Shown here piece by piece: positions 1 to 64,000 of a stretch of 64,000 bases of DNA. The DNA is taken from assembly GCA_016213785.1 (NCBI GenBank), contig JACQZQ010000021.1:62001-126000 (forward strand), written 5' to 3'. This DNA is from Acidobacteriota bacterium (GTDB lineage Bacteria > Acidobacteriota > Blastocatellia > Chloracidobacteriales > JADJPF01). Position numbers and translations under genes: made by a program. Numbering within the stretch: position 1 is the first letter of the stretch; each line of letters begins with the position of its first letter. The notes under the pieces were generated by a model, which was not told the DNA's origin, ran no database searches, and saw nothing but the letters and a program-made list of their open reading frames with translations.

Positions 1-651
1 AAAAAAGTAGCCTCAATGCAAGACTACTCATTTAATGAAGTAATTATCCGTGCTCTTACTGAAGGAAAACTTTACTGGCCGCTTGGGTCAGGAGAAATTC
101 CTGGAGCAAAGGATTCTATGGATTTTATAGGTATTAATTATTATTCTCGCGATTTAGTGGCTTTTAATCTTCTAGCACCAAAGCTTATGTTTGGAAGAAA
201 TTTTCCTTCGCCTGAGGCAGAATTAAATTTATTTGGTTGGGAAATCTATGCTGAAGGTCTTTATCGTTTGTGTAAAAGAATGTCACAGTATGGCCGTCCT
301 ATTTTAATTACTGAAAATGGAATCCCTGATGATACTGATGAACAAAGACCTAGAGCCTTACTTGACCATTTAGAAGCCGTACATAAGGCCATTAGTGAAG
401 GAATTGATGTAAAAGGTTATTATCATTGGTCATTTATTGATAATTTTGAATGGGCAGAAGGTTATAGAACTCCCTTTGGGCTAGTAGAAGTTGACTTCCA
501 AAACCAAAAGCGTACTGTTAAAGATAGCGGTAAATTATATGCAGAAATTTGTAAGTCTAATCGTATTACTCCTGATATGCGTAAAGGGGTAAAACCTCGT
601 TCTGCAACACCTAAAAAACATTTTAATTTATATACATATGGAGAGAAATAA
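1..651 (+). CDS. GH1 beta-glucosidase-family protein, C-terminal part (5' end outside window)
   Basis: The reading frame is open from base 1, so the gene starts upstream; about 215 C-terminal residues are present. Family 1 glycoside hydrolases retain anomeric configuration and cleave beta-linked glucosides or galactosides. Visible hallmarks are DFIGINYYSRDLV, the nucleophile motif ILITENG (Glu codon at 313-315), and the late barrel strand YYHWSFIDNFEWAEGY followed by FGLVEVDF, which form the sugar site. A basic, low-complexity tail follows the domain. The stop lies 3 bases before the DAHP synthase start, so the two are probably co-transcribed, an unexpected pairing. Family assignment is firm; substrate cannot be told because the N-terminal half is missing. 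Confidence 0.93.
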   Translation, partial: KKVASMQDYSFNEVIIRALTEGKLYWPLGSGEIPGAKDSMDFIGINYYSRDLVAFNLLAPKLMFGRNFPSPEAELNLFGWEIYAEGLYRLCKRMSQYGRPILITENGIPDDTDEQRPRALLDHLEAVHKAISEGIDVKGYYHWSFIDNFEWAEGYRTPFGLVEVDFQNQKRTVKDSGKLYAEICKSNRITPDMRKGVKPRSATPKKHFNLYTYGEK

Positions 652-654
652 TTT

Positions 655-1680
655 ATGTTAGTAGTAATGCGAACGCAAGCAACCGAAGATCAAGTGCGCC
701 AAGTAGTTGATACTATTGAATCAATGGGGCTTCGCGCTCATCCAATCCCAGGTGCTCAACGTACAGCAATAGGTATTACTGGAAATACTGGAGCAATTGA
801 TGCATTAACTTTTGAGTTATTGCCAGGTGTTGCTGAAGCAATTCGCGTTTCTAAGCCTTATAAGCTAGTTAGCCGTGAAGTAAAACCTGACCGTACTATA
901 GTAAAAGTAGGTCAAGTTGAAATTGGAGGCGGTGATTTAGTTGTAATTGCTGGCCCTTGCTCAGTAGAATCCAGAGAACAAACTTTTGCTGTTGCTAATG
1001 CAATTGATCGATATGGAATAAAGCTATTTCGTGGAGGAGCTTATAAACCACGTACTTCTCCTTATTCATTTCAAGGTCATGCCGAAGAAGGTCTTAAAAT
1101 CCTTGCCGAAGTACGTGATGTTTACTCTATGGCAATTGTGACAGAAGCTATTGATAATGAAAGCCTCGATCTTGTTGAAAAATATGCAGATATGATTCAG
1201 ATTGGTGCTCGCAATATGCAAAACTTTTCTCTGCTACGCCGAGCAGGCCAATGTCGTAAACCTGTAATGCTTAAACGTGGTATGTCAGCTACTCTAGAAG
1301 AATTCTTAATGGCGGCTGAATATATTATGGCTGAAGGAAACTACCAAGTAGTTCTATGTGAACGTGGAATTCGTACCTTTACAGATTATACTCGTAATAC
1401 CCTAGACCTATCTATTATTCCTGCGGTACAAAAACTTAGTCATTTACCCATTATTGTTGACCCAAGTCATGGAACAGGACGACGCGAACAAGTAACACCT
1501 ATGTCAAGGGCTGGAATTGCTGTAGGCGCAGATGGAGTTATGGTAGAAGTCCATTGCCAACCAGAAAGAGCACTCTCTGATGGGCCTCAAGCCTTACTAC
1601 CTTCAATGCTTGGTGAACTAGTTCAACAGCTTAAGGAAATTCATCAGGTTGTTACTAATTTGGCTGTAAGTGTTCGATAA
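655..1680 (+). CDS. aroF: 3-deoxy-7-phosphoheptulonate (DAHP) synthase, type I-beta with N-terminal regulatory-like domain
   Basis: Catalyses PEP + erythrose 4-phosphate to DAHP, the first step of the shikimate pathway, in the cytoplasm. The 341-residue length suits the subfamily with an N-terminal ferredoxin-like/ACT-like domain (about residues 1-70), which in Thermotoga-type enzymes mediates feedback inhibition. The TIM barrel carries GPCSVES (100-106), the substrate-binding KPRTSPY (131-137), and a C-terminal DPSHGTGRR metal/substrate segment. A Shine-Dalgarno (GGAGAG at 640-645) inside the end of the glycosidase gene supports the ATG at 655. No other aro gene is in the window. A hairpin follows the stop. 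The name aroF is used in the sense common for this subfamily; aroG is also used. Confidence 0.95.
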
Positions 1681-1690
1681 GTCAACCTAG

Positions 1691-1716
1691 TAGACCTACT
1701 AGGATTAGTAGGTCTA
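1691..1716. terminator. Bidirectional hairpin terminator between convergent genes
   Basis: Perfect 11-bp inverted repeat (TAGACCTACTA at 1691-1701, TAGTAGGTCTA at 1706-1716) with a 4-nt loop, placed between the stops of DAHP synthase (+) and an ABC permease (-) and followed by an AT-rich stretch. Position and symmetry suggest termination in both directions; the U-tract is imperfect. Confidence 0.65.
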
Positions 1717-1736
1717 TTAATAATATTTCTTAATAC

Positions 1737-2942
1737 TTATTCATAGTGAAGGGCTTCGGCAGGAGGAATATTTGCGGCTATACTGCTTGGATAAAGCCCG
1801 CAAATTACAGTTAATAAGGCTATTATTGCCCAAGAAATTAGTAGAGTAATAACATAGACTTTAATGCTTACAAAATTCAAAAAACCTAATAAAGGAATTT
1901 GAATTACAATTATAGTTCCCACAAATAAAGCTATAGAAGTTATTACTAGCAACTCTCCTAGAATTTGGTAATAAATTTTGCCTTGAGTGGCACCTTTAGC
2001 GCGGCGTAGACCTATTTCTTTAATTCGCTGAGTTACACTTTGCCAAAGCACCCCAGAAAGTCCTAATGCAACCATTATCATCAAAAAAACTGCAACAATA
2101 GATGCCGTTAAAATAGGGGTCAATGTGCTTTTCATTCTTTTATAGCGAATATCTTCTAAAGCTTCTATATTAAAAGACCAATCTTTAGCAATAGAAGTAA
2201 ATGTTTTTACTAGTTTTTCTTCAAGTGCTGCTGGAGTTCCAGGGCGTAATTTAATAATAAAATGATCTACTAATAGCATTTTTTCAGTATCAGTACTACT
2301 AAGGTTATTACGCTGGAACATATAGCTTTTTAATTCTGCTAACTCTCCATCATCACGAAAATCTGAAACTAAACCAACAACTTTATAGACCTTTTTTGAC
2401 TTAAGACCTGACTCAAAAACTTTTCCTACAGCAGACTCTGAACCATAAAGCTCTCTACTAAGTGCTTGGTTAATTACTACTGGGGTTTCACTTATAGCAT
2501 CATCTTCTTTATTAAACCAGCGCCCTTCTAGTAGCTTAATATCTAAGACTTCTGGGAGTTCATCAGTAACATAATTTATTGCAGGGCTATAAGATTTACC
2601 AGCAAACTCAAACCCTGTCCTCCACTCATTATTATCAAAAGGAATTACATTAATTCCAGCAAGTGCTTCTACTTCTGGAAAATCTTTTGCTGCCTGCATA
2701 ATTTTTTTTGCAATTTCTTGTTCCTTAAGTTTATCTGCTTCAGGATTATAAGCACCTGTATCTATTTGAACAGCCCAAACATCTTTGTAGCTATAACCTA
2801 GTGGATACATATAGATATCTGTAAAATAAATACTAGATACCATTACAAGAAAGACTACTAGAAAAGAAATTAAAACCTCCATCATAATTAAAAAATTAGC
2901 TTTTTTTCTATTCCAAACAATCTTAAAAAGTTGTTTTATCAT
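1737..2942 (-). CDS. MacB/FtsX-type ABC transporter permease (second permease of efflux operon)
   Basis: A 401-residue inner-membrane permease of the MacB/FtsX (type VII ABC) superfamily: an N-terminal membrane helix (about 15-38), a large extracytoplasmic MacB-PCD-like domain (about 45-265), then three C-terminal helices (about 278-395) forming the FtsX domain, with the typical phrase RIKEIGLRRAKGAT before helix 3. Its start overlaps the previous permease stop by one base (TAATG), implying translational coupling. Such permeases do not pump across the inner membrane themselves but couple cytoplasmic ATP hydrolysis to periplasmic extrusion through a TolC-like channel. No TolC gene is next to it. 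The substrate is unknown: antibiotics, peptides, lipids and lipoproteins are all precedented. Confidence 0.88.
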   Translation of the reverse strand: MIKQLFKIVWNRKKANFLIMMEVLISFLVVFLVMVSSIYFTDIYMYPLGYSYKDVWAVQIDTGAYNPEADKLKEQEIAKKIMQAAKDFPEVEALAGINVIPFDNNEWRTGFEFAGKSYSPAINYVTDELPEVLDIKLLEGRWFNKEDDAISETPVVINQALSRELYGSESAVGKVFESGLKSKKVYKVVGLVSDFRDDGELAELKSYMFQRNNLSSTDTEKMLLVDHFIIKLRPGTPAALEEKLVKTFTSIAKDWSFNIEALEDIRYKRMKSTLTPILTASIVAVFLMIMVALGLSGVLWQSVTQRIKEIGLRRAKGATQGKIYYQILGELLVITSIALFVGTIIVIQIPLLGFLNFVSIKVYVITLLISWAIIALLTVICGLYPSSIAANIPPAEALHYE

Positions 2943-4177
2943 TATCTTATTCCTCCACGTAAGGCTTCAATAGGATTAAGTTTAGACATTTGCCAAGCAG
3001 GATATACGCCTGAAAGAAAGCTAAAAAATATTGTTGTCAAAACTCCATAGAAAAATACTCTATAATTAAGCTGAAAATTTGCATATTGTATAATATTACT
3101 TTGATTAATAATCAATAGAACTACTATTGAACCTATAAACCCTAAGATTGAACCTATTAAAGTTAAAATTAAGTTTTCAACAATAAATTGCCCTACTAAA
3201 ACCCAAGAAGAGGCTCCAAAGGCTTTACGTACCCCTATTTCAGAAGCTCTTTCTAAAATTCTACTGATATTAATATTAATTAGATTTACGGCTGGAAGTA
3301 ACATAAATAGAACCATTAGCCCAATAAGAATTAGAATTAATTTAGTTGGATTAGGATCACCTAAAGCTTGACGAGAAATAATTTCTAAAGAAGTGTCAGC
3401 AAAACAAGTTATTTTGTTATATTCATTCTTAAGCTCAGCAGGAAATTCAAAATTATTCACCCTTTGAGCAAACTCAGTTTTGATACTAGGAAAATCATCA
3501 GGGCTTTTTGCTAGTAATAATCCTACACAGCGTCCTAGAACTTCTCTACGATAGCCTTGATCTTTATTAGTAGAGAGAGGAACCCAGATTTCAGAATGGG
3601 CAGAGTTACAAAACTGTGAGACATCTTCAACAACACCAATCACTCTAAAGTTCTGGCTATCGGCTTCAATATACTTTCCTATTGCACTTTCATTAGGAAA
3701 AAACTTTTCTCTAGTACTTTTATTTATTACTGCAACAAAGTTAGCTTTTTCCTCATCTTCGTTAGTAATCGGGCTACCCTCTAAAAAATTAAACTTTAGG
3801 ATTTTCCAATATTCTCCATCTGTACGTTTAAGAGATGAAACAATTTTTTGACCGCGCAAATAAGAATTTACTGTCTGGTTTTCCATAAAAATAGATATTA
3901 GTTCAACGTTAGGTAAATTACGGGCACACTTATCAAGTAAACCATAACCAGGATTCCCATTCCAAGTAGAGTCTGGCCCCTTCATTTCACCAAAATAAAT
4001 GCCCAAAGTACGCTGCATATTTACTTCTGGAGCAACTGGCGCAAACATATGATCAAGCATTGCACTTATAACAATTAAAACTGTTAGGGTAAAACTTATA
4101 GCAAAAAGACTAATAAATGTAAAAATTTTCCTACGCATCAATACTAGAAAAGCAATTTTTATATAATTCTTTAACAT
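2942..4177 (-). CDS. MacB/FtsX-type ABC transporter permease (first permease of efflux operon)
   Basis: A 411-residue permease with the same plan as its neighbour: N-terminal helix (about 15-38), periplasmic MacB-PCD domain, and a C-terminal FtsX domain with helices near 280-300, 330-355 and 375-395, including ILERASEIGVRKAFGASS. The pair differs in sequence, so the transporter is probably a heterodimer rather than a MacB homodimer with fused ATPase. AGGAA precedes the ATG with suitable spacing. It lies 28 bases downstream of the ATPase gene in a four-gene operon. The periplasmic domain holds three cysteines in a short region, which may form disulfides (inference). Confidence 0.88.
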   Translation of the reverse strand: MLKNYIKIAFLVLMRRKIFTFISLFAISFTLTVLIVISAMLDHMFAPVAPEVNMQRTLGIYFGEMKGPDSTWNGNPGYGLLDKCARNLPNVELISIFMENQTVNSYLRGQKIVSSLKRTDGEYWKILKFNFLEGSPITNEDEEKANFVAVINKSTREKFFPNESAIGKYIEADSQNFRVIGVVEDVSQFCNSAHSEIWVPLSTNKDQGYRREVLGRCVGLLLAKSPDDFPSIKTEFAQRVNNFEFPAELKNEYNKITCFADTSLEIISRQALGDPNPTKLILILIGLMVLFMLLPAVNLININISRILERASEIGVRKAFGASSWVLVGQFIVENLILTLIGSILGFIGSIVVLLIINQSNIIQYANFQLNYRVFFYGVLTTIFFSFLSGVYPAWQMSKLNPIEALRGGIR

Positions 4178-4205
4178 AGTTTCCTCGCTTTAATTTAAGT
4201 GGTGT

Positions 4206-4868
4206 TTAGCCAACTTGACGGCCATCAAATATGCGAACTATACGTTTAGTCCTTTCTGCCATACGTTTATCGTGAGTCACCATAACAATTGTAGTTTTTT
4301 CTTCATTTAACCCAACAAGTAAATTCATTACTTCCTCGCCCATTTTGCTATCTAGATTTCCTGTAGGTTCATCTGCAAGTAAAATCTTAGGTCGTCCGAC
4401 AATAGCCCTAGCAATAGCAACTCTTTGTTGCTGACCTCCTGAGAGTTGTGAAGGAAAATGATAGATGCGAGCAGTTAAACCAACATGTTCTAAAGCCTTA
4501 AGCGCCATTTGTCTTCGCTGTGAGCTAGAAATTTTACGATAAAGGAGTGGAATTTCTACATTGTCTAAAACACTAAGGTCATTAACTAGATGAAAGCTCT
4601 GAAAAATAAAACCTATTTCTTGATTTCTTAGATTAGCTAAGTATTTGTCTTTATAGCTTGTTATCTCTTTTCCATTGATAAGAAGTTGTCCTTTTGTTGG
4701 CGCATCAAGTAATCCCATTAAATTTAGTAAAGTACTTTTGCCACAACCCGAAGGCCCCATTATAGAAATAAATTCACCTTCTTTAACCTCTAAATTAATA
4801 TTCATTAAAGCTACTGTTTCAACTCGGCTGGTACGATAAACTTTTTCAATGTTATCTAGTTTTATCAT
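4206..4868 (-). CDS. ABC transporter ATP-binding protein, LolD/MacB class
   Basis: A 220-residue nucleotide-binding protein that powers the two adjacent permeases. Walker A is GPSGCGKST (38-46), the Q-loop lies in FIFQSFHLV, the signature is LSGGQQQRVAIARA (about 141-154), Walker B is ILLADEPTGNLDS, and the switch histidine sits in MVTHDKRMAERTKR. The DEPTGNLDS wording is typical of the LolD/MacB/FtsE group. A Shine-Dalgarno (AGAGGTG) precedes the ATG. It sits between the adaptor gene and the permeases, 35 bases after the adaptor stop. LolD is an alternative by sequence alone, but the membrane fusion protein neighbour favours MacAB-like efflux. Confidence 0.93.
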   Translation of the reverse strand: MIKLDNIEKVYRTSRVETVALMNINLEVKEGEFISIMGPSGCGKSTLLNLMGLLDAPTKGQLLINGKEITSYKDKYLANLRNQEIGFIFQSFHLVNDLSVLDNVEIPLLYRKISSSQRRQMALKALEHVGLTARIYHFPSQLSGGQQQRVAIARAIVGRPKILLADEPTGNLDSKMGEEVMNLLVGLNEEKTTIVMVTHDKRMAERTKRIVRIFDGRQVG

Positions 4869-4903
4869 TTATGACACCTCTCTTAATTTTTTATACTTTA
4901 GTT

Positions 4904-6148
4904 TTAATTTACTTTGATTTCCTTTAAGTGAATGTAATCTCTCATATCAGAAATAATTACCTCATCACCTTCTAATAAACCCTCTATAATTTCATAGGTA
5001 TCAAAACTAGCAATACCAATAGTAACAGGCATTTTTATAGCGGTATCTCCTCGAATAATAAAGGCTTCTTGCTTTCCATCACCATTAGCAAAAGGGCCTT
5101 TTTTAATCTGTAAGACACTATTTTTTTTACTAGTAATTATAAGTACATCTGTTCTTAAATTAGGACGGAGTAATGAACTTGTTTTATCTTCTAAAGTAAT
5201 AGCTAAAGTCATTACTCCGTCTTTTATTGTAGGAAGGATATTAGCCAAAATACCATTAAGATAATCTTCGTTGATTTTTACCTTAACATTTTGACCAATA
5301 GAAAGATTCTTAGCGTGTATATCAGAAATGCTAGCTTCGATTCGATAACTTTTTAAGTCTGCAATACGAGCAATTACATCACCTTTATGAATAGTTGTTC
5401 CTACTTCTAGGACTACCCATGTCAGCACACCATCACGATCTGCTCTTGTAGTAGCTAGTTCAAGAAGTCTTCTAGCTTCATCTTGTTCTTTTTTTAGAGT
5501 ACTAATCTCTAGGTCTAATCCTGCAATTTCTGCCTTACTAGCTTCTTCTGCATTTTTCTTTGCTGCTTCAAGTTGCTCAAGCTCAATTGCAGTTTTTCTT
5601 TCTAAAAGCTCTGATTGTCGATAAATATTTTCTGGAAGTAAGCCTTGCTCAAAAAGTTTACGGTTTTGTTTAACTTGGGCTTTAAGAGACTCTAAATCTA
5701 GTTGTTTTAGTTTTTCTTGGCTTTTTATTTGATCAACTTTTTCATTTAGAGAAAGTAGGGTTTTCTCTTGTCGGTTTTCTCTTAAGGAGAGTTCTTGGTT
5801 AATTTTCTCTAGAGCTAAAATAGAGGCATTTGTATCTAATTCTATAATTGGCTCATTTTTTAATACTTTATCACCTGCATGTTTAAGAATATTTAATACA
5901 CGTGCATCTATTGGGCTAGAAATTACCTGCTCAAATTCTGGTATTACTTTGCCTGATGCTGTAACTGTAGCTTCAATTGCGCCTCTACTAACTTGCGCTG
6001 TACGGATTCGTACACGTTTAATTGAAGGGCTTAACCAAAACCAAGCAAAAGAAAAAGCTCCTATTACTATTGAAATGATTAAGATAGTACCAATAAGCTT
6101 TTTTGCTATATATTTTATCTTATATTGGCTATCTATTGGGCGATCCAT
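4904..6148 (-). CDS. Periplasmic adaptor / membrane fusion protein (HlyD/MacA-like)
   Basis: A 414-residue adaptor predicted to link the inner-membrane ABC permeases to an outer-membrane channel. A single N-terminal membrane helix (about 19-40) is followed by a first beta/lipoyl half (about 50-105, GAIEATVTASGKVIPEFEQVISSP), a long coiled-coil hairpin rich in Glu, Lys and Leu (about 108-230), the second lipoyl half (ADRDGVLTWVVLEVGTTIHKGDVIARIADL), and a beta-barrel plus membrane-proximal domain. It is the promoter-proximal gene of the operon. A good Shine-Dalgarno (AGGAG) stands about 10 bases before the ATG. The upstream gap holds a possible sigma-54 element and a palindrome, listed separately. 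Confidence 0.9.
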   Translation of the reverse strand: MDRPIDSQYKIKYIAKKLIGTILIISIVIGAFSFAWFWLSPSIKRVRIRTAQVSRGAIEATVTASGKVIPEFEQVISSPIDARVLNILKHAGDKVLKNEPIIELDTNASILALEKINQELSLRENRQEKTLLSLNEKVDQIKSQEKLKQLDLESLKAQVKQNRKLFEQGLLPENIYRQSELLERKTAIELEQLEAAKKNAEEASKAEIAGLDLEISTLKKEQDEARRLLELATTRADRDGVLTWVVLEVGTTIHKGDVIARIADLKSYRIEASISDIHAKNLSIGQNVKVKINEDYLNGILANILPTIKDGVMTLAITLEDKTSSLLRPNLRTDVLIITSKKNSVLQIKKGPFANGDGKQEAFIIRGDTAIKMPVTIGIASFDTYEIIEGLLEGDEVIISDMRDYIHLKEIKVN

Positions 6149-6199
6149 TTAATTTAGCTCCTAGAAAAATTGTTTTACCTTCTTTCTGTTATTAAAAAA

Positions 6200-6214
6200 G
6201 CAAAACATATACCA
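6200..6214 (-). promoter_or_regulatory. Possible sigma-54 promoter of the efflux operon
   Basis: On the minus strand the sequence reads TGGTATATGTTTTGC followed by T. The invariant GG and GC dinucleotides are spaced by ten bases as sigma-54 requires, and the -12 part (TTGCT) is perfect, but the -24 part is TGGT rather than TGGC. It lies about 50 bases before the adaptor start. A match of this quality can arise by chance in AT-rich DNA; the upstream palindrome adds some support. Confidence 0.35.
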
Positions 6215-6288
6215 AAAGCTAAATTGTTGATTTAATAGATAGTTTTAGATATTTATATTAGACTAGTTGTCCAGCTACGTACATAAAA

Positions 6289-6306
6289 CTGTACGACTTC
6301 GTACAG
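6289..6306. promoter_or_regulatory. Palindrome upstream of efflux operon (possible activator site)
   Basis: CTGTACGA-CT-TCGTACAG is a perfect 8-bp inverted repeat with a 2-base centre. Another GTAC-containing word (CTACGTAC at 6275-6282) lies next to it. It is about 75-90 bases upstream of the possible sigma-54 -24 element, where enhancer sites for NtrC-family activators usually lie. It also sits just past the stop of the gene ending at 6323, but no U-tract follows, so a terminator is less likely. Confidence 0.45.
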
Positions 6307-6322
6307 CAAGTATTTTTACTAC

Positions 6323-7921
6323 TTACTGTGGTTCTTGAGTTTTAACTTTTATCTCGCTAAAAGTTAGGTTTGCGCCAAAAAATAGTTGGTCTTTTTCTAT
6401 CTTATAGTTAACCTCTGTTAATGTAATTGCTTGGCTACCTTGAGGTAATACAAGATTAGTATTAATTACTTTAGGCAAGATTACAGGTTTTATTAAAGTT
6501 GTAGTATCGACAGAGACATTTTGAGAAGTTTTTATATCTTGACCTATCATTTGGACAGGGACACGAATATCAAGGTGAACAGAGATTTTTTTAGCAACAG
6601 GTTTTATTTGAAAATCTTGTCCTACTTGTTCAAAGGTAAAAGCTATTTGATCGCGTAGACTTACACCAATTTGAGGGTTTGCATCATATTCAAAACCTAT
6701 TTGTTTACCACGTGCTTGAGCTTGAATTTGCCCAACAGCATCAATAAATAAATTAATTTGTCCATTCTGCATATTTTGAATCTCTGCGTCTTTTAAGTCT
6801 AAGGTTCCGTCACCATTTTCAATATCTAAGTAGTTTTCATACTTAGCAAATCCAAGATCAGATTTAGATGATATTACCCTACTACGCATTACCTTAATTA
6901 TCACATCACGCGTAGTAGATTGGGCAAATTCATCTGCTAATAAGTCTAAAAAATGACGTTTAATATTTATAGAAAAATCAGTTCTACTAGCTAAGTTTTC
7001 TGATAGAATGTCTATTTGTTTGTCTAGGTCATTATTTGGTAAAGCATTTTGCTCTTGTTGGACAAAAAAACTAGCAGGAGAAGGGTTTATTTTAGGTTTA
7101 TTTTTTTTCTTTCCTTCAGCTTGACCTTGAGTAATAGAGAGGTCTTGAACTTTTGCAAGTAAAACAAGTCTGCCTTTTAATGCAAGTAAATCAATAATCT
7201 TAAACCTGCCACGAATACGGCGGGCTTCAGTGCTTAATTCATAAGCAATCGGCTTGGTTTGGCTAAATTTATCAGGCTCAAAAATGCGATCAAAATCTAG
7301 CTCTAAAGGCAAAGTAACAGGAGGAAGTAGTTTTTCTATTTGTTCAGGAGAAACTTTTGGCAAAGTACTTGTACCTGCTTCTGAATTGGGATTTTGAATA
7401 TCAACTATTTGGAATTTTGCAACTAAAGAGTTATTTTCATTTTGTTCTACAGAAAGTTTTGCAGTGATATTTAACATAGTAGTAATATCAAGCAAAGGGT
7501 TTGTAGAAGTAAGTTTTGTTTCAAGCTGAGCTAAAGCAAGCCCGTTAAGGAAAAGCATTCGAGATTTTATTACAGTAAGATCAAAAAGATTTGCAGCATT
7601 AAATTTCCTTTTAGTTAGCTCAGATAATAAATTGTTAAAAAACCTTTCATTAAAAATTAAAAATAAATCTGCACGGTTACGTTTTTGGCGCTGCTCTAGT
7701 TTAGTTTTAAGTTCGGCTAAGGTACTTAAACGTTCTTGTTCTAGCTTTTCGTTTATTAGAGTAAAGGCTTTAGATTCTGTTATAGAAGGTTGTGGTTTTA
7801 TTTGGTCGTTATTAGAAGGCTCTTGAGCTTTTAATGAAAAAGAAAGGCTGTTAAATATTAGTATAATTGCTATTAAAAAAATGCTATTAATTTTTCTTAA
7901 AAATCTAAAATTTTTCTTCAT
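6323..7921 (-). CDS. Exported protein of unknown function, about 532 residues
   Basis: I do not recognise the family. Two starts are possible: an ATG at 7945, and an ATG at 7921 preceded by GGAAAA. The latter gives a classical signal peptide (MKKNFRFLRK, then a hydrophobic run to about residue 33, ending SLKAQ), so it is chosen. The mature protein is rich in Gln, Asn, Lys and Leu, with an early helical stretch (about 45-110) and later regions of alternating beta character. A DIENGDGTLDLKDAEIQNM segment resembles an EF-hand/dockerin-like calcium loop, though only one copy is seen. Probable location is periplasm or outer-membrane periphery. It is oriented with the efflux operon but separated by 170 bases containing regulatory-looking sequence. 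Confidence 0.7.
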   Translation of the reverse strand: MKKNFRFLRKINSIFLIAIILIFNSLSFSLKAQEPSNNDQIKPQPSITESKAFTLINEKLEQERLSTLAELKTKLEQRQKRNRADLFLIFNERFFNNLLSELTKRKFNAANLFDLTVIKSRMLFLNGLALAQLETKLTSTNPLLDITTMLNITAKLSVEQNENNSLVAKFQIVDIQNPNSEAGTSTLPKVSPEQIEKLLPPVTLPLELDFDRIFEPDKFSQTKPIAYELSTEARRIRGRFKIIDLLALKGRLVLLAKVQDLSITQGQAEGKKKNKPKINPSPASFFVQQEQNALPNNDLDKQIDILSENLASRTDFSINIKRHFLDLLADEFAQSTTRDVIIKVMRSRVISSKSDLGFAKYENYLDIENGDGTLDLKDAEIQNMQNGQINLFIDAVGQIQAQARGKQIGFEYDANPQIGVSLRDQIAFTFEQVGQDFQIKPVAKKISVHLDIRVPVQMIGQDIKTSQNVSVDTTTLIKPVILPKVINTNLVLPQGSQAITLTEVNYKIEKDQLFFGANLTFSEIKVKTQEPQ

Positions 7922-8141
7922 AAATAATTTTCCATAAAATAACATAAAATAAAATCAACCCCAATAAATCTTTTCAATTGCTTAACAAAACTTAACTTAG
8001 TAAAAACAATTCTTAAGGCACAATTTCTTAAAATGCGCGTATCCTTAGTTCAATAAAAATTACTCCCAAAGAAAATATTAAAAATATATTTGGAGAGCTA
8101 TTTTTACTAAAAGAAAATATTAGTCAAATAGGAGCCAAATA

Positions 8142-9164
8142 ATGACAAATCACACATCAAATTTAATTAATAGACGCAATACATTAAAGTTAATTGGTGC
8201 AGCCGGAGCTATGGCAATTGTAGGATGGGCTAGCAAGCGCGAAGGTTGGTTTTTAAGAGAATGTAGCCCTACAGTAAGTGCAGATTCGCTTTCTTGTGTA
8301 GCAAAACCTCAACAAACCGAAGGCCCTTATTTTGTGGATGAAAAGCTTAATCGCTCTGATATTAGGCTTGACCCTACTACTAATACAATGAAAGAAGGCA
8401 CGCCATTCAAATTAAAATTTAATGTTAGTAAGATTAATAACGGTGCATGTAGTCCTTTAGTTGGCGCATATGTAGACATTTGGCACTGTGATGCAGAGGG
8501 AAGCTATTCAGACGCAAGAGATAGATCTTTTGATACAAGAGGTCAAAAATACTTACGTGGTTATCAAATAACTGACACTAATGGAAGTGTTGAATTTCAA
8601 ACTATTTACCCTGGTTGGTATTCAGGTAGAGCGGTTCATATACATTTTAAGATCCGTCTTTTTGCAGCCGATCAAAAAACCTATGAATTTACATCACAAC
8701 TTTATTTTGATGATTTACTTACAGATCAAGTCCACTTACAAATGCCCTATGCTAAAAAAGGCTCTCGTGATACAAGAAATAGCCGTGATGGTATTTTTAG
8801 TAATGGCGGTAATCAATTAACGCTTAATGTTACTCAAAACACAGAAGGTTATCTAGCAACATTTGATATTGGATTAGAAGGAATTACTCAATCAGAAACG
8901 CCTACTGGAACACCACAGATTACAGGGGCTAATATAATAGGTAAAAAACTAATAGTAACAGGAGTAAATTTTAGTACATCAGCAATACTTTTTTTAGAAG
9001 GTGAAAGACAAGCTAAAACTCAAAATGATTCATCAAACCCAACTACAGTATTAATAGCTAGTAAGGCGGGAAAAAAAATAAACCCTGGACAAACAGTTAG
9101 GCTCCAAGTCCGAAACTCTGATAACACTTTATCACAAGAGTTTTTATTTACCCGCCCTAATTAA
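8142..9164 (+). CDS. Tat-exported intradiol ring-cleavage dioxygenase-like protein with C-terminal IPT/TIG-like domain
   Basis: The N-terminus carries a twin-arginine signal (NRRNTLKLIG at 10-19 and a hydrophobic stretch to about 30), so the protein is probably exported folded with its iron bound. The core (about 45-230) resembles the protocatechuate 3,4-dioxygenase beta/intradiol family: TEGPYFVDEKLNRSDIR, PLVGAYVDIWHCDAEGSYS, and PGWYSGRAVHIHFKI, giving probable Fe(III) ligands Tyr122, Tyr160, His166 and His168. The remaining 100 residues look like an immunoglobulin-fold IPT/TIG domain. Family members cleave catechol-like aromatics between the hydroxyls; the real substrate of exported versions is unknown. 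AGGAG precedes the ATG. It is monocistronic and ends at a strong hairpin. Confidence 0.88.
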   Translation: MTNHTSNLINRRNTLKLIGAAGAMAIVGWASKREGWFLRECSPTVSADSLSCVAKPQQTEGPYFVDEKLNRSDIRLDPTTNTMKEGTPFKLKFNVSKINNGACSPLVGAYVDIWHCDAEGSYSDARDRSFDTRGQKYLRGYQITDTNGSVEFQTIYPGWYSGRAVHIHFKIRLFAADQKTYEFTSQLYFDDLLTDQVHLQMPYAKKGSRDTRNSRDGIFSNGGNQLTLNVTQNTEGYLATFDIGLEGITQSETPTGTPQITGANIIGKKLIVTGVNFSTSAILFLEGERQAKTQNDSSNPTTVLIASKAGKKINPGQTVRLQVRNSDNTLSQEFLFTRPN

Positions 9165-9209
9165 AAATTTAATCTTACTGTTAAACCAATAAAAGCTATA
9201 TTTATTTTT

Positions 9210-9252
9210 AAGCTATTATCAATTACCTTTTTAGAATGATTGATAATAGCTT
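9210..9252. terminator. Bidirectional hairpin terminator
   Basis: Perfect 14-bp inverted repeat (AAGCTATTATCAAT at 9210-9223, ATTGATAATAGCTT at 9239-9252) with a 15-nt loop, followed on the plus strand by TTTTTGATTT. It lies between the convergent dioxygenase (+) and cheB (-) stops, so it probably ends both transcripts. Confidence 0.8.
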
Positions 9253-9269
9253 TTTGATTTATTTTTGAT

Positions 9270-10343
9270 TTATTTTTGGATAGTTAGTTTATTTAGGATA
9301 GTTTCTGATATTTTATTTAAATGGCATATTTCATCTACAGCTCCTAAGGAAATTGCTTCTTTAGGCATTCCAAAAACAACACAACTCGCCTCATTTTGTG
9401 CAATTGTTATAGCTCCTGCCCTTCTCATTTCTAATAACCCTTCAGCACCATCTCTACCCATACCTGTCATAAGCACCCCAATAGATTTATTTTTTGCACT
9501 TTTAGCAACTGATCTAAATAGTACATCTACGCTAGGGCGATGACGAGAAACTAATTCTCCTTTAGATATTTCTACAAAATAACCCAAGCTACTGCTATGA
9601 ACTATCATATGATAATTTCCAGGAGCTATTAAAGCCTGACCTCTTAAAAGTAGATCTCCATTTACAGCTTCTTTTACTTGGATTTGACAGGTTTGGTTAA
9701 GACGTTCAGCAAAAGTGGCTGTAATTTTTTCTGGCATATGCTGAACAATCACTATAGTGGGGCTATCAGCAGGCATAGATTCTAGTACTATTCTTAAAGC
9801 CTCTGGCCCACCTGTAGATGCACCTATAGCAATTATTTTATCTATAGTTAAGGATTTAGTAAGATGTAATTTTTTATTTATTTTATTAGGTTTTTCTAAA
9901 TTTGAATGGAGTTTTTTTCTATGCCCACGCCTAGCTTGTGTAGCAGCCTCTATTGCATCTAACAAAATAGCTTCAGATTCTTCTAAAAAGCTTTGTATCC
10001 CTATTTTAGGTTTGGCTATTACTTCTGTTGCTCCTTCTTCAAGCAGAGCTTTTATAATATCCTCTCTATTGCCAACATTTAACGCAGAACAAATAATTAC
10101 AGGAATAGGATCTTTAAGCATTATCTTACGCAAAAAAGTAAACCCTGTCATTTTAGGCATTTCCAAATCTAAGATAATTACATCTGGTTTAGAGATTTTC
10201 ATCTTTTCCATTGCAATTATAGGATCAGATGCAACAATAACCTGCATTCCTGCCTTAGAAAGCAATAGCGTCATAACTTGCCTAACAAGTGCTGAATCAT
10301 CAATTACTAATATAGTTAGCGGTGCTTTATCTGCAATTGACAT
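9270..10343 (-). CDS. cheB: Chemotaxis protein-glutamate methylesterase/deamidase CheB
   Basis: A 357-residue response-regulator enzyme that removes methyl groups from (or deamidates) chemoreceptor glutamates. The N-terminal receiver domain (about 8-125) has the phosphoacceptor Asp59 in ILDLEMPKM and the KPK lysine. A linker leads to the catalytic domain (about 165-355) with the Ser-His-Asp triad: Ser176 in GASTGG, His202 in QHMP, and Asp298 in GMGRDGA. It is last in the che operon and overlaps cheR by 17 bases, implying translational coupling, as in many chemotaxis operons. Together with CheR it provides adaptation. Confidence 0.97.
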   Translation of the reverse strand: MSIADKAPLTILVIDDSALVRQVMTLLLSKAGMQVIVASDPIIAMEKMKISKPDVIILDLEMPKMTGFTFLRKIMLKDPIPVIICSALNVGNREDIIKALLEEGATEVIAKPKIGIQSFLEESEAILLDAIEAATQARRGHRKKLHSNLEKPNKINKKLHLTKSLTIDKIIAIGASTGGPEALRIVLESMPADSPTIVIVQHMPEKITATFAERLNQTCQIQVKEAVNGDLLLRGQALIAPGNYHMIVHSSSLGYFVEISKGELVSRHRPSVDVLFRSVAKSAKNKSIGVLMTGMGRDGAEGLLEMRRAGAITIAQNEASCVVFGMPKEAISLGAVDEICHLNKISETILNKLTIQK

Positions 10344-11175
10344 AAACTGTTGGTATAACGCTACGGACTTGTTCTGTCATTTTTTGTAAACTTTCTGAGT
10401 GTCCTAAAAATAAATACCCTGATGGAGAAAGATAGTTTAACAAACGATTAATAACTTCTATTCTTTTATCGTTACGAAAATAAATTAGAACATTCCGACA
10501 AAAGATCATATCAAAAAGACCATTTATTTTATAAGTATTATCATTAAGGTTAAGTTGTTGAAAGTCAATAATAGAAACTAATTCTTTACTTGCTTTTATT
10601 TTCCCTGCCTGAGAGTTAATGCCTTTTAACATAAAGCGTTTAAGATATTTATCTGGAATTTCTTTTGTTTTTTCTATAGGCCAAACTGCCTTTTGAGCTT
10701 TTTCTAAAACATAGGTTGAAAGATCTGTTGCTAGAATCTCAATATCCCATCCTGAAAAATTAGAAAAATAGGCTAGCAAACTCATAGCAAGCGAATAAGG
10801 CTCCTCACCAGATGAACAACCTGCACTCCAAACTCTAATTTTCTGAGGCATTAAATTAGCTCCTGCTCTATTAATAAAATCTGGAAATACTTTTTTCTCC
10901 AAAAAATCAAAATGTTGGTGTTCGCGAAAAAAATGTGTTTCATTAGTACAAATTCTATTTAATAGCTCTACTAATTCACTAGAATTTATTTTAGTAACAT
11001 AGCGATAATAAGCAGAAAAGCTTGTTAGATTAAGTATTTGAAGACGTTTAGAGAGTCTTCCTAGTAATAAAGCTTTTTTACTTTCAGAAAGAAAAATGCC
11101 TGATTTTTTATAAATTAAATCTTGAAAAAGAGAAAACTCTTGATCTGTTATGGAAAATATATTTTGAGCTATCAT
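10327..11175 (-). CDS. cheR: Chemotaxis protein methyltransferase CheR
   Basis: A 282-residue SAM-dependent enzyme that methylates receptor glutamates. The N-terminal helical domain (about 10-80) contains LLLGRLSKRL and ends in ICTNETHFFRE (75-85), a family hallmark. The catalytic domain has the SAM-binding WSAGCSSGEEPYS (116-128) and the IFCRNVLIYF strand. No C-terminal pentapeptide-binding TPR extension is present. It sits between cheW and cheB, with 34 bases to cheW and an overlap into cheB. Confidence 0.97.
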   Translation of the reverse strand: MIAQNIFSITDQEFSLFQDLIYKKSGIFLSESKKALLLGRLSKRLQILNLTSFSAYYRYVTKINSSELVELLNRICTNETHFFREHQHFDFLEKKVFPDFINRAGANLMPQKIRVWSAGCSSGEEPYSLAMSLLAYFSNFSGWDIEILATDLSTYVLEKAQKAVWPIEKTKEIPDKYLKRFMLKGINSQAGKIKASKELVSIIDFQQLNLNDNTYKINGLFDMIFCRNVLIYFRNDKRIEVINRLLNYLSPSGYLFLGHSESLQKMTEQVRSVIPTVYVNCR

Positions 11176-11209
11176 GACTAAAATTTTTAGCTACTTTCGT
11201 GACTATTTT

Positions 11210-11773
11210 TTAATTATTGTTGTGATTATTTTCTTGTTGATTTTCTACTTCTTGATTTTCTTGGATTTCTTCTACAGGTTCAATAAATGTTTTTGAATCA
11301 GGTAATTGATTAATTATTACTAGCTCTTCTTCTGATAGAATTTTAACAATATCTAAAATAAGAACAAATTTCTTCCCAACTTTTCCCATACCTAACAAAT
11401 AATTTAATTTTATTTTTACCCCAAAGTCAGGAACATTTTCTATATCATCAGAAGAAAAATCTACAACTTGATTAACATAATCTACCATAATTCCTAGTAA
11501 AGTTTGTTCTTGCTCATAGTAGTTTTCAACAATTACTATACAAGTCCATTTAGTAGGTTTACTTTCAGCTAAACCAAATTTCAAAGCTAAATCTATTACA
11601 GGAACAACCCTTCCACGCAAATTAATAACGCCTTTTATCCAAAGAGGAGTTTTAGGCACTCTTGTCAGAAAATCATAAGTAATAATCTCTCTAACACGTA
11701 ATATTTCTATAGCATATTCATCTGTAGCAATAAAAAATGTAAAGTATTGTGTTGGTGTAAAGTTTTTTTCCAT
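11210..11773 (-). CDS. cheW: Chemotaxis coupling protein CheW
   Basis: CheW couples receptors to the CheA kinase. The SH3-like CheW fold covers nearly the whole protein: QYFTFFIATDEYAIEILRVREI, then VPKTPLWIKGVINLRGRVVPVIDLALKFG, the strongest family signature. The C-terminal 25 residues are an Asn/Glu/Gln-rich tail (QENQEVENQQENNHNNN) without homology. An in-frame ATG lies 7 codons upstream (11794), but the ATG at 11773 has a strong Shine-Dalgarno (GGAGG, 5-base spacing), so 187 residues is preferred. It lies directly after the receptor gene. Confidence 0.95.
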   Translation of the reverse strand: MEKNFTPTQYFTFFIATDEYAIEILRVREIITYDFLTRVPKTPLWIKGVINLRGRVVPVIDLALKFGLAESKPTKWTCIVIVENYYEQEQTLLGIMVDYVNQVVDFSSDDIENVPDFGVKIKLNYLLGMGKVGKKFVLILDIVKILSEEELVIINQLPDSKTFIEPVEEIQENQEVENQQENNHNNN

Positions 11774-11800
11774 CCTTTCCTCCCCTTTCTCCATCCGTTT

Positions 11801-13468
11801 CTAAAAAGGCTCAAAGTCTTGTTCATCTTGAGCTAAAAGGCTAGGTTTTATTTTATTTTTTGAGACTGATTTATTAAATGGTTTGCTAGTTTGCCCTTTA
11901 GTTAAGACTTGTGAAGGAGATGAGTTAGTAGGTTTATAGATGCTATTTTGTTGACTTAATTCACCTATTTGAAAAAAAGCTATTAATTTTTGTAGAGCTT
12001 CGGCCTGAGACAGAAGTTCTTCGGCCATAGCTGATAGTTCTTCAGCAGAAGATGCATTAGTTTGAGTTACTTGATCAACTTGATTCATTGCCTTATAGAT
12101 TTGAGAAACCCCTATAGATTGTTCTCTAGAAGCAGATGAGACTTCTTGAACTAAGTCTGTTGTTTTGCGAATAGAAGGAACTAATTCAACTAATAGTTGG
12201 CCTGATACTTCAGCAGTTTTTACACTATCTTCAGCAAGACCTGCAATTTCTTTTGCTGAAGTTTGGCTTCTTTCTGCTAATTTACGGACTTCTGAAGCTA
12301 CAACGGCAAAACCTCTTCCATGATCTCCTGCTCTAGCTGCCTCAATAGCAGCATTTAATGCTAATAAATTTGTTTGATAGGCTATTTCTTCTATTATAGA
12401 AACTTTATTTGCAATAGATTTCATTGCTATTACAGTTTCTTTTACTGCCCTACTGCTTTCTTCAGCGTCTTTTGCGCTTTTAAGTGCCATTTGTTCAAGT
12501 TGACGGCTATTATCTGCATTTTGTGTAATTGAAGCGCTCATTTGCTCTAAGCTAGTAGTGGTTTCTTCAACAGCCGCAGCTTGTTCACTTGTACCTTGAG
12601 AAAGATTTTGAGATGATCCTGCTATTTGTGTTGAAGCAGAAGATAATGTAGCTATTCTATAGTGTATTTCACTAGCAATTTGTATTAGCTTTGAAGACAT
12701 CTCTTTTATTGCCGACTGAAGTTTTCCAACCTCATCTTTACTTATCACCTCTATATCATTACGCAAGTTTCCTTGAGCAAATCTATATGAAACATCTACT
12801 ATTTCTAAAATAGGAATACTAATGCTACGCGTTATTATAAAAGCTAAACTACCAGTAAGAAGTAAAGTTACTATTAGTATAAAAACCATCACTAAAATAG
12901 ATCCTCTAACTAAATCAGTAACTTTGGGAATAATGCTTTCCATACGAGAAATATTTTCATCAGAAAAGTTTTTTGCAGTTTCTTCAAGTTGCCTAATTTC
13001 GTCTTTATATTCACTTATAGCCTGATTACCTTGTTGTGGAGTAGTAATAGTTCCGCTACGAATTTGACCTATAATTTTATTAAATCCTGTTTCATAAATA
13101 GACAAATTTCTGTTCATTGAGATAATTATGTCTTTATCTTCTTTTAATTTAGCAAGCCTTTCCAAAGACTTAAGATCTTCTGCTAGCATTTCTCGTTGTT
13201 TTGTCCATTTTGTTATATATTCTGCCACTTTATCTTGAGAATCTATGTTTAAGAAAATATCTTTTTCAAATCTTCTTAGACAAAGAGTATTTGCTCTAGC
13301 ACTAGCAGAATATTCATCTAATTTAGACTCTACTTGTAAAATCTGTAAAAATATTGCTGATAAACTACTAATTTGCCAATAACCAACCCCAACAATAATA
13401 ACCATTAAAGTTAATACCAGCCCAAAAGCTAATACTAGTTTTTGACCAATGCTAATATTTCTTAGCAT
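11801..13468 (-). CDS. Methyl-accepting chemotaxis protein (transmembrane chemoreceptor)
   Basis: A 555-residue receptor. Membrane helices at about 10-31 and 188-212 flank a roughly 155-residue periplasmic helical domain resembling a four-helix-bundle sensor (4HB_MCP). A HAMP domain (about 213-265) and a long coiled-coil signalling domain follow. The conserved hairpin tip reads [20 protein letters not shown] and continues [20 protein letters not shown]. Glu/Gln-rich stretches around [14 protein letters not shown] are likely methylation sites. The C-terminal tail is Ser/Lys-rich and lacks a CheR-tethering motif. Start supported by GGAGG. It is the only receptor here and probably works with the adjacent Che proteins; its ligand is unknown. 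Confidence 0.95.
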
Positions 13469-13572
13469 AAGATTGCCTCCATTTAGATATGTAATTAAGT
13501 TTGATTATAAAATTTGGAGTTATTATATTTATTAGCTAACGGCTAAGAGATTTATTTTCTATAAGTAATAGT

Positions 13573-15228
13573 CTAAGAAATTGCTATTTCCCTAGTGTTA
13601 TTTTCTATAACAATGCGTAAAATACTAGGAATATCTAGGATTAAAGCTATCTTACCATTACCTAAGATTGTAGCTCCTGATACTATAGAAAGTTCTTCAA
13701 ATAACTTCCCTAAGGATTTGACCACAACTTGGTTTTCTCCATAAAGCCTATCAACAACTAAACCTGCTCGTTTACCGCTATATTGAACAACTATTATACT
13801 TTCGCGAGTAGAAGTCTTGTGGTTTCCATTATTTAGGTCAAGCAATTTATTTAATCGCACATATGCTATAGCATCACCTCTAAGATTCATTACACCTTGA
13901 AAGTCTTTCTTTTGAGATTCTTCTAAAGGAAGCTCTAGGCACTCAACTACTGTATCTAAAGGGATTATATAAACTTCCTCTTCTATTCCAACTAAAAACC
14001 CTTCAATAATAGCTAGGGTTAAAGGAAGCCTTAAAGTAAAACAAGTTCCTTCATTTAGCTGGCTATCTACACTAATAGAACCTCTTAGGAATTCGATACT
14101 ACGGCGTACAACATCCATTCCAACACCGCGACCAGAAAGTTTTGTAGCGTGTTTTGCCGTAGAAAAACCTGATTTAAAAATTAGCTGATAAATTTGTCTA
14201 TCTGTTAACTGTTCATTTTCTTCAACATACCCTAATTCTTTAGCTCTTTCTAAAACCTTTTGCTTATTTATCCCTACTCCATCATCAATAATTTGTATAA
14301 CAATATTTCCCGAATCGCGAAAAGCTCTTAGTATTATAGCCCCAGCAGGCTTTTTTCCTCTTCCACTTCGTACTTCAGGTAGTTCTATTGCATGGTCAAC
14401 CGCATTACGAATCATATGTGTTAGAGGTGCTCTTAGGTGTTGAACTATTGATGTATCAACCTCTACATCTTCTCCTTCAATAATTAGCTTGATTTGTTTA
14501 CTATGATCTTTTGCTAAATCTCTAAGACTACGAATATAGGACTGAAATAAATCCCTAAGAGGTATCATCCTAGCTTTCATTACTAGAGTTTGAAGCTCTA
14601 TAAAAAGACTATCTATATCCATATTAGCCTCTAAAGCTTTAGAGCTAAACTCAATAGGAATATCATCTAAGGACTGTCTTAGCCGACCTCTAGCTATAGT
14701 TATTTCGCCTGTTAATGTTAAGAGTTTCTCTAGTTTTTCAATATCTACTCTTATAGTTCTTGGGTTTTTACTAGCTTCTTTATAATTTGTAGGTTCTTGG
14801 TTTTCTTCTACTGAAATTAGTTCTTGAATTTCGCTATCTTTTACGGGCATTTGTTGTGTAAGTCGTTGTAACAATATTTTATGAGCTTCTTTAATTTGCT
14901 CATTTCCTGCTAAAGTTTGTGAAATTATTTCTCTTAAAACATCTACTGTTTCTAACAAAAGAGAAATAATTTCACTAGTAACTAAAATGGTTTGCTTACG
15001 AATACCATTAAGAAAATTTTCTAGGATATGTGTAAAGTCCATTAGGTATTCAAACCCTAGCAAAGATGAATCACCTTTTAAGGTATGGATATGGCGAAAG
15101 ATAACTTCAATAAGTTCTCTATCTTCTGGTCTAGTCTCAAAATCAACTAAAGCTTTTTCCATTTCCTGAAGATGTTCTTCTGATTCAACTAAAAAAATTT
15201 CTAAGATGGCCTGACGATCTATTTCCAT
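13573..15228 (-). CDS. cheA: Chemotaxis histidine kinase CheA (no P2 domain)
   Basis: The kinase autophosphorylates on the HPt histidine and passes phosphate to CheY and CheB. Order of domains: HPt (about 1-105, with HIHTLKGDSSLLGF), a short Glu-rich linker where the CheY-binding P2 domain would normally be, dimerisation helices (about 160-225), a HATPase_c domain (HMIRNAVDHAIE, DDGVGI, GRGVGMDVV), and a CheW-like P5 regulatory domain (about 405-545). The lack of P2 is seen in several non-enteric systems. A GTG at 15237 would overlap cheY by 8 bases, but the ATG at 15228, one base after the cheY stop and 4 bases after AGGTGAG, looks better. Confidence 0.95.
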   Translation of the reverse strand: MEIDRQAILEIFLVESEEHLQEMEKALVDFETRPEDRELIEVIFRHIHTLKGDSSLLGFEYLMDFTHILENFLNGIRKQTILVTSEIISLLLETVDVLREIISQTLAGNEQIKEAHKILLQRLTQQMPVKDSEIQELISVEENQEPTNYKEASKNPRTIRVDIEKLEKLLTLTGEITIARGRLRQSLDDIPIEFSSKALEANMDIDSLFIELQTLVMKARMIPLRDLFQSYIRSLRDLAKDHSKQIKLIIEGEDVEVDTSIVQHLRAPLTHMIRNAVDHAIELPEVRSGRGKKPAGAIILRAFRDSGNIVIQIIDDGVGINKQKVLERAKELGYVEENEQLTDRQIYQLIFKSGFSTAKHATKLSGRGVGMDVVRRSIEFLRGSISVDSQLNEGTCFTLRLPLTLAIIEGFLVGIEEEVYIIPLDTVVECLELPLEESQKKDFQGVMNLRGDAIAYVRLNKLLDLNNGNHKTSTRESIIVVQYSGKRAGLVVDRLYGENQVVVKSLGKLFEELSIVSGATILGNGKIALILDIPSILRIVIENNTREIAIS

Positions 15229-15229
15229 A

Positions 15230-15604
15230 CTACTCACCTAAGTATTTTCTTATTTTTGTTATAAGGTCTAAGTTATTAAAAGGCTTTAATACATAGTCTG
15301 TACAACCACTTTCAAAACCTGAATCAATATTTGTTGACTCACCTCTAGTTGTTACCATAATAATTGGAGTTGTTTTTGTTTCCTCTCTACTTCTAAGCTC
15401 TTTACAAGTCTCAAACCCATTCATTTTAGGCATAACAACATCTAAAAGTATTAAATCAGGTCGTTCTATAGATGCTTTTTCAAGAGCCTCTAAACCATTC
15501 TTTGCAAAAACTAAATCATAAGCGCTACTTAGAGCTAATTTTTCTGTCATTAAAACAACACTAGAATCATCTACTAGCAATAATTTCTTGCGCACTACTC
15601 CCAT
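15230..15604 (-). CDS. Single-domain response regulator CheY/PilH-like
   Basis: A 124-residue receiver domain only. The acidic pocket is VDDSS near residues 11-15, the phosphoacceptor Asp lies in LLDVVMPKMNGFE, the conserved Thr is in MVTTRGE, and the Lys is in VLKPFN. As first gene of the che operon it is the probable phosphorylation target of CheA. Wording such as TDYVLKPF is closer to PilG/PilH-type regulators than to E. coli CheY, so the output could be twitching, flagellar or other; no motility gene is nearby to decide. AGGAGG about 8 bases upstream is one of the strongest ribosome sites in the window. Confidence 0.9.
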   Translation of the reverse strand: MGVVRKKLLLVDDSSVVLMTEKLALSSAYDLVFAKNGLEALEKASIERPDLILLDVVMPKMNGFETCKELRSREETKTTPIIMVTTRGESTNIDSGFESGCTDYVLKPFNNLDLITKIRKYLGE

Positions 15605-15644
15605 ACTTTAGTCCTCCTAGTTTTAAACCAAAGCAATTCCTAGT

Positions 15645-15664
15645 TAGGTTATTGAAATAACCTA
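15645..15664. promoter_or_regulatory. Inverted repeat in the leader of the che operon
   Basis: TAGGTTATT-GA-AATAACCTA is a perfect 9-bp inverted repeat with a 2-base centre, 40-60 bases upstream of the cheY-like start. It could be an operator or a leader hairpin. The minus-strand region above it also has a TTGATAT/ATATCAA hairpin at 15701-15720. No clear sigma-28 or sigma-54 element was found. Confidence 0.5.
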
Positions 15665-15969
15665 GTATTGTTTTCTTATTGGGTTGATTATTTTGTAGGA
15701 TTGATATTTTTTTATATCAATGTTTTGTTAGGGCATTATTATACTATAACTTTCAGGATTTAAGTTATAAATTATTTACCTATAATAAATAAAAATTTTG
15801 GTCATGTTATAAAAGAATTGATAAGGATAGGGTTAGCCTGTTTTGTAAAGTAACCATAGTGTATCTAAAATAATCAAAGAGCATTATCTACTTTATTGAA
15901 ATATGACCATATTTTTCAACTAGCATAAGTCGTATAAACATTAAAAACAGGAAAATACTTTGATTCTTT

Positions 15970-16009
15970 AATAACTATTCTACAAAATCATTTTTGTAGA
16001 ATAGTTATT
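15970..16009. promoter_or_regulatory. Perfect 18-bp inverted repeat overlapping the HMG-CoA reductase promoter region
   Basis: Left arm 15970-15987 begins AATAACTATTC and right arm 15992-16009 mirrors all 18 bases around a 4-base TCAT centre. It lies 54 bases upstream of the ATG at 16063 and immediately before a TATAAT hexamer (16016-16021), so it would cover the -35 region. It is upstream of genes on both sides, so it is not a terminator for either. Best reading: an operator for an unknown repressor or activator. A terminator for an unannotated plus-strand RNA cannot be excluded, but no U-run follows. Confidence 0.6.
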
Positions 16010-16015
16010 GCTGGC

Positions 16016-16021
16016 TATAAT
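16016..16021 (+). promoter_or_regulatory. Putative -10 box of HMG-CoA reductase gene
   Basis: TATAAT, a perfect sigma-70 -10 hexamer, preceded by TGGC (near the extended -10 position) and about 40 bases upstream of the start codon. No good -35 is visible; TTGTAG at 15994-15999 inside the inverted repeat is the nearest candidate with a 16-base spacer. AGGAG at 16052-16056 is the ribosome site. Confidence 0.5.
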
Positions 16022-16062
16022 TAGGAAAAAGAAAATCTAGCAATAGAGCTTAGGAGTTCATA

Positions 16063-17232
16063 ATGTCTAAGAAGATTCCTCGTTCACCTAGTAATGATTA
16101 CACAAAAGAGATAGCTGAAAATCGCAGACAATTTCTTAAAGAGCAAACAAATGTAAGTCTAGAGCATGTTGGGCAATTTTCTTTTGAACCTTCAATGCTG
16201 CCAGGCAATATTGAAAATTTTATAGGCGTTACACAAGTTCCTATTGGCATAGCTGGGCCGCTTTTAGTTAATGGGGAAGAGGCTCAAGGCGAATTTTATA
16301 TTCCATTAGCAACTACTGAAGGTACGCTTGTAGCTAGTTATAATCGTGGGATGAAGTTGCTACGTGAATCAGGCGGTGTAACTACTACAATTAGCGATGA
16401 TGCTATGCAACGTGCACCTGTTTTTATTTTTGCCAACGCAAGACAAGCCAGAGAATTTGGTAAATGGGTAAAAGAAAACTTCTTGGAGATTAAAAAACAA
16501 GCTGAAAGCACAACCAAAGTAGGCAAATTACGAAATATTGAACAGTATTGTGCAAGCAAGTTCTTATTTCTACGTTTTAATTTCACCACAGGCGATGCAG
16601 CAGGACAAAATATGGTTAGCAAAGCAACAAAAGTTGTGTGTGATTGGATACGTAGCAATTATCCGCAAATTGAGCACCACTATTTAGAGTCTAATTTTGC
16701 TACAGATAAAAAACATTCTAGAATCAATATGCTAAATAGCCGAGGTAAAAGAGTTACAGCAGAAGCAATTATACCAAGGCATTTACTAGAAAAGATGATG
16801 CATACAAACTTGGATTTAGTTTATAGAAGTAGAAATATCAGTAATTTAGGAGGCTTTCTTTCTGGAGTAAATAACAATGGAGCGCACTCTGCAAATGGCA
16901 TTACAGCCCTGTTTATCGCTACAGGCCAAGATGTAGCAAATGTTACTGAATCATCAGCAGCACTTGTTTATGTAGAAATAACCCCAGAAGGTGATTACTA
17001 CTATTCTATTACTATACCTTCTTTAATTGTAGCAACTTATGGTGGTGGAACAGGTCTAGCAACACAAAAAGAATGCTTAGAATTACTTGGTTGTTATGGA
17101 AAGGATAAAGTAAATAAATTTGCTGAAATTGTTGCAGCAACTGTACTTTGTGGAGAGTTATCACTAGGAACTGCTATAGTTTCAGAAGATTGGATTACTA
17201 GCCACGAACAATATGGACGTAATAGACCTTAA
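16063..17232 (+). CDS. Hydroxymethylglutaryl-CoA reductase
   Basis: Reduces HMG-CoA to mevalonate, the committed step of the mevalonate route to isoprenoids. The 389-residue soluble protein contains ENFIGVTQVPIGIAGPLLVNG, the catalytic Glu86 in PLATTEGTLVASYNRG, GDAAGQNM (catalytic Asp178), the DKK lysine region (215-217), the Gly-rich GGGTGLATQ segment, and a C-terminal His381 in SHEQYGRN. These match the catalytic Glu-Lys-Asp-His set. The wording around DAAGQNMVSKAT and ATDKK is more class I-like, implying NADPH, but cofactor choice is inference. There is no membrane anchor. No other mevalonate gene is in the window. It is a single-gene unit behind a large inverted repeat. Confidence 0.93.
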   Translation: MSKKIPRSPSNDYTKEIAENRRQFLKEQTNVSLEHVGQFSFEPSMLPGNIENFIGVTQVPIGIAGPLLVNGEEAQGEFYIPLATTEGTLVASYNRGMKLLRESGGVTTTISDDAMQRAPVFIFANARQAREFGKWVKENFLEIKKQAESTTKVGKLRNIEQYCASKFLFLRFNFTTGDAAGQNMVSKATKVVCDWIRSNYPQIEHHYLESNFATDKKHSRINMLNSRGKRVTAEAIIPRHLLEKMMHTNLDLVYRSRNISNLGGFLSGVNNNGAHSANGITALFIATGQDVANVTESSAALVYVEITPEGDYYYSITIPSLIVATYGGGTGLATQKECLELLGCYGKDKVNKFAEIVAATVLCGELSLGTAIVSEDWITSHEQYGRNRP

Positions 17233-17347
17233 AACTATAACCTAGTTAACCTTAATAGCATTCTTGGCTATGGTATTAACTTAATCGATATAGCTAGGGG
17301 GAATAGAATGGTTAATAGGAAAATTTTATATATTTGGGTCTATTTCA

Positions 17348-18154
17348 TTAGAAAATTTTCTTCTTATCCATAGATAATTTTGCTAGGTTAGATTTTATAT
17401 AGCTACGTATTTGCATTGAAACATATGGATCATTTGAGAGATCGCGTAGGTCTTTAGATAGCATTCCTTGTAAGAAATGTAAGGCTAAGCCTAAAGTAAT
17501 ATGTCTAGTGCGAAGTAACGCATAGCGAATATCATAGCGACAAGACCATCTACCATTAAGTGCTAACAATTCAACCAAATGAGGTTTTATTGTAGACTTG
17601 CGAACTGTTGAACAAACAATGCTTTCTTTTAAGAAAGGGTTAGTCAAAACAGCTGAGACTACTTCTCTGCTCCCATCGTCTAATAGCATTGCTAGTAGGC
17701 GTTCTGTATTAGCTCGTTTAGCTAGAGTTAGTCTTTCACCTAAAGATAACTGAGAAAGCTTACGACATAATTGTTCTTCGCCAGCAATCCGAACCTCTGG
17801 AGCAACAGCAGGAACAAGCATTACAGTTAGAATATCAAAAGTAAACATCTGCCCTATAAATTTAAGTGAAATAGATGCAGGGGTTTTAGGGTTAAGAATT
17901 AAGTGTTTTTTGATATCGTAGCTAGCTAAAACCCTTTTATCAGAAGCAACTCGGCGCAAAAACTCAGGGCTTAAGTCTTTTCTCTCAACCAAAATCCTTA
18001 ATTCTTCTTCAGAAAGGGTTTCATTATCAAGTAGTGCATTTAAGACTTCTTCAGCTTTATCAAAAAGAAGTACTTTACGCTCTTCGATATTGGCATGTCG
18101 AGCTTGCATAACTCGTTGATATAATTGAAGTAAATCCTCTTGTGGAGTAGTCAT
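17348..18154 (-). CDS. Helical-repeat protein of unknown function, partner of zinc-finger subtilase
   Basis: A 268-residue protein that is almost entirely helical, with short degenerate repeats of the form hydrophobic-helix/turn/helix (for example LSEEELRILVERKDLSPEFLRRVASDKRV, then KHLILNPKTPASISLKFI), resembling leucine-rich-variant or HEAT-like solenoids. I cannot assign a function. It has no signal peptide and no cysteine-rich or nucleotide-binding motif. It starts 8 bases after the subtilase stop with its own AAGGA site, so the two are co-transcribed and may act together: a solenoid could present substrates to, or inhibit, the protease (inference). Confidence 0.75.
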   Translation of the reverse strand: MTTPQEDLLQLYQRVMQARHANIEERKVLLFDKAEEVLNALLDNETLSEEELRILVERKDLSPEFLRRVASDKRVLASYDIKKHLILNPKTPASISLKFIGQMFTFDILTVMLVPAVAPEVRIAGEEQLCRKLSQLSLGERLTLAKRANTERLLAMLLDDGSREVVSAVLTNPFLKESIVCSTVRKSTIKPHLVELLALNGRWSCRYDIRYALLRTRHITLGLALHFLQGMLSKDLRDLSNDPYVSMQIRSYIKSNLAKLSMDKKKIF

Positions 18155-18162
18155 AAAAGTCC

Positions 18163-19518
18163 TTAATCAGCAACTGCGCCAGCTTTTTTACGTTCTAGTT
18201 TTAGCTCTAAGGCTCTAGCTAGTGCGCTACGTGGGTTAACAATTCCCCAGCCTTGGCGCTCAAAACTTACGTGTGGTAAGCGTTGAGAGGTTTTTATTAA
18301 AATTTGTTTTACATCTTGAGGTGTTAAATTTGGGTTAGCCTCAAGCATTTGAGCTACAATTGAGGAAACAATTGGGGCAGCAAAAGAAGTTCCATCAACA
18401 TGTTTATAGTGTTGGGAAATAACATTATTAGAACTAATTTTAATTTGTACAAGATGACGAATCAAATAAATATCTAAAGAAACGGCAGCATCAAGTTCTG
18501 GATCAACCCCTTTATGCTCAGCAATTACCCTACGAATTGCATTATCAGGAGTTTTTTCTAATTTTTCTAGTAACATTGCTTGAGTAGCTGTAGGAGTACC
18601 AGGCAAGATGGGAGCAGCAATCCAAATTCCAGGTGCAACAACTTCTGGTTTTTGAAGTCCGTCAATAGTTGGCCCATAACTAGAATGATACATATCATCA
18701 GTTTTTGGGTCTAAGGTGTTTTTATCATCCAAACCACCAACAGCAATAACAGAAGGTGAGCTAGCTGGAGGAATAACACCGTGATTTTGCTGATGACCAG
18801 CATTTCCAGCAGCAGCAATTACAATTATTCCTTGACGTACAGCTTCTTCTGCTGCTTGACAGAGGCTATCGTGTAAATAGGAGATCTCATAATCTCCTCC
18901 ACAAGAAATATTAACAACTCTAATATCATATTTACGTCGGTTTTTTATTACCCATTCTATTCCCTTAGTAATATCATCATGCTTAATACGGTGCGAGCTA
19001 CCGACTTTAACTAAGACTAGCCGAGCACTTGAAGCAATACCGCGATATATACCACCAGACAAATAACCATTACCAGCAGCTACTACCGAAGTCATCATTC
19101 CATGCCAACTTGAGACTTCTCTTTCCATTAGTTCTTTAACACTTGAGCGATTAGAAAAGAGGTTTTTATAGCCTACTATTCTTATTTCTGGGCGTGTTAG
19201 GTCAGGATGCCAATAAAAACCTGAATCAAGAAAAGCTATTGTTACTCCAGCACCAGTAAATCTAGTACTTGCACCTAGTCGATGTGAGGTAGGGAGAATT
19301 TTTAGTTCTTCTTCACATTCCTTGTTAACATAGGTATCTAGCTCTGCTTGACCAGAAATAAATCTTTCTACACAGTCATTACAAACAAAGTTTTTACCAT
19401 TCCACCTAGGAATATTAGCTCGTATAATTCCTTGGACGTATTCACCTAAATTATTACCATAGCGTGATTGTTGCTCCTCAACTTCACGAAAACAGACCGA
19501 ACAGACTCGTTTTTTCAT
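18163..19518 (-). CDS. Subtilisin-family (S8) serine protease with N-terminal Cys4 zinc-finger-like module, no signal peptide
   Basis: About 451 residues. An N-terminal module has CSVC at about 6-9 and CNDC at 46-49, consistent with a treble-clef or ribbon zinc site. The S8 domain follows: Asp98 in IAFLDSG, His139 in SSWHGMMTSVVAAGNG, the oxyanion Asn in AAAGNAGHQ, and the Ser in DGTSFAAPIVSS near residue 380. A nonconserved insertion with EKLEKTPDNA lies between them. No signal peptide, transmembrane segment or obvious propeptide is seen, so it appears cytoplasmic, unlike most subtilases. The ATG at 19518 is preferred over the TTG one codon earlier. It is the first gene of a two-gene operon with the helical-repeat protein. 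Confidence 0.88.
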   Translation of the reverse strand: MKKRVCSVCFREVEEQQSRYGNNLGEYVQGIIRANIPRWNGKNFVCNDCVERFISGQAELDTYVNKECEEELKILPTSHRLGASTRFTGAGVTIAFLDSGFYWHPDLTRPEIRIVGYKNLFSNRSSVKELMEREVSSWHGMMTSVVAAGNGYLSGGIYRGIASSARLVLVKVGSSHRIKHDDITKGIEWVIKNRRKYDIRVVNISCGGDYEISYLHDSLCQAAEEAVRQGIIVIAAAGNAGHQQNHGVIPPASSPSVIAVGGLDDKNTLDPKTDDMYHSSYGPTIDGLQKPEVVAPGIWIAAPILPGTPTATQAMLLEKLEKTPDNAIRRVIAEHKGVDPELDAAVSLDIYLIRHLVQIKISSNNVISQHYKHVDGTSFAAPIVSSIVAQMLEANPNLTPQDVKQILIKTSQRLPHVSFERQGWGIVNPRSALARALELKLERKKAGAVAD

Positions 19519-19773
19519 CAAAAGAAAGCTCCTTGCACTTGAGGCTCAAACTAACAAACCATTAAATTTGAAAGATTTTTAGGGGTTTTATATAGTATTT
19601 ATAATAATTTCAAATTTTTTATTATACATAAAAACAAATTATTTCTTGAAGTAGTAAAATTAAGAGTGTAGTTTGTCGCTTGATTGTGTTTAAATAATAG
19701 CTTTATAATGTAATCTAATAATGGCTCATTTTATAACTTATTTAGATATATTAATAACAAAGATAGTTATGCG

Positions 19774-19803
19774 TTGTTTTTATTAACCTTGTTTTTATTA
19801 ACC
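19774..19803 (+). repeat. 15-bp perfect tandem duplication before the UbiB-like gene
   Basis: TTGTTTTTATTAACC occurs twice head to tail, ending 2 bases before the AAAGGA ribosome site. It resembles a recent slippage duplication in the 5' leader and could alter leader length or promoter spacing. Confidence 0.8.
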
Positions 19804-19817
19804 GAAAGGAATCATTT

Positions 19818-21593
19818 GTGGTTAGAGAATCGACCAAATTAAAAAAACAAAATGATGCTATGGACAACAGCGAACGTGCGGCTGGTGTATTTATGCAACT
19901 TCTAGCACTTTTGCCAGCCGAACAACAAGATATAATGTTAAGTATAATAATGGATGAACAGCGTTTACAAGAGCCTGAACGCTTTCAAGAGCTTTTTTAT
20001 GCACCTCTTGAACATCTAGATTTAGAAACTAACCGATCAGAGATTGTTCGCTTGCTTCTAGAGCTTATTCCTGTTGAGCAACTTGTTCCCCCAATTTATG
20101 AAAAATACCGTCCTATGGTAGCAGATGCAGCTAATGTAATTTTAAGTAGCCTCAGTCAAGAACGTTTAAGAATTAAGCTAGTAGAACAAATGCTACTACC
20201 ATTTGAGGCAACATTGCCAGAAAGATTAATTAGTCTAATTGCTAGAATGCCGACTCTACAAAAATTAGGACAAATTATTGCACGAAACCGCAACCTCCAT
20301 CCTAAATTCCGTAAACTATTACAAAAACTAGAAAATGGTATCAAAGACGCTACTTATGATTCAATACTAGCCAAAGTAAACCAAGAGCTAAAACATCAAA
20401 TTAAAGCCTATAAAGTTAAAATAGGTGGTCGTTTTCTAGCTGAAGCAAGTGTTTGTGCAGTAGTTCCATTTACTTGGCATAGTCCTAATGATGGAACGCG
20501 TCGTAAAGGTGTCTTTAAGGTAATAAAGCCTTTTATTAATGGTTATTGGACGGAAGAGCTAAAAATTTTAGAAGTTTTAGCTAATTATCTAGATCAAAAT
20601 CGTAACCGTTATGGACTACCTACTATAGGCTTTCGTGAACTCTTAAAAGAAGTTCGTGAACTCTTAAAGAAAGAAGTAAAACTACCTATAGAGCAAGAGA
20701 GGCTACTTCAAGCTCAAGAATTTTATGCAAAAGATGAAGATGTTCGTATTCCTCAACTTTTGCCAATGAAAACTGATTCAGTAACAGGTATGGAGTTTTT
20801 GGAAGGGCAAAAGGTTACAATAGCGGCAAATCGCTTTCCAGAAAATCGCCGTAGAATTGCTGAGCTTGTATTAGATAAATTAGTGATTTCCGTGTTATTT
20901 AACATGCATGATGAAGCCCTTTTCCATGCTGACCCTCATGCAGGTAACTTATTTTATAGTAAGGAAAATGATGAGCTAGTTTTATTTGATTGGGGTCTTA
21001 GCTGTACATTAAAACGTTCTGGTCGTCGTGAAATTGTCCAATTAATTCTTGGCTTTATCCTTAATGACCAAAAACGTGCTATTAAAGCAGCTTGTGCTTT
21101 AACAGAAGGCAAATTAACTCGTGGTCAAGAAGTCATAATTGAACGTAAAGTATTAGGTATTTTTGCTTCACTTCCTAAATTTCCATTAGTTAGATTAGAA
21201 CCACTTACAAGACTACTTGATGAGTTAATTTTAGATGGAATTCGTTTTCCAGCAGAGCTTTTAATGTTTCGCAAAAGCTTATTTACTTTGATAGGGGTTT
21301 TATACGATGTTGACTCAGAGTTTAACATTGACTGGCATTTGACCCATTCATTATTTAGTCAAGTAATTCGTGAAGTCCCAAATAGACTAACCCATTCCCC
21401 TTGGTCATATAACTATCCTACTCAAATTACCACTTGGGATTTGCGAGGAGTAGTTTTAAGGTTGTCACAAATTGCGGCTCAGTTAGGATTAGAACTAGCA
21501 CAGCTTTTAGCTCAATTTGGACTCGAGAAAGCTACAGAAGCACTCTATAGTTCTGGATTTCCTTTTGCTCGTCCACTACCAGCAAAAAGTTAG
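19818..21593 (+). CDS. ABC1/AarF/UbiB-family atypical kinase-like protein
   Basis: The ABC1 (UbiB/COQ8) signature is clear: HADPHAGNLFYSKENDELVLFDWG (about 369-392), with the HxD-type catalytic loop and a D(W)G metal-binding motif. UbiB proteins support quinone or isoprenoid-lipid metabolism, probably as atypical ATPases. The N-terminal 190 residues are helical and unlike UbiB, and the two C-terminal membrane helices of E. coli UbiB are not evident, so this is a divergent member. Its first half recalls the helical-repeat proteins nearby. Start is GTG with AAAGGA 7 bases upstream; an ATG 14 codons later is less well supported. It ends at a strong terminator. Function beyond family is unknown. 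Confidence 0.82.
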   Translation: MVRESTKLKKQNDAMDNSERAAGVFMQLLALLPAEQQDIMLSIIMDEQRLQEPERFQELFYAPLEHLDLETNRSEIVRLLLELIPVEQLVPPIYEKYRPMVADAANVILSSLSQERLRIKLVEQMLLPFEATLPERLISLIARMPTLQKLGQIIARNRNLHPKFRKLLQKLENGIKDATYDSILAKVNQELKHQIKAYKVKIGGRFLAEASVCAVVPFTWHSPNDGTRRKGVFKVIKPFINGYWTEELKILEVLANYLDQNRNRYGLPTIGFRELLKEVRELLKKEVKLPIEQERLLQAQEFYAKDEDVRIPQLLPMKTDSVTGMEFLEGQKVTIAANRFPENRRRIAELVLDKLVISVLFNMHDEALFHADPHAGNLFYSKENDELVLFDWGLSCTLKRSGRREIVQLILGFILNDQKRAIKAACALTEGKLTRGQEVIIERKVLGIFASLPKFPLVRLEPLTRLLDELILDGIRFPAELLMFRKSLFTLIGVLYDVDSEFNIDWHLTHSLFSQVIREVPNRLTHSPWSYNYPTQITTWDLRGVVLRLSQIAAQLGLELAQLLAQFGLEKATEALYSSGFPFARPLPAKS

Positions 21594-21619
21594 TTAACTG
21601 TTGATATTTAAGTTAAAAC

Positions 21620-21657
21620 AAAATAGCCTACTCTTTTTTTAAGGGGTAGGCTATTTT
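21620..21657. terminator. Bidirectional rho-independent terminator
   Basis: Perfect 12-bp stem, AAAATAGCCTAC (21620-21631) and GTAGGCTATTTT (21646-21657), with further possible pairing inward and T/A runs on both sides. It stands between the convergent UbiB-like gene and the receiver gene. The most textbook terminator in this part of the window. Confidence 0.9.
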
Positions 21658-21676
21658 ATTTAATAGTGGTTACATT

Positions 21677-22048
21677 TTAAGGGGTAATCCCTAAGTTTCT
21701 TACTATTTGTACTAAAGTTGGAAGGCCAACACTTTTATCAAAAATCATATCTAAAGGAATATTTTCTTGCCTAGCTTTTTCTAGCATTTCTGCATTAGCA
21801 GACATAAGAATTATTTTTGTATTTGGAAAATGATATCTAACATACTGGCAAATATACCACCCACTTTGATCTTCTTCCATTTGTGTATCGGTAATAACTA
21901 AATCAAAACTATGTTGTCCAGTTGTTAAAAATGTCCAAGCGTGTTGTTCTCCTGTTGCTTCTTGAATATTTGTATAACCTGCTTTTTTTAGAAAAAGTAT
22001 TACTCCCATTCTCAACTTTTCGCTATCATCAACAACTAGAATATTCAT
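21677..22048 (-). CDS. Single-domain response regulator receiver
   Basis: About 123 residues, a receiver domain only: NILVVDDSEKLRMG for the acidic pocket, the phosphoacceptor Asp in DLVITDTQMEEDQSGW, Ser in ILMSAN, and the Lys in IFDKSVG. The insertion EEDQ after the phosphorylation site is unusual. An ATG four codons upstream (22060) lacks a ribosome site, whereas the ATG at 22048 follows GGAGCAGGAT, so the shorter start is used. It lies 54 bases downstream of a large gene on the same strand and may be co-transcribed. No histidine kinase is adjacent; the partner is unknown. Confidence 0.85.
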   Translation of the reverse strand: MNILVVDDSEKLRMGVILFLKKAGYTNIQEATGEQHAWTFLTTGQHSFDLVITDTQMEEDQSGWYICQYVRYHFPNTKIILMSANAEMLEKARQENIPLDMIFDKSVGLPTLVQIVRNLGITP

Positions 22049-22102
22049 ATCCTGCTCCATATCATAATTACATTATTTTACCCAATTTTTTTAACTTACA
22101 AT

Positions 22103-23821
22103 TTAGTTCTTACTTTTTGCTTTAGCAGTTTTTTCTATAGCACTGGTATGATGTCCACCTAATAATTTATTAAGAATAACTATATTAATACCATAAGTTG
22201 CATCAACTCCAGCAAAACTTAATTCCTTAGAAAGAGTCTCGCCTGGAATTAGTGGAGCATCAGAGGCATAATAAGCAACATTAATCATAATATCATCACG
22301 AAGATAGCCTAGTTTATTACATTGATGGAGTTTACGAACATAGGGAATTCCTTCCATTTCTAAGCCAAGGATATGCCATTTTTCATAATATTCATTTAGC
22401 ATTGAGTTATTTTGTAGAACTGTGCCAAGCACCGTTAGCATTGGCCCATTAGTATAGACTCTACTAGTAGCAATTACATCTGTAAAGTCTTCTTTTTTTA
22501 GACCATTTCCATTAGGAAAATCATAGATTTCATTTCTACCTTGTTGAAGTAAATAAGAAGGAATCATAATTCCACCACGTTCTCCTACCACAGTTCCAGC
22601 TTTACCCATAATGGAAAAACTATGAATTCGTTTTTGAAAACTCATTATTAATTCTTCAATTATTGTTCCTGCTTGTTCACCAAAAGCATAATCAAAATTA
22701 ATAATAAGCGGTCGTGTTTGCATTAACTTATCACGATCAACAACTAAACGTGGATCTATTAAATTAAAATCGATTTTTGTAAGGTCTATAACTTGACAAT
22801 CAATACCTACCATAAAAATATCGGGTAATGCAGTGATACCCAAGCTTTCATCATAAGCAATCTTGCTAGTGCGAATATCTGGAAGACTACGTAAATATCC
22901 TTTCATCAAATAATAGATCAAATTAGTATGATGAACAGTATTAACATGTCTCTCAATTAAGTCTAGCGCCTCTGTATCTGTAGAATTAGCACGACCCCAA
23001 GACAAAACCTCATCTTCGTGTAAACGAGCATACCCAGAAAGTACATTTACTGTACTATGAGTATTACTAGAGATTATATGTATTGGGCGCTCTTCTTTTC
23101 CAGAAAGTTTTCCAATAAAATCAGCAATGCGTTGGCACCATTTTCTAGCTGGGCCTCGGGAGTTAATATTGCTAAAAGCCCTATGCATTCTAACAAAAAT
23201 GGTAGGTAGGTGTTCGCCTATGTATTGTAAACGACTAAAAAGTTCTCCATCCCATTTATGATCAAGAAGGCGCAGAGATTCCTCTGTAGTTCCTAAGTCA
23301 AAAGCTAAACGAGCCATTAAGCGGTTACGCCGCTCTAGTGAAACTTGAGCTTGAGAGGCTGCAATTTGTCTAATTTCATCAAGTAAAGGGCGACCTGCTA
23401 GCAGGCGATAGATTTTTGTAGCTTCAATAAAATAGCTAGTTAAAATAGACATTAAATCTAGAAGTTCTGTAATTTCTTCTCTTACAACAATTATAATTGT
23501 CTCTGGCCCAATCTTAAAAGAAGCCCTACGTCGTGATGGAGAACGTAACGGGTTAATTCCTGGTTGAGCAGAAAAATTATTTGGTACACTTTTTTGTAGT
23601 AAAATCTCTCGTACTTCGTGAATACCTTCTGGTAGTCTAGCAGTAGAATAGAGTATTGCATCTACGTCTATTACTTCAGTCTTATCACAATAGCGATGCA
23701 GACTAGGGTGCATTTTTTGAAAAGCTGGAACTAGTTGTGCAATATCAAAAAAACCTTTTAGTGTTCCATGTCTAACTTCTACTTCAAACCATTCTATAGC
23801 TTCTTGTGTTGCTTCATTCAT
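22103..23821 (-). CDS. Large protein with nucleoside-phosphorylase-like C-terminal domain
   Basis: A 572-residue soluble protein I cannot name. The N-terminal 350 residues are mixed and mostly helical, with a striking HIISSNTHSTVNVLSGYA segment. The C-terminal third reads like a PNP/UDP-phosphorylase fold: GKAGTVVGERGGIMIPS (about 405-420, compare the G-x-G plus GD-x-V-x-P strand of that family), TVLGTVLQNN, GLEMEGIPYVR (about 486-496, compare the EMEG/EMEA nucleoside-binding motif), and YYASDAPLIPGETL. Members of that fold cleave glycosidic bonds of nucleosides or nucleotides. Whether catalysis is retained is unknown. AGGAG precedes the ATG at a longish spacing. Confidence 0.72.
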   Translation of the reverse strand: MNEATQEAIEWFEVEVRHGTLKGFFDIAQLVPAFQKMHPSLHRYCDKTEVIDVDAILYSTARLPEGIHEVREILLQKSVPNNFSAQPGINPLRSPSRRRASFKIGPETIIIVVREEITELLDLMSILTSYFIEATKIYRLLAGRPLLDEIRQIAASQAQVSLERRNRLMARLAFDLGTTEESLRLLDHKWDGELFSRLQYIGEHLPTIFVRMHRAFSNINSRGPARKWCQRIADFIGKLSGKEERPIHIISSNTHSTVNVLSGYARLHEDEVLSWGRANSTDTEALDLIERHVNTVHHTNLIYYLMKGYLRSLPDIRTSKIAYDESLGITALPDIFMVGIDCQVIDLTKIDFNLIDPRLVVDRDKLMQTRPLIINFDYAFGEQAGTIIEELIMSFQKRIHSFSIMGKAGTVVGERGGIMIPSYLLQQGRNEIYDFPNGNGLKKEDFTDVIATSRVYTNGPMLTVLGTVLQNNSMLNEYYEKWHILGLEMEGIPYVRKLHQCNKLGYLRDDIMINVAYYASDAPLIPGETLSKELSFAGVDATYGINIVILNKLLGGHHTSAIEKTAKAKSKN

Positions 23822-23936
23822 TAATTTTTTCTCCTACAAACAACTTAATCCCTAGCATAGTCTGGCTATTATAAGTAATCTTTTTAATATTATAAATAGC
23901 TCTTAAAAACTAAAATATATTTTTGGCTATAATAAC

Positions 23937-23966
23937 AAAAAGCGCGCAATTTTTAGCCCGCTTTTT
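23937..23966. terminator. Hairpin with flanking A/T runs, probable terminator
   Basis: AAAAAGCGCGC (23937-23947) pairs with GCCCGCTTTTT (23956-23966) with one C-C mismatch, and an A/T run lies on each side. It could end a minus-strand transcript reading out of the MOSC gene 430 bases upstream, or a plus-strand transcript from an unannotated source. Confidence 0.55.
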
Positions 23967-24220
23967 TATTGATTAACTAATTTTATCCTAATCAAACTAC
24001 TATTAACTTACCAATAGCTTAATAGCTATTATGCTTTCTTAAACCCTTAAAAAGCGATCATCTTTTAGAAAGTTACCATTTTCTTATTACAATCTATGTT
24101 TTTTGTTTAACCCTCTTGTATATTGATATCCATATAAGTATTAAATAGAAGATGGTATGGAGTAAAAAAGATGGAAAGTAAATTTTTAGACACAAAATTA
24201 AGAATATAAAGAAGATATGA

Positions 24221-24355
24221 AAAATTGATAGGAGGACTTTTAAATTAAAAGTAAGTCAGAGTGTAGCAAAAGCATTCTTAGCAATGCTAGAAGGATGGTG
24301 GACATTTGCAAGCACACAAACCGCATGGAGATTTTACACGTTTTGGCTTATGTAA
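24221..24355 (+). pseudogene. Possible coding relic (transposase-like?), no start codon
   Basis: Stop-free stretch translating as KLKVSQSVAKAFLAMLEGW followed by WTFASTQTAWRFYTFWLM and a stop. It has real-protein composition (five Trp/Tyr in a row of conserved-looking blocks) and is preceded by a perfect AGGAGG at 24230-24235, but no ATG, GTG or TTG lies in position. It looks like the truncated N-terminal part of a once larger gene; a transposase is my impression only. It ends inside a 13-bp tandem repeat. Confidence 0.35.
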
Positions 24356-24373
24356 ATATCTTATGTAAATATC
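24348..24373 (+). repeat. 13-bp perfect tandem repeat
   Basis: TTATGTAAATATC occurs twice in direct succession, at the end of the coding-like relic. A duplication of this kind may be slippage or a scar of insertion/excision. Confidence 0.75.
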
Positions 24374-24399
24374 AATGTATTTATGGCTGGGCAGGGACT

Positions 24400-24861
24400 T
24401 TAATTAGATATTTTTTCCCAACTTACTAAATCACCTACAAAAATTTCTCCATCGTCTAAAACTTCTGCAAAAGCTCCTCCACCCCAATCGGCTTTCATTG
24501 CTTCTCTTAAACCCAAAAAAGCTTCATCCATTCGTTCACAAGGTTTTGTCTCTCCTAAAATACGTAATCGACAATTTCCAATTTTTAAGATCTGGTTTCT
24601 AGTCTTTACTAAACTTATCCCACTTATCATTAAGTTTGCACGTCTAGAATTAGGGTCTAGATTAGTTTGTAAATCTTTCATTAAATTTTGCCATACTTCT
24701 TCTTCTATTATGGTAACTTGCCGTTTTCCGCCTTGATTAGCATTACCTAATAGCCCTTTTCCTGTTACTAAAGTAGCTGAACTGGCTTTGTCCATTGGGC
24801 CTCGCTTCATTCGCTTAACCCAAATTGCTTTAAGCTGTCCTTTAGTTATTAATTCACTCAT
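24400..24861 (-). CDS. MOSC domain-containing protein
   Basis: A 153-residue stand-alone MOSC (molybdenum cofactor sulfurase C-terminal) domain. It begins with the beta-strand GQLKAIWVKRMKRGPM, carries NQGGKRQVTIIEEEVW, RRANLMISGISL, and the conserved cysteine in GETKPCERMDE, followed by DWGGGAFAEVLDDGEIFVGDLVSW. These domains bind or transfer sulfur, often to molybdenum cofactor, and the Cys is the likely sulfur carrier or metal ligand. AGGAG precedes the ATG. It starts 12 bases after the giant kinase stop, so it is in an operon with it, an association without an obvious functional link. Confidence 0.88.
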   Translation of the reverse strand: MSELITKGQLKAIWVKRMKRGPMDKASSATLVTGKGLLGNANQGGKRQVTIIEEEVWQNLMKDLQTNLDPNSRRANLMISGISLVKTRNQILKIGNCRLRILGETKPCERMDEAFLGLREAMKADWGGGAFAEVLDDGEIFVGDLVSWEKISN

Positions 24862-24873
24862 TAACTATCTCCT

Positions 24874-27800
24874 TTAATGACTAGAAGCTACAGATGATTT
24901 ATCAACACCAATTAATTTTGCTAAATAATCTTCAAACAATTTAATTCTCATATCAAAAACTGATTGCTGTATCATTTGTATTAAGTCATATTCCTCGCGA
25001 ATAGCTAAAAGAATAAAAAGTGACCAAAGCATTCTTTGTCGTTCTGGTTTTAAGTACTCTTTACGCTCTTTTGCACCAGCAATACCCGCCTCTTCTTGGA
25101 CTACAGCTTGTTCAACATCTGTATGCATCTCCTTTAAGAGTTGTAAATTAAGCTCAAACATACTTAAAAATCTGTTTTCATAATCTGGGTCATCACGGTA
25201 ATAAATATTGCGGTACTGATAAAATTTTAGACATATTTGCTCAGCAATAGCTTTAGGCATACTTACTAATCTAATAATTTCATCAGGAGTTGCTTGAGAA
25301 AAATTATCAAACCTGTTCCATCCAGCAAATAAAAACCTATTAACTAGTTTAGCATCAACTTCTGGTATTTGTTTTAACACAAATTTTACTAGTAGTACTT
25401 CTTTACGCTCTACAAGGTCAGTTTCAGAAATAACTAAAGCAAAAGTCTTAGGTTGTAGTTCAGAAAGCTTTAAATAACTATGTGCTATTTGTTGGGAAAT
25501 ATCTGCATTAAAGTTTGCTTCCTTAAAAGTCATAGACCTTGTTCTTTGACTATTAATTACTAGTTGTAGCTCTACTAAAATAGCTCGCATTTGCAAATAA
25601 TTTAATTTTTCTGCCGAATTAATTAACACTGCAAGCGCAGGATCAACTAAATTTATCCAAGAAACAGAAAGAGGTCGGTTTGCTTTCCAATTACGGTATA
25701 GTTCCCGAATAAAATCCTTTAGTGGTTTAGCACAGGAAATAGCTATAGCATCAAACTTATCTTGTATTTCCTCTTGATTAAAATCTGTAGCTTTTTCTAT
25801 TTCCTGATCCAAAAGCAGATTAATTGTTTGTATAGTGGCATTTATATCTAAGTCGCTTGAATTATCTGCTAAATCTAGAGGATCATTATTAATTTCAATA
25901 TTTTCAATCTTTTCTACAGCACCTGTACGTAAAATAGGATCATCAATAAAAGCCTCTTCATATTTAGAAGCTACTTCTCTAACTTCAAAGTTAGTTTGAA
26001 TATAATTTACTAAAAGGTTTTGCTCTTCAGATAAAGGATTTTTTATATAATTTATTGATAGCTCAATAGCTTGAAGACAAGCTTTTAGGTCATTAGGTGC
26101 TAAGACTCGTCGGTTTTCATAATGTTCTAAATAAAACTCTCTCATTACACCTAAAACATAAAGTAGGACTTGATCTTGTGTTTCTCTCATTAAATCAGCA
26201 CATACTTCTCCTGATGTTTTATAATAATTAAACATTACAGGTCTTCGCTCAATACGTTTAAGGTTTAACTCAAGCATTACAAAACCATCTTCTATATAAA
26301 GCTCTTTATGTTCTTCCTTATGTCCATCAATAATTAACATCTTATGTTTAAAGAAATAAAGTAAAATTTTATAGATTTCATGTTTAGAAAGACGTGTTGC
26401 CTTACGTATATCTGGCAGAGTTGTATCTTGTGCTAAGACATTCCATACAAGACGATATTTTTTAGGTTCATCAGTAAGCTGTTCAAAGCTTGTATAAACA
26501 ATATTAACGGGTCTTTGCCTAAAACGTGAATTTGGTTGAATATAATTACTACCTATTTGTGTAATTTCACCTCGTCTTAATAACCCATTAGATACTAGCC
26601 TTAAAGTATCTAATTCTGTATTTTCCATAAGAGTAGGTCTTTGAGCAGGTTGAATATAAACATATTCAATTTCCCCTGCTTCTAGTAAAAAGCACCAATA
26701 AAAGGCTTCTTCCCCTGTTAATTGATGGCTAGCTACATTAGCTTTCCAAATATTACCTTTATGAAAATCAATTTGACCGCTAACACCATCCTCTGCTGTT
26801 ACAAGTAACCGGCAACTAATAGCTGAATCAACAATATAGCAAACTGCTTTAGGAAGATTTTTACCAATAGCAAAGCGTTGCAGCATTCTTTCATTAGCAA
26901 AAAAAGTCGTTGGTTGTTGAGAATTTAATATTTTTTCTGCTTCTGCTACTAAAGGATTTTTTTTAGACACTTTTTCAATTATTTCTCGGCATAGTTGCAT
27001 TACTGGTTCTGTTTTCATATGAGCAACTAACCTTAGTAATTCTATGGTAGTTTCAGTATCACCAAAAAGAGAAAAAGAATATTTTTGACGTTGGATTTCT
27101 TTCCAAATTCTAGCAGCTATAGATTGAATCAAGTAACTGCCTACTGGAATTTTACTAAATCTATCTACTATTTGTTTTAAGTCCCCTGTTTTTTGATAAA
27201 AATCAACTACTACTTCTAAGCCTTTGTCTAGTTCTATATCAATTAAAGCTAAAACAAGCTTTTGGCAAAGGTCTGCGGCTTTGGCGTTTTTTTCTGTCTC
27301 TACTTGGCGAAAACGAGCTATTAATTTTTCACAAGCCTGATCGCCTCCAATAAAAGATAATGTAGTAATAATTTGGTAGATAAGTTGACGCTGGGTATTT
27401 TTCTGCCAATAGTTATCTAAAAGAGTAACTGCTTCATTTTTCATTGCCTGATCATCACAAACTATTTTTCCAAGTAGTGATGCAATATTACGGGCATAAT
27501 ACCAAGGTTGAGTAGGTGCATTAGTAGTTAATTCATCAAGTAGCATACGATAAATATCTTTACCATAGCATTCAATCATTCTAAGCAATGTACGTCTAGC
27601 TCTACGATCATCTGCTATTTGAATATCATTTAACAAATAGTGTGGGTGCCAAGAAATAAATAGCGACATTGCATCTCTTACTAAAACTCTGTCATGCTCA
27701 GAAGAAACATAGGCTTCAATATTTTGTGTATTAAGAAGTTGTCCCTTCTCTTGAAATGATGTTAGCTGATATAGATCAACTTGCCAATTATTAGCTACAT

Positions 27801-29871
27801 CTTTAATTAAATGAAAAACTTGAACACTCTGATAAAGAAAATTATCATTAAATAAAGATACTGATAAATCGGCAAGCTGGGTTAAGTAATTTTCTGGCTT
27901 AAAAGTCTCTTTATTTTCATATTCATTGTAACGATCAGACTCGTTAGCTAAAAGTATTTCTTTTTTAATCTTTTTATCTTTTATTAAATCAACAAAGTCT
28001 GCGAGAATATTTTTTATTTTTGTCTGACATTCTTTTACTTTTTCAGCTAATTTAGGCTCCTTAAAGTTATATCTTTTTTCTGAAGATAACACACTATAGG
28101 TTAGATTTTTATAGACACCTTCATTAAATTGATCTTGATGGACAACAATTTCTTTACGCTTTTCTGCAATAAATTTTTCTTGGTTTTGGTTGCGAATTAA
28201 ACCTATAGGTCTAATGTCTTGCCAGCGAAAACGCTGAAATATTTCTGCTAGTTTTTCTTGTTCTTCAACAAGGCAAAAGCTTATTAAAGCTTGTTCAAAA
28301 GCAGGAAAAAACGAATAAATATTCTTAAAATTGACTATTTGGTAGAAAAATATATCAAAAACCTTATTACGTGCGCCTGTTAGAAGTTCTAAAAAAGGTA
28401 TTTGCTTAATCTTTATTGCCCATTGCATTACTAAATTAGCAACATATGGAGCACCTTTAGAGATTTCTAAAACTAAGGATGGAGCAACAATTAAAGGTGC
28501 TCTTATTCCTGCTAAAAACATATCAAAATCTGAAGTTAAAGCCAGTGATTTAACAGCTTCTATTAAACGTGGATCAACAAAACTAGTAGTATTTTCATCA
28601 TTTTGGCTAACAGTTTGCCCCAAACTATCATTTGTATCTAAAGCCAAATTTTTATCAAAAGCTTTTGAAAAAGTTTGTTCACTAGAGATATTTTTTGGTT
28701 CTTCTAAAGGTCTTGTAGCTTTCTTTAAGTTTATATCTTCATCAGTAGTTTTTTGAGATGTTTGGGCTAAAAGAGAAGTAGGAATAGTATTAGCTCCCGA
28801 GAGTCTTGGAGAGTTTGCTCTTGTAACATTGCTAGCTCCATGATGTTGAGTTGTATAAAGACTGCTTAAATCAGTTGTATCTCTAGGAATTCTAGTAGGC
28901 TGTGCTATTGGTGGTGTGAAAGGTGTTGATATTTGGGGATTTGGAGCAAAGATATTAGCTTGTCTATTTCTTCCTGTGCTTTTAGGAGCAAATTCTGAAG
29001 ATCCTTGAAACATAGTTTCTTGCTCAACTGTCTCTAGCTCTCGTTTTAGTTCCAAAACGGTTCGTTGTCTAGCAACAACATCTAAATGTATTCCACGATG
29101 AATGATTTCTCCTAAAGTTGGTGTAACAGAAGGTCTTAATTCACAAAGAGGAGTAACTTTTCCCATCATAGCAATAGGTACAGTACCAGTTAACATTTCA
29201 TAAACCATCAAACAAATAGTAAAAATATCAGACCTAGCATCTAATGGAACTCCATACATTTGCTCAGGAGACATATATTTTAATGTCCCCATACTCCAAT
29301 CTTCGTTAAGGGTAGGACTAGAGGATTCTTTCATTACAGCAATACCAAAATCCAGAACACGAGCCATTCTTTCACCATCATCAAATAGTTGAATCATAAT
29401 ATTTTCTGGTTTGAGATCACGGTGAACAATGCCTTGACGATGAGCCTCATGAAGACCTGCACAAATTTGTTTTGTTATATTTATAGCTTGGCGTTCAGAT
29501 AATTGACCTTCTGTTTTTAATAACTTACGTAAGGTAATTCCTTCAATATACTCCATTACAATATAAGGAGCTTCATCTGAAATAACGCCAAAATCCGTTA
29601 CCATTACAACATTTGGATGAGTTATTCTAGCTAAGGCTTCTGCTTCTCTTTCAAAGCGCACTAAATTAGCAGGATTGGCAGTGACTTGGGCAGGATGCAT
29701 TAGTTTAAGGGCAAAAGTTTTACTAAGCTTCAAGTGAGTTACCTTAAATACTTTTCCCATACCACCTTGCCCAAGTAGTTTATCAACGCGGTATTTACCT
29801 TCTATATTTGTTCCTACAATAGGATCACAAGCCTCTAAATCACTAGTTGTCTCATTCATCTCATCAGCCAT
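24874..29871 (-). CDS. Giant Ser/Thr protein kinase with HEAT-like region and PATAN (DUF4388)-like domain
   Basis: About 1665 residues. A Hanks-type kinase domain (about 26-300) has GQGGMGKVF (34-42), the ATP lysine in FALKLM (56), catalytic HRDLKPEN (150-157), DFG (174-176) and MSPEQM. A Ser/Thr/Pro-rich linker (about 300-440) is likely an autophosphorylation zone. A very long mostly helical region follows, with HEAT-like pieces around 740-930, then a PATAN/DUF4388-like module near 1005-1100 (GQIDFHKGNIWKANV, TGEEAFYWCFLLEAGEIEY), and more helices. No membrane helix is seen, so it is cytoplasmic. The frame opens with TTG at 29931, but the ATG at 29871 has GAGGG upstream and begins just before the kinase fold. 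First gene of an operon with the MOSC protein. Substrates unknown. Confidence 0.88.
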   Translation of the reverse strand: MADEMNETTSDLEACDPIVGTNIEGKYRVDKLLGQGGMGKVFKVTHLKLSKTFALKLMHPAQVTANPANLVRFEREAEALARITHPNVVMVTDFGVISDEAPYIVMEYIEGITLRKLLKTEGQLSERQAINITKQICAGLHEAHRQGIVHRDLKPENIMIQLFDDGERMARVLDFGIAVMKESSSPTLNEDWSMGTLKYMSPEQMYGVPLDARSDIFTICLMVYEMLTGTVPIAMMGKVTPLCELRPSVTPTLGEIIHRGIHLDVVARQRTVLELKRELETVEQETMFQGSSEFAPKSTGRNRQANIFAPNPQISTPFTPPIAQPTRIPRDTTDLSSLYTTQHHGASNVTRANSPRLSGANTIPTSLLAQTSQKTTDEDINLKKATRPLEEPKNISSEQTFSKAFDKNLALDTNDSLGQTVSQNDENTTSFVDPRLIEAVKSLALTSDFDMFLAGIRAPLIVAPSLVLEISKGAPYVANLVMQWAIKIKQIPFLELLTGARNKVFDIFFYQIVNFKNIYSFFPAFEQALISFCLVEEQEKLAEIFQRFRWQDIRPIGLIRNQNQEKFIAEKRKEIVVHQDQFNEGVYKNLTYSVLSSEKRYNFKEPKLAEKVKECQTKIKNILADFVDLIKDKKIKKEILLANESDRYNEYENKETFKPENYLTQLADLSVSLFNDNFLYQSVQVFHLIKDVANNWQVDLYQLTSFQEKGQLLNTQNIEAYVSSEHDRVLVRDAMSLFISWHPHYLLNDIQIADDRRARRTLLRMIECYGKDIYRMLLDELTTNAPTQPWYYARNIASLLGKIVCDDQAMKNEAVTLLDNYWQKNTQRQLIYQIITTLSFIGGDQACEKLIARFRQVETEKNAKAADLCQKLVLALIDIELDKGLEVVVDFYQKTGDLKQIVDRFSKIPVGSYLIQSIAARIWKEIQRQKYSFSLFGDTETTIELLRLVAHMKTEPVMQLCREIIEKVSKKNPLVAEAEKILNSQQPTTFFANERMLQRFAIGKNLPKAVCYIVDSAISCRLLVTAEDGVSGQIDFHKGNIWKANVASHQLTGEEAFYWCFLLEAGEIEYVYIQPAQRPTLMENTELDTLRLVSNGLLRRGEITQIGSNYIQPNSRFRQRPVNIVYTSFEQLTDEPKKYRLVWNVLAQDTTLPDIRKATRLSKHEIYKILLYFFKHKMLIIDGHKEEHKELYIEDGFVMLELNLKRIERRPVMFNYYKTSGEVCADLMRETQDQVLLYVLGVMREFYLEHYENRRVLAPNDLKACLQAIELSINYIKNPLSEEQNLLVNYIQTNFEVREVASKYEEAFIDDPILRTGAVEKIENIEINNDPLDLADNSSDLDINATIQTINLLLDQEIEKATDFNQEEIQDKFDAIAISCAKPLKDFIRELYRNWKANRPLSVSWINLVDPALAVLINSAEKLNYLQMRAILVELQLVINSQRTRSMTFKEANFNADISQQIAHSYLKLSELQPKTFALVISETDLVERKEVLLVKFVLKQIPEVDAKLVNRFLFAGWNRFDNFSQATPDEIIRLVSMPKAIAEQICLKFYQYRNIYYRDDPDYENRFLSMFELNLQLLKEMHTDVEQAVVQEEAGIAGAKERKEYLKPERQRMLWSLFILLAIREEYDLIQMIQQSVFDMRIKLFEDYLAKLIGVDKSSVASSH

Positions 29872-30099
29872 AATGCCCTCTAAAAATATTGATAAAATAG
29901 TAAGTATATAACTCTTATTTCTTATTAACAAACAGCCTACAGCAATCTACGAATTAATCTTATAACATTTATTTTGAGCCAAAATAAAAATACCCTAAAA
30001 CCACTAAATATCTGCTAAATGCTCTTGCTAAAGTCATTAAAATAGCTTTAATCACTTTGGAATAAAGATTAATTACTTCAAAATTAACTAGCTAACAAT

Positions 30100-31104
30100 A
30101 TGTCTACAGAAGAAAAACTTGCTATAGTACTTTTTAATTTAGGAGGGCCTGAAAATCTTGATGATGTGCGCCCTTTTCTATATAACCTATTTTGTGATGC
30201 TGAAATCATTAAACTTCCTTTAGAAGCAATGAGAAAACCTCTGGCTTGGTTTATTTCTACCTTTCGCTATAAAAAATCTAGTGGCTATTATAAAAAAATA
30301 GGTGGAGGCTCTCCCCTACGCCGTATTACTGATGAACAAGGCCAAGCACTAGTTAAAGAGCTATCCCTTAGAGGAATTAAAGCCACTAGCTACACAGCTA
30401 TGAGGTGTTGGAAACCCTTTACAGAAACCGTTATAGAAAATTTAGAAAAAGACGGTATCAATAGAGTAGTAGCACTACCTCTTTATCCCCAGTTTTCAAT
30501 ATCCACAACTAGATCAAGCTTTAGACACTTTATCAAAGTACTTGAGTCTCGTGGAGGCTTACGCCAAATCCGTCGTCACTATATACCTGCTTGGTATGAC
30601 CATCCTAAATATATTGATGCTTTAGTAGAAACTATAGAAATAGCTTATAAAAAGCTTCCTAATCCAGATTTACAAGCAACACATTTAATTTTTAGTGCTC
30701 ATAGTGTACCAGAAAATTACTTAAAGCAAGGGGAACCTTACTTAAAACATACTAAAAAAACTGTTGAGCTAGTTTTAGAAAAACTAGGAAATGCTCGTCC
30801 TTGGACACTATCATTTCAAAGCAAGCTTGGGCCAGTAAAATGGCTAGAACCTCTAACAGATAGCGTAATCCGTAAATTAGGAAAAGAAGGTGTAAAACAA
30901 ATCCTTATTGTGCCTGTAAGCTTTGTCTCTGACCATATTGAGACTCTTTACGAATTAGATATTTTATATAAAGAAACTGCCGATGAAGCAGGTATTGCAC
31001 ATTTTATTCGTGCACCTGCTTTTAATACTTTGCCTAGTTTTATTAGTGCGCTTGCTGATATTGTTGAGGAAAAATTAAATAAAGTAAAGGCTCTTAAGTC
31101 TTAG
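30100..31104 (+). CDS. hemH: Ferrochelatase
   Basis: Inserts Fe(II) into protoporphyrin IX (or coproporphyrin III) in the last steps of haem synthesis. The 334-residue length is normal. Motifs: AIVLFNLGGPENLDDVRPFLYNLF at the N-terminus, GGGSPLRRIT (68-77), PLYPQFSISTTRSS, the metal-site His201 in FSAHSVPENY, SFQSKLGPVKWLEP (238-251), and the conserved acidic helix VSDHIETLYELD with Glu281. No [2Fe-2S] cysteine cluster is evident at the C-terminus. Upstream ribosome site is weak. It stands alone among haem genes here and converges on speD. Confidence 0.97.
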   Translation: MSTEEKLAIVLFNLGGPENLDDVRPFLYNLFCDAEIIKLPLEAMRKPLAWFISTFRYKKSSGYYKKIGGGSPLRRITDEQGQALVKELSLRGIKATSYTAMRCWKPFTETVIENLEKDGINRVVALPLYPQFSISTTRSSFRHFIKVLESRGGLRQIRRHYIPAWYDHPKYIDALVETIEIAYKKLPNPDLQATHLIFSAHSVPENYLKQGEPYLKHTKKTVELVLEKLGNARPWTLSFQSKLGPVKWLEPLTDSVIRKLGKEGVKQILIVPVSFVSDHIETLYELDILYKETADEAGIAHFIRAPAFNTLPSFISALADIVEEKLNKVKALKS

Positions 31105-31123
31105 TTTTAATATTTAGCTTAAT

Positions 31124-31465
31124 TTATAAGCTATGCCGTTCTAGAACTTGGCGTTTTACTTGCTCTGGCTTAAAATATTCTATTAATAGCTTCTCAACTA
31201 AAAAAGCTTTTTCCCTATTTCCACAAGTAAAAATATCTAAAGCTAAATAGTTATACTCCGGCCAGCTATGTAAATTTATATGACTTTCGCTAAGAATTGC
31301 TGTGGCAGTAAAGCCTTGTGGGTTAAATTGATGAAAATAAATAAATAAAGGAGTTAAGCCAGCTTTATCTACAATTTGACGTAAAGTAATTTCTATTTGT
31401 TCTTGGTCATCAACCTTTTGTTGATAACCTTGTAGATCTAAAATTATATGAACTCCAATATGCAT
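31124..31465 (-). CDS. speD: S-adenosylmethionine decarboxylase proenzyme
   Basis: Produces decarboxylated SAM, the aminopropyl donor for spermidine. At 113 residues it is the short bacterial/archaeal class 1B type. Self-cleavage should occur between Glu60 and Ser61 in LSESHINLHSWPEY, leaving a pyruvoyl group on the serine; His66 and Cys81 (DIFTCGN) are the matching processing and catalytic residues. No speE partner is seen in the window. Start lacks a clear ribosome site, but length and N-terminus (HIGVHIILDLQG) match the family. Confidence 0.95.
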   Translation of the reverse strand: MHIGVHIILDLQGYQQKVDDQEQIEITLRQIVDKAGLTPLFIYFHQFNPQGFTATAILSESHINLHSWPEYNYLALDIFTCGNREKAFLVEKLLIEYFKPEQVKRQVLERHSL

Positions 31466-31756
31466 CAGTTTATTTATTTTTACCTAAAATTCCCGTAAAA
31501 CTAAGCTTGACGAAAGAATGCTATTGCTGCTTAACTTAAAAAATCAACAATTTTTGTAAAATTCTACACGTAATCGGGTAGTGGTCAACAAAATTGGTAT
31601 AGGAAATATTTAATTTATTATTATAAATTGCGTTAATTAATTGATAAAATAGTAGTTTAATAAAAATTGGCATTGTCTTATTTTTGGCACAAGTTTTGAT
31701 GGGCGAAAGGACAATTCATCAAATTTATAAAATTTAAATAAAGCTGGTAATGTGTT

Positions 31757-32107
31757 ATGAAGTTAATGGTTAAAATCACTCTTTCACTTCTACTTATTTT
31801 TAATTTTGTTCTAACTGCTTCAGCACTAACAATTCATACAAATTCTTATAATACTAGTAGTTTTGAAGCAGATCAAAAAGGCAAAGGTGGCGGTGGTGGA
31901 GATCAAGGCGGAAATCGTGGTGGTGGAGATCAAGGCGGAAATCGTGGCGGCGGTAGCCGTGATAACTCAGGTAGCCGTCCTCCTGAAAGATATAATCCCC
32001 CTCCTCCCCCTCCTCCAAGAAATGAGCCTAACCGCGACAACGGCAAAGAACCTCGTGTGATTGTTCGAGAGGAAAAAGACGGAAAGAAAAAAGGTGGCGG
32101 TGATTAA
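31757..32107 (+). CDS. Small secreted Gly/Pro-rich protein with 9-residue repeats
   Basis: A 116-residue protein. Residues 1-23 form a signal peptide (MVKITLSLLLIFNFVLTASA). The mature part is low complexity: Gly-rich with GGGDQGGNR repeated twice, then a seven-proline run (NPPPPPPPRNE), and a charged tail ending KDGKKKGGGD. It is unlikely to fold; a surface, linker or nucleic-acid/metal-binding role is possible but nothing shows it. A methionine three codons later could also be the start. An element close to a sigma-54 promoter lies at 31685-31700 but has TTGA where TTGC is expected. The gene ends at a strong terminator. Confidence 0.7.
   Translation: MKLMVKITLSLLLIFNFVLTASALTIHTNSYNTSSFEADQKGKGGGGGDQGGNRGGGDQGGNRGGGSRDNSGSRPPERYNPPPPPPPRNEPNRDNGKEPRVIVREEKDGKKKGGGD
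31892..31945 (+). repeat. Two perfect 27-bp coding repeats (GGGDQGGNR)
   Basis: Two identical 27-base units, beginning GGTGGTGGAGATCAAGG, lie head to tail inside the Gly-rich secreted protein gene. Perfect identity at DNA level suggests recent duplication and possible copy-number variation between strains. Confidence 0.85.
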
Positions 32108-32150
32108 GTAGATTAAGTAAATTTATTAGAGCATTTAGATTGTTTAAGTT

Positions 32151-32185
32151 AAAACCGTGAATAATTTTATTCACGGTTTTTGCTT
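32151..32185 (+). terminator. Rho-independent terminator
   Basis: AAAACCGTGAATA (32151-32163) and TATTCACGGTTTT (32168-32180) form a perfect 13-bp stem with a 4-base loop, followed by TGCTTTTT. It ends the Gly-rich protein gene and probably also serves the convergent enoyl-CoA hydratase gene. Confidence 0.88.
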
Positions 32186-32201
32186 TTTAAAGAAAATTTT
32201 C

Positions 32202-32957
32202 TTATCTTTTTTTTGACTTAAGAGAATCTACTATTGTGCCCATTCTAGCGCGGGTATCTTCAGAAAACCAAATATTAAGAAAATCGCTATCTCCAAGCCG
32301 TCCAAGCATTTCTAGTTTTTCAAGTCTACTAGCTGACATATCACGTTTAATACAAGCAAGTGCTCCAAAGTGTTTTGAAGCCATTTCTTTCGCTAAAGAA
32401 AAAGCTCTTTGTTCTAATTTCTCTAAATCACATATTTCATCAACAAATCCAACTTTTAGTGCTTCTTCAGGGCTAAAAAGAACACCTCGATAAATTGCAT
32501 CAAAATGTGAAGTAACTGGAAGTTTATCTTTAATAATTTCAAGAACTTGGCGAGGGAAAGGTATTCCAACTTGTATTTCATTGACCCCAATTCGTATATC
32601 ACCTTTTGCCATAATACGATAATCTGTTGTTTGAGCTAAAATTGCCCCTCCAGCAATTGCATTTCCATTAATTGCTGAAATAACAACTTGAGGTATTTTC
32701 ATAAACCTCATAAAAGTGCTATTAAACTGTGATAAAAACTGTGATAACTGTACTCTGTCATACTCCCAGAGTTCTAATAAATTAAGGCCAGCAGAAAAAA
32801 ATCTATCATAGCCAGTTAATACAACACATCCCGCAGGTCTTTCCTGCAATTGATCTAAGATTTGGTTTAATCCAGCTAAAAAGTTTGCTCCCATTGCATT
32901 AGCTTTTCCTAGCTGCATTCTAGCAATGGCTACCCCATCCTTATATTCTACATCCAT
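32202..32957 (-). CDS. Enoyl-CoA hydratase/isomerase (crotonase) family protein
   Basis: A 251-residue crotonase-fold protein acting on acyl-CoA thioesters. The oxyanion-hole segments are FFSAGLNLLEL and INGNAIAGGAILAQTTDYRIM. The single likely catalytic Glu is in GVNEIQVGIPFP (about 126), while the first crotonase glutamate position is not acidic (GGAILA), which favours an isomerase or other crotonase chemistry over classical hydration. AGGAG precedes the ATG. It is alone on its strand, so pathway context is missing. Specificity cannot be inferred. Confidence 0.87.
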   Translation of the reverse strand: MDVEYKDGVAIARMQLGKANAMGANFLAGLNQILDQLQERPAGCVVLTGYDRFFSAGLNLLELWEYDRVQLSQFLSQFNSTFMRFMKIPQVVISAINGNAIAGGAILAQTTDYRIMAKGDIRIGVNEIQVGIPFPRQVLEIIKDKLPVTSHFDAIYRGVLFSPEEALKVGFVDEICDLEKLEQRAFSLAKEMASKHFGALACIKRDMSASRLEKLEMLGRLGDSDFLNIWFSEDTRARMGTIVDSLKSKKR

Positions 32958-33117
32958 AAAAACTCCTAGTAGACAGTATCTTTTTGGTTGATAAATATTA
33001 ATCTAGTTGCTAAATAATATCATCATTATTTGACTGGTTATTCACCTAAACTTTGTTTAATTGTTAGGGAATTATATGTTTGTACAACTAAAGATAGGCT
33101 TATAAGCATATTTTCTT

Positions 33118-34425
33118 TTATCTAAAAAAAATTGTAAACTGAGTTGGTTTTCCAATTTGACTCTCTAAAGAAAACTCAAAATTATGTTTAGTTAAAATCT
33201 CTTGAATTAGCATTAACCCTACGCCTTGACCATTTTCTTTAGTACTAAAAAAAGGTGTAAATAGCTTTGCTTGGGTTTCTGCCTTAATACCTTTACCTGT
33301 ATCTAAAATCGCAATATAGCTCTTTCCCTTTTCTTTACCTATTTTAATAGTAATAGTGCCCTCATTTTCTATTGCTTCAATTGCATTTTTTAAAATATTA
33401 ACAAAAACTTGTTCCATTTGGATTTTATCCATTTCAATAAGCTCAATGTTTTCTCTAACTTCCCAACACCATTTAATAGAGCGTTTCTGACATTCTGAGC
33501 GCAGTAAAATTTCTAGACTCTCTAGGATTTGTTTAACATCTGTAAAAGAAACTTTTGGGTTTGGTAGTCTAATTACTTCTGCAAAACTATTCATAAAAAC
33601 ATTAAGTTGTGAATTGCGCAATATAATTACACTAAGAGCATTTTCGTAATCTTCTTTATCTTCTTCTATTAATTGGTTTTTATAATTAAGGCAAGAGTTT
33701 AATAGCGAATTAGTAGCAGCAACAGAATTATTAATCTCATGTGACATCATACGAATTAGCTTTTCATAAGCATTTTTTTCTGAATAACGTAGTTCATCAG
33801 TTAATTCTTCTAGCAAAAAAAAACGCCTTGTAAACCCTCTATCTATAAATTCTGAACAATGGCACTTAATACGCCTACCACCTTGTAAAGAAATAACATT
33901 TGATTGGTATAATCCCAAATCTAGCAATGTATTAGAAAAAGGTTTAGGTAAAACATTTAGCTCTTTTCCTAGTATTTCTTTTACCTGAGTTCGCAAAATT
34001 TTTTCAGCACTAGGATTAGCACTAGTAATTCTGTTGTCAAAATCACAAATTAAAATTCCTGAAGGAGAAGCAGTTAAAATCTTATCTAAAAAAAAGTTTT
34101 GTTCTTGTATCCTTATTCTTTCATCTTTTAGATTATCAACCATTTTATTATAAACAGATATTAACTGATCCATTTCTACTTGACCTATTGTTTGGAAATG
34201 TGAGGTAAAGTCTTTTTCTTCAATAAATTGCACACCAGAGTTAATTAATTCTAAAGTACCAAACAAAGAATTGATTAACTTAATACCACAAAATAAACTT
34301 ACTAAGAAAAATCCTTCTAGGAAAAATAGCCAAAATGGAAAGAAAAAAAAGATACCTAAGGCCAAAGCAGCAAAAACACTATGAAGCGCTAATAAATAAA
34401 GAATAAATCTAGTGCGTAATGTCAA
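33118..34425 (-). CDS. Membrane sensor histidine kinase, NtrY-like, with PAS domain
   Basis: A 435-residue kinase. Two close hydrophobic helices (about 8-28 and 31-50) leave almost no periplasmic loop, so sensing is probably cytoplasmic or in the membrane. A HAMP-like linker (about 55-105) is followed by a PAS domain (about 110-200, SPSGILICDFDNRITSANPSAEKIL), a phosphoacceptor His229 in MMSHEINNSVA, and an ATPase domain with NILKNAIEAIENEG, DTGKGI and GVGLMLIQEIL. Its start overlaps the regulator stop by 4 bases (ATGA). Such PAS kinases paired with NtrC-type regulators often flank MacB-type efflux operons; here the efflux operon is 28 kb away. Confidence 0.92.
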   Translation of the reverse strand: MTLRTRFILYLLALHSVFAALALGIFFFFPFWLFFLEGFFLVSLFCGIKLINSLFGTLELINSGVQFIEEKDFTSHFQTIGQVEMDQLISVYNKMVDNLKDERIRIQEQNFFLDKILTASPSGILICDFDNRITSANPSAEKILRTQVKEILGKELNVLPKPFSNTLLDLGLYQSNVISLQGGRRIKCHCSEFIDRGFTRRFFLLEELTDELRYSEKNAYEKLIRMMSHEINNSVAATNSLLNSCLNYKNQLIEEDKEDYENALSVIILRNSQLNVFMNSFAEVIRLPNPKVSFTDVKQILESLEILLRSECQKRSIKWCWEVRENIELIEMDKIQMEQVFVNILKNAIEAIENEGTITIKIGKEKGKSYIAILDTGKGIKAETQAKLFTPFFSTKENGQGVGLMLIQEILTKHNFEFSLESQIGKPTQFTIFFR

Positions 34426-35807
34426 AGTTTAATCCCATATTTCTCAAACCTACGATAAAGAGAAGTCCTTGTTAATCCTAAAGATTCTGCTGTTTTAGAA
34501 ATATTTCCTACATGGTGTTTTAAGCATTTTAAGATCATAGCCTTTTCTATTTCATCTAAAGTCATACTACCAACATTTGGAAGACTATTTATAGACTCTA
34601 TTTCATTTTGCTCAAAGCTTAATGAAAGAGCAAAGTCATCTTTTTGTAAGATATTTTGGCTAGTAATTAATACTGCCCGCTCAATTACATGTCTTAATTG
34701 ACGAATATTACCCGGCCAAGTAAAACTCTGTAACCATTTAAGTGCGTCATTACTTATACTTAAGTCACTACGATTATAAACATTTCCAAGAGTTTTTAGA
34801 AAATGTTTTACCAAAATAGGAATATCATCAATTCGTTCGCGTAAGGAGGGTAGGTGTAGAGAAATTAAGTTTAAGCGATAAAGTAAATCTTCTCTAAATT
34901 CTCCCTTAGCAACCATATCTGAGAGCGATCGATTAGTAGCTGTAATAATACGTACATCTACAGTTTGGCTACGACTTGATCCTAACACTTCGTAGGTGCG
35001 GTCTTGTAAAACTCTTAGCATTTTAACTTGAGAACTAGTTTCTAGATCTCCTATTTCATCTAAAAAAATAGTCCCCCCTTGAGCAACCTCAAATCTACCT
35101 TTACGGTCTTGTGTTGCACCAGTAAAAGCGCCTCTTACATGTCCAAATATTTCGCTTTCAAAAAGAGAAAAAGGAATTGCCCCTAAGTTAACCTTTATAA
35201 AAGGTTTACCACAACGTTTACTATTTTGGTGAATAACTTCAGCTAAAACTTCTTTTCCTGTACCACTCTCCCCAGTAATTAAAACTGATGCATCTGTAGA
35301 ACTAACACGAGTAGCAATTTCTAATATACTTAAAAAGCTTAAGCTATTTCCAATACAACTACTTATTTGATAATTAGCTTCTAGTTGCTCACGGGTTATA
35401 TTTTTTATTTTTGGAGATTCTTTATCAGCCTCAGTTAGACCTAAAACTGTTTTGACCGATAAAAGTAATTGTTGGTTAGTCCAAGGTTTAGTAACAAAAT
35501 CTGCTGCGCCCGCCTTCATTCCCTTTACAGCTAAAGAGATAGAACCCCAAGCGGTAATTAAAATAATAGGTAAGGATGGATAATGATTTTTTATTTCTTT
35601 TAATAGATCTAAACCTTCCTCTCCTGTTGTTTCACGAGAAAAGTTCATATCTTGCAAAACTAACTGAAAACTTTCTTTGTCTAGTTTTTCCAAAGCTTCT
35701 TTAGGATTATAAGCAATTTTAGATTTATATCCTGCTTGCTTAAGCATTAAAGCTAGAGAAGCTGTAACTGACTGATCATCATCTATAATTAATACTGTTG
35801 CTGTCAT
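34422..35807 (-). CDS. Sigma-54-dependent NtrC-family response regulator
   Basis: A 461-residue activator. Receiver domain 1-120 with Asp53 in LQDMNFS and Lys in TKPW; AAA+ domain about 145-375 with Walker A GESGTGKE (179-186), the sigma-54-contacting GAFTGA (226-231), Walker [12 protein letters not shown], and R-finger region; Fis-type helix-turn-helix about 418-460 ([24 protein letters not shown]). It is phosphorylated presumably by the overlapping PAS histidine kinase and remodels sigma-54 polymerase at target promoters. AAAGGGC precedes the ATG. Targets unknown; the possible sigma-54 promoter at 6.2 kb is one candidate. Confidence 0.95.
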
Positions 35808-35878
35808 AAATAGCCCTTTCCAGCAAAACTATAGCGAATCTCTATTAAGAGAAAAACAGTTATAATTAGAATAAGTAA

Positions 35879-38389
35879 TTATTTTATATTAGGGGTTAAG
35901 TCTTCTTTATAGAGTTGGTTATAAGCCCAGTAGTTATTCATTACTTTATAAACATAGTCTTTAGATTCTTGGAAACCAACTTCAATCACAAATCTATCAA
36001 CTTCATTGCTTTGAGAACGAGCAACCCAGCGTCTAACAGCCGCTTCGCCTCCATTATAACTAGCAGCAACTGCATAAGGATTATTCTTAAATTCTGCAAA
36101 CAAATTGCCCATATATTTACCAGCAAAATTAATTGCTACTGGCGGTAAATAAAGGTCATTTTGATTAAAACTAGAGATTTTTAGCTCACTACCTATAGTA
36201 TCTGCTGTAGAAGGAATAAATTGAAACATCCCACGAGCCGCAGCAAAACTTTTAGCTGTAACATCAAAACGGCTTTCTTGACGAGCAATAGCTAACATAA
36301 AGCGAGGATCAACATTTTGAGCTTGGCCTGAAGTGCTCATTTCATCACGATAAGGGGCAGGATAAATTAGTTCTGCAATATTTCTATCTAATAGCTCTAG
36401 CTTAAAGTCTGCTGGGAGTGTGCTAGCAAAATTACCTTCACCATAATTTATTGCAGCAAAAGCATGACTACCTCGATTTAAGTAGACAGCCATAGAATAA
36501 CTACTAATTAAAGTGCTAGTTGAACGATTAATTTTACTACGTTTTTCCTTTAGAGAAATATCTACTAGGTTACTATTCTCTTTACTAAAAGTAGGTTCAA
36601 TACACTTCTCAAGCGATTCATTTTCTAGTGAGTTACTAGCTAAATCTTTAGCTCCATTGCTAGCACGAAGTTCAAGTGCTCCTTCATCATAAAGCCCTAA
36701 GAAAATGAGTTCATCTGCTAATGCTCTATGGGAGCGACTGGTTTGATTTCTACTGGTAATTAATTTTCTACCAGCAAAATCAATGTTATAACTTAAAAAC
36801 TTTTTATAACTAGGAAGATTGCTATAGCATTCTTTTAACATTTCTATTAATTCTTGGCTATTTCGGCTATCACTTAAGCGTAAGGCTTGGTTAAGCGAAT
36901 TTTTTGCTAAAACATAATTACCACTTGATAAATCTTTTTGAGCATTTTCTAAATAAACCTTAAATTTAGCATTGACTATATTTTTTGTCTTATTATCCCG
37001 CTTAAGTATTTCTAAGCGAGCAGTTGCTCTATGACTATAGTAATTATTTCGGTCAATCTGAAAAGCTAAATAACCTTCTATTGCCTCTTCGCTTCTACCA
37101 AGTTTTTCTAGGCAAAAAACTCTCATAAACTCTACTTCAGCCCTATTAGTAGCACCTGGAGCATTCCTAGAAAGGTTTTGGCTTTTCAGTTCTGTAAAAA
37201 TACCTAGGGCTTGATTGTAGTCTTCGCTAGTCAAATAAACTTTTGCTTGATTAAAAAGGGCTGTAACACCTGTTACATCTGAGCTAAAACGTTTATTTGT
37301 ACGCTTACACCATTCTATAGCATCATTTAGTTTACCCGCAGATCTATAAGAATCAATTATATTTAAGTGTGCTCCATCTACAGAATTGCTATTAGGATAT
37401 TCATTAATTAATTTTTGGTAACGTGCTATAGCATCTTGGTATTTTCCTGTATTTTGATAAGCATGTCCGCCTTGATAAAGCCCAAGCTCAGCTTGTTTAG
37501 TGTTAGGAAATTCTTTGTAAACCCTATCATACCACTTAAGTGCATTTACATAATCATAGTCTATATAATAGCTACGCCCAATAGAAAAAAGGGCTTCAGC
37601 TAAAGAGTTACTTGAAGGAAATTGCTCTAAAAGTTGTTGGTAGAGAGATATAGTATCTTGTGAATCGCGGTTATGTAGATAAACCCTTCCACGAGTAAGA
37701 AGTTCTGTTTCTGTAACAGTGCGTTTTTCTATTCTATCAAGTTCATCAAGTTTTTTTGCTGCAAGTAGGGCTTGGTCATCTTTTGAGCCGCTTAAAAGCT
37801 GTTCAAAAACTGCTCTAGCTGCTTGATTTTGTTTTTGTTGTAAATAAATAAGCCCAACTTGTCCTAAAGCTTCACGGCCTAAAGGAGTTGTTTTACTAGC
37901 ACGAGCGCGAAAATACTGTAGTGCAGAGTCTAAGTTACCATTATTTAAGTTAATATCAGCTAAACGTCTTTCTGCTGTAGGCTTTAATAGACTATCTGGA
38001 AATTGGCTAATAAGTTTTCTTAAGTGCTCTCGCTCTAAAGATAAATCCTTTTGTTCGCGTGCAATTAAGGCCAAATGCCATCTAGCATATTCACCAAGTA
38101 GACTATTTTGACTAATTAAAGAATTATAGCTTTTTATTGCACTAGCAAAATCATTTCGTTTTTCTTGTACTCGACCAAGCAAATACTCATAATTATTAAT
38201 ACGGAAAAGCTCTAAATCTTTGTTTTGAATTAGCTTTATTTCATTTTCAACTAAAACATAATCTCTTTTAGTTAAAGCAGATAAAACATTTTGGTGTTTA
38301 GGTTGAAGAACTTCAAAATTATCTGCTGAAATAGGTTTAGTGAGCGAAAAAGCAAGAAGAATTATTAAGAAAAATTTGAGTATACGCAT
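35879..38389 (-). CDS. Soluble lytic murein transglycosylase with long TPR region
   Basis: An 836-residue periplasmic enzyme that cleaves peptidoglycan to 1,6-anhydro products. Signal peptide 1-22 (FFLIILLAFSLTKPISA). Residues about 25-580 consist of many TPR-like units (for example NALKWYDRVYKEFPNTKQAELGLYQ), forming a solenoid like the ring of Slt70 but much more TPR-regular. The C-terminal SLT domain (about 690-815) has the catalytic Glu in ARQESRFDVTAKSF, then ARGMFQFIPSTADTIG and AVAASYNGGEAAVRRW. Start ATG lacks a clear ribosome site but begins the signal peptide exactly. It lies 72 bases upstream of the NtrC-type gene on the same strand. Confidence 0.92.
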   Translation of the reverse strand: MRILKFFLIILLAFSLTKPISADNFEVLQPKHQNVLSALTKRDYVLVENEIKLIQNKDLELFRINNYEYLLGRVQEKRNDFASAIKSYNSLISQNSLLGEYARWHLALIAREQKDLSLEREHLRKLISQFPDSLLKPTAERRLADINLNNGNLDSALQYFRARASKTTPLGREALGQVGLIYLQQKQNQAARAVFEQLLSGSKDDQALLAAKKLDELDRIEKRTVTETELLTRGRVYLHNRDSQDTISLYQQLLEQFPSSNSLAEALFSIGRSYYIDYDYVNALKWYDRVYKEFPNTKQAELGLYQGGHAYQNTGKYQDAIARYQKLINEYPNSNSVDGAHLNIIDSYRSAGKLNDAIEWCKRTNKRFSSDVTGVTALFNQAKVYLTSEDYNQALGIFTELKSQNLSRNAPGATNRAEVEFMRVFCLEKLGRSEEAIEGYLAFQIDRNNYYSHRATARLEILKRDNKTKNIVNAKFKVYLENAQKDLSSGNYVLAKNSLNQALRLSDSRNSQELIEMLKECYSNLPSYKKFLSYNIDFAGRKLITSRNQTSRSHRALADELIFLGLYDEGALELRASNGAKDLASNSLENESLEKCIEPTFSKENSNLVDISLKEKRSKINRSTSTLISSYSMAVYLNRGSHAFAAINYGEGNFASTLPADFKLELLDRNIAELIYPAPYRDEMSTSGQAQNVDPRFMLAIARQESRFDVTAKSFAAARGMFQFIPSTADTIGSELKISSFNQNDLYLPPVAINFAGKYMGNLFAEFKNNPYAVAASYNGGEAAVRRWVARSQSNEVDRFVIEVGFQESKDYVYKVMNNYWAYNQLYKEDLTPNIK

Positions 38390-38803
38390 AGTTTTACCAA
38401 TATATAACTTAATTTCTGGGCTTTATTTAATTATTTGATGCTCATAAATAAAAGACTTTTAGCTTAATGTTTTCTTTTTTTATTCGTAACTTTATCTGCT
38501 TGTGAGGTTGTTACTTGGTTATTTTATCACCAACAAATCTTTTTAAGATAGCTTTTAGAGCAAGCTTATATATAAAGAGTTTTACTTATTTTGAAAAATT
38601 TTATCCAAAAACCCGGAAATATTTCTGATGTCATGCAAGTTTTTTAAACAAAAAAAACGACCTTATATAGTAAGGCTAGTGTGTTTCTCTAGAGACTTAT
38701 ATCCCAGCGAGAAATATATTTGGAAATATCTCCACTTTTATCTTTCTTAATAAACACACTAGTCACCCCTTTTAAACTTTCTAAAAATTACTACATACCT
38801 CTC
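38390..38803. other. 414-base gap without a gene
   Basis: Between the PurA-like stop and the transglycosylase start, both minus strand. It holds an 11-bp inverted repeat flanking 65 bases (38676-38762), a short CCTTA/TAAGG hairpin (38661-38675), and runs of A and T. No ORF with a ribosome site was found on either strand. Confidence 0.6.
38676..38762. repeat. 87-bp element bounded by 11-bp perfect inverted repeats
   Basis: CTAGTGTGTTT at 38676-38686 is exactly mirrored by AAACACACTAG at 38752-38762. The interior is AT-rich with weak internal pairing (GAGAAATAT near 38710). It could be a long-stem transcript terminator/attenuator for the PurA-like gene, or a tiny non-autonomous mobile element; a flanking target duplication is not obvious. 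Confidence 0.5.
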
Positions 38804-40171
38804 TTAAAAACTAACTTCTTGTTTTCCTTCAGCAGTGTTACTGTAAGAAAGAATATTTATAGGGATATTTAAGTTTTTACTAATAAATTCTAGATATTTG
38901 TTTTCTTTTTCAAAAGTTTGATAAACAGCTTGGCAGTCTTTTAAGATTTCCCCAAGTTGTTTTTGGTAGTCATGAGAAGTTTTAGTAGGTGCTTTAATTT
39001 TAGTAATTACTTTACTATCAGAAGTTAGTTCAAAAAATTTATTTAATAAGCCTGTATTATTACCTCTATATTTATAGCCAGTACATATCTGCCAAACAGG
39101 TATATTACTTAAACGATCTAAATTAGTAATAGCTAAAGAGTTTATATTTTTAGCTATTTGACAAGCATACTCTGCTGCGACTAAATCAAACCATCCTACA
39201 CGAAAAACGCTTTGCCAAGGGTTTACTTTATTATAAGGGTCTGGAAGCTCTTTAGTTAAAAGCTCATCTTCAGTAACAAAAGGGCCTCTACCATGTCTAG
39301 TGCTATAGGCACGTAAAACACCTATGTTTTTTATAATTCCTTTATAAGAAAGGCTTTTAAGTAAACTACTAGCATTATCAAAAGTAGTACAAGTCTTTGT
39401 GACATATGGATAAAAACCCCGCTCAAAGTCAAGTAGCGCTCCTTGCGCGCCTTCAAAGACTACTGTCCCATCAAATGATAAAATTTCACTTAATAATTTT
39501 TTATTTCCAATAGTTATTTTACTGATAAAATCCTTATAAGCTAATACTAAATCTTCTACATAATCTCTATTTTTAAGCCGCTCTAAATATGGTTGTAATT
39601 CTTCATTTTGATGTTGTGAAAAAATTTGTTCAGCTAAATCCAATTTGATTTGCCATAAAAATCTTAATTTTTGAGAAGCTATTTTAGAATCTAATAAGTC
39701 TTTGATAAATAAAGCCTTATCTTTTAAGTAATAGCTATCTAGAATAGTTTGCCCTACACCTTTGCCACAGCTTCCATGACGACTATCGCCGCGAGAAATT
39801 TCCTGCATTTGGTTGATAATTTTATGAAAAGGCGTTGTAACTAAACAGTTTTCATCAACTATTAGCCTTGATAGTGCATCATAAATGCCTTTTTCCTGTA
39901 AAACTTGATTTTCTTTAAGTAAAGCTAATGGGTCAACTGCCATATAATGAGAAAGATAGCTCTTTACACCTGGAACTAGAGTCCCAGAACCAAATTGAGC
40001 AAAGCAATGGGTAACACTTGAGGAAGTAACCACCTGATGAGCGGCTTGAGAACCTCCATTAAACCTAATAACTGTGTGTGCGCTATACTTGCGAGTAAGG
40101 TAATCTACTGTTGTTCCTTTACCTTCATCGCCATAACCTAAGCCAATAACTATAAGTGCTTGTTTTGTCAC
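38804..40171 (-). CDS. Divergent adenylosuccinate synthetase-family protein (PurA-like)
   Basis: A 455-residue member of the PurA family, which uses GTP to join IMP and aspartate. Retained: GYGDEGKG near the N-terminus (Asp15 equals E. coli Asp13), His45 (E. coli His41), EGAQGALLDFERGFYPYVT, and the TRHGRGPF loop. Changed: the usual GGNNAGHT/GGHNAGHT reads GGSQAAHQ, so the IMP-contacting Asn is Gln, and the usual GTTGRG reads GSCGKG. The P-loop Lys-Lys pair is KGT. These point to an altered base or substrate, or simply a divergent lineage. Start is GTG with a weak ribosome site. A 53-codon membrane ORF lies 140 bases upstream on the same strand. No other purine gene is close. Confidence 0.8.
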   Translation of the reverse strand: MTKQALIVIGLGYGDEGKGTTVDYLTRKYSAHTVIRFNGGSQAAHQVVTSSSVTHCFAQFGSGTLVPGVKSYLSHYMAVDPLALLKENQVLQEKGIYDALSRLIVDENCLVTTPFHKIINQMQEISRGDSRHGSCGKGVGQTILDSYYLKDKALFIKDLLDSKIASQKLRFLWQIKLDLAEQIFSQHQNEELQPYLERLKNRDYVEDLVLAYKDFISKITIGNKKLLSEILSFDGTVVFEGAQGALLDFERGFYPYVTKTCTTFDNASSLLKSLSYKGIIKNIGVLRAYSTRHGRGPFVTEDELLTKELPDPYNKVNPWQSVFRVGWFDLVAAEYACQIAKNINSLAITNLDRLSNIPVWQICTGYKYRGNNTGLLNKFFELTSDSKVITKIKAPTKTSHDYQKQLGEILKDCQAVYQTFEKENKYLEFISKNLNIPINILSYSNTAEGKQEVSF

Positions 40172-40264
40172 AAATATTAATTTCTAATAAAAATAAGATA
40201 TTAAATAAAGAGTTTATTTTTACTAATATAGCAGTGTTTTCTAAGTTTTTGTTATAAAATTGGC

Positions 40265-40279
40265 GAGGCAATTTGTCTC
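40265..40279. promoter_or_regulatory. GAGRCAA-T-TTGTCTC palindrome next to sigma-54 promoter 1
   Basis: GAGGCAATTTGTCTC differs in one base from the perfect palindrome GAGACAATTTGTCTC found at 43558-43572 downstream of the same two-component pair. It ends 4 bases before the -24 element of the sigma-54 promoter at 40284. Likely binding site of the NtrC-type regulator encoded at 42140-43519; the position so close to the promoter suggests autorepression or fine tuning rather than classical enhancer action (inference). Confidence 0.65.
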
Positions 40280-40283
40280 ACTG

Positions 40284-40299
40284 TGGCAAGAAATTTGCT
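40284..40299 (+). promoter_or_regulatory. Sigma-54 promoter 1 (upstream of kinase-regulator operon)
   Basis: TGGCAAGAAATTTGCT matches the sigma-54 pattern TGGC-N7-TTGC exactly, with correct GG-to-GC spacing. Expected transcription start near 40311, giving a 300-base leader before the histidine kinase GTG. The leader is antisense to the small ORF at 40312-40473. Confidence 0.75.
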
Positions 40300-40311
40300 G
40301 GAAAGTGTGTG

Positions 40312-40473
40312 CTAAAACTTTTTTCTTTCTGGAGGTTCATTAGAATTTGCTTTTTCTGGAGAATCATTGTGTGTTTGATAATAACGTTCTAGTTCTTTAA
40401 TAGAGCCTTTTTTATCATAAAATAATATAAACGCTATAGCAAATAAGCTTAATATTATAAGTAATACTATCAT
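40312..40473 (-). CDS. Small single-pass membrane protein, 53 residues
   Basis: Too short for most gene finders but well formed: ATG preceded by AAGAGGC (GAGG, about 5-base spacing), MIVLLIILSLFAIAFILFYD as an N-terminal membrane helix, then a charged, disordered tail with KKGSIKELERYY and NEPPERKKF, and a TAG stop. Predicted topology is a short periplasmic N-terminus and a cytoplasmic tail following a positive-inside pattern (KK after the helix). It could be co-transcribed with the PurA-like gene 140 bases downstream. It lies wholly antisense to the expected leader of the histidine kinase transcript. Function unknown; the shape recalls small subunits or regulators of membrane complexes. Confidence 0.6.
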   Translation of the reverse strand: MIVLLIILSLFAIAFILFYDKKGSIKELERYYQTHNDSPEKANSNEPPERKKF

Positions 40474-40615
40474 AAAAGCCTCTTAAAAATTAAAAATAGC
40501 TAGAAAAGTTCAACCATTATTTACAAGGATAATCAAAAATTGTTCCTAGTTTATAAAGAGAAGATTTTTATAATAAAATTTTTCCAAATTAGTAAATATT
40601 AAGGGAGCATTCTAA

Positions 40616-42127
40616 GTGAAACCACTAAAGTTATACTTAAAGGTTACAGTCTTAATAGTTGCTATTACAGTTGTAACTTTAGGAGTAGCAGTTTTACCAC
40701 TAATAAAAAAAATTTCTGATGTAATTATTCTAGAGAAAAAGGAAAAAACAGAGCTTTCTGCAATAAGTTTAGCTACAGAAACAGGCCAACAAGACCAACC
40801 TAACGATAATGATAGGTTAAGTCGTGAAGCCAAAATAGTTAAAAATACTCGCTACACTTTTACTTTAGTGCGAGTTTATCGTTTAACAGAAAACAATTTA
40901 GTTGAAATTGCAGCAGCAGAAGGAAGCCTTTTAAGCCAAGCTTTCACACAAACAGAAATTTTAAATGTCCGTCAAAGTAAAACTATTCGTCAGGATTTTT
41001 CTGATGGCACAAACTCAAAACTCTACCGAGTTATTGTCCCTGTAAAAAATAAATTGGATAAAGTAATAGGAGCCGTTGAGATAGTTTCTAGTCTAGATGC
41101 ATCTCTTAAAACTATTGAAGAAACAACTACTTATTTATTAGAGGTAATAACGGTAGCTGCATTAGTTACTTTAATTAGTTTTTATTTAATGATGAATAGC
41201 TGGGTTTATAAACCTCTTACTAAACTTTTAATAGCAATACAAAAAGCTGAGTCAGGAGACTTATCTTCGCCAGTAGAAATAAGAGCACCTGATGAAATTG
41301 GACTTATTAGCCTTAGTTTTAATGAAATGCTTTCAAAACTAAAAGTTTTATCAGATGAAAAGGAAAAACACCAACAGCTTTTAACCAGAGAAATTGCTAG
41401 AGTTACTAAAGAACTTTGGGCTTTAACAAGACAATCTGCTGACTTAGAAAAACTTGCAGTTGCTGGACAAACGGCTGCTCAATTTGCTCATGAAGTAGGA
41501 ACACCTCTTCATGTAATTAAAGGTCATATAAATATATTAAAAACAAAGTTTTCTGGTGATGAAAAAGCTAGTCAAAAACTAGAAATCATACTTGAACAAA
41601 CTAAACGAATAGAAACAATTGTAAGAAATATGCTAGATCGTACTCGTAAAAGTGAAGTACATAAAGAACAAACTCAAATAAATCTACTAGTTGAAAAAAT
41701 TTGTGAAGCATTTCTTCCTAGTATAGAAGAAAAAAATATTAAACTAAAAGTAAGTTTAAGCCCAACATTACCAAGTGTTTATATTAATAAAGAAATGCTT
41801 CAACAAGCTTTATTAAACTTAATGAATAATGCTTTAGACGCTACAGTTAGTGGCAAAATTAAAGTTAGTACAATTTATGAGAGTACTAAAAATGAAATTA
41901 TTATAGAAATTCAAGATACAGGACATGGGATAAGCTCAGAAATTGCTAAAAGAATATTTGACCCGCTTTACACAACTAAGGAAAAGGGAAAAGGTACTGG
42001 TCTTGGTTTAGTCATAGTCCAACAAGTAACACAAGAACATAATGGACGAGTTGAATTTGATAGTCAGTTAGGTAAAGGTACTAGTTTTAGACTTTATTTG
42101 CCCATAAATAGCTATAAAACTACATAG
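40616..42127 (+). CDS. Membrane sensor histidine kinase (ZraS-like architecture)
   Basis: A 503-residue kinase. Membrane helices at about 10-30 and 173-195 flank a 140-residue periplasmic sensor of mixed alpha/beta type (PAS/Cache-like, residues 31-172). A HAMP domain (about 196-250), a coiled coil, the phosphoacceptor His292 in QFAHEVGTPLHVIKGH, and an ATPase domain (NLMNNALDA, DTGHGI, GTGLGLVIVQQV) follow. Start is GTG with GGGAGC about 6 bases upstream. It is followed 12 bases later by its regulator gene, and preceded by a near-perfect sigma-54 promoter 300 bases upstream. The overall plan matches kinases of the ZraS/AtoS type; the signal is unknown but the His-rich downstream protein hints at metal or envelope stress. 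Confidence 0.93.
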   Translation: MKPLKLYLKVTVLIVAITVVTLGVAVLPLIKKISDVIILEKKEKTELSAISLATETGQQDQPNDNDRLSREAKIVKNTRYTFTLVRVYRLTENNLVEIAAAEGSLLSQAFTQTEILNVRQSKTIRQDFSDGTNSKLYRVIVPVKNKLDKVIGAVEIVSSLDASLKTIEETTTYLLEVITVAALVTLISFYLMMNSWVYKPLTKLLIAIQKAESGDLSSPVEIRAPDEIGLISLSFNEMLSKLKVLSDEKEKHQQLLTREIARVTKELWALTRQSADLEKLAVAGQTAAQFAHEVGTPLHVIKGHINILKTKFSGDEKASQKLEIILEQTKRIETIVRNMLDRTRKSEVHKEQTQINLLVEKICEAFLPSIEEKNIKLKVSLSPTLPSVYINKEMLQQALLNLMNNALDATVSGKIKVSTIYESTKNEIIIEIQDTGHGISSEIAKRIFDPLYTTKEKGKGTGLGLVIVQQVTQEHNGRVEFDSQLGKGTSFRLYLPINSYKTT

Positions 42128-42139
42128 GTGTAAGTTTTT

Positions 42140-43519
42140 ATGAAAAAAGTCTTGTTAATAGATGATGATAAAGCCGCATGCGAACTAATGAGTGAAGTTT
42201 TTGACTATCATGGATGGCAAACTAAAACGGCTCAAACCCCTCAACAAGCAAGAAAATTAGCTGAAGAACAAAAATTTGATTTAATAGTTAGTGATATCAA
42301 CTTAGACTCTAATTACTCAGGCTTAGATTTGCTTAAGGAATTTCGTACTAGTACTCCTGTTATTTTAATTACAGCATTTGGATCTTTAGAGGTAGCCTTA
42401 AAAGCACAAAAAGAAGGTGCTTGGGAGCTTTTAAGCAAACCTTTTGATTTTGAAGATTTAATTAAAATTGCCGATAGAGCAGTTAAAAATAAAGAAACTG
42501 AGACTCAAATAGTAAAAAACCAACCTTGGACAGATACTCGTATTCTTGGCCGAAGTACTGCAATGATGTCGCTTTTTGTCCAACTTGCTAGAGTTGCTCC
42601 TTCTAGCTCTACAGTACTAATTATGGGTGAATCAGGCACAGGAAAAGAGCTTGTAGCCAAAGCAGTTCATGAAAATAGCCCTAGAGCTAAATCATCGTTT
42701 GTTCCAATTAACTGTGGGGCAATAACTGAAACCCTGTTAGAAGCAGAGCTTTTTGGTCACACTAAAGGAAGTTTTACTGGTGCTGTAACTGATAGAGTAG
42801 GGCTTTTTGAGCTAGCCAATGGAGGAACTCTTTTTTTAGATGAAATTGGAGAAACTTCTCCTGCTATGCAAGTAAAACTACTACGCGTTTTACAAGAAGG
42901 AGAAATCCGAAGAATAGGAAGCCTTAAACCTATCATAGTTGATGTAAGGGTAATAGCTGCAACAAATCGAGACTTAGAAACTGAAGTAAAAGCAGGTCGT
43001 TTTCGAGAAGACCTATTCTATCGCCTATCAGTTGTTACACTAAAAGTACCTAGTCTAAGAGAAAGGGCTTCAGATATATCTTTATTAGCCACAAAGTTTT
43101 TAGAAAATATGGCAAAAAGCCTTAAAAAAAATTTCGTTTGGTCAGAAGAAGCTTTAACGCTAATGAATAGTTATACTTGGCCTGGTAATGTTAGAGAATT
43201 AGAAAACTCTGTTGAGTCTGCGGCTCTACATACAAGAGGAGACATAGTGGAAGTAGATGATTTACCAGCTAAAATTCAATCAACTTTAGTAAACAGTAGT
43301 AAACAAAAGCCTTCAGAGCTAGAGACTCTATTTAGCAACCTACCTAGTTTAGATGAGCTAGAACGTAGATACATCCTTTATGTTCTAAACACTACAGGAC
43401 ATAATCGGACACGTGCAGCAGAAATTTTAGGAATTGATAGGCGTTCGCTTTATCGTATAGCTGAACGTTTAGGATTTAACCTAAATGAAAACTCACCAAA
43501 CCCTAATCAAACTAACTAA
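42140..43519 (+). CDS. Sigma-54-dependent NtrC-family response regulator (partner of the preceding kinase)
   Basis: A 459-residue activator. Receiver 1-118 with Asp52 in VSDINLD and Lys100 in LLSKPFD; AAA+ domain about 132-365 with GESGTGKE (163-170), GSFTGA (209-214, a natural variant of GAFTGA), Walker B GGTLFLDEIGE; Fis-type HTH about 415-450 (NRTRAAEILGIDRRSLYRIAERLG). It follows the histidine kinase by 12 bases. Two near-identical palindromes lie just outside the pair, one before the kinase and one after this stop, each with a sigma-54 promoter downstream, so this protein is the obvious activator and may control its own operon and the small His-rich protein gene. Confidence 0.95.
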   Translation: MKKVLLIDDDKAACELMSEVFDYHGWQTKTAQTPQQARKLAEEQKFDLIVSDINLDSNYSGLDLLKEFRTSTPVILITAFGSLEVALKAQKEGAWELLSKPFDFEDLIKIADRAVKNKETETQIVKNQPWTDTRILGRSTAMMSLFVQLARVAPSSSTVLIMGESGTGKELVAKAVHENSPRAKSSFVPINCGAITETLLEAELFGHTKGSFTGAVTDRVGLFELANGGTLFLDEIGETSPAMQVKLLRVLQEGEIRRIGSLKPIIVDVRVIAATNRDLETEVKAGRFREDLFYRLSVVTLKVPSLRERASDISLLATKFLENMAKSLKKNFVWSEEALTLMNSYTWPGNVRELENSVESAALHTRGDIVEVDDLPAKIQSTLVNSSKQKPSELETLFSNLPSLDELERRYILYVLNTTGHNRTRAAEILGIDRRSLYRIAERLGFNLNENSPNPNQTN

Positions 43520-43526
43520 TCAAAAT

Positions 43527-43572
43527 GAGACAAAAAGTTGCTTTGTGTCAAATTACTGAGACAATTTGTCTC
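43527..43572. promoter_or_regulatory. Two tandem regulator boxes upstream of sigma-54 promoter 2
   Basis: Box A: GAGACAA (43527-43533) and TTGTGTC (43543-43549), an imperfect, wider-spaced pair. Box B: GAGACAATTTGTCTC (43558-43572), a perfect 7-bp palindrome around one T. They lie 70-115 bases upstream of the -24 element at 43643, the classic place for NtrC-family enhancer sites. The copy at 40265-40279 differs from Box B by one base. Confidence 0.75.
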
Positions 43573-43642
43573 ACTCTTAAAAAACTTTTCTACATCTAGG
43601 CTTAAACCCTTTCTATTTCACCCTTAGAAAGCCCTAACATCT

Positions 43643-43658
43643 TGGCATAAGCTTTGCT
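43643..43658 (+). promoter_or_regulatory. Sigma-54 promoter 2 (His-rich protein gene)
   Basis: TGGCATAAGCTTTGCT fits TGGC-N7-TTGC exactly. Expected start near 43670, about 80 bases before the ATG at 43749. With the enhancer-like boxes upstream, this is the best-supported promoter in the window. Confidence 0.82.
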
Positions 43659-43748
43659 AAACCTATAAACAAGAAAATAACTAAAAGAACTTACTTTTAG
43701 TTGATATTTAGTCAATTACATCATTTGATTTTATTCCAGGAGAAATTT

Positions 43749-43994
43749 ATGAAAAAAGCTCTCGCCATTGCGATTACTTTTTTAATGTTAACTTCTGCCG
43801 TTTTTGCTTCACAAAATAAAACAGAAAGTAAAACAGAAACCAAGGCTGCTAAAACGGCTCCATCTACTAAAGCAGCCCCAGCAGCTAAAGCTAGCACAGC
43901 AGATTCTACTACGGCTGCTACCGGTACAGAGAAAAAACATCATAAAAAACATCATAGAAAACACCACAAAGCTACTCCTCCCGCTTCCAAATAA
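43749..43994 (+). CDS. Small exported Lys/Ala/His-rich protein, possible metal binder
   Basis: An 81-residue protein. A TTG-initiated frame opens at 43701, but the ATG at 43749 has AGGAG six bases upstream and starts a clean signal peptide (KKALAIAITFLMLTSAVFA). The mature chain of about 61 residues is low complexity: Lys/Thr/Ala/Ser repeats, then a basic His cluster KKHHKKHHRKHHK, ending PPASK. The histidine pairs could bind zinc, copper or nickel. It has its own sigma-54 promoter and enhancer-like boxes and follows a kinase-regulator pair, so it is a likely output of that system, by analogy with ZraP though unrelated in sequence. Metal binding is inference. Confidence 0.8.
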   Translation: MKKALAIAITFLMLTSAVFASQNKTESKTETKAAKTAPSTKAAPAAKASTADSTTAATGTEKKHHKKHHRKHHKATPPASK

Positions 43995-44038
43995 ACATCT
44001 TTTACAACTGCACGCCTCTTAGTCTTCGTTTTTATGTC

Positions 44039-44080
44039 ACGTCAGTAGTTTATGGACAAATCTACTGACGTTTTTCTTTT
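44039..44080 (+). terminator. Rho-independent terminator
   Basis: ACGTCAGTAG (44039-44048) and CTACTGACGT (44062-44071) form a perfect 10-bp stem with a 13-base loop, followed by TTTTCTTTTTT. It ends the His-rich protein transcript. Confidence 0.9.
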
Positions 44081-44142
44081 TTGTTAAATAGCTTAGCAAA
44101 TACTAAAGTGATATTATGTCGATTTCAGTTAAATAGTTAAAC

Positions 44143-45183
44143 TTAAGGTTGTAAAGTAGTCTTGCGGTTAACGCGCTCAATTTGTTTTGTTACATACATA
44201 ATTTTAAGCACAGAGAAGATAGCATAGGAACATCGCCCAAGTCTTGCACTAAGTTGAGTTACAGTTAATGCCTCGTTTTTTAATGTTTCAAAAACAGCTT
44301 TAGATAAACCCATAAAAGCTTCTTCCCCAAGCCAAAGTAATTGGTTTTTAGCAGGAGTAAAAATGTCTTGTGGATGGATTTTTCTAGTCATTTCCTGTAG
44401 TTCATCTTGTTGGCGAGCCGCTTCTATTAAAAGCGCAGAAGCGGGCTGTGAAATATCAAAACTACTACTTGTGTGATGAATAGAAAGGCTCTTAAAATCA
44501 AAACTACCCTCTTTTAGAGGTGGCTGGAAAAGCTGGTAAAAAGCATCTTCGCCTTCTAGAGTACCTAAAAAAGCTCCTCGAATTTCCCCTTCTTCAAAAT
44601 TAACTTCTGCTATAGGCTCTTCTAAAGCACTTACTATTGACAATGTTCCAGTAAGCCTAGAACTTACAATAGTTTGAATAATAGTTGTTAAATCAAAAAA
44701 CTTTAAGCTTCCCCGAAATTGTTCTTTACGTTCTATACGTGTATTTTTAGTCAAAGACTCTAAACGTTGGGCTAGTAGCGTGGAAAGAGAGCGGCCAAAT
44801 TCTGGTAAGATATCTAGAAGCGATAGAAAAACACTTCGGCTTATTGTAAAAATTTCTCCTCCTCCAGGCATACGAGCATAAGAGTTGTAATTTGAACCTG
44901 TTAACATCTTAAGCTCACCTAAAGAAGTAGACGACCCCATATAAGCAACAGCACGTAAGCGTCCAGGTTCGTCTTCTCTACAAATCTCTACTATCCCATT
45001 TTTTACTACATAAAATTGATCTGATGGTTGTTCAGACTCAAAGATTGTATCACCTGGATATATCTTAAGGACTTTTCCATGATTATAAATAACTTTTAAA
45101 ATTTCTTCGCTAAGACCACTAAAAGTGTCACAATCTTTAAGAAATCTGACATCTAGGTTCTCTTGTATGTTTTCCTGTTCCAT
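44143..45183 (-). CDS. Cyclic-nucleotide-binding-like domain protein with PATAN (DUF4388) domain
   Basis: A 346-residue soluble protein. The N-terminal CNB/CRP-like beta-roll (about 15-140) includes YPGDTIFESEQPSDQFYVVKNGIVEI and SLGELKML, the phosphate-binding cassette region, though the typical Arg is not obvious, so ligand binding is uncertain. A PATAN/DUF4388 domain (about 155-265) follows, with LTGTLSIV, AEVNFEEGEIRGAFLG and GEDAFYQLFQPPLKEGSFDF, and the last 75 residues look like a small winged helix. PATAN domains occur in signalling proteins and are thought to mediate protein interactions. The giant kinase at 24.9-29.9 kb has the same kind of domain. No catalytic output is seen. Confidence 0.82.
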   Translation of the reverse strand: MEQENIQENLDVRFLKDCDTFSGLSEEILKVIYNHGKVLKIYPGDTIFESEQPSDQFYVVKNGIVEICREDEPGRLRAVAYMGSSTSLGELKMLTGSNYNSYARMPGGGEIFTISRSVFLSLLDILPEFGRSLSTLLAQRLESLTKNTRIERKEQFRGSLKFFDLTTIIQTIVSSRLTGTLSIVSALEEPIAEVNFEEGEIRGAFLGTLEGEDAFYQLFQPPLKEGSFDFKSLSIHHTSSSFDISQPASALLIEAARQQDELQEMTRKIHPQDIFTPAKNQLLWLGEEAFMGLSKAVFETLKNEALTVTQLSARLGRCSYAIFSVLKIMYVTKQIERVNRKTTLQP

Positions 45184-45300
45184 GTATTTAGCAATATGTA
45201 GAGTATAGAGAGTTAAAGGTTTTATTGCTGCTTATATTATCCCAGGATTAAAAACACATCAAGAACTAGTATGCGATAAAAATATACCTAGGAAATCATT

Positions 45301-45327
45301 ACAGGACAGCCATTTAAGCTGCCCTGT
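45301..45327 (-). terminator. Hairpin downstream of the band-7 gene
   Basis: ACAGGACAGC (45301-45310) and GCTGCCCTGT (45318-45327) pair with one A-C mismatch and a 7-base loop, 23 bases after the band-7 stop. The U-tract is poor, so termination strength is uncertain. Confidence 0.5.
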
Positions 45328-45349
45328 CTAAGAATATTCCCTAGTAGAT

Positions 45350-46174
45350 TTAGCGGGTAGGCGTTTGAAGCTGAATACCTGATTTACTATCGCCTATTAC
45401 TAAGGTAAGAGGCCCATTATGACCTTTAATTCCCTCTGCGCGAGCTTTTTCTATTTCAAGTTGGAGTTCTAATTTCTTTATTTCAAGTAGTGCTGGATTA
45501 GCATAAGTTTGTGCTTCGATTTGCTTAGTCTTAGCAGAGACCTCAGCAGCCTGCAAGCGTGCCTCTTCAGCTTGTTTTTGTTTTTCATTGGCAACTACAG
45601 CACTTGCAGCTTGTTCAATACGGTTATCTAAAAATTCTGGATTACCTATTTGCACACTTTCCATATTAAGTAAAAGTTGGCTAGCTAAAATGGGTCTAAG
45701 CGTTTCAACAATTCTTTTTTGTATAGCTTCTTGATTAGCATAAATATCATAAGCATTATAAGCAGAAAAAGCATTTCTAGCTTCAGTTTGAACAATACCA
45801 TGTAAAATTTCATTACGACGTTTATGACGTTCTGCTTCATTAAATCCAAACTTACGTATATATTCCATAACTTTACCTGGTTCTGTAGCAGCAGTTACAC
45901 TTACAGGAACTTGAAGTGCAGCGTTATCTTTAGAAGTTACTCTAGGGGTTGTAGTTTCTGTAAAAGAGCGTATGTTTACTTCATAAGCACGTTGTCCTGG
46001 TAACATAGTTGTAAACCAACCATCTGAAGGAGTATAAACTCGCTTAATTGAACCCCATTGAGTAAATATTTGTACTGTACCCTCTTGGGCGTATTCAATA
46101 TTAGCTATAGCCAAACCAGTTGTAAGAACAATGACAATTATTGTAAAAATAACAGCAATCGTTTTAGCGTTCAT
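45350..46174 (-). CDS. Prohibitin-like SPFH/band-7 domain membrane protein
   Basis: A 274-residue protein anchored by one N-terminal helix (about 6-27, TIAVIFTIIVIVLTTGLAIA) with the band-7 fold (about 30-200) outside the membrane and a charged coiled-coil end (EKQKQAEEARLQAAEVSAK). SPFH proteins form large ring or cage oligomers that organise membranes and proteases such as FtsH. It belongs with eukaryotic-prohibitin-like bacterial proteins by the GERGTV-like region here reading AQEGTVQIF, which is divergent. It follows a lipoprotein gene by 69 bases on the same strand; neither neighbour tells its partner. Confidence 0.87.
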   Translation of the reverse strand: MNAKTIAVIFTIIVIVLTTGLAIANIEYAQEGTVQIFTQWGSIKRVYTPSDGWFTTMLPGQRAYEVNIRSFTETTTPRVTSKDNAALQVPVSVTAATEPGKVMEYIRKFGFNEAERHKRRNEILHGIVQTEARNAFSAYNAYDIYANQEAIQKRIVETLRPILASQLLLNMESVQIGNPEFLDNRIEQAASAVVANEKQKQAEEARLQAAEVSAKTKQIEAQTYANPALLEIKKLELQLEIEKARAEGIKGHNGPLTLVIGDSKSGIQLQTPTR

Positions 46175-46243
46175 AAAAATCCTTTCTCAGTAATACATCT
46201 AATCCAAAGTTTTTAAGACTTATTTAGTTGAGAAATTACATAG

Positions 46244-46861
46244 TTAATCTTTTTTGCCAATTTGAGTTGAGGCCAAAAAAGCGTCAAAATTTGCAGAAGT
46301 TTCCATATCAGTTTCTCTTGTTCCATCAAGTGTCCATTTATAAAGATACCCATTATAAGGCAACATTATAATACTTGTATGCCCCCGCTCTGGTGAATTA
46401 CCTACTACAATAGTAGCAGGTAAATTAGCCACTTTGATTTCTTCTGCTCTAAGAAGTTCAGTAAAAACCTTTTGTTTTACTAAACTATTACCTAATTTCT
46501 TAGGCTCAAGATCGCTACGATCAGCCTTAGCATCTCTTAACGTAACGGTCAAGCTCATAACAGGTAAAGAGCCTGTTCCAATTGGGCCAGGGTTTGACCA
46601 AAGTTTTTGATCATCTTTACGAATGTATGAAAATACTTCGCTATCCTTTTTTTGCTCTTGACGAGCAGAAATCCATCCTTTAGGTAAAGTGCAAGAAACC
46701 TCTCCCATCTTCGGTTTAACTACTGACGGGGTTTCTACTGCTTTAGGTGTTTCTGTTGGGTTTGTTTTTTTAGTGTTTTCTGTTGACTCAGAGCAAGCCA
46801 TACTTATTAAAAATAAAGTACAACAAAGAAAAAGTACCTTTAAGTTCTTTAACCTTAACAT
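46244..46861 (-). CDS. Predicted lipoprotein of unknown function
   Basis: A 205-residue protein with a lipoprotein signal: basic start, hydrophobic stretch and a lipobox-like ISMAC with Cys23 as the lipid-attachment residue. A Thr/Glu/Pro/Lys-rich linker (about 25-50) extends the domain from the membrane. The globular part (about 52-203) alternates strands and turns, such as VSCTLPKGWISARQEQKKDSE and NLPATIVVGNSPERGHTSII, resembling small PsbP- or DUF1795-like lipid-anchored domains, but I cannot assign a family. Probably operonic with the band-7 gene. Confidence 0.75.
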   Translation of the reverse strand: MLRLKNLKVLFLCCTLFLISMACSESTENTKKTNPTETPKAVETPSVVKPKMGEVSCTLPKGWISARQEQKKDSEVFSYIRKDDQKLWSNPGPIGTGSLPVMSLTVTLRDAKADRSDLEPKKLGNSLVKQKVFTELLRAEEIKVANLPATIVVGNSPERGHTSIIMLPYNGYLYKWTLDGTRETDMETSANFDAFLASTQIGKKD

Positions 46862-47184
46862 TGCTTCTACCTAACTAGAAAAGATTTGTGTTTATCTATT
46901 GTCATGATAGCCAGCAACTTGTTAGACTAGCAACCCTAAATTTAGGACTATTCCAGCTAAGGATAGTCTAAAGATTGTGCTAAAATTTCTTAAAACCAAA
47001 TAATGTGCAGTAGAGAATAGAAGAAACTAGTTTAGCTTTTGCTATACTAAAAAATTCTGATATCACTTATTTAGTTGACCAAAGAAAAGTTCTTAAAATG
47101 CTGCTTTCTTAAGGTTTCTATAAAAAATGGGTTAAGCAAAAAATAAATTCTTAATTATCAATATTTTACGACAAAGGTAAAAAA
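46862..47184. other. 323-base divergent gap with a structured segment
   Basis: Between the lipoprotein (-) and TPR (+) genes. At 46922-46971 TTAGACTA/TAGTCTAA arms enclose a perfect 12-bp palindrome CCTAAATTTAGG (46935-46946), giving a possible nested hairpin. The rest is AT-rich. No ORF with a ribosome site and no strong promoter were recognised, though both divergent promoters must be here. Confidence 0.55.
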
Positions 47185-48387
47185 ATGAGCAGTGTACAAG
47201 AAAAAATTGACAAAGCAAATAAACTCCTAGAAGAAAAAAAAGTCTCTGAGGCAGAAAAACAATTACGCCAAGCCGTAGAGCTAGACCAAAACTCTATAGT
47301 TGCTAAAGTAGAGCTACTCAGACTACTAGGACTACTAAAAAAATGGACTGATTTTGATAAATTAGTTGACGAAGCATATTTTTTAGCTAGTGATAACGCT
47401 GATGTACTTACATTTAAGGGGATAGCTTTATCTCACCAACAAAAGTATTCCGAATCTATAGAATACTATCAAAAAGCCTTAGAGATAAACTCTAGTTTAG
47501 TAATGGCTTATACTAATTTAGGTACAGCATTAAGAGAAACTGACCAACTAACTCAATCTGAAGAAGCTTTCCAAAAAGGCTTAAATTTAGAGCCTAATAA
47601 TTTTCATTTGCACTATGAATTAGCACAGACTCTAGTTTATCAAATGAGATTTGATAGTGCAGCATTTGAACTATTAGAAACACTTAAGCTTAATCCCAGA
47701 TATGAAAGAGCATATCTTTCACTTGCAAAGCTTTACCAACAATTAAAACAAAACGGTCAAGCTGTTGAAATATTAAAACAATGTTTAACAAATATTCCTA
47801 CTTCAGAAGATGCTTTAGTTTTGTTAAAAGAGATTTTCTTAATAAATAAAGACTTTAAATCCGCTTATAAACTTTGGGAACAAGTCGTTGTTCAACGAGG
47901 CTTAATGAGTGATTTTCTTGAGTTAAGCAAAATCTGTTTACTAGCAAACAATGCTCCTCAAGCAGAACAAATTCTCCTTCGCGCCGCAAGCATTAGTCCT
48001 AATGCTTGGCAACCACATTGTTATTTAGCTGAACTCTATGATTTAGCTGGAGTTACAGATAAAGCAATAGAAAAATATAAGCTTGCCATTAGACTTGGTA
48101 AAGATGCTTATGAGCCTTATTATTCTTTTGGCATACATTTAATTAAAAAAGGCGATTTCCAAGCTTCTGTTAAAGAATTTTCTCAAGCTTACAAACTTGC
48201 TCCTAATGAGTCTAGCGTGGTCTATAATTATGCCGTAGCTTTATGTAAGACTAATAAATTAGCTGAAGCTAAAAGTTTGTTAGAAGCTTCTCTTAAAGTC
48301 TCTCCTCAGCAAGTTTTTTATAATGAAATGAATAACTTACTAAGTATAATTGATAGAGAGAGACAAAAATCTACAACATCAGCTTAA
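47185..48387 (+). CDS. Tetratricopeptide repeat protein
   Basis: A 400-residue protein made almost wholly of about ten TPR units, for example KYSESIEYYQKALEINSSLV, SEEAFQKGLNLEPNNFHLH and DKAIEKYKLAIRLGKDAYEP. No signal peptide or enzymatic domain is seen, so it is a cytoplasmic scaffold for unknown partners. AAAGG precedes the ATG. The SpoIID-like gene starts 63 bases downstream on the same strand. Confidence 0.88.
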   Translation: MSSVQEKIDKANKLLEEKKVSEAEKQLRQAVELDQNSIVAKVELLRLLGLLKKWTDFDKLVDEAYFLASDNADVLTFKGIALSHQQKYSESIEYYQKALEINSSLVMAYTNLGTALRETDQLTQSEEAFQKGLNLEPNNFHLHYELAQTLVYQMRFDSAAFELLETLKLNPRYERAYLSLAKLYQQLKQNGQAVEILKQCLTNIPTSEDALVLLKEIFLINKDFKSAYKLWEQVVVQRGLMSDFLELSKICLLANNAPQAEQILLRAASISPNAWQPHCYLAELYDLAGVTDKAIEKYKLAIRLGKDAYEPYYSFGIHLIKKGDFQASVKEFSQAYKLAPNESSVVYNYAVALCKTNKLAEAKSLLEASLKVSPQQVFYNEMNNLLSIIDRERQKSTTSA

Positions 48388-48450
48388 ATTTTACTCTAGT
48401 AAGGAAGTTTACATAAACTCTAAGATAAGGCTTAGGGTGCTTAAAAATTA

Positions 48451-49722
48451 ATGCGTAGTACTTTTATTATTGGTCAAGTTTTTTCTGTTTTGCTATTACT
48501 CCTAATAGGAGTTTCTCCTGTAATGGCAACAGAAAATTCTGCGCCAGAATTAAAAATAGGACTCTTTAATTTACTTAAGCCTAAAAAAATAGATATAAAG
48601 CTGGTTGATAATGAAGTTGTTTTAATTAAAACATTTTTTGAAGGATCAGAAAATAATCTGATAAAATCATCTCAACCTATTTTATTTACTCCAAAAGAGA
48701 CTTTAAGCCTAGTAGCAACTAATAAAGGAATTATCTGCTATTTAAAAAATCCTAACAAAGAGATTAAGCGACAGTGGATAGCTAAAACATTATCGCTTTC
48801 AGGTAATGGTTCTTTAGAGTTTTATGTAGCTAATCGACTGACAAGACAAATTCCTGCAAAAGTAAATTTTCAGCTATCAAAAGATTTGCTTCAAACAATT
48901 TTATTTACTGATGAAGAAACCAGTGTAGAGATAATTACAGCATCAGAATTATCTGCAATTGATAATATAAACTCTAAACAGGCGTTGGAAAGCTTTAAGG
49001 CACTTTCTATTACTATTCGTAGCTACTTACGTAATGAGCGAGGTCGTCATAGCAAAGAGGGCTATGACATATGTGATAATACACATTGTCTACTTTATTT
49101 TGGTCAAGATGCTTTAACTAATAGTAAACAAAGAGATATTATTGAGCAGTCAATAAAAGAAACAACTAGACAAGTTATAAGCTATGAAAATAAAGTTGTG
49201 CCAGGTTATTTTACAGCTTGTTGTGGTGGTCTTACAGCATCACCTAAAGAGGTCTGGTCAGGTAAATATCTAAACTCATATGTTTTTAAGTCTATTAACT
49301 GTAATTATTGTCAAAAAGACAGATTTTATCAGTGGGAACGCTCAACTAAAACTAAAGCTATATGGAAAGCACTTAAACAAGTGCTAACTTTTGAGCCTAC
49401 AGAAAACACAAAACTAATAGCTAAATATAATAGCAATGGAGTAGTTATATCTCTTTTGATTAAAGAGCGTAACCATCAAATTAAAGTTTCTTCTGCTAAG
49501 TTTCGTCATTTAGTAGGACAAGAATTAGGATGGAATTTAGTTTTAAGTAATTTTTATAAAATAATACCTAAAGGACAAGAAATAATATTTCAAGGAAAAG
49601 GATTTGGTCATAATTTAGGGCTATGTTTAGCAGGCGCAAATGAACAAGCCCGTCAAGGTTTTAGCTACTCTGAAATTCTAAATTTTTATTTTCCAAATAC
49701 TACTTTATCCGAAGTTCAATAA
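48451..49722 (+). CDS. SpoIID/LytB-domain exported protein
   Basis: A 423-residue protein with a signal peptide (about 1-26, FSVLLLLLIGVSPVMA). The central and C-terminal part matches the SpoIID/LytB family: LESFKALSITIRSYLRNERGRHSKEGYDICDNTHCLLY, then YFTACCGGLTASPKEVWSG and, near the end, GKGFGHNLGLCLAGANEQARQG, which in SpoIID contains catalytic and zinc-linked residues. SpoIID is a lytic transglycosylase acting on denuded glycan strands; non-spore bacteria carry related proteins of unclear role. Cys-rich segments (CDNTHC, ACC, CNYC) suggest a metal site. The family's catalytic Glu is not clearly placed by eye, so activity is uncertain. Confidence 0.85.
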   Translation: MRSTFIIGQVFSVLLLLLIGVSPVMATENSAPELKIGLFNLLKPKKIDIKLVDNEVVLIKTFFEGSENNLIKSSQPILFTPKETLSLVATNKGIICYLKNPNKEIKRQWIAKTLSLSGNGSLEFYVANRLTRQIPAKVNFQLSKDLLQTILFTDEETSVEIITASELSAIDNINSKQALESFKALSITIRSYLRNERGRHSKEGYDICDNTHCLLYFGQDALTNSKQRDIIEQSIKETTRQVISYENKVVPGYFTACCGGLTASPKEVWSGKYLNSYVFKSINCNYCQKDRFYQWERSTKTKAIWKALKQVLTFEPTENTKLIAKYNSNGVVISLLIKERNHQIKVSSAKFRHLVGQELGWNLVLSNFYKIIPKGQEIIFQGKGFGHNLGLCLAGANEQARQGFSYSEILNFYFPNTTLSEVQ

Positions 49723-49750
49723 ACTTACTTAATATTTTTAGGAATACTCT

Positions 49751-50434
49751 ATGTACTTTAATAAATTTTTATACGTCATATGCTTTTTTATTTGGAAATC
49801 GCGAATTATGGAGGCTTTAACAGCATTTTCTAATTGGCTATCTGCTTATGGAGTATTAGGAATGTTTGTTATTGCCTTTCTTGACTCAACATTTGTTCCA
49901 ATTCCTAGCGGGCCTGATATATTGTTAATAAAGCTTTCTGTAGACAACTATCAATTCCCTCTTAAAATTGCTCAACTAGTCCTAGCATCAGCTATTGGTT
50001 CGACTATTGGTTGTACAATACTTTACCTAATCGCTAAAAGAGCAGGAGAAAAAGCACTACAAAAAATTAGTGAGGAAAAAAGAAATCGAGTCCAAGGACT
50101 ACTTGGGCGTTATGATATTTTAGCCCTAATAGTTGCATCTATTTTACCTCCTCCTTTCCCCTTTAAGCCTTTTATCCTTTGTGCAGGCGTTTTTAATTTT
50201 AAGTTACCAAGGTTTATTACAGGTCTACTTATCGGTCGCACATTACGTTTTGCTCTATTAGGTACATTAGCATTTTATTTTGGCGAATCGGCAAAAGATT
50301 TAATAGCTAGATATGGAATTAAATTATTTTTAGGTTTTATTACTATTTTAGCAATACTTTATTTAGTTAAATTTTTAATAGACAAAAAAAAGCCTAACAC
50401 AGAGGCTCAAATAGCTATTAACAGCCAATCCTAA
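49751..50434 (+). CDS. DedA/VTT-domain membrane protein
   Basis: A 227-residue integral membrane protein with five or six helices. The re-entrant VTT signature appears as DSTFVPIPSGPDILLI and, in the second half, ILPPPFPFKPFILCAGVFNFKLPRFITGLLIGRTLRF. DedA proteins are undecaprenyl-phosphate or phospholipid flippases needed for envelope integrity. Two starts are possible: 49751 with AGGAA upstream, or an ATG at 49808 (MEALTAFSNW), close to a typical DedA N-terminus. The extra 19 residues are hydrophobic. It starts 28 bases after the SpoIID-like stop. Confidence 0.87.
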   Translation: MYFNKFLYVICFFIWKSRIMEALTAFSNWLSAYGVLGMFVIAFLDSTFVPIPSGPDILLIKLSVDNYQFPLKIAQLVLASAIGSTIGCTILYLIAKRAGEKALQKISEEKRNRVQGLLGRYDILALIVASILPPPFPFKPFILCAGVFNFKLPRFITGLLIGRTLRFALLGTLAFYFGESAKDLIARYGIKLFLGFITILAILYLVKFLIDKKKPNTEAQIAINSQS

Positions 50435-50503
50435 ATTAGTTATATTTTACTAGAGTAATAATTAGTCTTACCCTAGGGCAATATACTAAAAGGTTTAATT
50501 TGA

Positions 50504-50992
50504 ATGGCAAAGATAGAAATAAAATCTCAACATCTTGCTAAAAGGTGTGAAATTTGTCATCAATCAGATAGTTTTGACCCCAAAACTAATATTTGCTATC
50601 GTTGTCAGTCAGCTTTTTTCCTCCCTAATAAACCTAAAGAAAATATTGATGATATAAAAGATGCTCTAAAAGCGCTTAATTCTCATATTGCTAATGTTCG
50701 TACAGATTTAGAAAAGCATCAAAAAAATCATATTGATTCAGTTTTTACTTTTGATAAGCTAGTAGTTAATTTTGGCAATAAAGTAATTAATTTTGTCGAT
50801 AATCTAGAAGTTAAGTTTTTTCAATATAAGTTAAAAATAGATCGATTAATTATTGCATTTTTTTTACTACCTATTTTGGTAATAGTCTTTATTTCTTTAA
50901 TTGAACTAAAGTTTGACTTATTTATAGGATTACTTTTAATTCCTATATTGCTATTAATCCTTTTTTGCTCAAAAATGCTAGAAAAGTCTTAA
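50504..50992 (+). CDS. Small membrane protein with N-terminal zinc ribbon
   Basis: A 162-residue protein. Residues 12-32 hold CEIC and CYRC (CEICHQSDSFDPKTNICYRC), a likely zinc ribbon. A helical linker (about 45-100) leads to two C-terminal membrane helices (about 110-130 and 134-155). I cannot assign a family. Topology would put the zinc ribbon and linker in the cytoplasm. It is in tandem with the DedA-like gene and the nuclease-like gene. Confidence 0.72.
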   Translation: MAKIEIKSQHLAKRCEICHQSDSFDPKTNICYRCQSAFFLPNKPKENIDDIKDALKALNSHIANVRTDLEKHQKNHIDSVFTFDKLVVNFGNKVINFVDNLEVKFFQYKLKIDRLIIAFFLLPILVIVFISLIELKFDLFIGLLLIPILLLILFCSKMLEKS

Positions 50993-51007
50993 TTGGAGTA
51001 AGAAATA

Positions 51008-51922
51008 ATGTCTAAGCTATATACATTAATACTATTGTTATTTGTATTTCCTAGTCTAGCCTATGGGGCAGAGTTCAAAATTGTTATAAGGGTGGTAAGT
51101 GGAGACACTATCATCGTAGATGGTGGTCAAGCAGTTCGTTTAATAGGTGTTTTAGCCCCTCAAAACGAAGAAGCCGCCGAAGAAGCCAAAAAATTTCTTG
51201 AAAAACAATTACTTGCTGAAGAAGTCGATTTATATAATGACAACATTAATAATGCTGTTGCTCATAAAGACCAATATGGAAGGCGCTTAGCTTATGTTTA
51301 TCGAACCTCTGATAACTTATTTGTTAATAAAGATTTAATTAGGCGAGGCCTATGTTTTTACTCTTCTCTAAACTTACAAAAACACACCACCACATTTTTA
51401 CTTGATCAACAAGACGCACGTAAAATGAAGTTAGGAATTTGGCAAGATGTAGCCTTTTCTCCTCAAGAAGAAGCTGACACACTAAAACTACCTTATAAAG
51501 AACCCGCTTTTGAGTTTAAACCTAAATATAAAACTCCTGATCTTCGTGTAGAAATACTTTGGGCTAAAAAAGCTGATCCAAAAGTCAAAATAGTGCGTAG
51601 TGAACCAGAAGCAAAATTCTTAGGTAGTCTTTATAGTGACCCTGATTTAGGTAATGGAAAAGTACCATTACTTGTACAAGTAAGGAAAAACTTTGCAGTC
51701 GAATCAACAAAATATTATCAGGAACAAAACATAAAATTAACTATTGAAACCGAAGGAGATCTAGCAGAAACATTAAAATTTACTGCTGAAGGAATGGATC
51801 AAAAAGATGCTGATAGTTTTTGTGCAGTACCACTTAATCGTGAATTATTCGCGGGTTTAGAATTTAAACAAATAATATTTACTGATGGAGGACAGTTTTC
51901 TTACACTTACAAAATTGAATAA
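51008..51922 (+). CDS. Exported staphylococcal-nuclease-fold protein with altered active site and C-terminal extension
   Basis: A 304-residue protein: signal peptide 1-20, SNase/TNase domain about 22-150 (RVVSGDTIIVDGGQAVRLIGV, AHKDQYGRRLAYVY, IRRGLCFYSS, ARKMKLGIWQD), then an unknown 140-residue beta-rich domain. The metal Asp33 and arginines 44 and 92/93 are kept, but the DTPE motif that gives the second metal ligand and the general-base Glu reads LAPQ, so the usual Asp and Glu are Leu and Gln. Activity may be lost or changed. GGAG precedes the ATG, 15 bases after the preceding stop. Confidence 0.84.
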   Translation: MSKLYTLILLLFVFPSLAYGAEFKIVIRVVSGDTIIVDGGQAVRLIGVLAPQNEEAAEEAKKFLEKQLLAEEVDLYNDNINNAVAHKDQYGRRLAYVYRTSDNLFVNKDLIRRGLCFYSSLNLQKHTTTFLLDQQDARKMKLGIWQDVAFSPQEEADTLKLPYKEPAFEFKPKYKTPDLRVEILWAKKADPKVKIVRSEPEAKFLGSLYSDPDLGNGKVPLLVQVRKNFAVESTKYYQEQNIKLTIETEGDLAETLKFTAEGMDQKDADSFCAVPLNRELFAGLEFKQIIFTDGGQFSYTYKIE

Positions 51923-51954
51923 AAAACCTTTAGGTGTTACTAAAGATACTGATA

Positions 51955-51986
51955 ATAGCCTAGCCTACCACCTATGGCTAGGCTAT
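51955..51986. terminator. Hairpin between convergent genes
   Basis: ATAGCCTAGCC (51955-51965) and GGCTAGGCTAT (51976-51986) form a perfect 11-bp stem with a 10-base loop. It lies between the nuclease-like (+) and unknown (-) stops, but neither side has a proper U-tract. Confidence 0.6.
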
Positions 51987-52004
51987 AAAAAAGAGAAGAA
52001 TTCT

Positions 52005-52328
52005 TTACTCTTCTACTACCTCTTCCTCCTCTAATTCCTCATAATCTTCATCAGCTGTATCTAAAAATTCTTCTAAAGAAAGAGAAGAAACCATTTTTAG
52101 GTTATTTTTTACAAACTTACTTGCAGCACTACTTAATAGCATAGTTGCAGCTTTTTCTTTTGATTTTGACAACCCTTGTAAAACCATTAATTCTAAAGCT
52201 CTATCAATAGTCTTATTGCTAGTAACAGAAATTTGGCGGGAAGATTTTAATGGTCGTCCTATACGTATTCCTTTTTCAGCTTTTTCAGCTTTTTCTTCTG
52301 CTGTTCTAGCTGATTTACCTTTTGGCAT
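52005..52328 (-). CDS. Small charged protein of unknown function
   Basis: A 107-residue protein with a Lys/Ala/Glu-rich basic N-terminus (KGKSARTAEEKAEKAEKG), a hydrophobic/helical middle (KTIDRALELMVLQGLSKSKEKAATMLL) that could be a ribbon-helix-helix-like or helical-bundle region, and a very acidic tail ending ELEEEEVVEE. The acid tail and basic head suggest a DNA- or protein-binding accessory. Strong AGGAG site supports it as real. No family recognised. Confidence 0.68.
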   Translation of the reverse strand: MPKGKSARTAEEKAEKAEKGIRIGRPLKSSRQISVTSNKTIDRALELMVLQGLSKSKEKAATMLLSSAASKFVKNNLKMVSSLSLEEFLDTADEDYEELEEEEVVEE

Positions 52329-52567
52329 ATATTTTCTCCTAATTAAAGATATAATTAAATTTGAAAATTTATCCTAGATATTTTAGTAAAAACCTTTGTA
52401 AAATATCTGATATATTGATTATTTCTTATATAAAGATTATATTCAAAAATAATTTTTTTCAAAATTATTTTAACTACTTTTTTAACAAAAATTAATAAAA
52501 TTTTAACTAACAAAATTATAAAGTAAAAACGTTTAACATATTCTCCAAATAGTGAGTTAATTAACTT

Positions 52568-53218
52568 ATGTATTTTGAAATATTTATCAAGTCTTGTCTA
52601 ACCGCAATGATTAACAATATTTCCTTAACTAATATATTTAGTTTGCATAGCAAACTAAATAGAGAAATTATCTATTTAGAAAATAATATATCTAAAAGAT
52701 ATCAATTAAATATTTATCGCGCTCAAGGTGGAAAAATCCGATTAGAAAAACATGATCAAGAAGAAAAAATTACCACTATTCTTAATGGATCTCTTGGCAT
52801 TGAAAAAACAGAAGTATTATCAAAGAAATCTCCATTATTAGTAAAAATTATCTCTCAAAATAAAATAACAGAAATAAAACGCTCTGTAAGAATATATCCA
52901 CGTAACTTCTTAGCTCATATAAATGAGTATAAATATAGTTTTAAGGGACTGCAATTAGTAGATAATACTTCTATTTATGTGCTAGATTTTTTAGATGAAG
53001 ATGTGACTTATTATTTTGATGCCTCTAGATTTCTTTGTGTAAACCTATTTGATAGAAGAAATAATACTAAAACCTATTATAATAATTATCAAAATATTCA
53101 AGGAATCTTTACACCTCTTGAGGAAAAAACTATATCAGAAACTCAAATACAAATAGATACTATTGAAAATATAGAATATAACTTAAAACTAGATGAGGAT
53201 TTATTTAAGGCTGAATAA
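52568..53218 (+). CDS. LolA/outer-membrane-lipoprotein-sorting-like protein, 216 residues, uncertain
   Basis: The C-terminal half has the pattern of the LolA-like half-barrel: GLQLVDNTSIYVLDFLDED, then YYFDASRFLCVNLFDRRN, KTYYNNYQNIQGIFTPLEEKT, and ENIEYNLKLDEDLF near the end, typical of D/N-L-D-x-x-L/F endings. It lacks an evident signal peptide at the listed start and no ribosome site is visible, so the true start may differ (ATG at 52607 is an option). It is isolated between AT-rich gaps. A partial LolA-like gene also lies at the window's right edge. Confidence 0.6.
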   Translation: MYFEIFIKSCLTAMINNISLTNIFSLHSKLNREIIYLENNISKRYQLNIYRAQGGKIRLEKHDQEEKITTILNGSLGIEKTEVLSKKSPLLVKIISQNKITEIKRSVRIYPRNFLAHINEYKYSFKGLQLVDNTSIYVLDFLDEDVTYYFDASRFLCVNLFDRRNNTKTYYNNYQNIQGIFTPLEEKTISETQIQIDTIENIEYNLKLDEDLFKAE

Positions 53219-53434
53219 ATAAAAGCTACTTTAACATTCTTACTAAAACACACATTATTTTGAGAAATTAAAGAGCTATCTTCTAGAAGATTAAAAATAC
53301 TTTTTTGTTAGCATTATTTTGGAAATACCTATAGTTTTGATCTTTGGAGTTTCTTTATTTTACTTATAGATAGTTCCATAACCAAATTGTGGAATTATTT
53401 GTCTTGCTAAGTAAAACATAATTTACAAGGAAAG

Positions 53435-55963
53435 TTAATTTTTCTTAGATTTAGTAGATTGTTTAGCTGTATTAGAAATACTAGAAGTATTAGCTGGTTT
53501 TTCTTCCTCATTAAGCCGTTTTGTTATAGAAGTTGTTGACCCAGCCTTTGCTGCCATTTTTTGGTCATTATTGGTAGTAATATTAATAGGTTTTGGTGGC
53601 GGTGCCATACTTCTTTCTGATTTATCTTCAGAATTAAATCCAGGATATTTAATTCTATTATGATAAACACTACATAAGGTTTGAATTAATGACTCTCTAA
53701 CTTGATTAAACTCTCTCATAGTCATTTCGCATTCTTCTAATTGACCATCAGCAATAATGTCATCAGTTATTTTCTTTACTATAGTTCTTATACTCTCTGG
53801 TGTTGGCTCATCTAGTGTTCTTGATGCTGCTTCAGCACAATCAGAAAGCATAACTATTGCAGCCTCACGTGTTTGTGGTTTTGGGCCAGGGTAGCGATAA
53901 TGTTCTTCATTAACTGGCTCACCTGTCTTTGAATATTGAGCTAAAGCTTTATTATAAAAATAATGTAACCGCCTAGTCCCATGATGCTGTGGGATTATGT
54001 CAATAACTTCCTTAGGTAGCCCTGATTCTTGCCCCATTAAAATACCTTTTTTAACATGCCCTGTAATAACGCTAGCACTACGTTTTGGCTCCATTTTATC
54101 ATGAGGATTTGGCCCTCCTCCTTGATTTTCAATAAACATCTCTGGAGCCATCATCTTACCTATATCATGATAATAACAGCCTACTCTAACTAGCAAAGCA
54201 TTTGCACTAATGGCTTCAGCAGCTGATTCTGCTAGACTACCTACTAACATTGAATGCTGTTGTGTGCCTGGTGCTTGAATAGATAAATCTCTTAAAAGAG
54301 GCAAATTCATATTAGAAAGCTCTAGTAACTTAACATCTGTTAAAATATCAAATAAAGATTCCATAATAGGTAAAAGTAAACTTACTAGAGCAGCAGTTAA
54401 AAGCCCTCCTCCAATACCATAAATAATATTGTATACATAAACTTCTATACCTACACTTTGCCTATTAAATAGCATTACAGTAATAATTGCTAAGGCATTA
54501 ATTAAGCCTACTATAGTACCAGCACGAGTAATAGAGTTACGATGGCGATAGCGCTCAACTCCATAAGTAGCCGCTGTAGCGCTTAAAGTTGCATAAATCA
54601 TTAACCCTAAATCCCCGCCAGTTAAAAGCCCTGTAAAAAAACAGACAATCAAGCCACAAAGCTCTGCGGCAATCGCGTCTAGTAAAAATGTCATCATTAA
54701 GGCTGAGGCTGCAAAAGGAATCAAAAACTCATAGCGGATTGGGCTACCAACTAAATCAAATGTCATTGCAACTTGTTGGCAAAGCTCTAAACCTAAACGA
54801 ATTAACAATGTTTGAAAAGCTAAAGTAAAACAAATTACTGAAAAAGATTTAGCACTACCTAGTTTTTGACGTAAAGTAGTTCTACTAGAAAACTTTCTTA
54901 GAGCAAATACTGTAGCTGTCATTAAAATAAATAACCCAATAAATTGCCCTAAACGCTGACGATAACTACTAGCCTGCTGTAAGGCTCTTACTTTTTGTAA
55001 AACTCTGCCAATATAAGGAGTTACAAGCTCGCCTCTACGAGCAATTATTTGGTTTTTACGAAACTGTGTTTCTATTGGCGATATTTGTTGGCGTGCTAAG
55101 GTTTTAGCAGCATTTGTAAGAGATTCACTATAACGTAAATTTGGTAGAACTAAATTCCTAAAAGTAATAGCAATTTGCTTTTTCTCATCATTACTTAATA
55201 GTTCTATATTATCGATTTCATCAGCTAAAGCTTTTTGTGCTCCTTTTAAGTTAACTATATCTCTACTTCTTAGCTCACCTCGTTCATTAGTTTGAATATT
55301 TTGAAAAGTAATTCGTCGTGCAGAAGCCTCTTTTGAACTGTCTGATGTATAAATATACCCACTCATAGTTTTGTCTAGAGCAGATAAAAACTCTTTTTGT
55401 AAAGCCGCATTAAATTGTTTTTTTACAAGCCAATTAAGTAGAACAGTATCTTTTCCTAGAACAGTATCAGATTGAATTGTAGGAACAAAATCTCTTAAAA
55501 ATTTTTCAAATTCTGGAGAGGAAAGCTCTTTTTCACTTAAACCACGATTAAATTTTTCCTTTATCGCAGCCTGATATTTATTTTCCATCTCAGTTAAAGA
55601 TTCATTTAGAGCACTAACTACTTGATTACGAGTTTGTGGATTATATTCAAAGATAGGAGCAACATCTTCTGCTACTTGCTCGCGTAATTTTTCTGTAGCG
55701 TCCTCATCAATAATTGAGAAATCTTGTGGAGCAACAACATCTACACTAACAATTCCATTATTTATAACTGATGTGGTAGAAACCCCTTGATAGGTAACAA
55801 TAGCTAGAGTAAATACTAGAGCGGTAATTATCATTCCAGGAGGAGAACTAATTCTTTCTGGTAATGTGGTTTGTAGTTGTTTAAGGTAGCGCCGCAATGC
55901 TCGCCAACGCTTTTGAATTGTATTACCTAAACCTTCGCTACTTTTTGGCTGTGTACTGCCCAT
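53435..55963 (-). CDS. 7TM receptor-type HD phosphohydrolase (PgpH/YqfF-like)
   Basis: An 842-residue protein matching the 7TMR-HDED/HD family, which includes the c-di-AMP phosphodiesterase PgpH. An N-terminal membrane helix (about 42-60) leads to a large extracytoplasmic domain (about 65-335), seven membrane helices (about 340-560), and an HD domain (about 575-760) with HSMLVGSLAESA, CYYHDIGKM as the HD doublet, IIPQHHGTRRLHYFY, and SDCAEAASRTLDEP. The last 80 residues are a disordered Lys/Thr/Pro tail. Whether the substrate is c-di-AMP is inferred from the family. It follows hflX by 22 bases and is probably co-transcribed; the more common neighbours, phoH and ybeY, are absent. Confidence 0.9.
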   Translation of the reverse strand: MGSTQPKSSEGLGNTIQKRWRALRRYLKQLQTTLPERISSPPGMIITALVFTLAIVTYQGVSTTSVINNGIVSVDVVAPQDFSIIDEDATEKLREQVAEDVAPIFEYNPQTRNQVVSALNESLTEMENKYQAAIKEKFNRGLSEKELSSPEFEKFLRDFVPTIQSDTVLGKDTVLLNWLVKKQFNAALQKEFLSALDKTMSGYIYTSDSSKEASARRITFQNIQTNERGELRSRDIVNLKGAQKALADEIDNIELLSNDEKKQIAITFRNLVLPNLRYSESLTNAAKTLARQQISPIETQFRKNQIIARRGELVTPYIGRVLQKVRALQQASSYRQRLGQFIGLFILMTATVFALRKFSSRTTLRQKLGSAKSFSVICFTLAFQTLLIRLGLELCQQVAMTFDLVGSPIRYEFLIPFAASALMMTFLLDAIAAELCGLIVCFFTGLLTGGDLGLMIYATLSATAATYGVERYRHRNSITRAGTIVGLINALAIITVMLFNRQSVGIEVYVYNIIYGIGGGLLTAALVSLLLPIMESLFDILTDVKLLELSNMNLPLLRDLSIQAPGTQQHSMLVGSLAESAAEAISANALLVRVGCYYHDIGKMMAPEMFIENQGGGPNPHDKMEPKRSASVITGHVKKGILMGQESGLPKEVIDIIPQHHGTRRLHYFYNKALAQYSKTGEPVNEEHYRYPGPKPQTREAAIVMLSDCAEAASRTLDEPTPESIRTIVKKITDDIIADGQLEECEMTMREFNQVRESLIQTLCSVYHNRIKYPGFNSEDKSERSMAPPPKPINITTNNDQKMAAKAGSTTSITKRLNEEEKPANTSSISNTAKQSTKSKKN

Positions 55964-55985
55964 CTTTATATTTTAAGTCCTAGCT

Positions 55986-57701
55986 CTAATTAATTACCGA
56001 GCTAATAAGTTGAGGTAATTCTATAAATTGACCATTAGTTAGAGCAATTTTCCCTAACTGTTCATCAATTTTTTCTAGTAACATATCTAAACTATCTTGT
56101 CTTACTGCTGATATTGCCACTGCATTATGTAGGCGACAAAGATTTTCTATCTCTCTTTTATCTAGTAAATCACTTTTATTAAAAACAAGTAAACGAGGTA
56201 GATTTGCTAGATCAAGTTCTGAAAGAATCTTTTCTACTGAAGCAATTTGATTTAAGTAACGTGGGCTAGCAGCATCAACTAGATGAATAAGCAAATCAGA
56301 ATCTTCCATTTCCTCTAAAGTTGCCTTAAAAGCAGCTAGTAAAGTCTCTGGTAAATCACGAATAAAACCTACTGTGTCATTTATAATTACTTCTTGTAAA
56401 CGAGGAAGTCTAAGAAGACGGCTACGAGGATCAAGTGTTGCAAACATACGCTCTTCAGCTAGTTCATTACTATTAGTTAAAGTATTAAGTAGAGTAGATT
56501 TACCAGCATTTGTATATCCAACAATAGAAATTACAGGTATTCCCTTACGAGTACGTTTAGCACGTCTAGCTTGTCTAGCAGTACGAATACGCTCTAATTG
56601 TTGCTCAAGCATTTTGATTCTTTCACGTACACGACGACGATCTACTTCTAGTTTTGTTTCACCTGGGCCACGACCGCCTATACCACCCATAAGACGAGAC
56701 ATTTCTGTTCCCTTACCTGTTAACCTAGGTAACATATATTTAAGTTGTGCAAGCTCAACTTGGATTTTACCTTCACTAGTTGCAGCTTGTTGAGCAAAAA
56801 TATCTAAGATTAATTGGCTACGATCAACTATTTTTAAGTCAGCCGCTTCATTAATTAAACGAACTTGAGCAGGAGATAAATCTCGATCAAAAATAATCAT
56901 ATCTGCCCCAAGTCTCATACTGCGAATAATTAACTCCTCTAGCTTACCTTTACCTATTAAATATTTTGAATCTAGCTCATGACGGCGTTGTATAACTGAG
57001 TCTAAGACACTTACACCACTAGATCTAGCTAGCTCTTTTAGCTCTTCTAAAGACTCTTGGGCTTCGGCTATTCCACTAGTAGTTACACCTATTAAAATAG
57101 CCCCCTCCTGCACTTTCATTTGTTTTTGTGGTGCAGTAAGTCGCGCAAACTCTTCTTCTAAAGATTCTATAAGTTCCAAAAAATCTTCTGTTAGTTCATA
57201 AGGTGGTCGTGGTTCTAAAAATCCCCAATTACTATTAGAGAAGGCTGTTAATTCTCCTAAATCGCTCCCTTTACTAACAGGTATAAGATGAGCAGCTTTT
57301 ACTAGTCCAGGTAGCCCTGTTCGTAAATCAACATCAATAGCAGCCATTAAATCAAGCCTTAATAAAGCCAAATCCGTTAAGTCATCTTGTGTTAAAGGCT
57401 CACCATGTAGATGAGTATGTAGACACCTTAAACCACGAAAACGCTCTTCACCAGCACGAACCCGCTTAAAATCAGGGAGTTCTATTTTTTTTGCATCACC
57501 TACAATTACGTACTCTATCTGTCCTTTACGATTAACTAAAACTCCTAATTGACGACCTAACTCTAAAGAAAGTTCTGTAAGCAATCTAGCAAAGTCTTGA
57601 GTTACAATATCTTTTGGTGGAATACGACGTTGATAGATTTTTTCTAAACGACGTAATTGGTTAGGTTTTAATCCTCGTGTATTACCGTAAATATTACTAA
57701 T
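55986..57701 (-). CDS. hflX: GTPase HflX, likely AUU start
   Basis: A ribosome-associated GTPase of the Obg-HflX superfamily that splits stalled 70S ribosomes. About 571 residues with the longer start. The HflX N-domain includes LDSVIQRRHELDSKYLIGKGKLEEL and FDRDLSPAQ, then the glycine-rich GGRGPGETKLEVDRRRVRER (about 342-361), Walker A GYTNAGKST (395-403), DTVGFIRDLP, and NKSD. The frame remains open upstream of the first TTG (57584) and encodes a conserved-looking head, including NTRGLKPNQLRRLEKIYQRR, which begins right after an AGGAG at 57709-57713. The only codon at suitable spacing is ATT (57699-57701). First gene before the PgpH-like gene. Confidence 0.93.
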   Translation of the reverse strand: MSNIYGNTRGLKPNQLRRLEKIYQRRIPPKDIVTQDFARLLTELSLELGRQLGVLVNRKGQIEYVIVGDAKKIELPDFKRVRAGEERFRGLRCLHTHLHGEPLTQDDLTDLALLRLDLMAAIDVDLRTGLPGLVKAAHLIPVSKGSDLGELTAFSNSNWGFLEPRPPYELTEDFLELIESLEEEFARLTAPQKQMKVQEGAILIGVTTSGIAEAQESLEELKELARSSGVSVLDSVIQRRHELDSKYLIGKGKLEELIIRSMRLGADMIIFDRDLSPAQVRLINEAADLKIVDRSQLILDIFAQQAATSEGKIQVELAQLKYMLPRLTGKGTEMSRLMGGIGGRGPGETKLEVDRRRVRERIKMLEQQLERIRTARQARRAKRTRKGIPVISIVGYTNAGKSTLLNTLTNSNELAEERMFATLDPRSRLLRLPRLQEVIINDTVGFIRDLPETLLAAFKATLEEMEDSDLLIHLVDAASPRYLNQIASVEKILSELDLANLPRLLVFNKSDLLDKREIENLCRLHNAVAISAVRQDSLDMLLEKIDEQLGKIALTNGQFIELPQLISSVIN

Positions 57702-57713
57702 AGTTATTCTCCT
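57699..57713 (-). promoter_or_regulatory. Shine-Dalgarno and AUU initiation codon of hflX
   Basis: On the minus strand, AGGAG is followed by 7 bases and then ATT, in frame with hflX; an in-frame TAG stands just before the site at 57714-57716. ATA lies one codon group closer but only one base from the Shine-Dalgarno. No ATG, GTG or TTG lies in the conserved head, so AUU, known mainly from infC, is the best candidate. Confidence 0.65.
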
Positions 57714-57780
57714 CTATTAAACTAGATTTGCTTGTTTTTTATAGCTTTTATAGCTTTTATAGCTTTCTACTAATTGTAAT

Positions 57781-59331
57781 TTATATTTTGCTAATAGCTT
57801 TTTCAACTATTGGCTTAATTTTATTACAACTATCTAAGAGTTTTTGCCTGGTGGCAGAAAGATTACAAGCTGCATCTATTTGTTGACGATCCCTAGCCGA
57901 AGAACTTTCTGTTTCTAATTCTTCAGCAATTTTTTGCGACTGTAAAATATAAAAATTTAACTTCATTAAATGAGCATTAGCTAATTGCGGAGAATCAGAA
58001 TGCAGTTTATATAAAGCTAAATTTTCCTGAATCTCTGCAATTAAAGCCACACTACGTTTTAGTACATCATAAGTTAAACGTGTAAAGTAGCTATCACTAG
58101 AAGCAGGCTTAAATGCATCAAATTCCCAGGAAGATAATACTAAAGTAGAGTGAGGAAGATTAAGAATTTTTACTGCTGATGGTCTAGGGCTTGTTTGAAT
58201 ACCTTTGATCATTTCATTAAGCGAGCTTAAACGCTCTTGAAGCCCAGTATCATCAACAGGAGATTCACTATCTAAGTTACGTTCATTAAGTGCTAACGCA
58301 ATATTTTCTACAGCAGGATTGCTTACAGCATATGGATCTAACCCATGTATTCTTGCAGTACGTTGCAACATATCGCGAACCTTTGCCAAATGTTCTAGAT
58401 AAGGCTGTGTTTCATTATAATCTGTTGCAAATAATTCTGAGGAACGGTTAGAAAATTCTATTGCAGAAAACAATCCATCTTGTGAAACAGGATTTATAGG
58501 ATTTTGCATCACTTCAGCATTAGAATTAAGAAGCGCAAGAGAAAACTTCTTAAGTTGCTCATTTTCTTCACGATAAAAATAATTAAACCTATTACGCAAC
58601 TCTACATTTAGCTGAACACATTTAGAAAGCACTTGAGTACTATAAAGACTTTCCCCTAGTTCATTCTTAAACTTACGCACTTCTGCAATTACTCCGCTAG
58701 AAACTAGTTGATCATAAGAAGAAATAGCTCTTACTTGCTCAGTATAATAAATTAACTGAGCAGTTGCACCTAAAGAGCCTACAGGAGGATTATTTCGCCA
58801 TTTCTTAGGTAAAAGCCTAGAAATAGCTTCTTCTAGTTTTTCTTCACTCTCAACATTAATATGTGCAATACCTTGCTCATCCACCCAGGAAAAAGCCCTT
58901 GCAAGTAAGTAATCAGCCTTAGAAAAATCATCTGCTGTTTGTTTATTTTTACCTAGAAAATATTTTGCCCAAGAAGATAATTGTGATTCATCAATATCAG
59001 TACTTTGCTCTAAGTAAGCTCTTAAGTCATAAGGTGAAATGCGTAAATCTAATTGAGCAAACCATTCACTAGTAGCAACTACTTCATGTGCAACAGTTTC
59101 TAGTCTTGTAAGTACAGCAGGAGATGAATTTTTTTGAATTACTTCATATAAAACTTTAAGTGTTCCATATAGACGATTAAGATCAAAAGGTGGCTCTATT
59201 AAGTCCTCATCGCCTAGTTGATAAGATAGTATTTCGTAGTGGTGTTTTATTGACCAAATTAGCTTAAAATCTGATAAAACTCGTTTATAAATTTGTAGTA
59301 GCTTTGGATTTACTGAGTCTTCAGAACTCAC
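57781..59331 (-). CDS. Helical protein of unknown function, neighbour of macroglobulin-like gene
   Basis: A 516-residue, almost wholly alpha-helical soluble protein; no signal peptide, membrane helix or catalytic motif is seen. Long amphipathic helices (for example LEEAISRLLPKKWRNNPPVG between helices, and LQERLSSLNEMIKGIQTS) suggest a scaffold or solenoid. Start is GTG with a GGGGG stretch about 10 bases before. The macroglobulin-like gene upstream ends at a strong terminator 180 bases earlier, so it is likely a separate unit, and it may be co-transcribed with hflX downstream (79 bases). Family unknown. Confidence 0.72.
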   Translation of the reverse strand: MSSEDSVNPKLLQIYKRVLSDFKLIWSIKHHYEILSYQLGDEDLIEPPFDLNRLYGTLKVLYEVIQKNSSPAVLTRLETVAHEVVATSEWFAQLDLRISPYDLRAYLEQSTDIDESQLSSWAKYFLGKNKQTADDFSKADYLLARAFSWVDEQGIAHINVESEEKLEEAISRLLPKKWRNNPPVGSLGATAQLIYYTEQVRAISSYDQLVSSGVIAEVRKFKNELGESLYSTQVLSKCVQLNVELRNRFNYFYREENEQLKKFSLALLNSNAEVMQNPINPVSQDGLFSAIEFSNRSSELFATDYNETQPYLEHLAKVRDMLQRTARIHGLDPYAVSNPAVENIALALNERNLDSESPVDDTGLQERLSSLNEMIKGIQTSPRPSAVKILNLPHSTLVLSSWEFDAFKPASSDSYFTRLTYDVLKRSVALIAEIQENLALYKLHSDSPQLANAHLMKLNFYILQSQKIAEELETESSSARDRQQIDAACNLSATRQKLLDSCNKIKPIVEKAISKI

Positions 59332-59441
59332 AGGTTTAGCGCCCCCAAAACTTCAAAAAATTAAAATTACTTTTGCAATAATAACATATTCTACTAGAGA
59401 GATTTAGTAATTTATTTAAAGTCTTAGTAGCAGTATAAGCA

Positions 59442-59476
59442 AAAAAATCTTAGGATAAGAAATCCTAAGATTTTTT
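59442..59476 (-). terminator. Rho-independent terminator of the macroglobulin-like gene
   Basis: AAAAAATCTTAGGA (59442-59455) and TCCTAAGATTTTTT (59463-59476) form a perfect 14-bp stem with a 7-base loop and a U-tract on either strand. It stands 35 bases after the stop at 59512 (minus strand). Confidence 0.9.
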
Positions 59477-59511
59477 AACAGTCCCAACCATCTAACCCAA
59501 CAAGAACAGGG

Positions 59512-62500
59512 CTAGCTAAACATGTTTCTAAACGCGACTAAAGCCCGACCTAAGATAGAATTACCACTACTACCACTAGGAGCTACAGTAATTTCTAAAA
59601 GTCCAGGATTAGCACCTCTTTCTTCTTCAAACATATTTCTTAGACAAACAGCAAAATGTTGTGGGCTAACTGCTCCTTCTTTATTTACTGTAATAGAAGT
59701 TGCTGCAAGTGAAACTACTACCTCATCCTTTCCTTCAAAATCTATGGAGAATTTTTTTACTTGACCTCCTCCAACAATTCTAGATAGCGCTTCTGGTAAA
59801 CATACCCAAAGTAAATCTCCTACTTTATAACCTTCATTTAATTTAACCTTTAAGCTAATTGCATCTCCAACATTAATTTGACGTTGAGCGCGTCCATCTT
59901 TTTCCACTGAAACTTTTATTGGTATGGTGCTATTAAAGCTAGACCAGTCTTCCTCAATTATTCTAGTTATTTCAACGGGAATAACTCCTTCAATTACATT
60001 AATTGACTCTATTTTATCAGTAGTAGTAATAGCTTCACTCCTAGAAACTCTACTAGCGTTTATTTCTAGTTTTCCACTCCCACTAACTACTTTAGCAGCT
60101 TGAAGTTCTGACATTAAAGCTATTGCGGCTACTGAATCTAGGGTTGAATAAAGTCTTCCATTTTCCCCTAAATCTTTTACAACTTTATTGGTTAAAGCCA
60201 ATGCATTTATATGATCAGAACCCATTCCAGCGCGAAATAGAGTGGCTGCGGCAAAAGAGGCTTCTGCACGCCTACCTACTGAGCCGCCATAATAGTGATC
60301 ATTAACAGGGGCAAGTTGAGTTTTACTATTATCAGCATATTTACGGACTATCTTTAATGCCTGTTCTTTAGCATTACTACTAAAACGTACAGCAGCATAA
60401 GCTTCTTCACAGGTATTAGGATTTTTTGGCGGCCAATCAAGTTTATATGCTGCGCTTGCATCCTTAGCCATTTCCAAACCCTCTTCTATAGCTTTAGCAA
60501 GTGCTGGGCTAGGGCGGCCTATTTCTCTAAGCAAAGATAAATTCCAAAGATAACGCGCAGCCTTAGGGCCATAATAATCATTTGGTTGATTAGAACTCTC
60601 TGGATACATCTTAAATCCTCGCCCTTTTAACCACATTGATTTTTCTCTACGAACTCCCGCAATAATAATTCCTTCTGCTTGACTACGACGTTTTATGTCT
60701 GCTCCAGCAAAAGAATACATTGCACAAGCTGATAGCATTATTGCAGCAGTTTGCTCGCAACATGCATGCCCATAATTTGATGTAGCATCCACTAAAGCCT
60801 GAAAAGGTTTGTCTAGACTAGGCATTACCCTAAGTCCTATTACATCAGAATTTGGTTCTAAAGAAATTTTTTCTCCTTCTCTAACAAAACAAAGCGCTTT
60901 AGATAAATACTTAAATTTACCAGGAATATTAATTCGTTTAGCAACATAGTCAACTCGTTTATTTATAGGGTCTTCAGCCATTACTTCATAATCACCTGCA
61001 ACAGCTAAAAAACTTACTTCAGCCCTTGAAGCATTAATTAATTCTTTTTGGTCTAGTGAGCGACCATCATAGACTAGCTGTACTGGTTTCTTATCACAGG
61101 TTACAATGACTTGGATTTGTCCAGATGTCGATCCTAAATGGACACGTCCTATCGCAGTGTCGGACGGATGGACAAATAAAGGAATATCTAAATCAGCAAA
61201 AACTTCCTTTTCTGCCCTAAAACGTGTTTCACTACTAGCCCAGTCTAAGCCTGAGATAGCAAAAGCTTCTACAATATAATCAGCAAAAGCATCCCCAAGT
61301 TCTAAAGTAATACTTGCTAGACCATTTTTTACTTCTACTAAATCAGCAAAAAGCACTTCTGGATCTTCTACTGTAGTAGGTTTAGAACTACTAGTTCCTT
61401 GCCCTTCAGAATCTTGACTGCTTTCACTTTTACTTACACTTGGCATAGCTTTTTTAAGGCTACCTGTAGGGAATGAGGATTTTCCAGCAGTAACGGGTGC
61501 AGCACCAATAGTTGTAGACTCAAGAAAAGCTTCTGCAACTGGAATTGCACCTGCCCCTGGAGCAGATGCAGGTACTGGCATCATTGGCATAGGTGTAAGT
61601 CCTAGAGTCTGTACTGGAGCAATAGACCTCATTGCAGTTGGCATTGGAATAGAAGCAAGCATAGGCTGACTAATATAATTACGTAATTTATCTTCTGGAT
61701 TACCTAGCATTAATTTCTGAGAAGTTTTTTCAACTAGTTCTTTTATTTGTCCAGCTAAACGGCTAGAAGCTGTATCACTACTAAGTAATCTTGCATCCTT
61801 AACAATTAAATAAACAGCAGAATTGCTATCTGACTCTAATTCAACCTCTATTTTTATTTCGCTACTTGGACGGCATACTTCAGGAAGTTTAATTTTAGGC
61901 ATTATTTCGCTAGGTGATACCACTGCTGCCCAACCTTCCCAAGCTTTTCCTTCTATATAGGCTCCAATAGCTAAAATAGCTGTAGGTGCAGGTATATCAA
62001 TTTCTATTACATCTCCACTAGTTAGCATCTCAAAATTAAATTGTTTTCGTCCGCCTGTCTTTAACATTTCATAAGGTGGATAATCTCGTAGGTTTGCTAA
62101 ATCATCATCATTAATCATATGAGCAAAGTCTATCCAACCATCTTCAATTGCTAAACGAAGTGCTGCAACAGCTTTTCTACAGTCTCCCTCACGAGCATAA
62201 CAACAGGCTATATAATAAGCATAATTTGGATGAGGAGATGAAAGAGTTGCTCGTTTTTCTTCAAACATCACTCTAGCCTGAGCATACTTACCATCATTAA
62301 ATATCTTTTCAGCAAAACGGTAAATTTCATCTTCATTTGCTGGATGAGTAGCAGTATTAGGATTAACTGCCCCGCTACGAGGTGACGGAAAAGTATGATC
62401 AATTGCTACAACACAAACTGACTCTGCCCGAGTACTAGCAATTAAACGTGCTTGAGCGCTATCAACTCTTTCTAATCTAAAAGGTGCATTGGAAATGGTA

Positions 62501-63495
62501 GCCTCTTCTAAAAAAATCCCTCTTACTTGTTGGCTATTTTCTCCAGGCATTAATGAACCATAAACTGTTGTTCCTAAAAAAGAAAAAGGGGTTTGTTTAC
62601 GTTCAGTAGCACGACTTCCAACAATTGGAATAGTAGCAGTACGCGAAGGATCACTTACTAACTGGACATTTATCGAGTGTGGCCCTTCACCACTTAATGT
62701 AAAACTAGTTTCTAGATTGCCCTCAAGAGCTTCGGCTTTATTAATAGCAACTCGGCGACCTCTATCTGTTAGTTCTAATTGAACCGCTCCATTAACTGAA
62801 ACACCAAAGGCTTCTAGACGAATTTTTACAGTAAGTTTATCTCCCTCTAAACGACGATCGGTTAAACTTGCTACTAATGGAGCAAGCCTATATTCGGCAA
62901 CCGTAAAACTACAAGCAGGCTCTTCTTTAGGAGCATTACGGAATTTAACCTCATAGCTACCTGAGGGTAAATCTTTAAGTAAAAGCGTAGCCGCACCTGC
63001 TGAATTAAAACGTATTGAGTGACGAGAAAATTCTGTAGAGTTAGAAAAAACCTCTATCTGCGCATCTGTATCAGGATTAACTGGATCTAGCAGTAAAAGA
63101 TGAACATCATCTTTTTTCTCTCTATAAATAGCCTTATCGCTAGTAATACTAGCTAATCTAAGTTTTGGGACACTAACAGGTTGAATAGAAACTGCTGGTA
63201 AAATTAATTGCTCAGGCCCAAGTAAGGAAAGCACTTGAGAATGTAATACAGATTTACCAAAAAAATGTTTTGTCCAGGCAAGGCCGGGTTGATCAAAAAT
63301 TTCCTTTTTTACATACGCAAAAGCCTTACCTAAAATAATATAATCAGCTATTTGATTAGCTAAATTCCAGTCCTGTGTTATTACTTGATCTCGTTCTAAG
63401 GATTGAGAGTTTTTTATCAGCAAGGCTCCACAACTTGGACAATATGAAGAAGTAACCCTTCCAGTAATATTATAGTTACAACTTGGACAAAACAT
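59512..63495 (-). CDS. Alpha-2-macroglobulin-like thioester protein with N-terminal zinc ribbon
   Basis: A 1327-residue protein. It starts with a zinc ribbon, Cys3, Cys6, Cys19, Cys22, immediately after a strong Shine-Dalgarno (AAAGGAGG), and has no signal peptide or lipobox. A series of beta-sandwich (MG-like) segments follows (about 95-380), then a helical/TPR-like insert (about 395-460), more beta domains, a Pro/Met/Ala-rich low-complexity stretch (about 625-680) where macroglobulins carry bait sequences, then LDIPLFVHPSDTAIGRVHLG and a helical thioester-type domain with Ala-Cys912-Cys913-Glu914-Gln915-Thr, matching C-x-E-Q. It ends in a receptor-like beta domain. Function unknown; thioester A2M proteins trap proteases outside cells, which does not suit the zinc ribbon and missing signal. 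Confidence 0.82.
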   Translation of the reverse strand: MFCPSCNYNITGRVTSSYCPSCGALLIKNSQSLERDQVITQDWNLANQIADYIILGKAFAYVKKEIFDQPGLAWTKHFFGKSVLHSQVLSLLGPEQLILPAVSIQPVSVPKLRLASITSDKAIYREKKDDVHLLLLDPVNPDTDAQIEVFSNSTEFSRHSIRFNSAGAATLLLKDLPSGSYEVKFRNAPKEEPACSFTVAEYRLAPLVASLTDRRLEGDKLTVKIRLEAFGVSVNGAVQLELTDRGRRVAINKAEALEGNLETSFTLSGEGPHSINVQLVSDPSRTATIPIVGSRATERKQTPFSFLGTTVYGSLMPGENSQQVRGIFLEEATISNAPFRLERVDSAQARLIASTRAESVCVVAIDHTFPSPRSGAVNPNTATHPANEDEIYRFAEKIFNDGKYAQARVMFEEKRATLSSPHPNYAYYIACCYAREGDCRKAVAALRLAIEDGWIDFAHMINDDDLANLRDYPPYEMLKTGGRKQFNFEMLTSGDVIEIDIPAPTAILAIGAYIEGKAWEGWAAVVSPSEIMPKIKLPEVCRPSSEIKIEVELESDSNSAVYLIVKDARLLSSDTASSRLAGQIKELVEKTSQKLMLGNPEDKLRNYISQPMLASIPMPTAMRSIAPVQTLGLTPMPMMPVPASAPGAGAIPVAEAFLESTTIGAAPVTAGKSSFPTGSLKKAMPSVSKSESSQDSEGQGTSSSKPTTVEDPEVLFADLVEVKNGLASITLELGDAFADYIVEAFAISGLDWASSETRFRAEKEVFADLDIPLFVHPSDTAIGRVHLGSTSGQIQVIVTCDKKPVQLVYDGRSLDQKELINASRAEVSFLAVAGDYEVMAEDPINKRVDYVAKRINIPGKFKYLSKALCFVREGEKISLEPNSDVIGLRVMPSLDKPFQALVDATSNYGHACCEQTAAIMLSACAMYSFAGADIKRRSQAEGIIIAGVRREKSMWLKGRGFKMYPESSNQPNDYYGPKAARYLWNLSLLREIGRPSPALAKAIEEGLEMAKDASAAYKLDWPPKNPNTCEEAYAAVRFSSNAKEQALKIVRKYADNSKTQLAPVNDHYYGGSVGRRAEASFAAATLFRAGMGSDHINALALTNKVVKDLGENGRLYSTLDSVAAIALMSELQAAKVVSGSGKLEINASRVSRSEAITTTDKIESINVIEGVIPVEITRIIEEDWSSFNSTIPIKVSVEKDGRAQRQINVGDAISLKVKLNEGYKVGDLLWVCLPEALSRIVGGGQVKKFSIDFEGKDEVVVSLAATSITVNKEGAVSPQHFAVCLRNMFEEERGANPGLLEITVAPSGSSGNSILGRALVAFRNMFS

Positions 63496-63546
63496 TCTGA
63501 CCTCCTTTTACTAGCTATTAAATTCTAAATAAACTCTTATAGCTAT

Positions 63547-64000
63547 TTACTTAATAGCTTTTATATTATTAGGTTTAACAAACAGTTTATCAGAAATAGG
63601 AATGTTAAATTCCCTTGTATCATAATTAATACGTAAGACTTGTTTTCCATTTTCAAATAAATCTACTACGTAAGGAGTCTTAAGTGAGTTAATATCAATG
63701 TACTTAAAGAAACGGTTTTCGGCTTTTACTCTTTGCCCTTCATAAGTATCTTTAGGGAAACGTAAAGCAATAGGAAGTTTAGTCTGTGGGTCAAAAAATA
63801 GTTCTGCTTCTTCTTTATCCAAATAGGTTAATTTTACTCCTTCGCCATATTGACGCGGCCAAAGTTCTTGACGTGGAATATAGGTAATTTCAATAGATGG
63901 ATCATTCCACCCACCCCTAAGAATTTTGTCTACTTGATAGCGTAAAGTGCGAAGGAACCTATCTTTTTGTGCTTGTGTTTGATCTCTTAAAAGTTCTGAG
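63547..64000 (-). CDS. LolA-like/outer-membrane lipoprotein-sorting-like protein, C-terminal part
   Basis: The frame is open to the window edge, so the gene starts beyond 64000; about 150 C-terminal residues are visible. The sequence shows a LolA-type half-barrel ending: TYLDKEEAELFFDPQTKLPIALRF, then FFKYIDINSLKTPYVVDLF, ENGKQVLRINYDTREFNIPISDKLFVKP. Such proteins carry lipids or lipoproteins in the periplasm, or bind other ligands. It lies 51 bases upstream of the macroglobulin-like gene on the same strand, so it is likely co-transcribed with it. Confidence 0.72.
   Translation of the reverse strand, partial: SELLRDQTQAQKDRFLRTLRYQVDKILRGGWNDPSIEITYIPRQELWPRQYGEGVKLTYLDKEEAELFFDPQTKLPIALRFPKDTYEGQRVKAENRFFKYIDINSLKTPYVVDLFENGKQVLRINYDTREFNIPISDKLFVKPNNIKAIK

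What the first reader, a model, noticed from the sequence alone, without database searches (positions are those of the whole stretch)
59512..63495. Macroglobulin-like protein with a zinc ribbon and no export signal
Seen: N-terminal CPSC...CPSC ribbon, beta-sandwich series, low-complexity bait-like stretch, and Cys-Cys-Glu-Gln-Thr at the thioester position (912-916), but no signal peptide. Known: thioester alpha-2-macroglobulins are extracellular or periplasmic protease traps. Inference: this lineage may have brought the fold into the cytoplasm, or it is exported by an unusual route. The upstream LolA-like gene and the helical 516-residue protein downstream may be partners.
Basis: partly seen in the sequence, partly recalled or inferred. 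Interest (0 to 1): 0.75.

Follow-up and report, generated by a model that had tools for sequence, protein, structure and literature searches.

The report
Bacterial macroglobulin that stays inside cells
This gene encodes a relative of the animal complement/alpha-2-macroglobulin protease traps that lacks the export signal of its known relatives and belongs to a small bacterial clade fused to typical intracellular domains, so it probably acts inside the cell.

Summary
Window 59512-63495(-) encodes 1327 aa with CPSC...CPSC (residues 3-22), a beta-domain series, a disordered linker (601-711) and C912-C913-E914-Q915-T916. A Shine-Dalgarno site and in-frame stops directly upstream of the ATG exclude a hidden signal peptide. 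It is a true alpha-2-macroglobulin (A2M) homologue: profile hits to E. coli, Salmonella and human A2M structures (E about 1e-5 to 7e-5), hhalign E 4e-20 to canonical bacterial A2Ms, and a structure model whose top 50 PDB matches are all A2M/complement. C912, E914, Q915 and T916 are invariant down to ~30% identity. Relatives in four Blastocatellia and four Myxococcota genomes form one clade (100/100); none has an export signal, whereas three canonical A2Ms of the same genome do. Members carry intracellular modules (MshEN, FHA, TPR). Cytoplasmic location is therefore likely (inferred, not shown). The zinc ribbon is specific to this genome, absent even from its sister species. The proposed partner genes are not supported: one adjoins only in the sister genome, the other's relatives occur in genomes without this A2M. 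Most likely function: bait-triggered thioester trap for proteases in the cytoplasm. New variant of a known kind.

The parts
59512..63495 (-). gene for the A2M-like protein without export signal, 1327 aa
   Evidence: start fixed by the Shine-Dalgarno site and in-frame stops
63500..63509 (-). Shine-Dalgarno AAAAGGAGGT; in-frame stops TAG TAA at 63508-63513 exclude a longer N-terminus
63418..63495 (-). N-terminal single zinc ribbon CPSC-x12-CPSC (residues 1-26), present only in this genome
   Evidence: Pfam zinc-ribbon matches below cut-off
62386..63390 (-). N-terminal domain and beta-sandwich (MG-like) domains, residues 36-370
   Evidence: AlphaFold strands, pLDDT mostly 80-90; Foldseek complement C3/C4/A2M
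62056..62385 (-). TPR-type helical insert, residues about 371-480; in Blastocatellia copies, absent from Myxococcota copies
61696..62055 (-). MG6-like beta domain, residues 481-600
61363..61695 (-). disordered, hypervariable Pro/Met/Ser-rich linker at the bait-region position, residues 601-711
   Evidence: pLDDT 27-39; 50% identity to the sister species against 77-90% in the flanks; an FHA domain sits here in the G697 homologue
61156..61362 (-). A2M domain (PF00207, MG7-like), residues 712-780
   Evidence: 16.9 bits; 21.2 bits, cut-off 21; profile aligns to human A2M 736-858
60097..60813 (-). helical thioester domain (TED), residues about 895-1133
   Evidence: AlphaFold helices; hhalign to canonical A2M over 424 columns, E 4e-20
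60751..60762 (-). predicted thioester C912-C913-E914-Q915, preceded by invariant Y908
59512..60078 (-). C-terminal MG (receptor-binding-like) domain with invariant M1288 and aromatic 1289

Best explanation
It belongs to a distinct clade of thioester-motif A2M-superfamily proteins that work in the bacterial cytoplasm. Shown: A2M-type sequence and predicted fold, conserved C-x-E-Q-T, a disordered hypervariable segment exactly where canonical A2Ms carry the bait, no export signal, monophyly, and fusion of individual members to intracellular modules. Inferred: residence in the cytoplasm; formation of the Cys912-Gln915 thioester; shielding of that bond from cytosolic thiols and water by the conserved Tyr908 and a C-terminal Met-aromatic pair; and activation by proteolysis of the linker, which frees the thioester domain to bond covalently to lysines of the cutting protease. 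The fused modules (TPR, FHA, MshEN, zinc ribbon) would tether or gate the trap. Likely targets are proteases delivered by phage, predators or rivals, or self proteases out of control.
For: Homology: PDB profile search hits 5a42/4ziq (E. coli YfhM), 4u48 (Salmonella A2M) and 6tav (human A2M), E 1.4e-5 to 7e-5, thioester Cys aligned; hhalign E 4.2e-20 to 14 canonical A2Ms; Foldseek top hits all A2M/TEP/CD109/complement, E down to 3.7e-29. Thioester: C, E, Q, T invariant. Bait position: disordered and fast-evolving. Location: no signal in any homologue, clear ones in three canonical paralogues; MshEN N-terminus E 1.9e-17; FHA insert E 3.5e-18; TPR. One clade, 100/100. Thioester-shielding pocket of Salmonella A2M (Tyr1175/Tyr1177, Met1625/Tyr1626) from PMC4498604; similar residues here.
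Against: No experiment. The cytosol holds thiols that could attack an exposed thioester. The C-terminal domain did not align significantly with canonical ones by profile. The window's own PF00207 score is borderline. No protease, defence gene or conserved neighbour points to a target. Cysteine content, far higher than in canonical A2Ms, does not clearly separate exported from cytosolic proteins in this window. The MshEN copy departs from the published c-di-GMP motif, so that gate may be silent. TM-scores are low (0.2-0.4) because the domain arrangement is not well predicted.
Confidence: 0.5

Rival explanations
1. It is cytoplasmic and makes the thioester but is not a protease trap: the thioester links it covalently to a cellular partner, or the whole acts as a signalling scaffold switched by phospho-threonine, nucleotide or TPR contacts.
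For: Accessory domains typical of signalling (FHA, MshEN, TPR); Ser/Thr kinase genes lie next to the G005 and G259 copies and near the Archangium copy.
Against: The bait-position linker is retained and hypervariable in all members, as in traps. Kinase genes are common in such genomes (general knowledge), so proximity is weak evidence; not tested statistically.
Confidence: 0.27
2. It is exported by a route that needs no N-terminal signal (a one-step secretion system, or release by lysis) and traps proteases outside like its relatives.
For: Described bacterial A2Ms are periplasmic (PMC5764988, PMC3328433); no experiment here excludes export.
Against: Intracellular-type fusions MshEN and FHA have no known role outside; no secretion genes seen beside the loci read; canonical paralogues with signals are present in the same genome.
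Confidence: 0.13
3. A decayed A2M copy that lost its signal and its function.
For: Patchy distribution (4 of 162 Blastocatellia and 4 of 195 Myxococcota genomes).
Against: Intact frames of 1133-1327 codons in seven complete members, thioester residues invariant over long divergence, signal absence shared by a whole clade.
Confidence: 0.05

Closest known systems
Type I bacterial A2M (E. coli ECAM/YfhM, Salmonella SaA2M)
   Same: MG-domain series, disordered segment at the bait position, PF00207-like domain, helical thioester domain with Y-x-x-x-C-x-E-Q, C-terminal MG domain with a Met-aromatic pair
   Different: No signal peptide or lipobox; 1133-1327 aa against about 1650; cytosolic accessory domains; no PBP1c neighbour; separate clade on a long branch
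Type II bacterial A2M (P. aeruginosa MagD)
   Same: A2M architecture
   Different: MagD lacks CxEQ, is periplasmic and lies in a six-gene operon (PMC5764988); here CxEQ is present and there is no such operon
Human A2M / complement C3 / TEP / CD109
   Same: Fold and thioester logic; profile aligns just after the human bait region
   Different: Those are secreted or cell-surface proteins; here no export signal and about 10% identity
Archaeal A2M homologues (PMC8416519)
   Same: Thioester domain with CxEQ; varied domain organisations
   Different: Archaea-specific ones typically have a predicted signal peptide

Membership tests
A2M/thioester-protein superfamily | MG-type beta-domain series with A2M fold | tested here: met
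   Foldseek E 3.7e-29, top 50 all A2M/complement; N-terminal half also C3/A2M
A2M/thioester-protein superfamily | Pfam A2M domain PF00207 above gathering score | tested here: inconclusive
   Window 16.9 bits as a protein, 21.2 in the six-frame search with cut-off 21; homologue G245 27.0, clearly above
A2M/thioester-protein superfamily | Helical thioester domain with C-x-E-Q | tested here: met
   Invariant C/E/Q/T; aligned to CLEQ of 5a42; helices in the model
A2M/thioester-protein superfamily | Thioester bond actually formed | not testable with these tools
   Needs mass spectrometry
A2M/thioester-protein superfamily | Disordered bait between MG6 and MG7, cleaved to activate | tested here: inconclusive
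   Disordered and hypervariable at the right place; cleavage not testable
Type I bacterial A2M | Signal peptide/lipobox, periplasmic | tested here: not met
   No hydrophobic N-terminus, in-frame stops upstream
Type I bacterial A2M | pbpC (PBP1c) neighbour (frequent, not universal) | tested here: not met
   No such gene recognised in the loci read
Type II bacterial A2M (MagD) | CxEQ absent | tested here: not met
   CxEQ present
Zinc ribbon | CxxC...CxxC with a family-level match | tested here: inconclusive
   Four Cys in order, but best Pfam zinc-ribbon score 13.5 bits against cut-off 33.2; AlphaFold confidence below 50

The most novel reading that the evidence does not exclude
Some bacteria run an intracellular complement-like system: a cytoplasmic thioester trap, tethered or gated by phospho-threonine, nucleotide or TPR modules, that covalently captures invading or runaway proteases inside the cell.
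Probability: 0.35. Interest if true: 0.85.

Novelty: new variant of a known kind. Interest (0 to 1): 0.66.

Why it matters
The A2M proteins described in the papers read here (animals, Gram-negative bacteria, archaea) work outside the cytoplasm. A clade with an intact thioester motif and cytosolic domain fusions would show that this chemistry can be run in a reducing compartment, raises the question of an intracellular covalent protease trap in bacteria, and gives a small, testable set of proteins. I found no paper describing it, within an open-access library only.

Tried and rejected
Plasmid search (tblastn): no match. PADLOC: no relevant match to family or neighbours. PHROGs: only weak ribbon matches. 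The first class-wide profile (A1) was swamped by TPR hits; solved by using the C-terminal part (A2, A4). The LolA-like gene as partner: adjacent only within the genus. The 516-aa helical protein as partner: orthologues in G002 and G003, in which no such A2M was found, and elsewhere in G001. Cysteine richness as proof of cytosolic location: striking against canonical A2Ms (18 against 2-4 Cys) but not discriminating among this window's proteins, so given little weight. Profile match of the C-terminal MG domains alone: not significant, so the Met-aromatic pocket is only suggestive. A second genome-contig scan was beyond the cap.

Full report
WHAT IS THERE. The gene at 59512-63495 on the minus strand encodes 1327 aa. 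CPSC-x12-CPSC occupies residues 3-22 and CCEQT residues 912-916. A strong Shine-Dalgarno sequence (AAAAGGAGGT) lies just before the ATG and overlaps the first of two in-frame stop codons, so neither a longer N-terminus nor a missed signal peptide is possible. The window comes from a Blastocatellia genome (6.4 Mb, G000; the sister genome G001 has the record title 'Blastocatellia bacterium').

IT IS AN A2M. Single-sequence searches are weak (PF00207 16.9 bits; no PDB hit), but profiles are decisive. A profile of the C-terminal half of seven homologues hits E. coli YfhM (5a42, 4ziq, E 1.4e-5), Salmonella A2M (4u48, 5e-5) and human A2M (6tav, 7e-5), with the thioester Cys aligned to that of CLEQ in YfhM. 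hhalign against 14 canonical A2Ms from Acidobacteriota and Myxococcota gives E 4.2e-20 over 424 columns. AlphaFold models (mean pLDDT 76, shallow alignments) show beta domains, a TPR-like helical insert, a disordered stretch, more beta domains, a helical thioester domain and a C-terminal beta domain. Foldseek returns only A2M, TEP, CD109 and complement among the top 50 (E down to 3.7e-29). TM-scores are 0.2-0.4, so the domains are recognisable but their arrangement is not reliably predicted.

THE THIOESTER MOTIF IS KEPT. In eight homologues down to about 30% identity, Cys912, Glu914, Gln915 and Thr916 never change while position 913 is Cys or Ser, as expected of C-x-E-Q. Tyr908, four residues before the Cys, is invariant and matches Tyr1175 of Salmonella A2M, one of the residues that shield the thioester (PMC4498604). 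An invariant Met followed by Phe/Tyr near the C-terminus resembles the Met-Tyr pair of the same pocket, but the C-terminal domains did not align significantly by profile, so this is only suggestive.

THE BAIT POSITION IS KEPT. Residues 601-711 are predicted disordered, lie directly before the A2M domain as the bait does in human A2M, and are 50% identical to the sister species while flanking regions are 77-90%. Length and composition differ in every member. That it is cleaved is inference.

NO EXPORT SIGNAL, ACROSS THE CLADE. The best 11-residue N-terminal hydrophobicity is 1.27 in the window protein and at most 2.2 in all homologues, against 2.9-3.3 in the three canonical A2Ms of the same genome, which also carry CxEQ. 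Two members carry domains known from the cytoplasm: an N-terminal MshEN domain in G259 (E 1.9e-17), a class of intracellular c-di-GMP receptor (PMC5013675), though this copy departs from the published motif; and an FHA phospho-peptide domain inside the bait-position segment in G697 (E 3.5e-18). Blastocatellia members have a TPR insert. These separate fusions argue for cytoplasmic residence better than the missing signal alone. Location remains inferred.

THE ZINC RIBBON IS A LOCAL ADDITION. The sister species, 75-86% identical, starts at MSTQVITQDWN with its own ribosome site and has no ribbon; no other homologue has one. Similar N-terminal ribbons occur in other proteins of this genome.

DISTRIBUTION. 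Four of 162 Blastocatellia genomes and four of 195 Myxococcota genomes hold the family; it forms one clade against canonical A2Ms (100/100). Archangium groups with the Blastocatellia rather than with the other Myxococcota, which suggests transfer between phyla.

NEIGHBOURS. Not conserved. The LolA-like gene is shared only with the sister. The 516-aa helical protein has relatives in genomes without this A2M and is unlinked in the sister. Ser/Thr kinase-TPR genes lie beside the G005 and G259 copies, and a kinase gene near the Archangium copy; whether this exceeds chance was not tested.

MECHANISM. The parts and their order are those of a bait-triggered covalent trap (established for bacterial and animal A2Ms; PMC5764988, PMC4498604). 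I infer the same action in the cytoplasm, with the fused modules placing or gating it. Targets are unknown. The main rival is a cytoplasmic thioester protein with a signalling or scaffolding role.

NOVELTY. A new variant of a known kind: the tested superfamily features are met or inconclusive, while membership of the periplasmic type I and type II groups is not met. I found no description of it in the open-access library, which is not proof that none exists.

Noticed in passing
57781-59331: 516-aa helical protein of unknown family: several matching places in this genome and orthologues in G001-G003, unlinked to the A2M gene; no Pfam or NCBIfam match.
   Followed up: partly
24874-29931: 1685-aa Ser/Thr kinase whose long C-terminal part (about 1300 aa) has no clear family match.
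   Followed up: no
G000 contigs C21 and C107 (L110, L111, L112): Three canonical A2Ms with N-terminal hydrophobic segments and CxEQ, two of them about 40 kb apart on one contig.
   Followed up: partly
L105:89-2617: MshEN-GAF-HEAT protein about 2.3 kb upstream of the FHA-containing A2M homologue.
   Followed up: no
L061:3981-6938 and L017:1340-5071: Ser/Thr kinase-TPR genes directly beside two A2M homologues, one in tandem and one convergent.
   Followed up: partly
63547-64000: LolA-like exported protein, complete as L016:10548-11354 (268 aa, signal-like N-terminus), without any Pfam match at E 0.1.
   Followed up: partly
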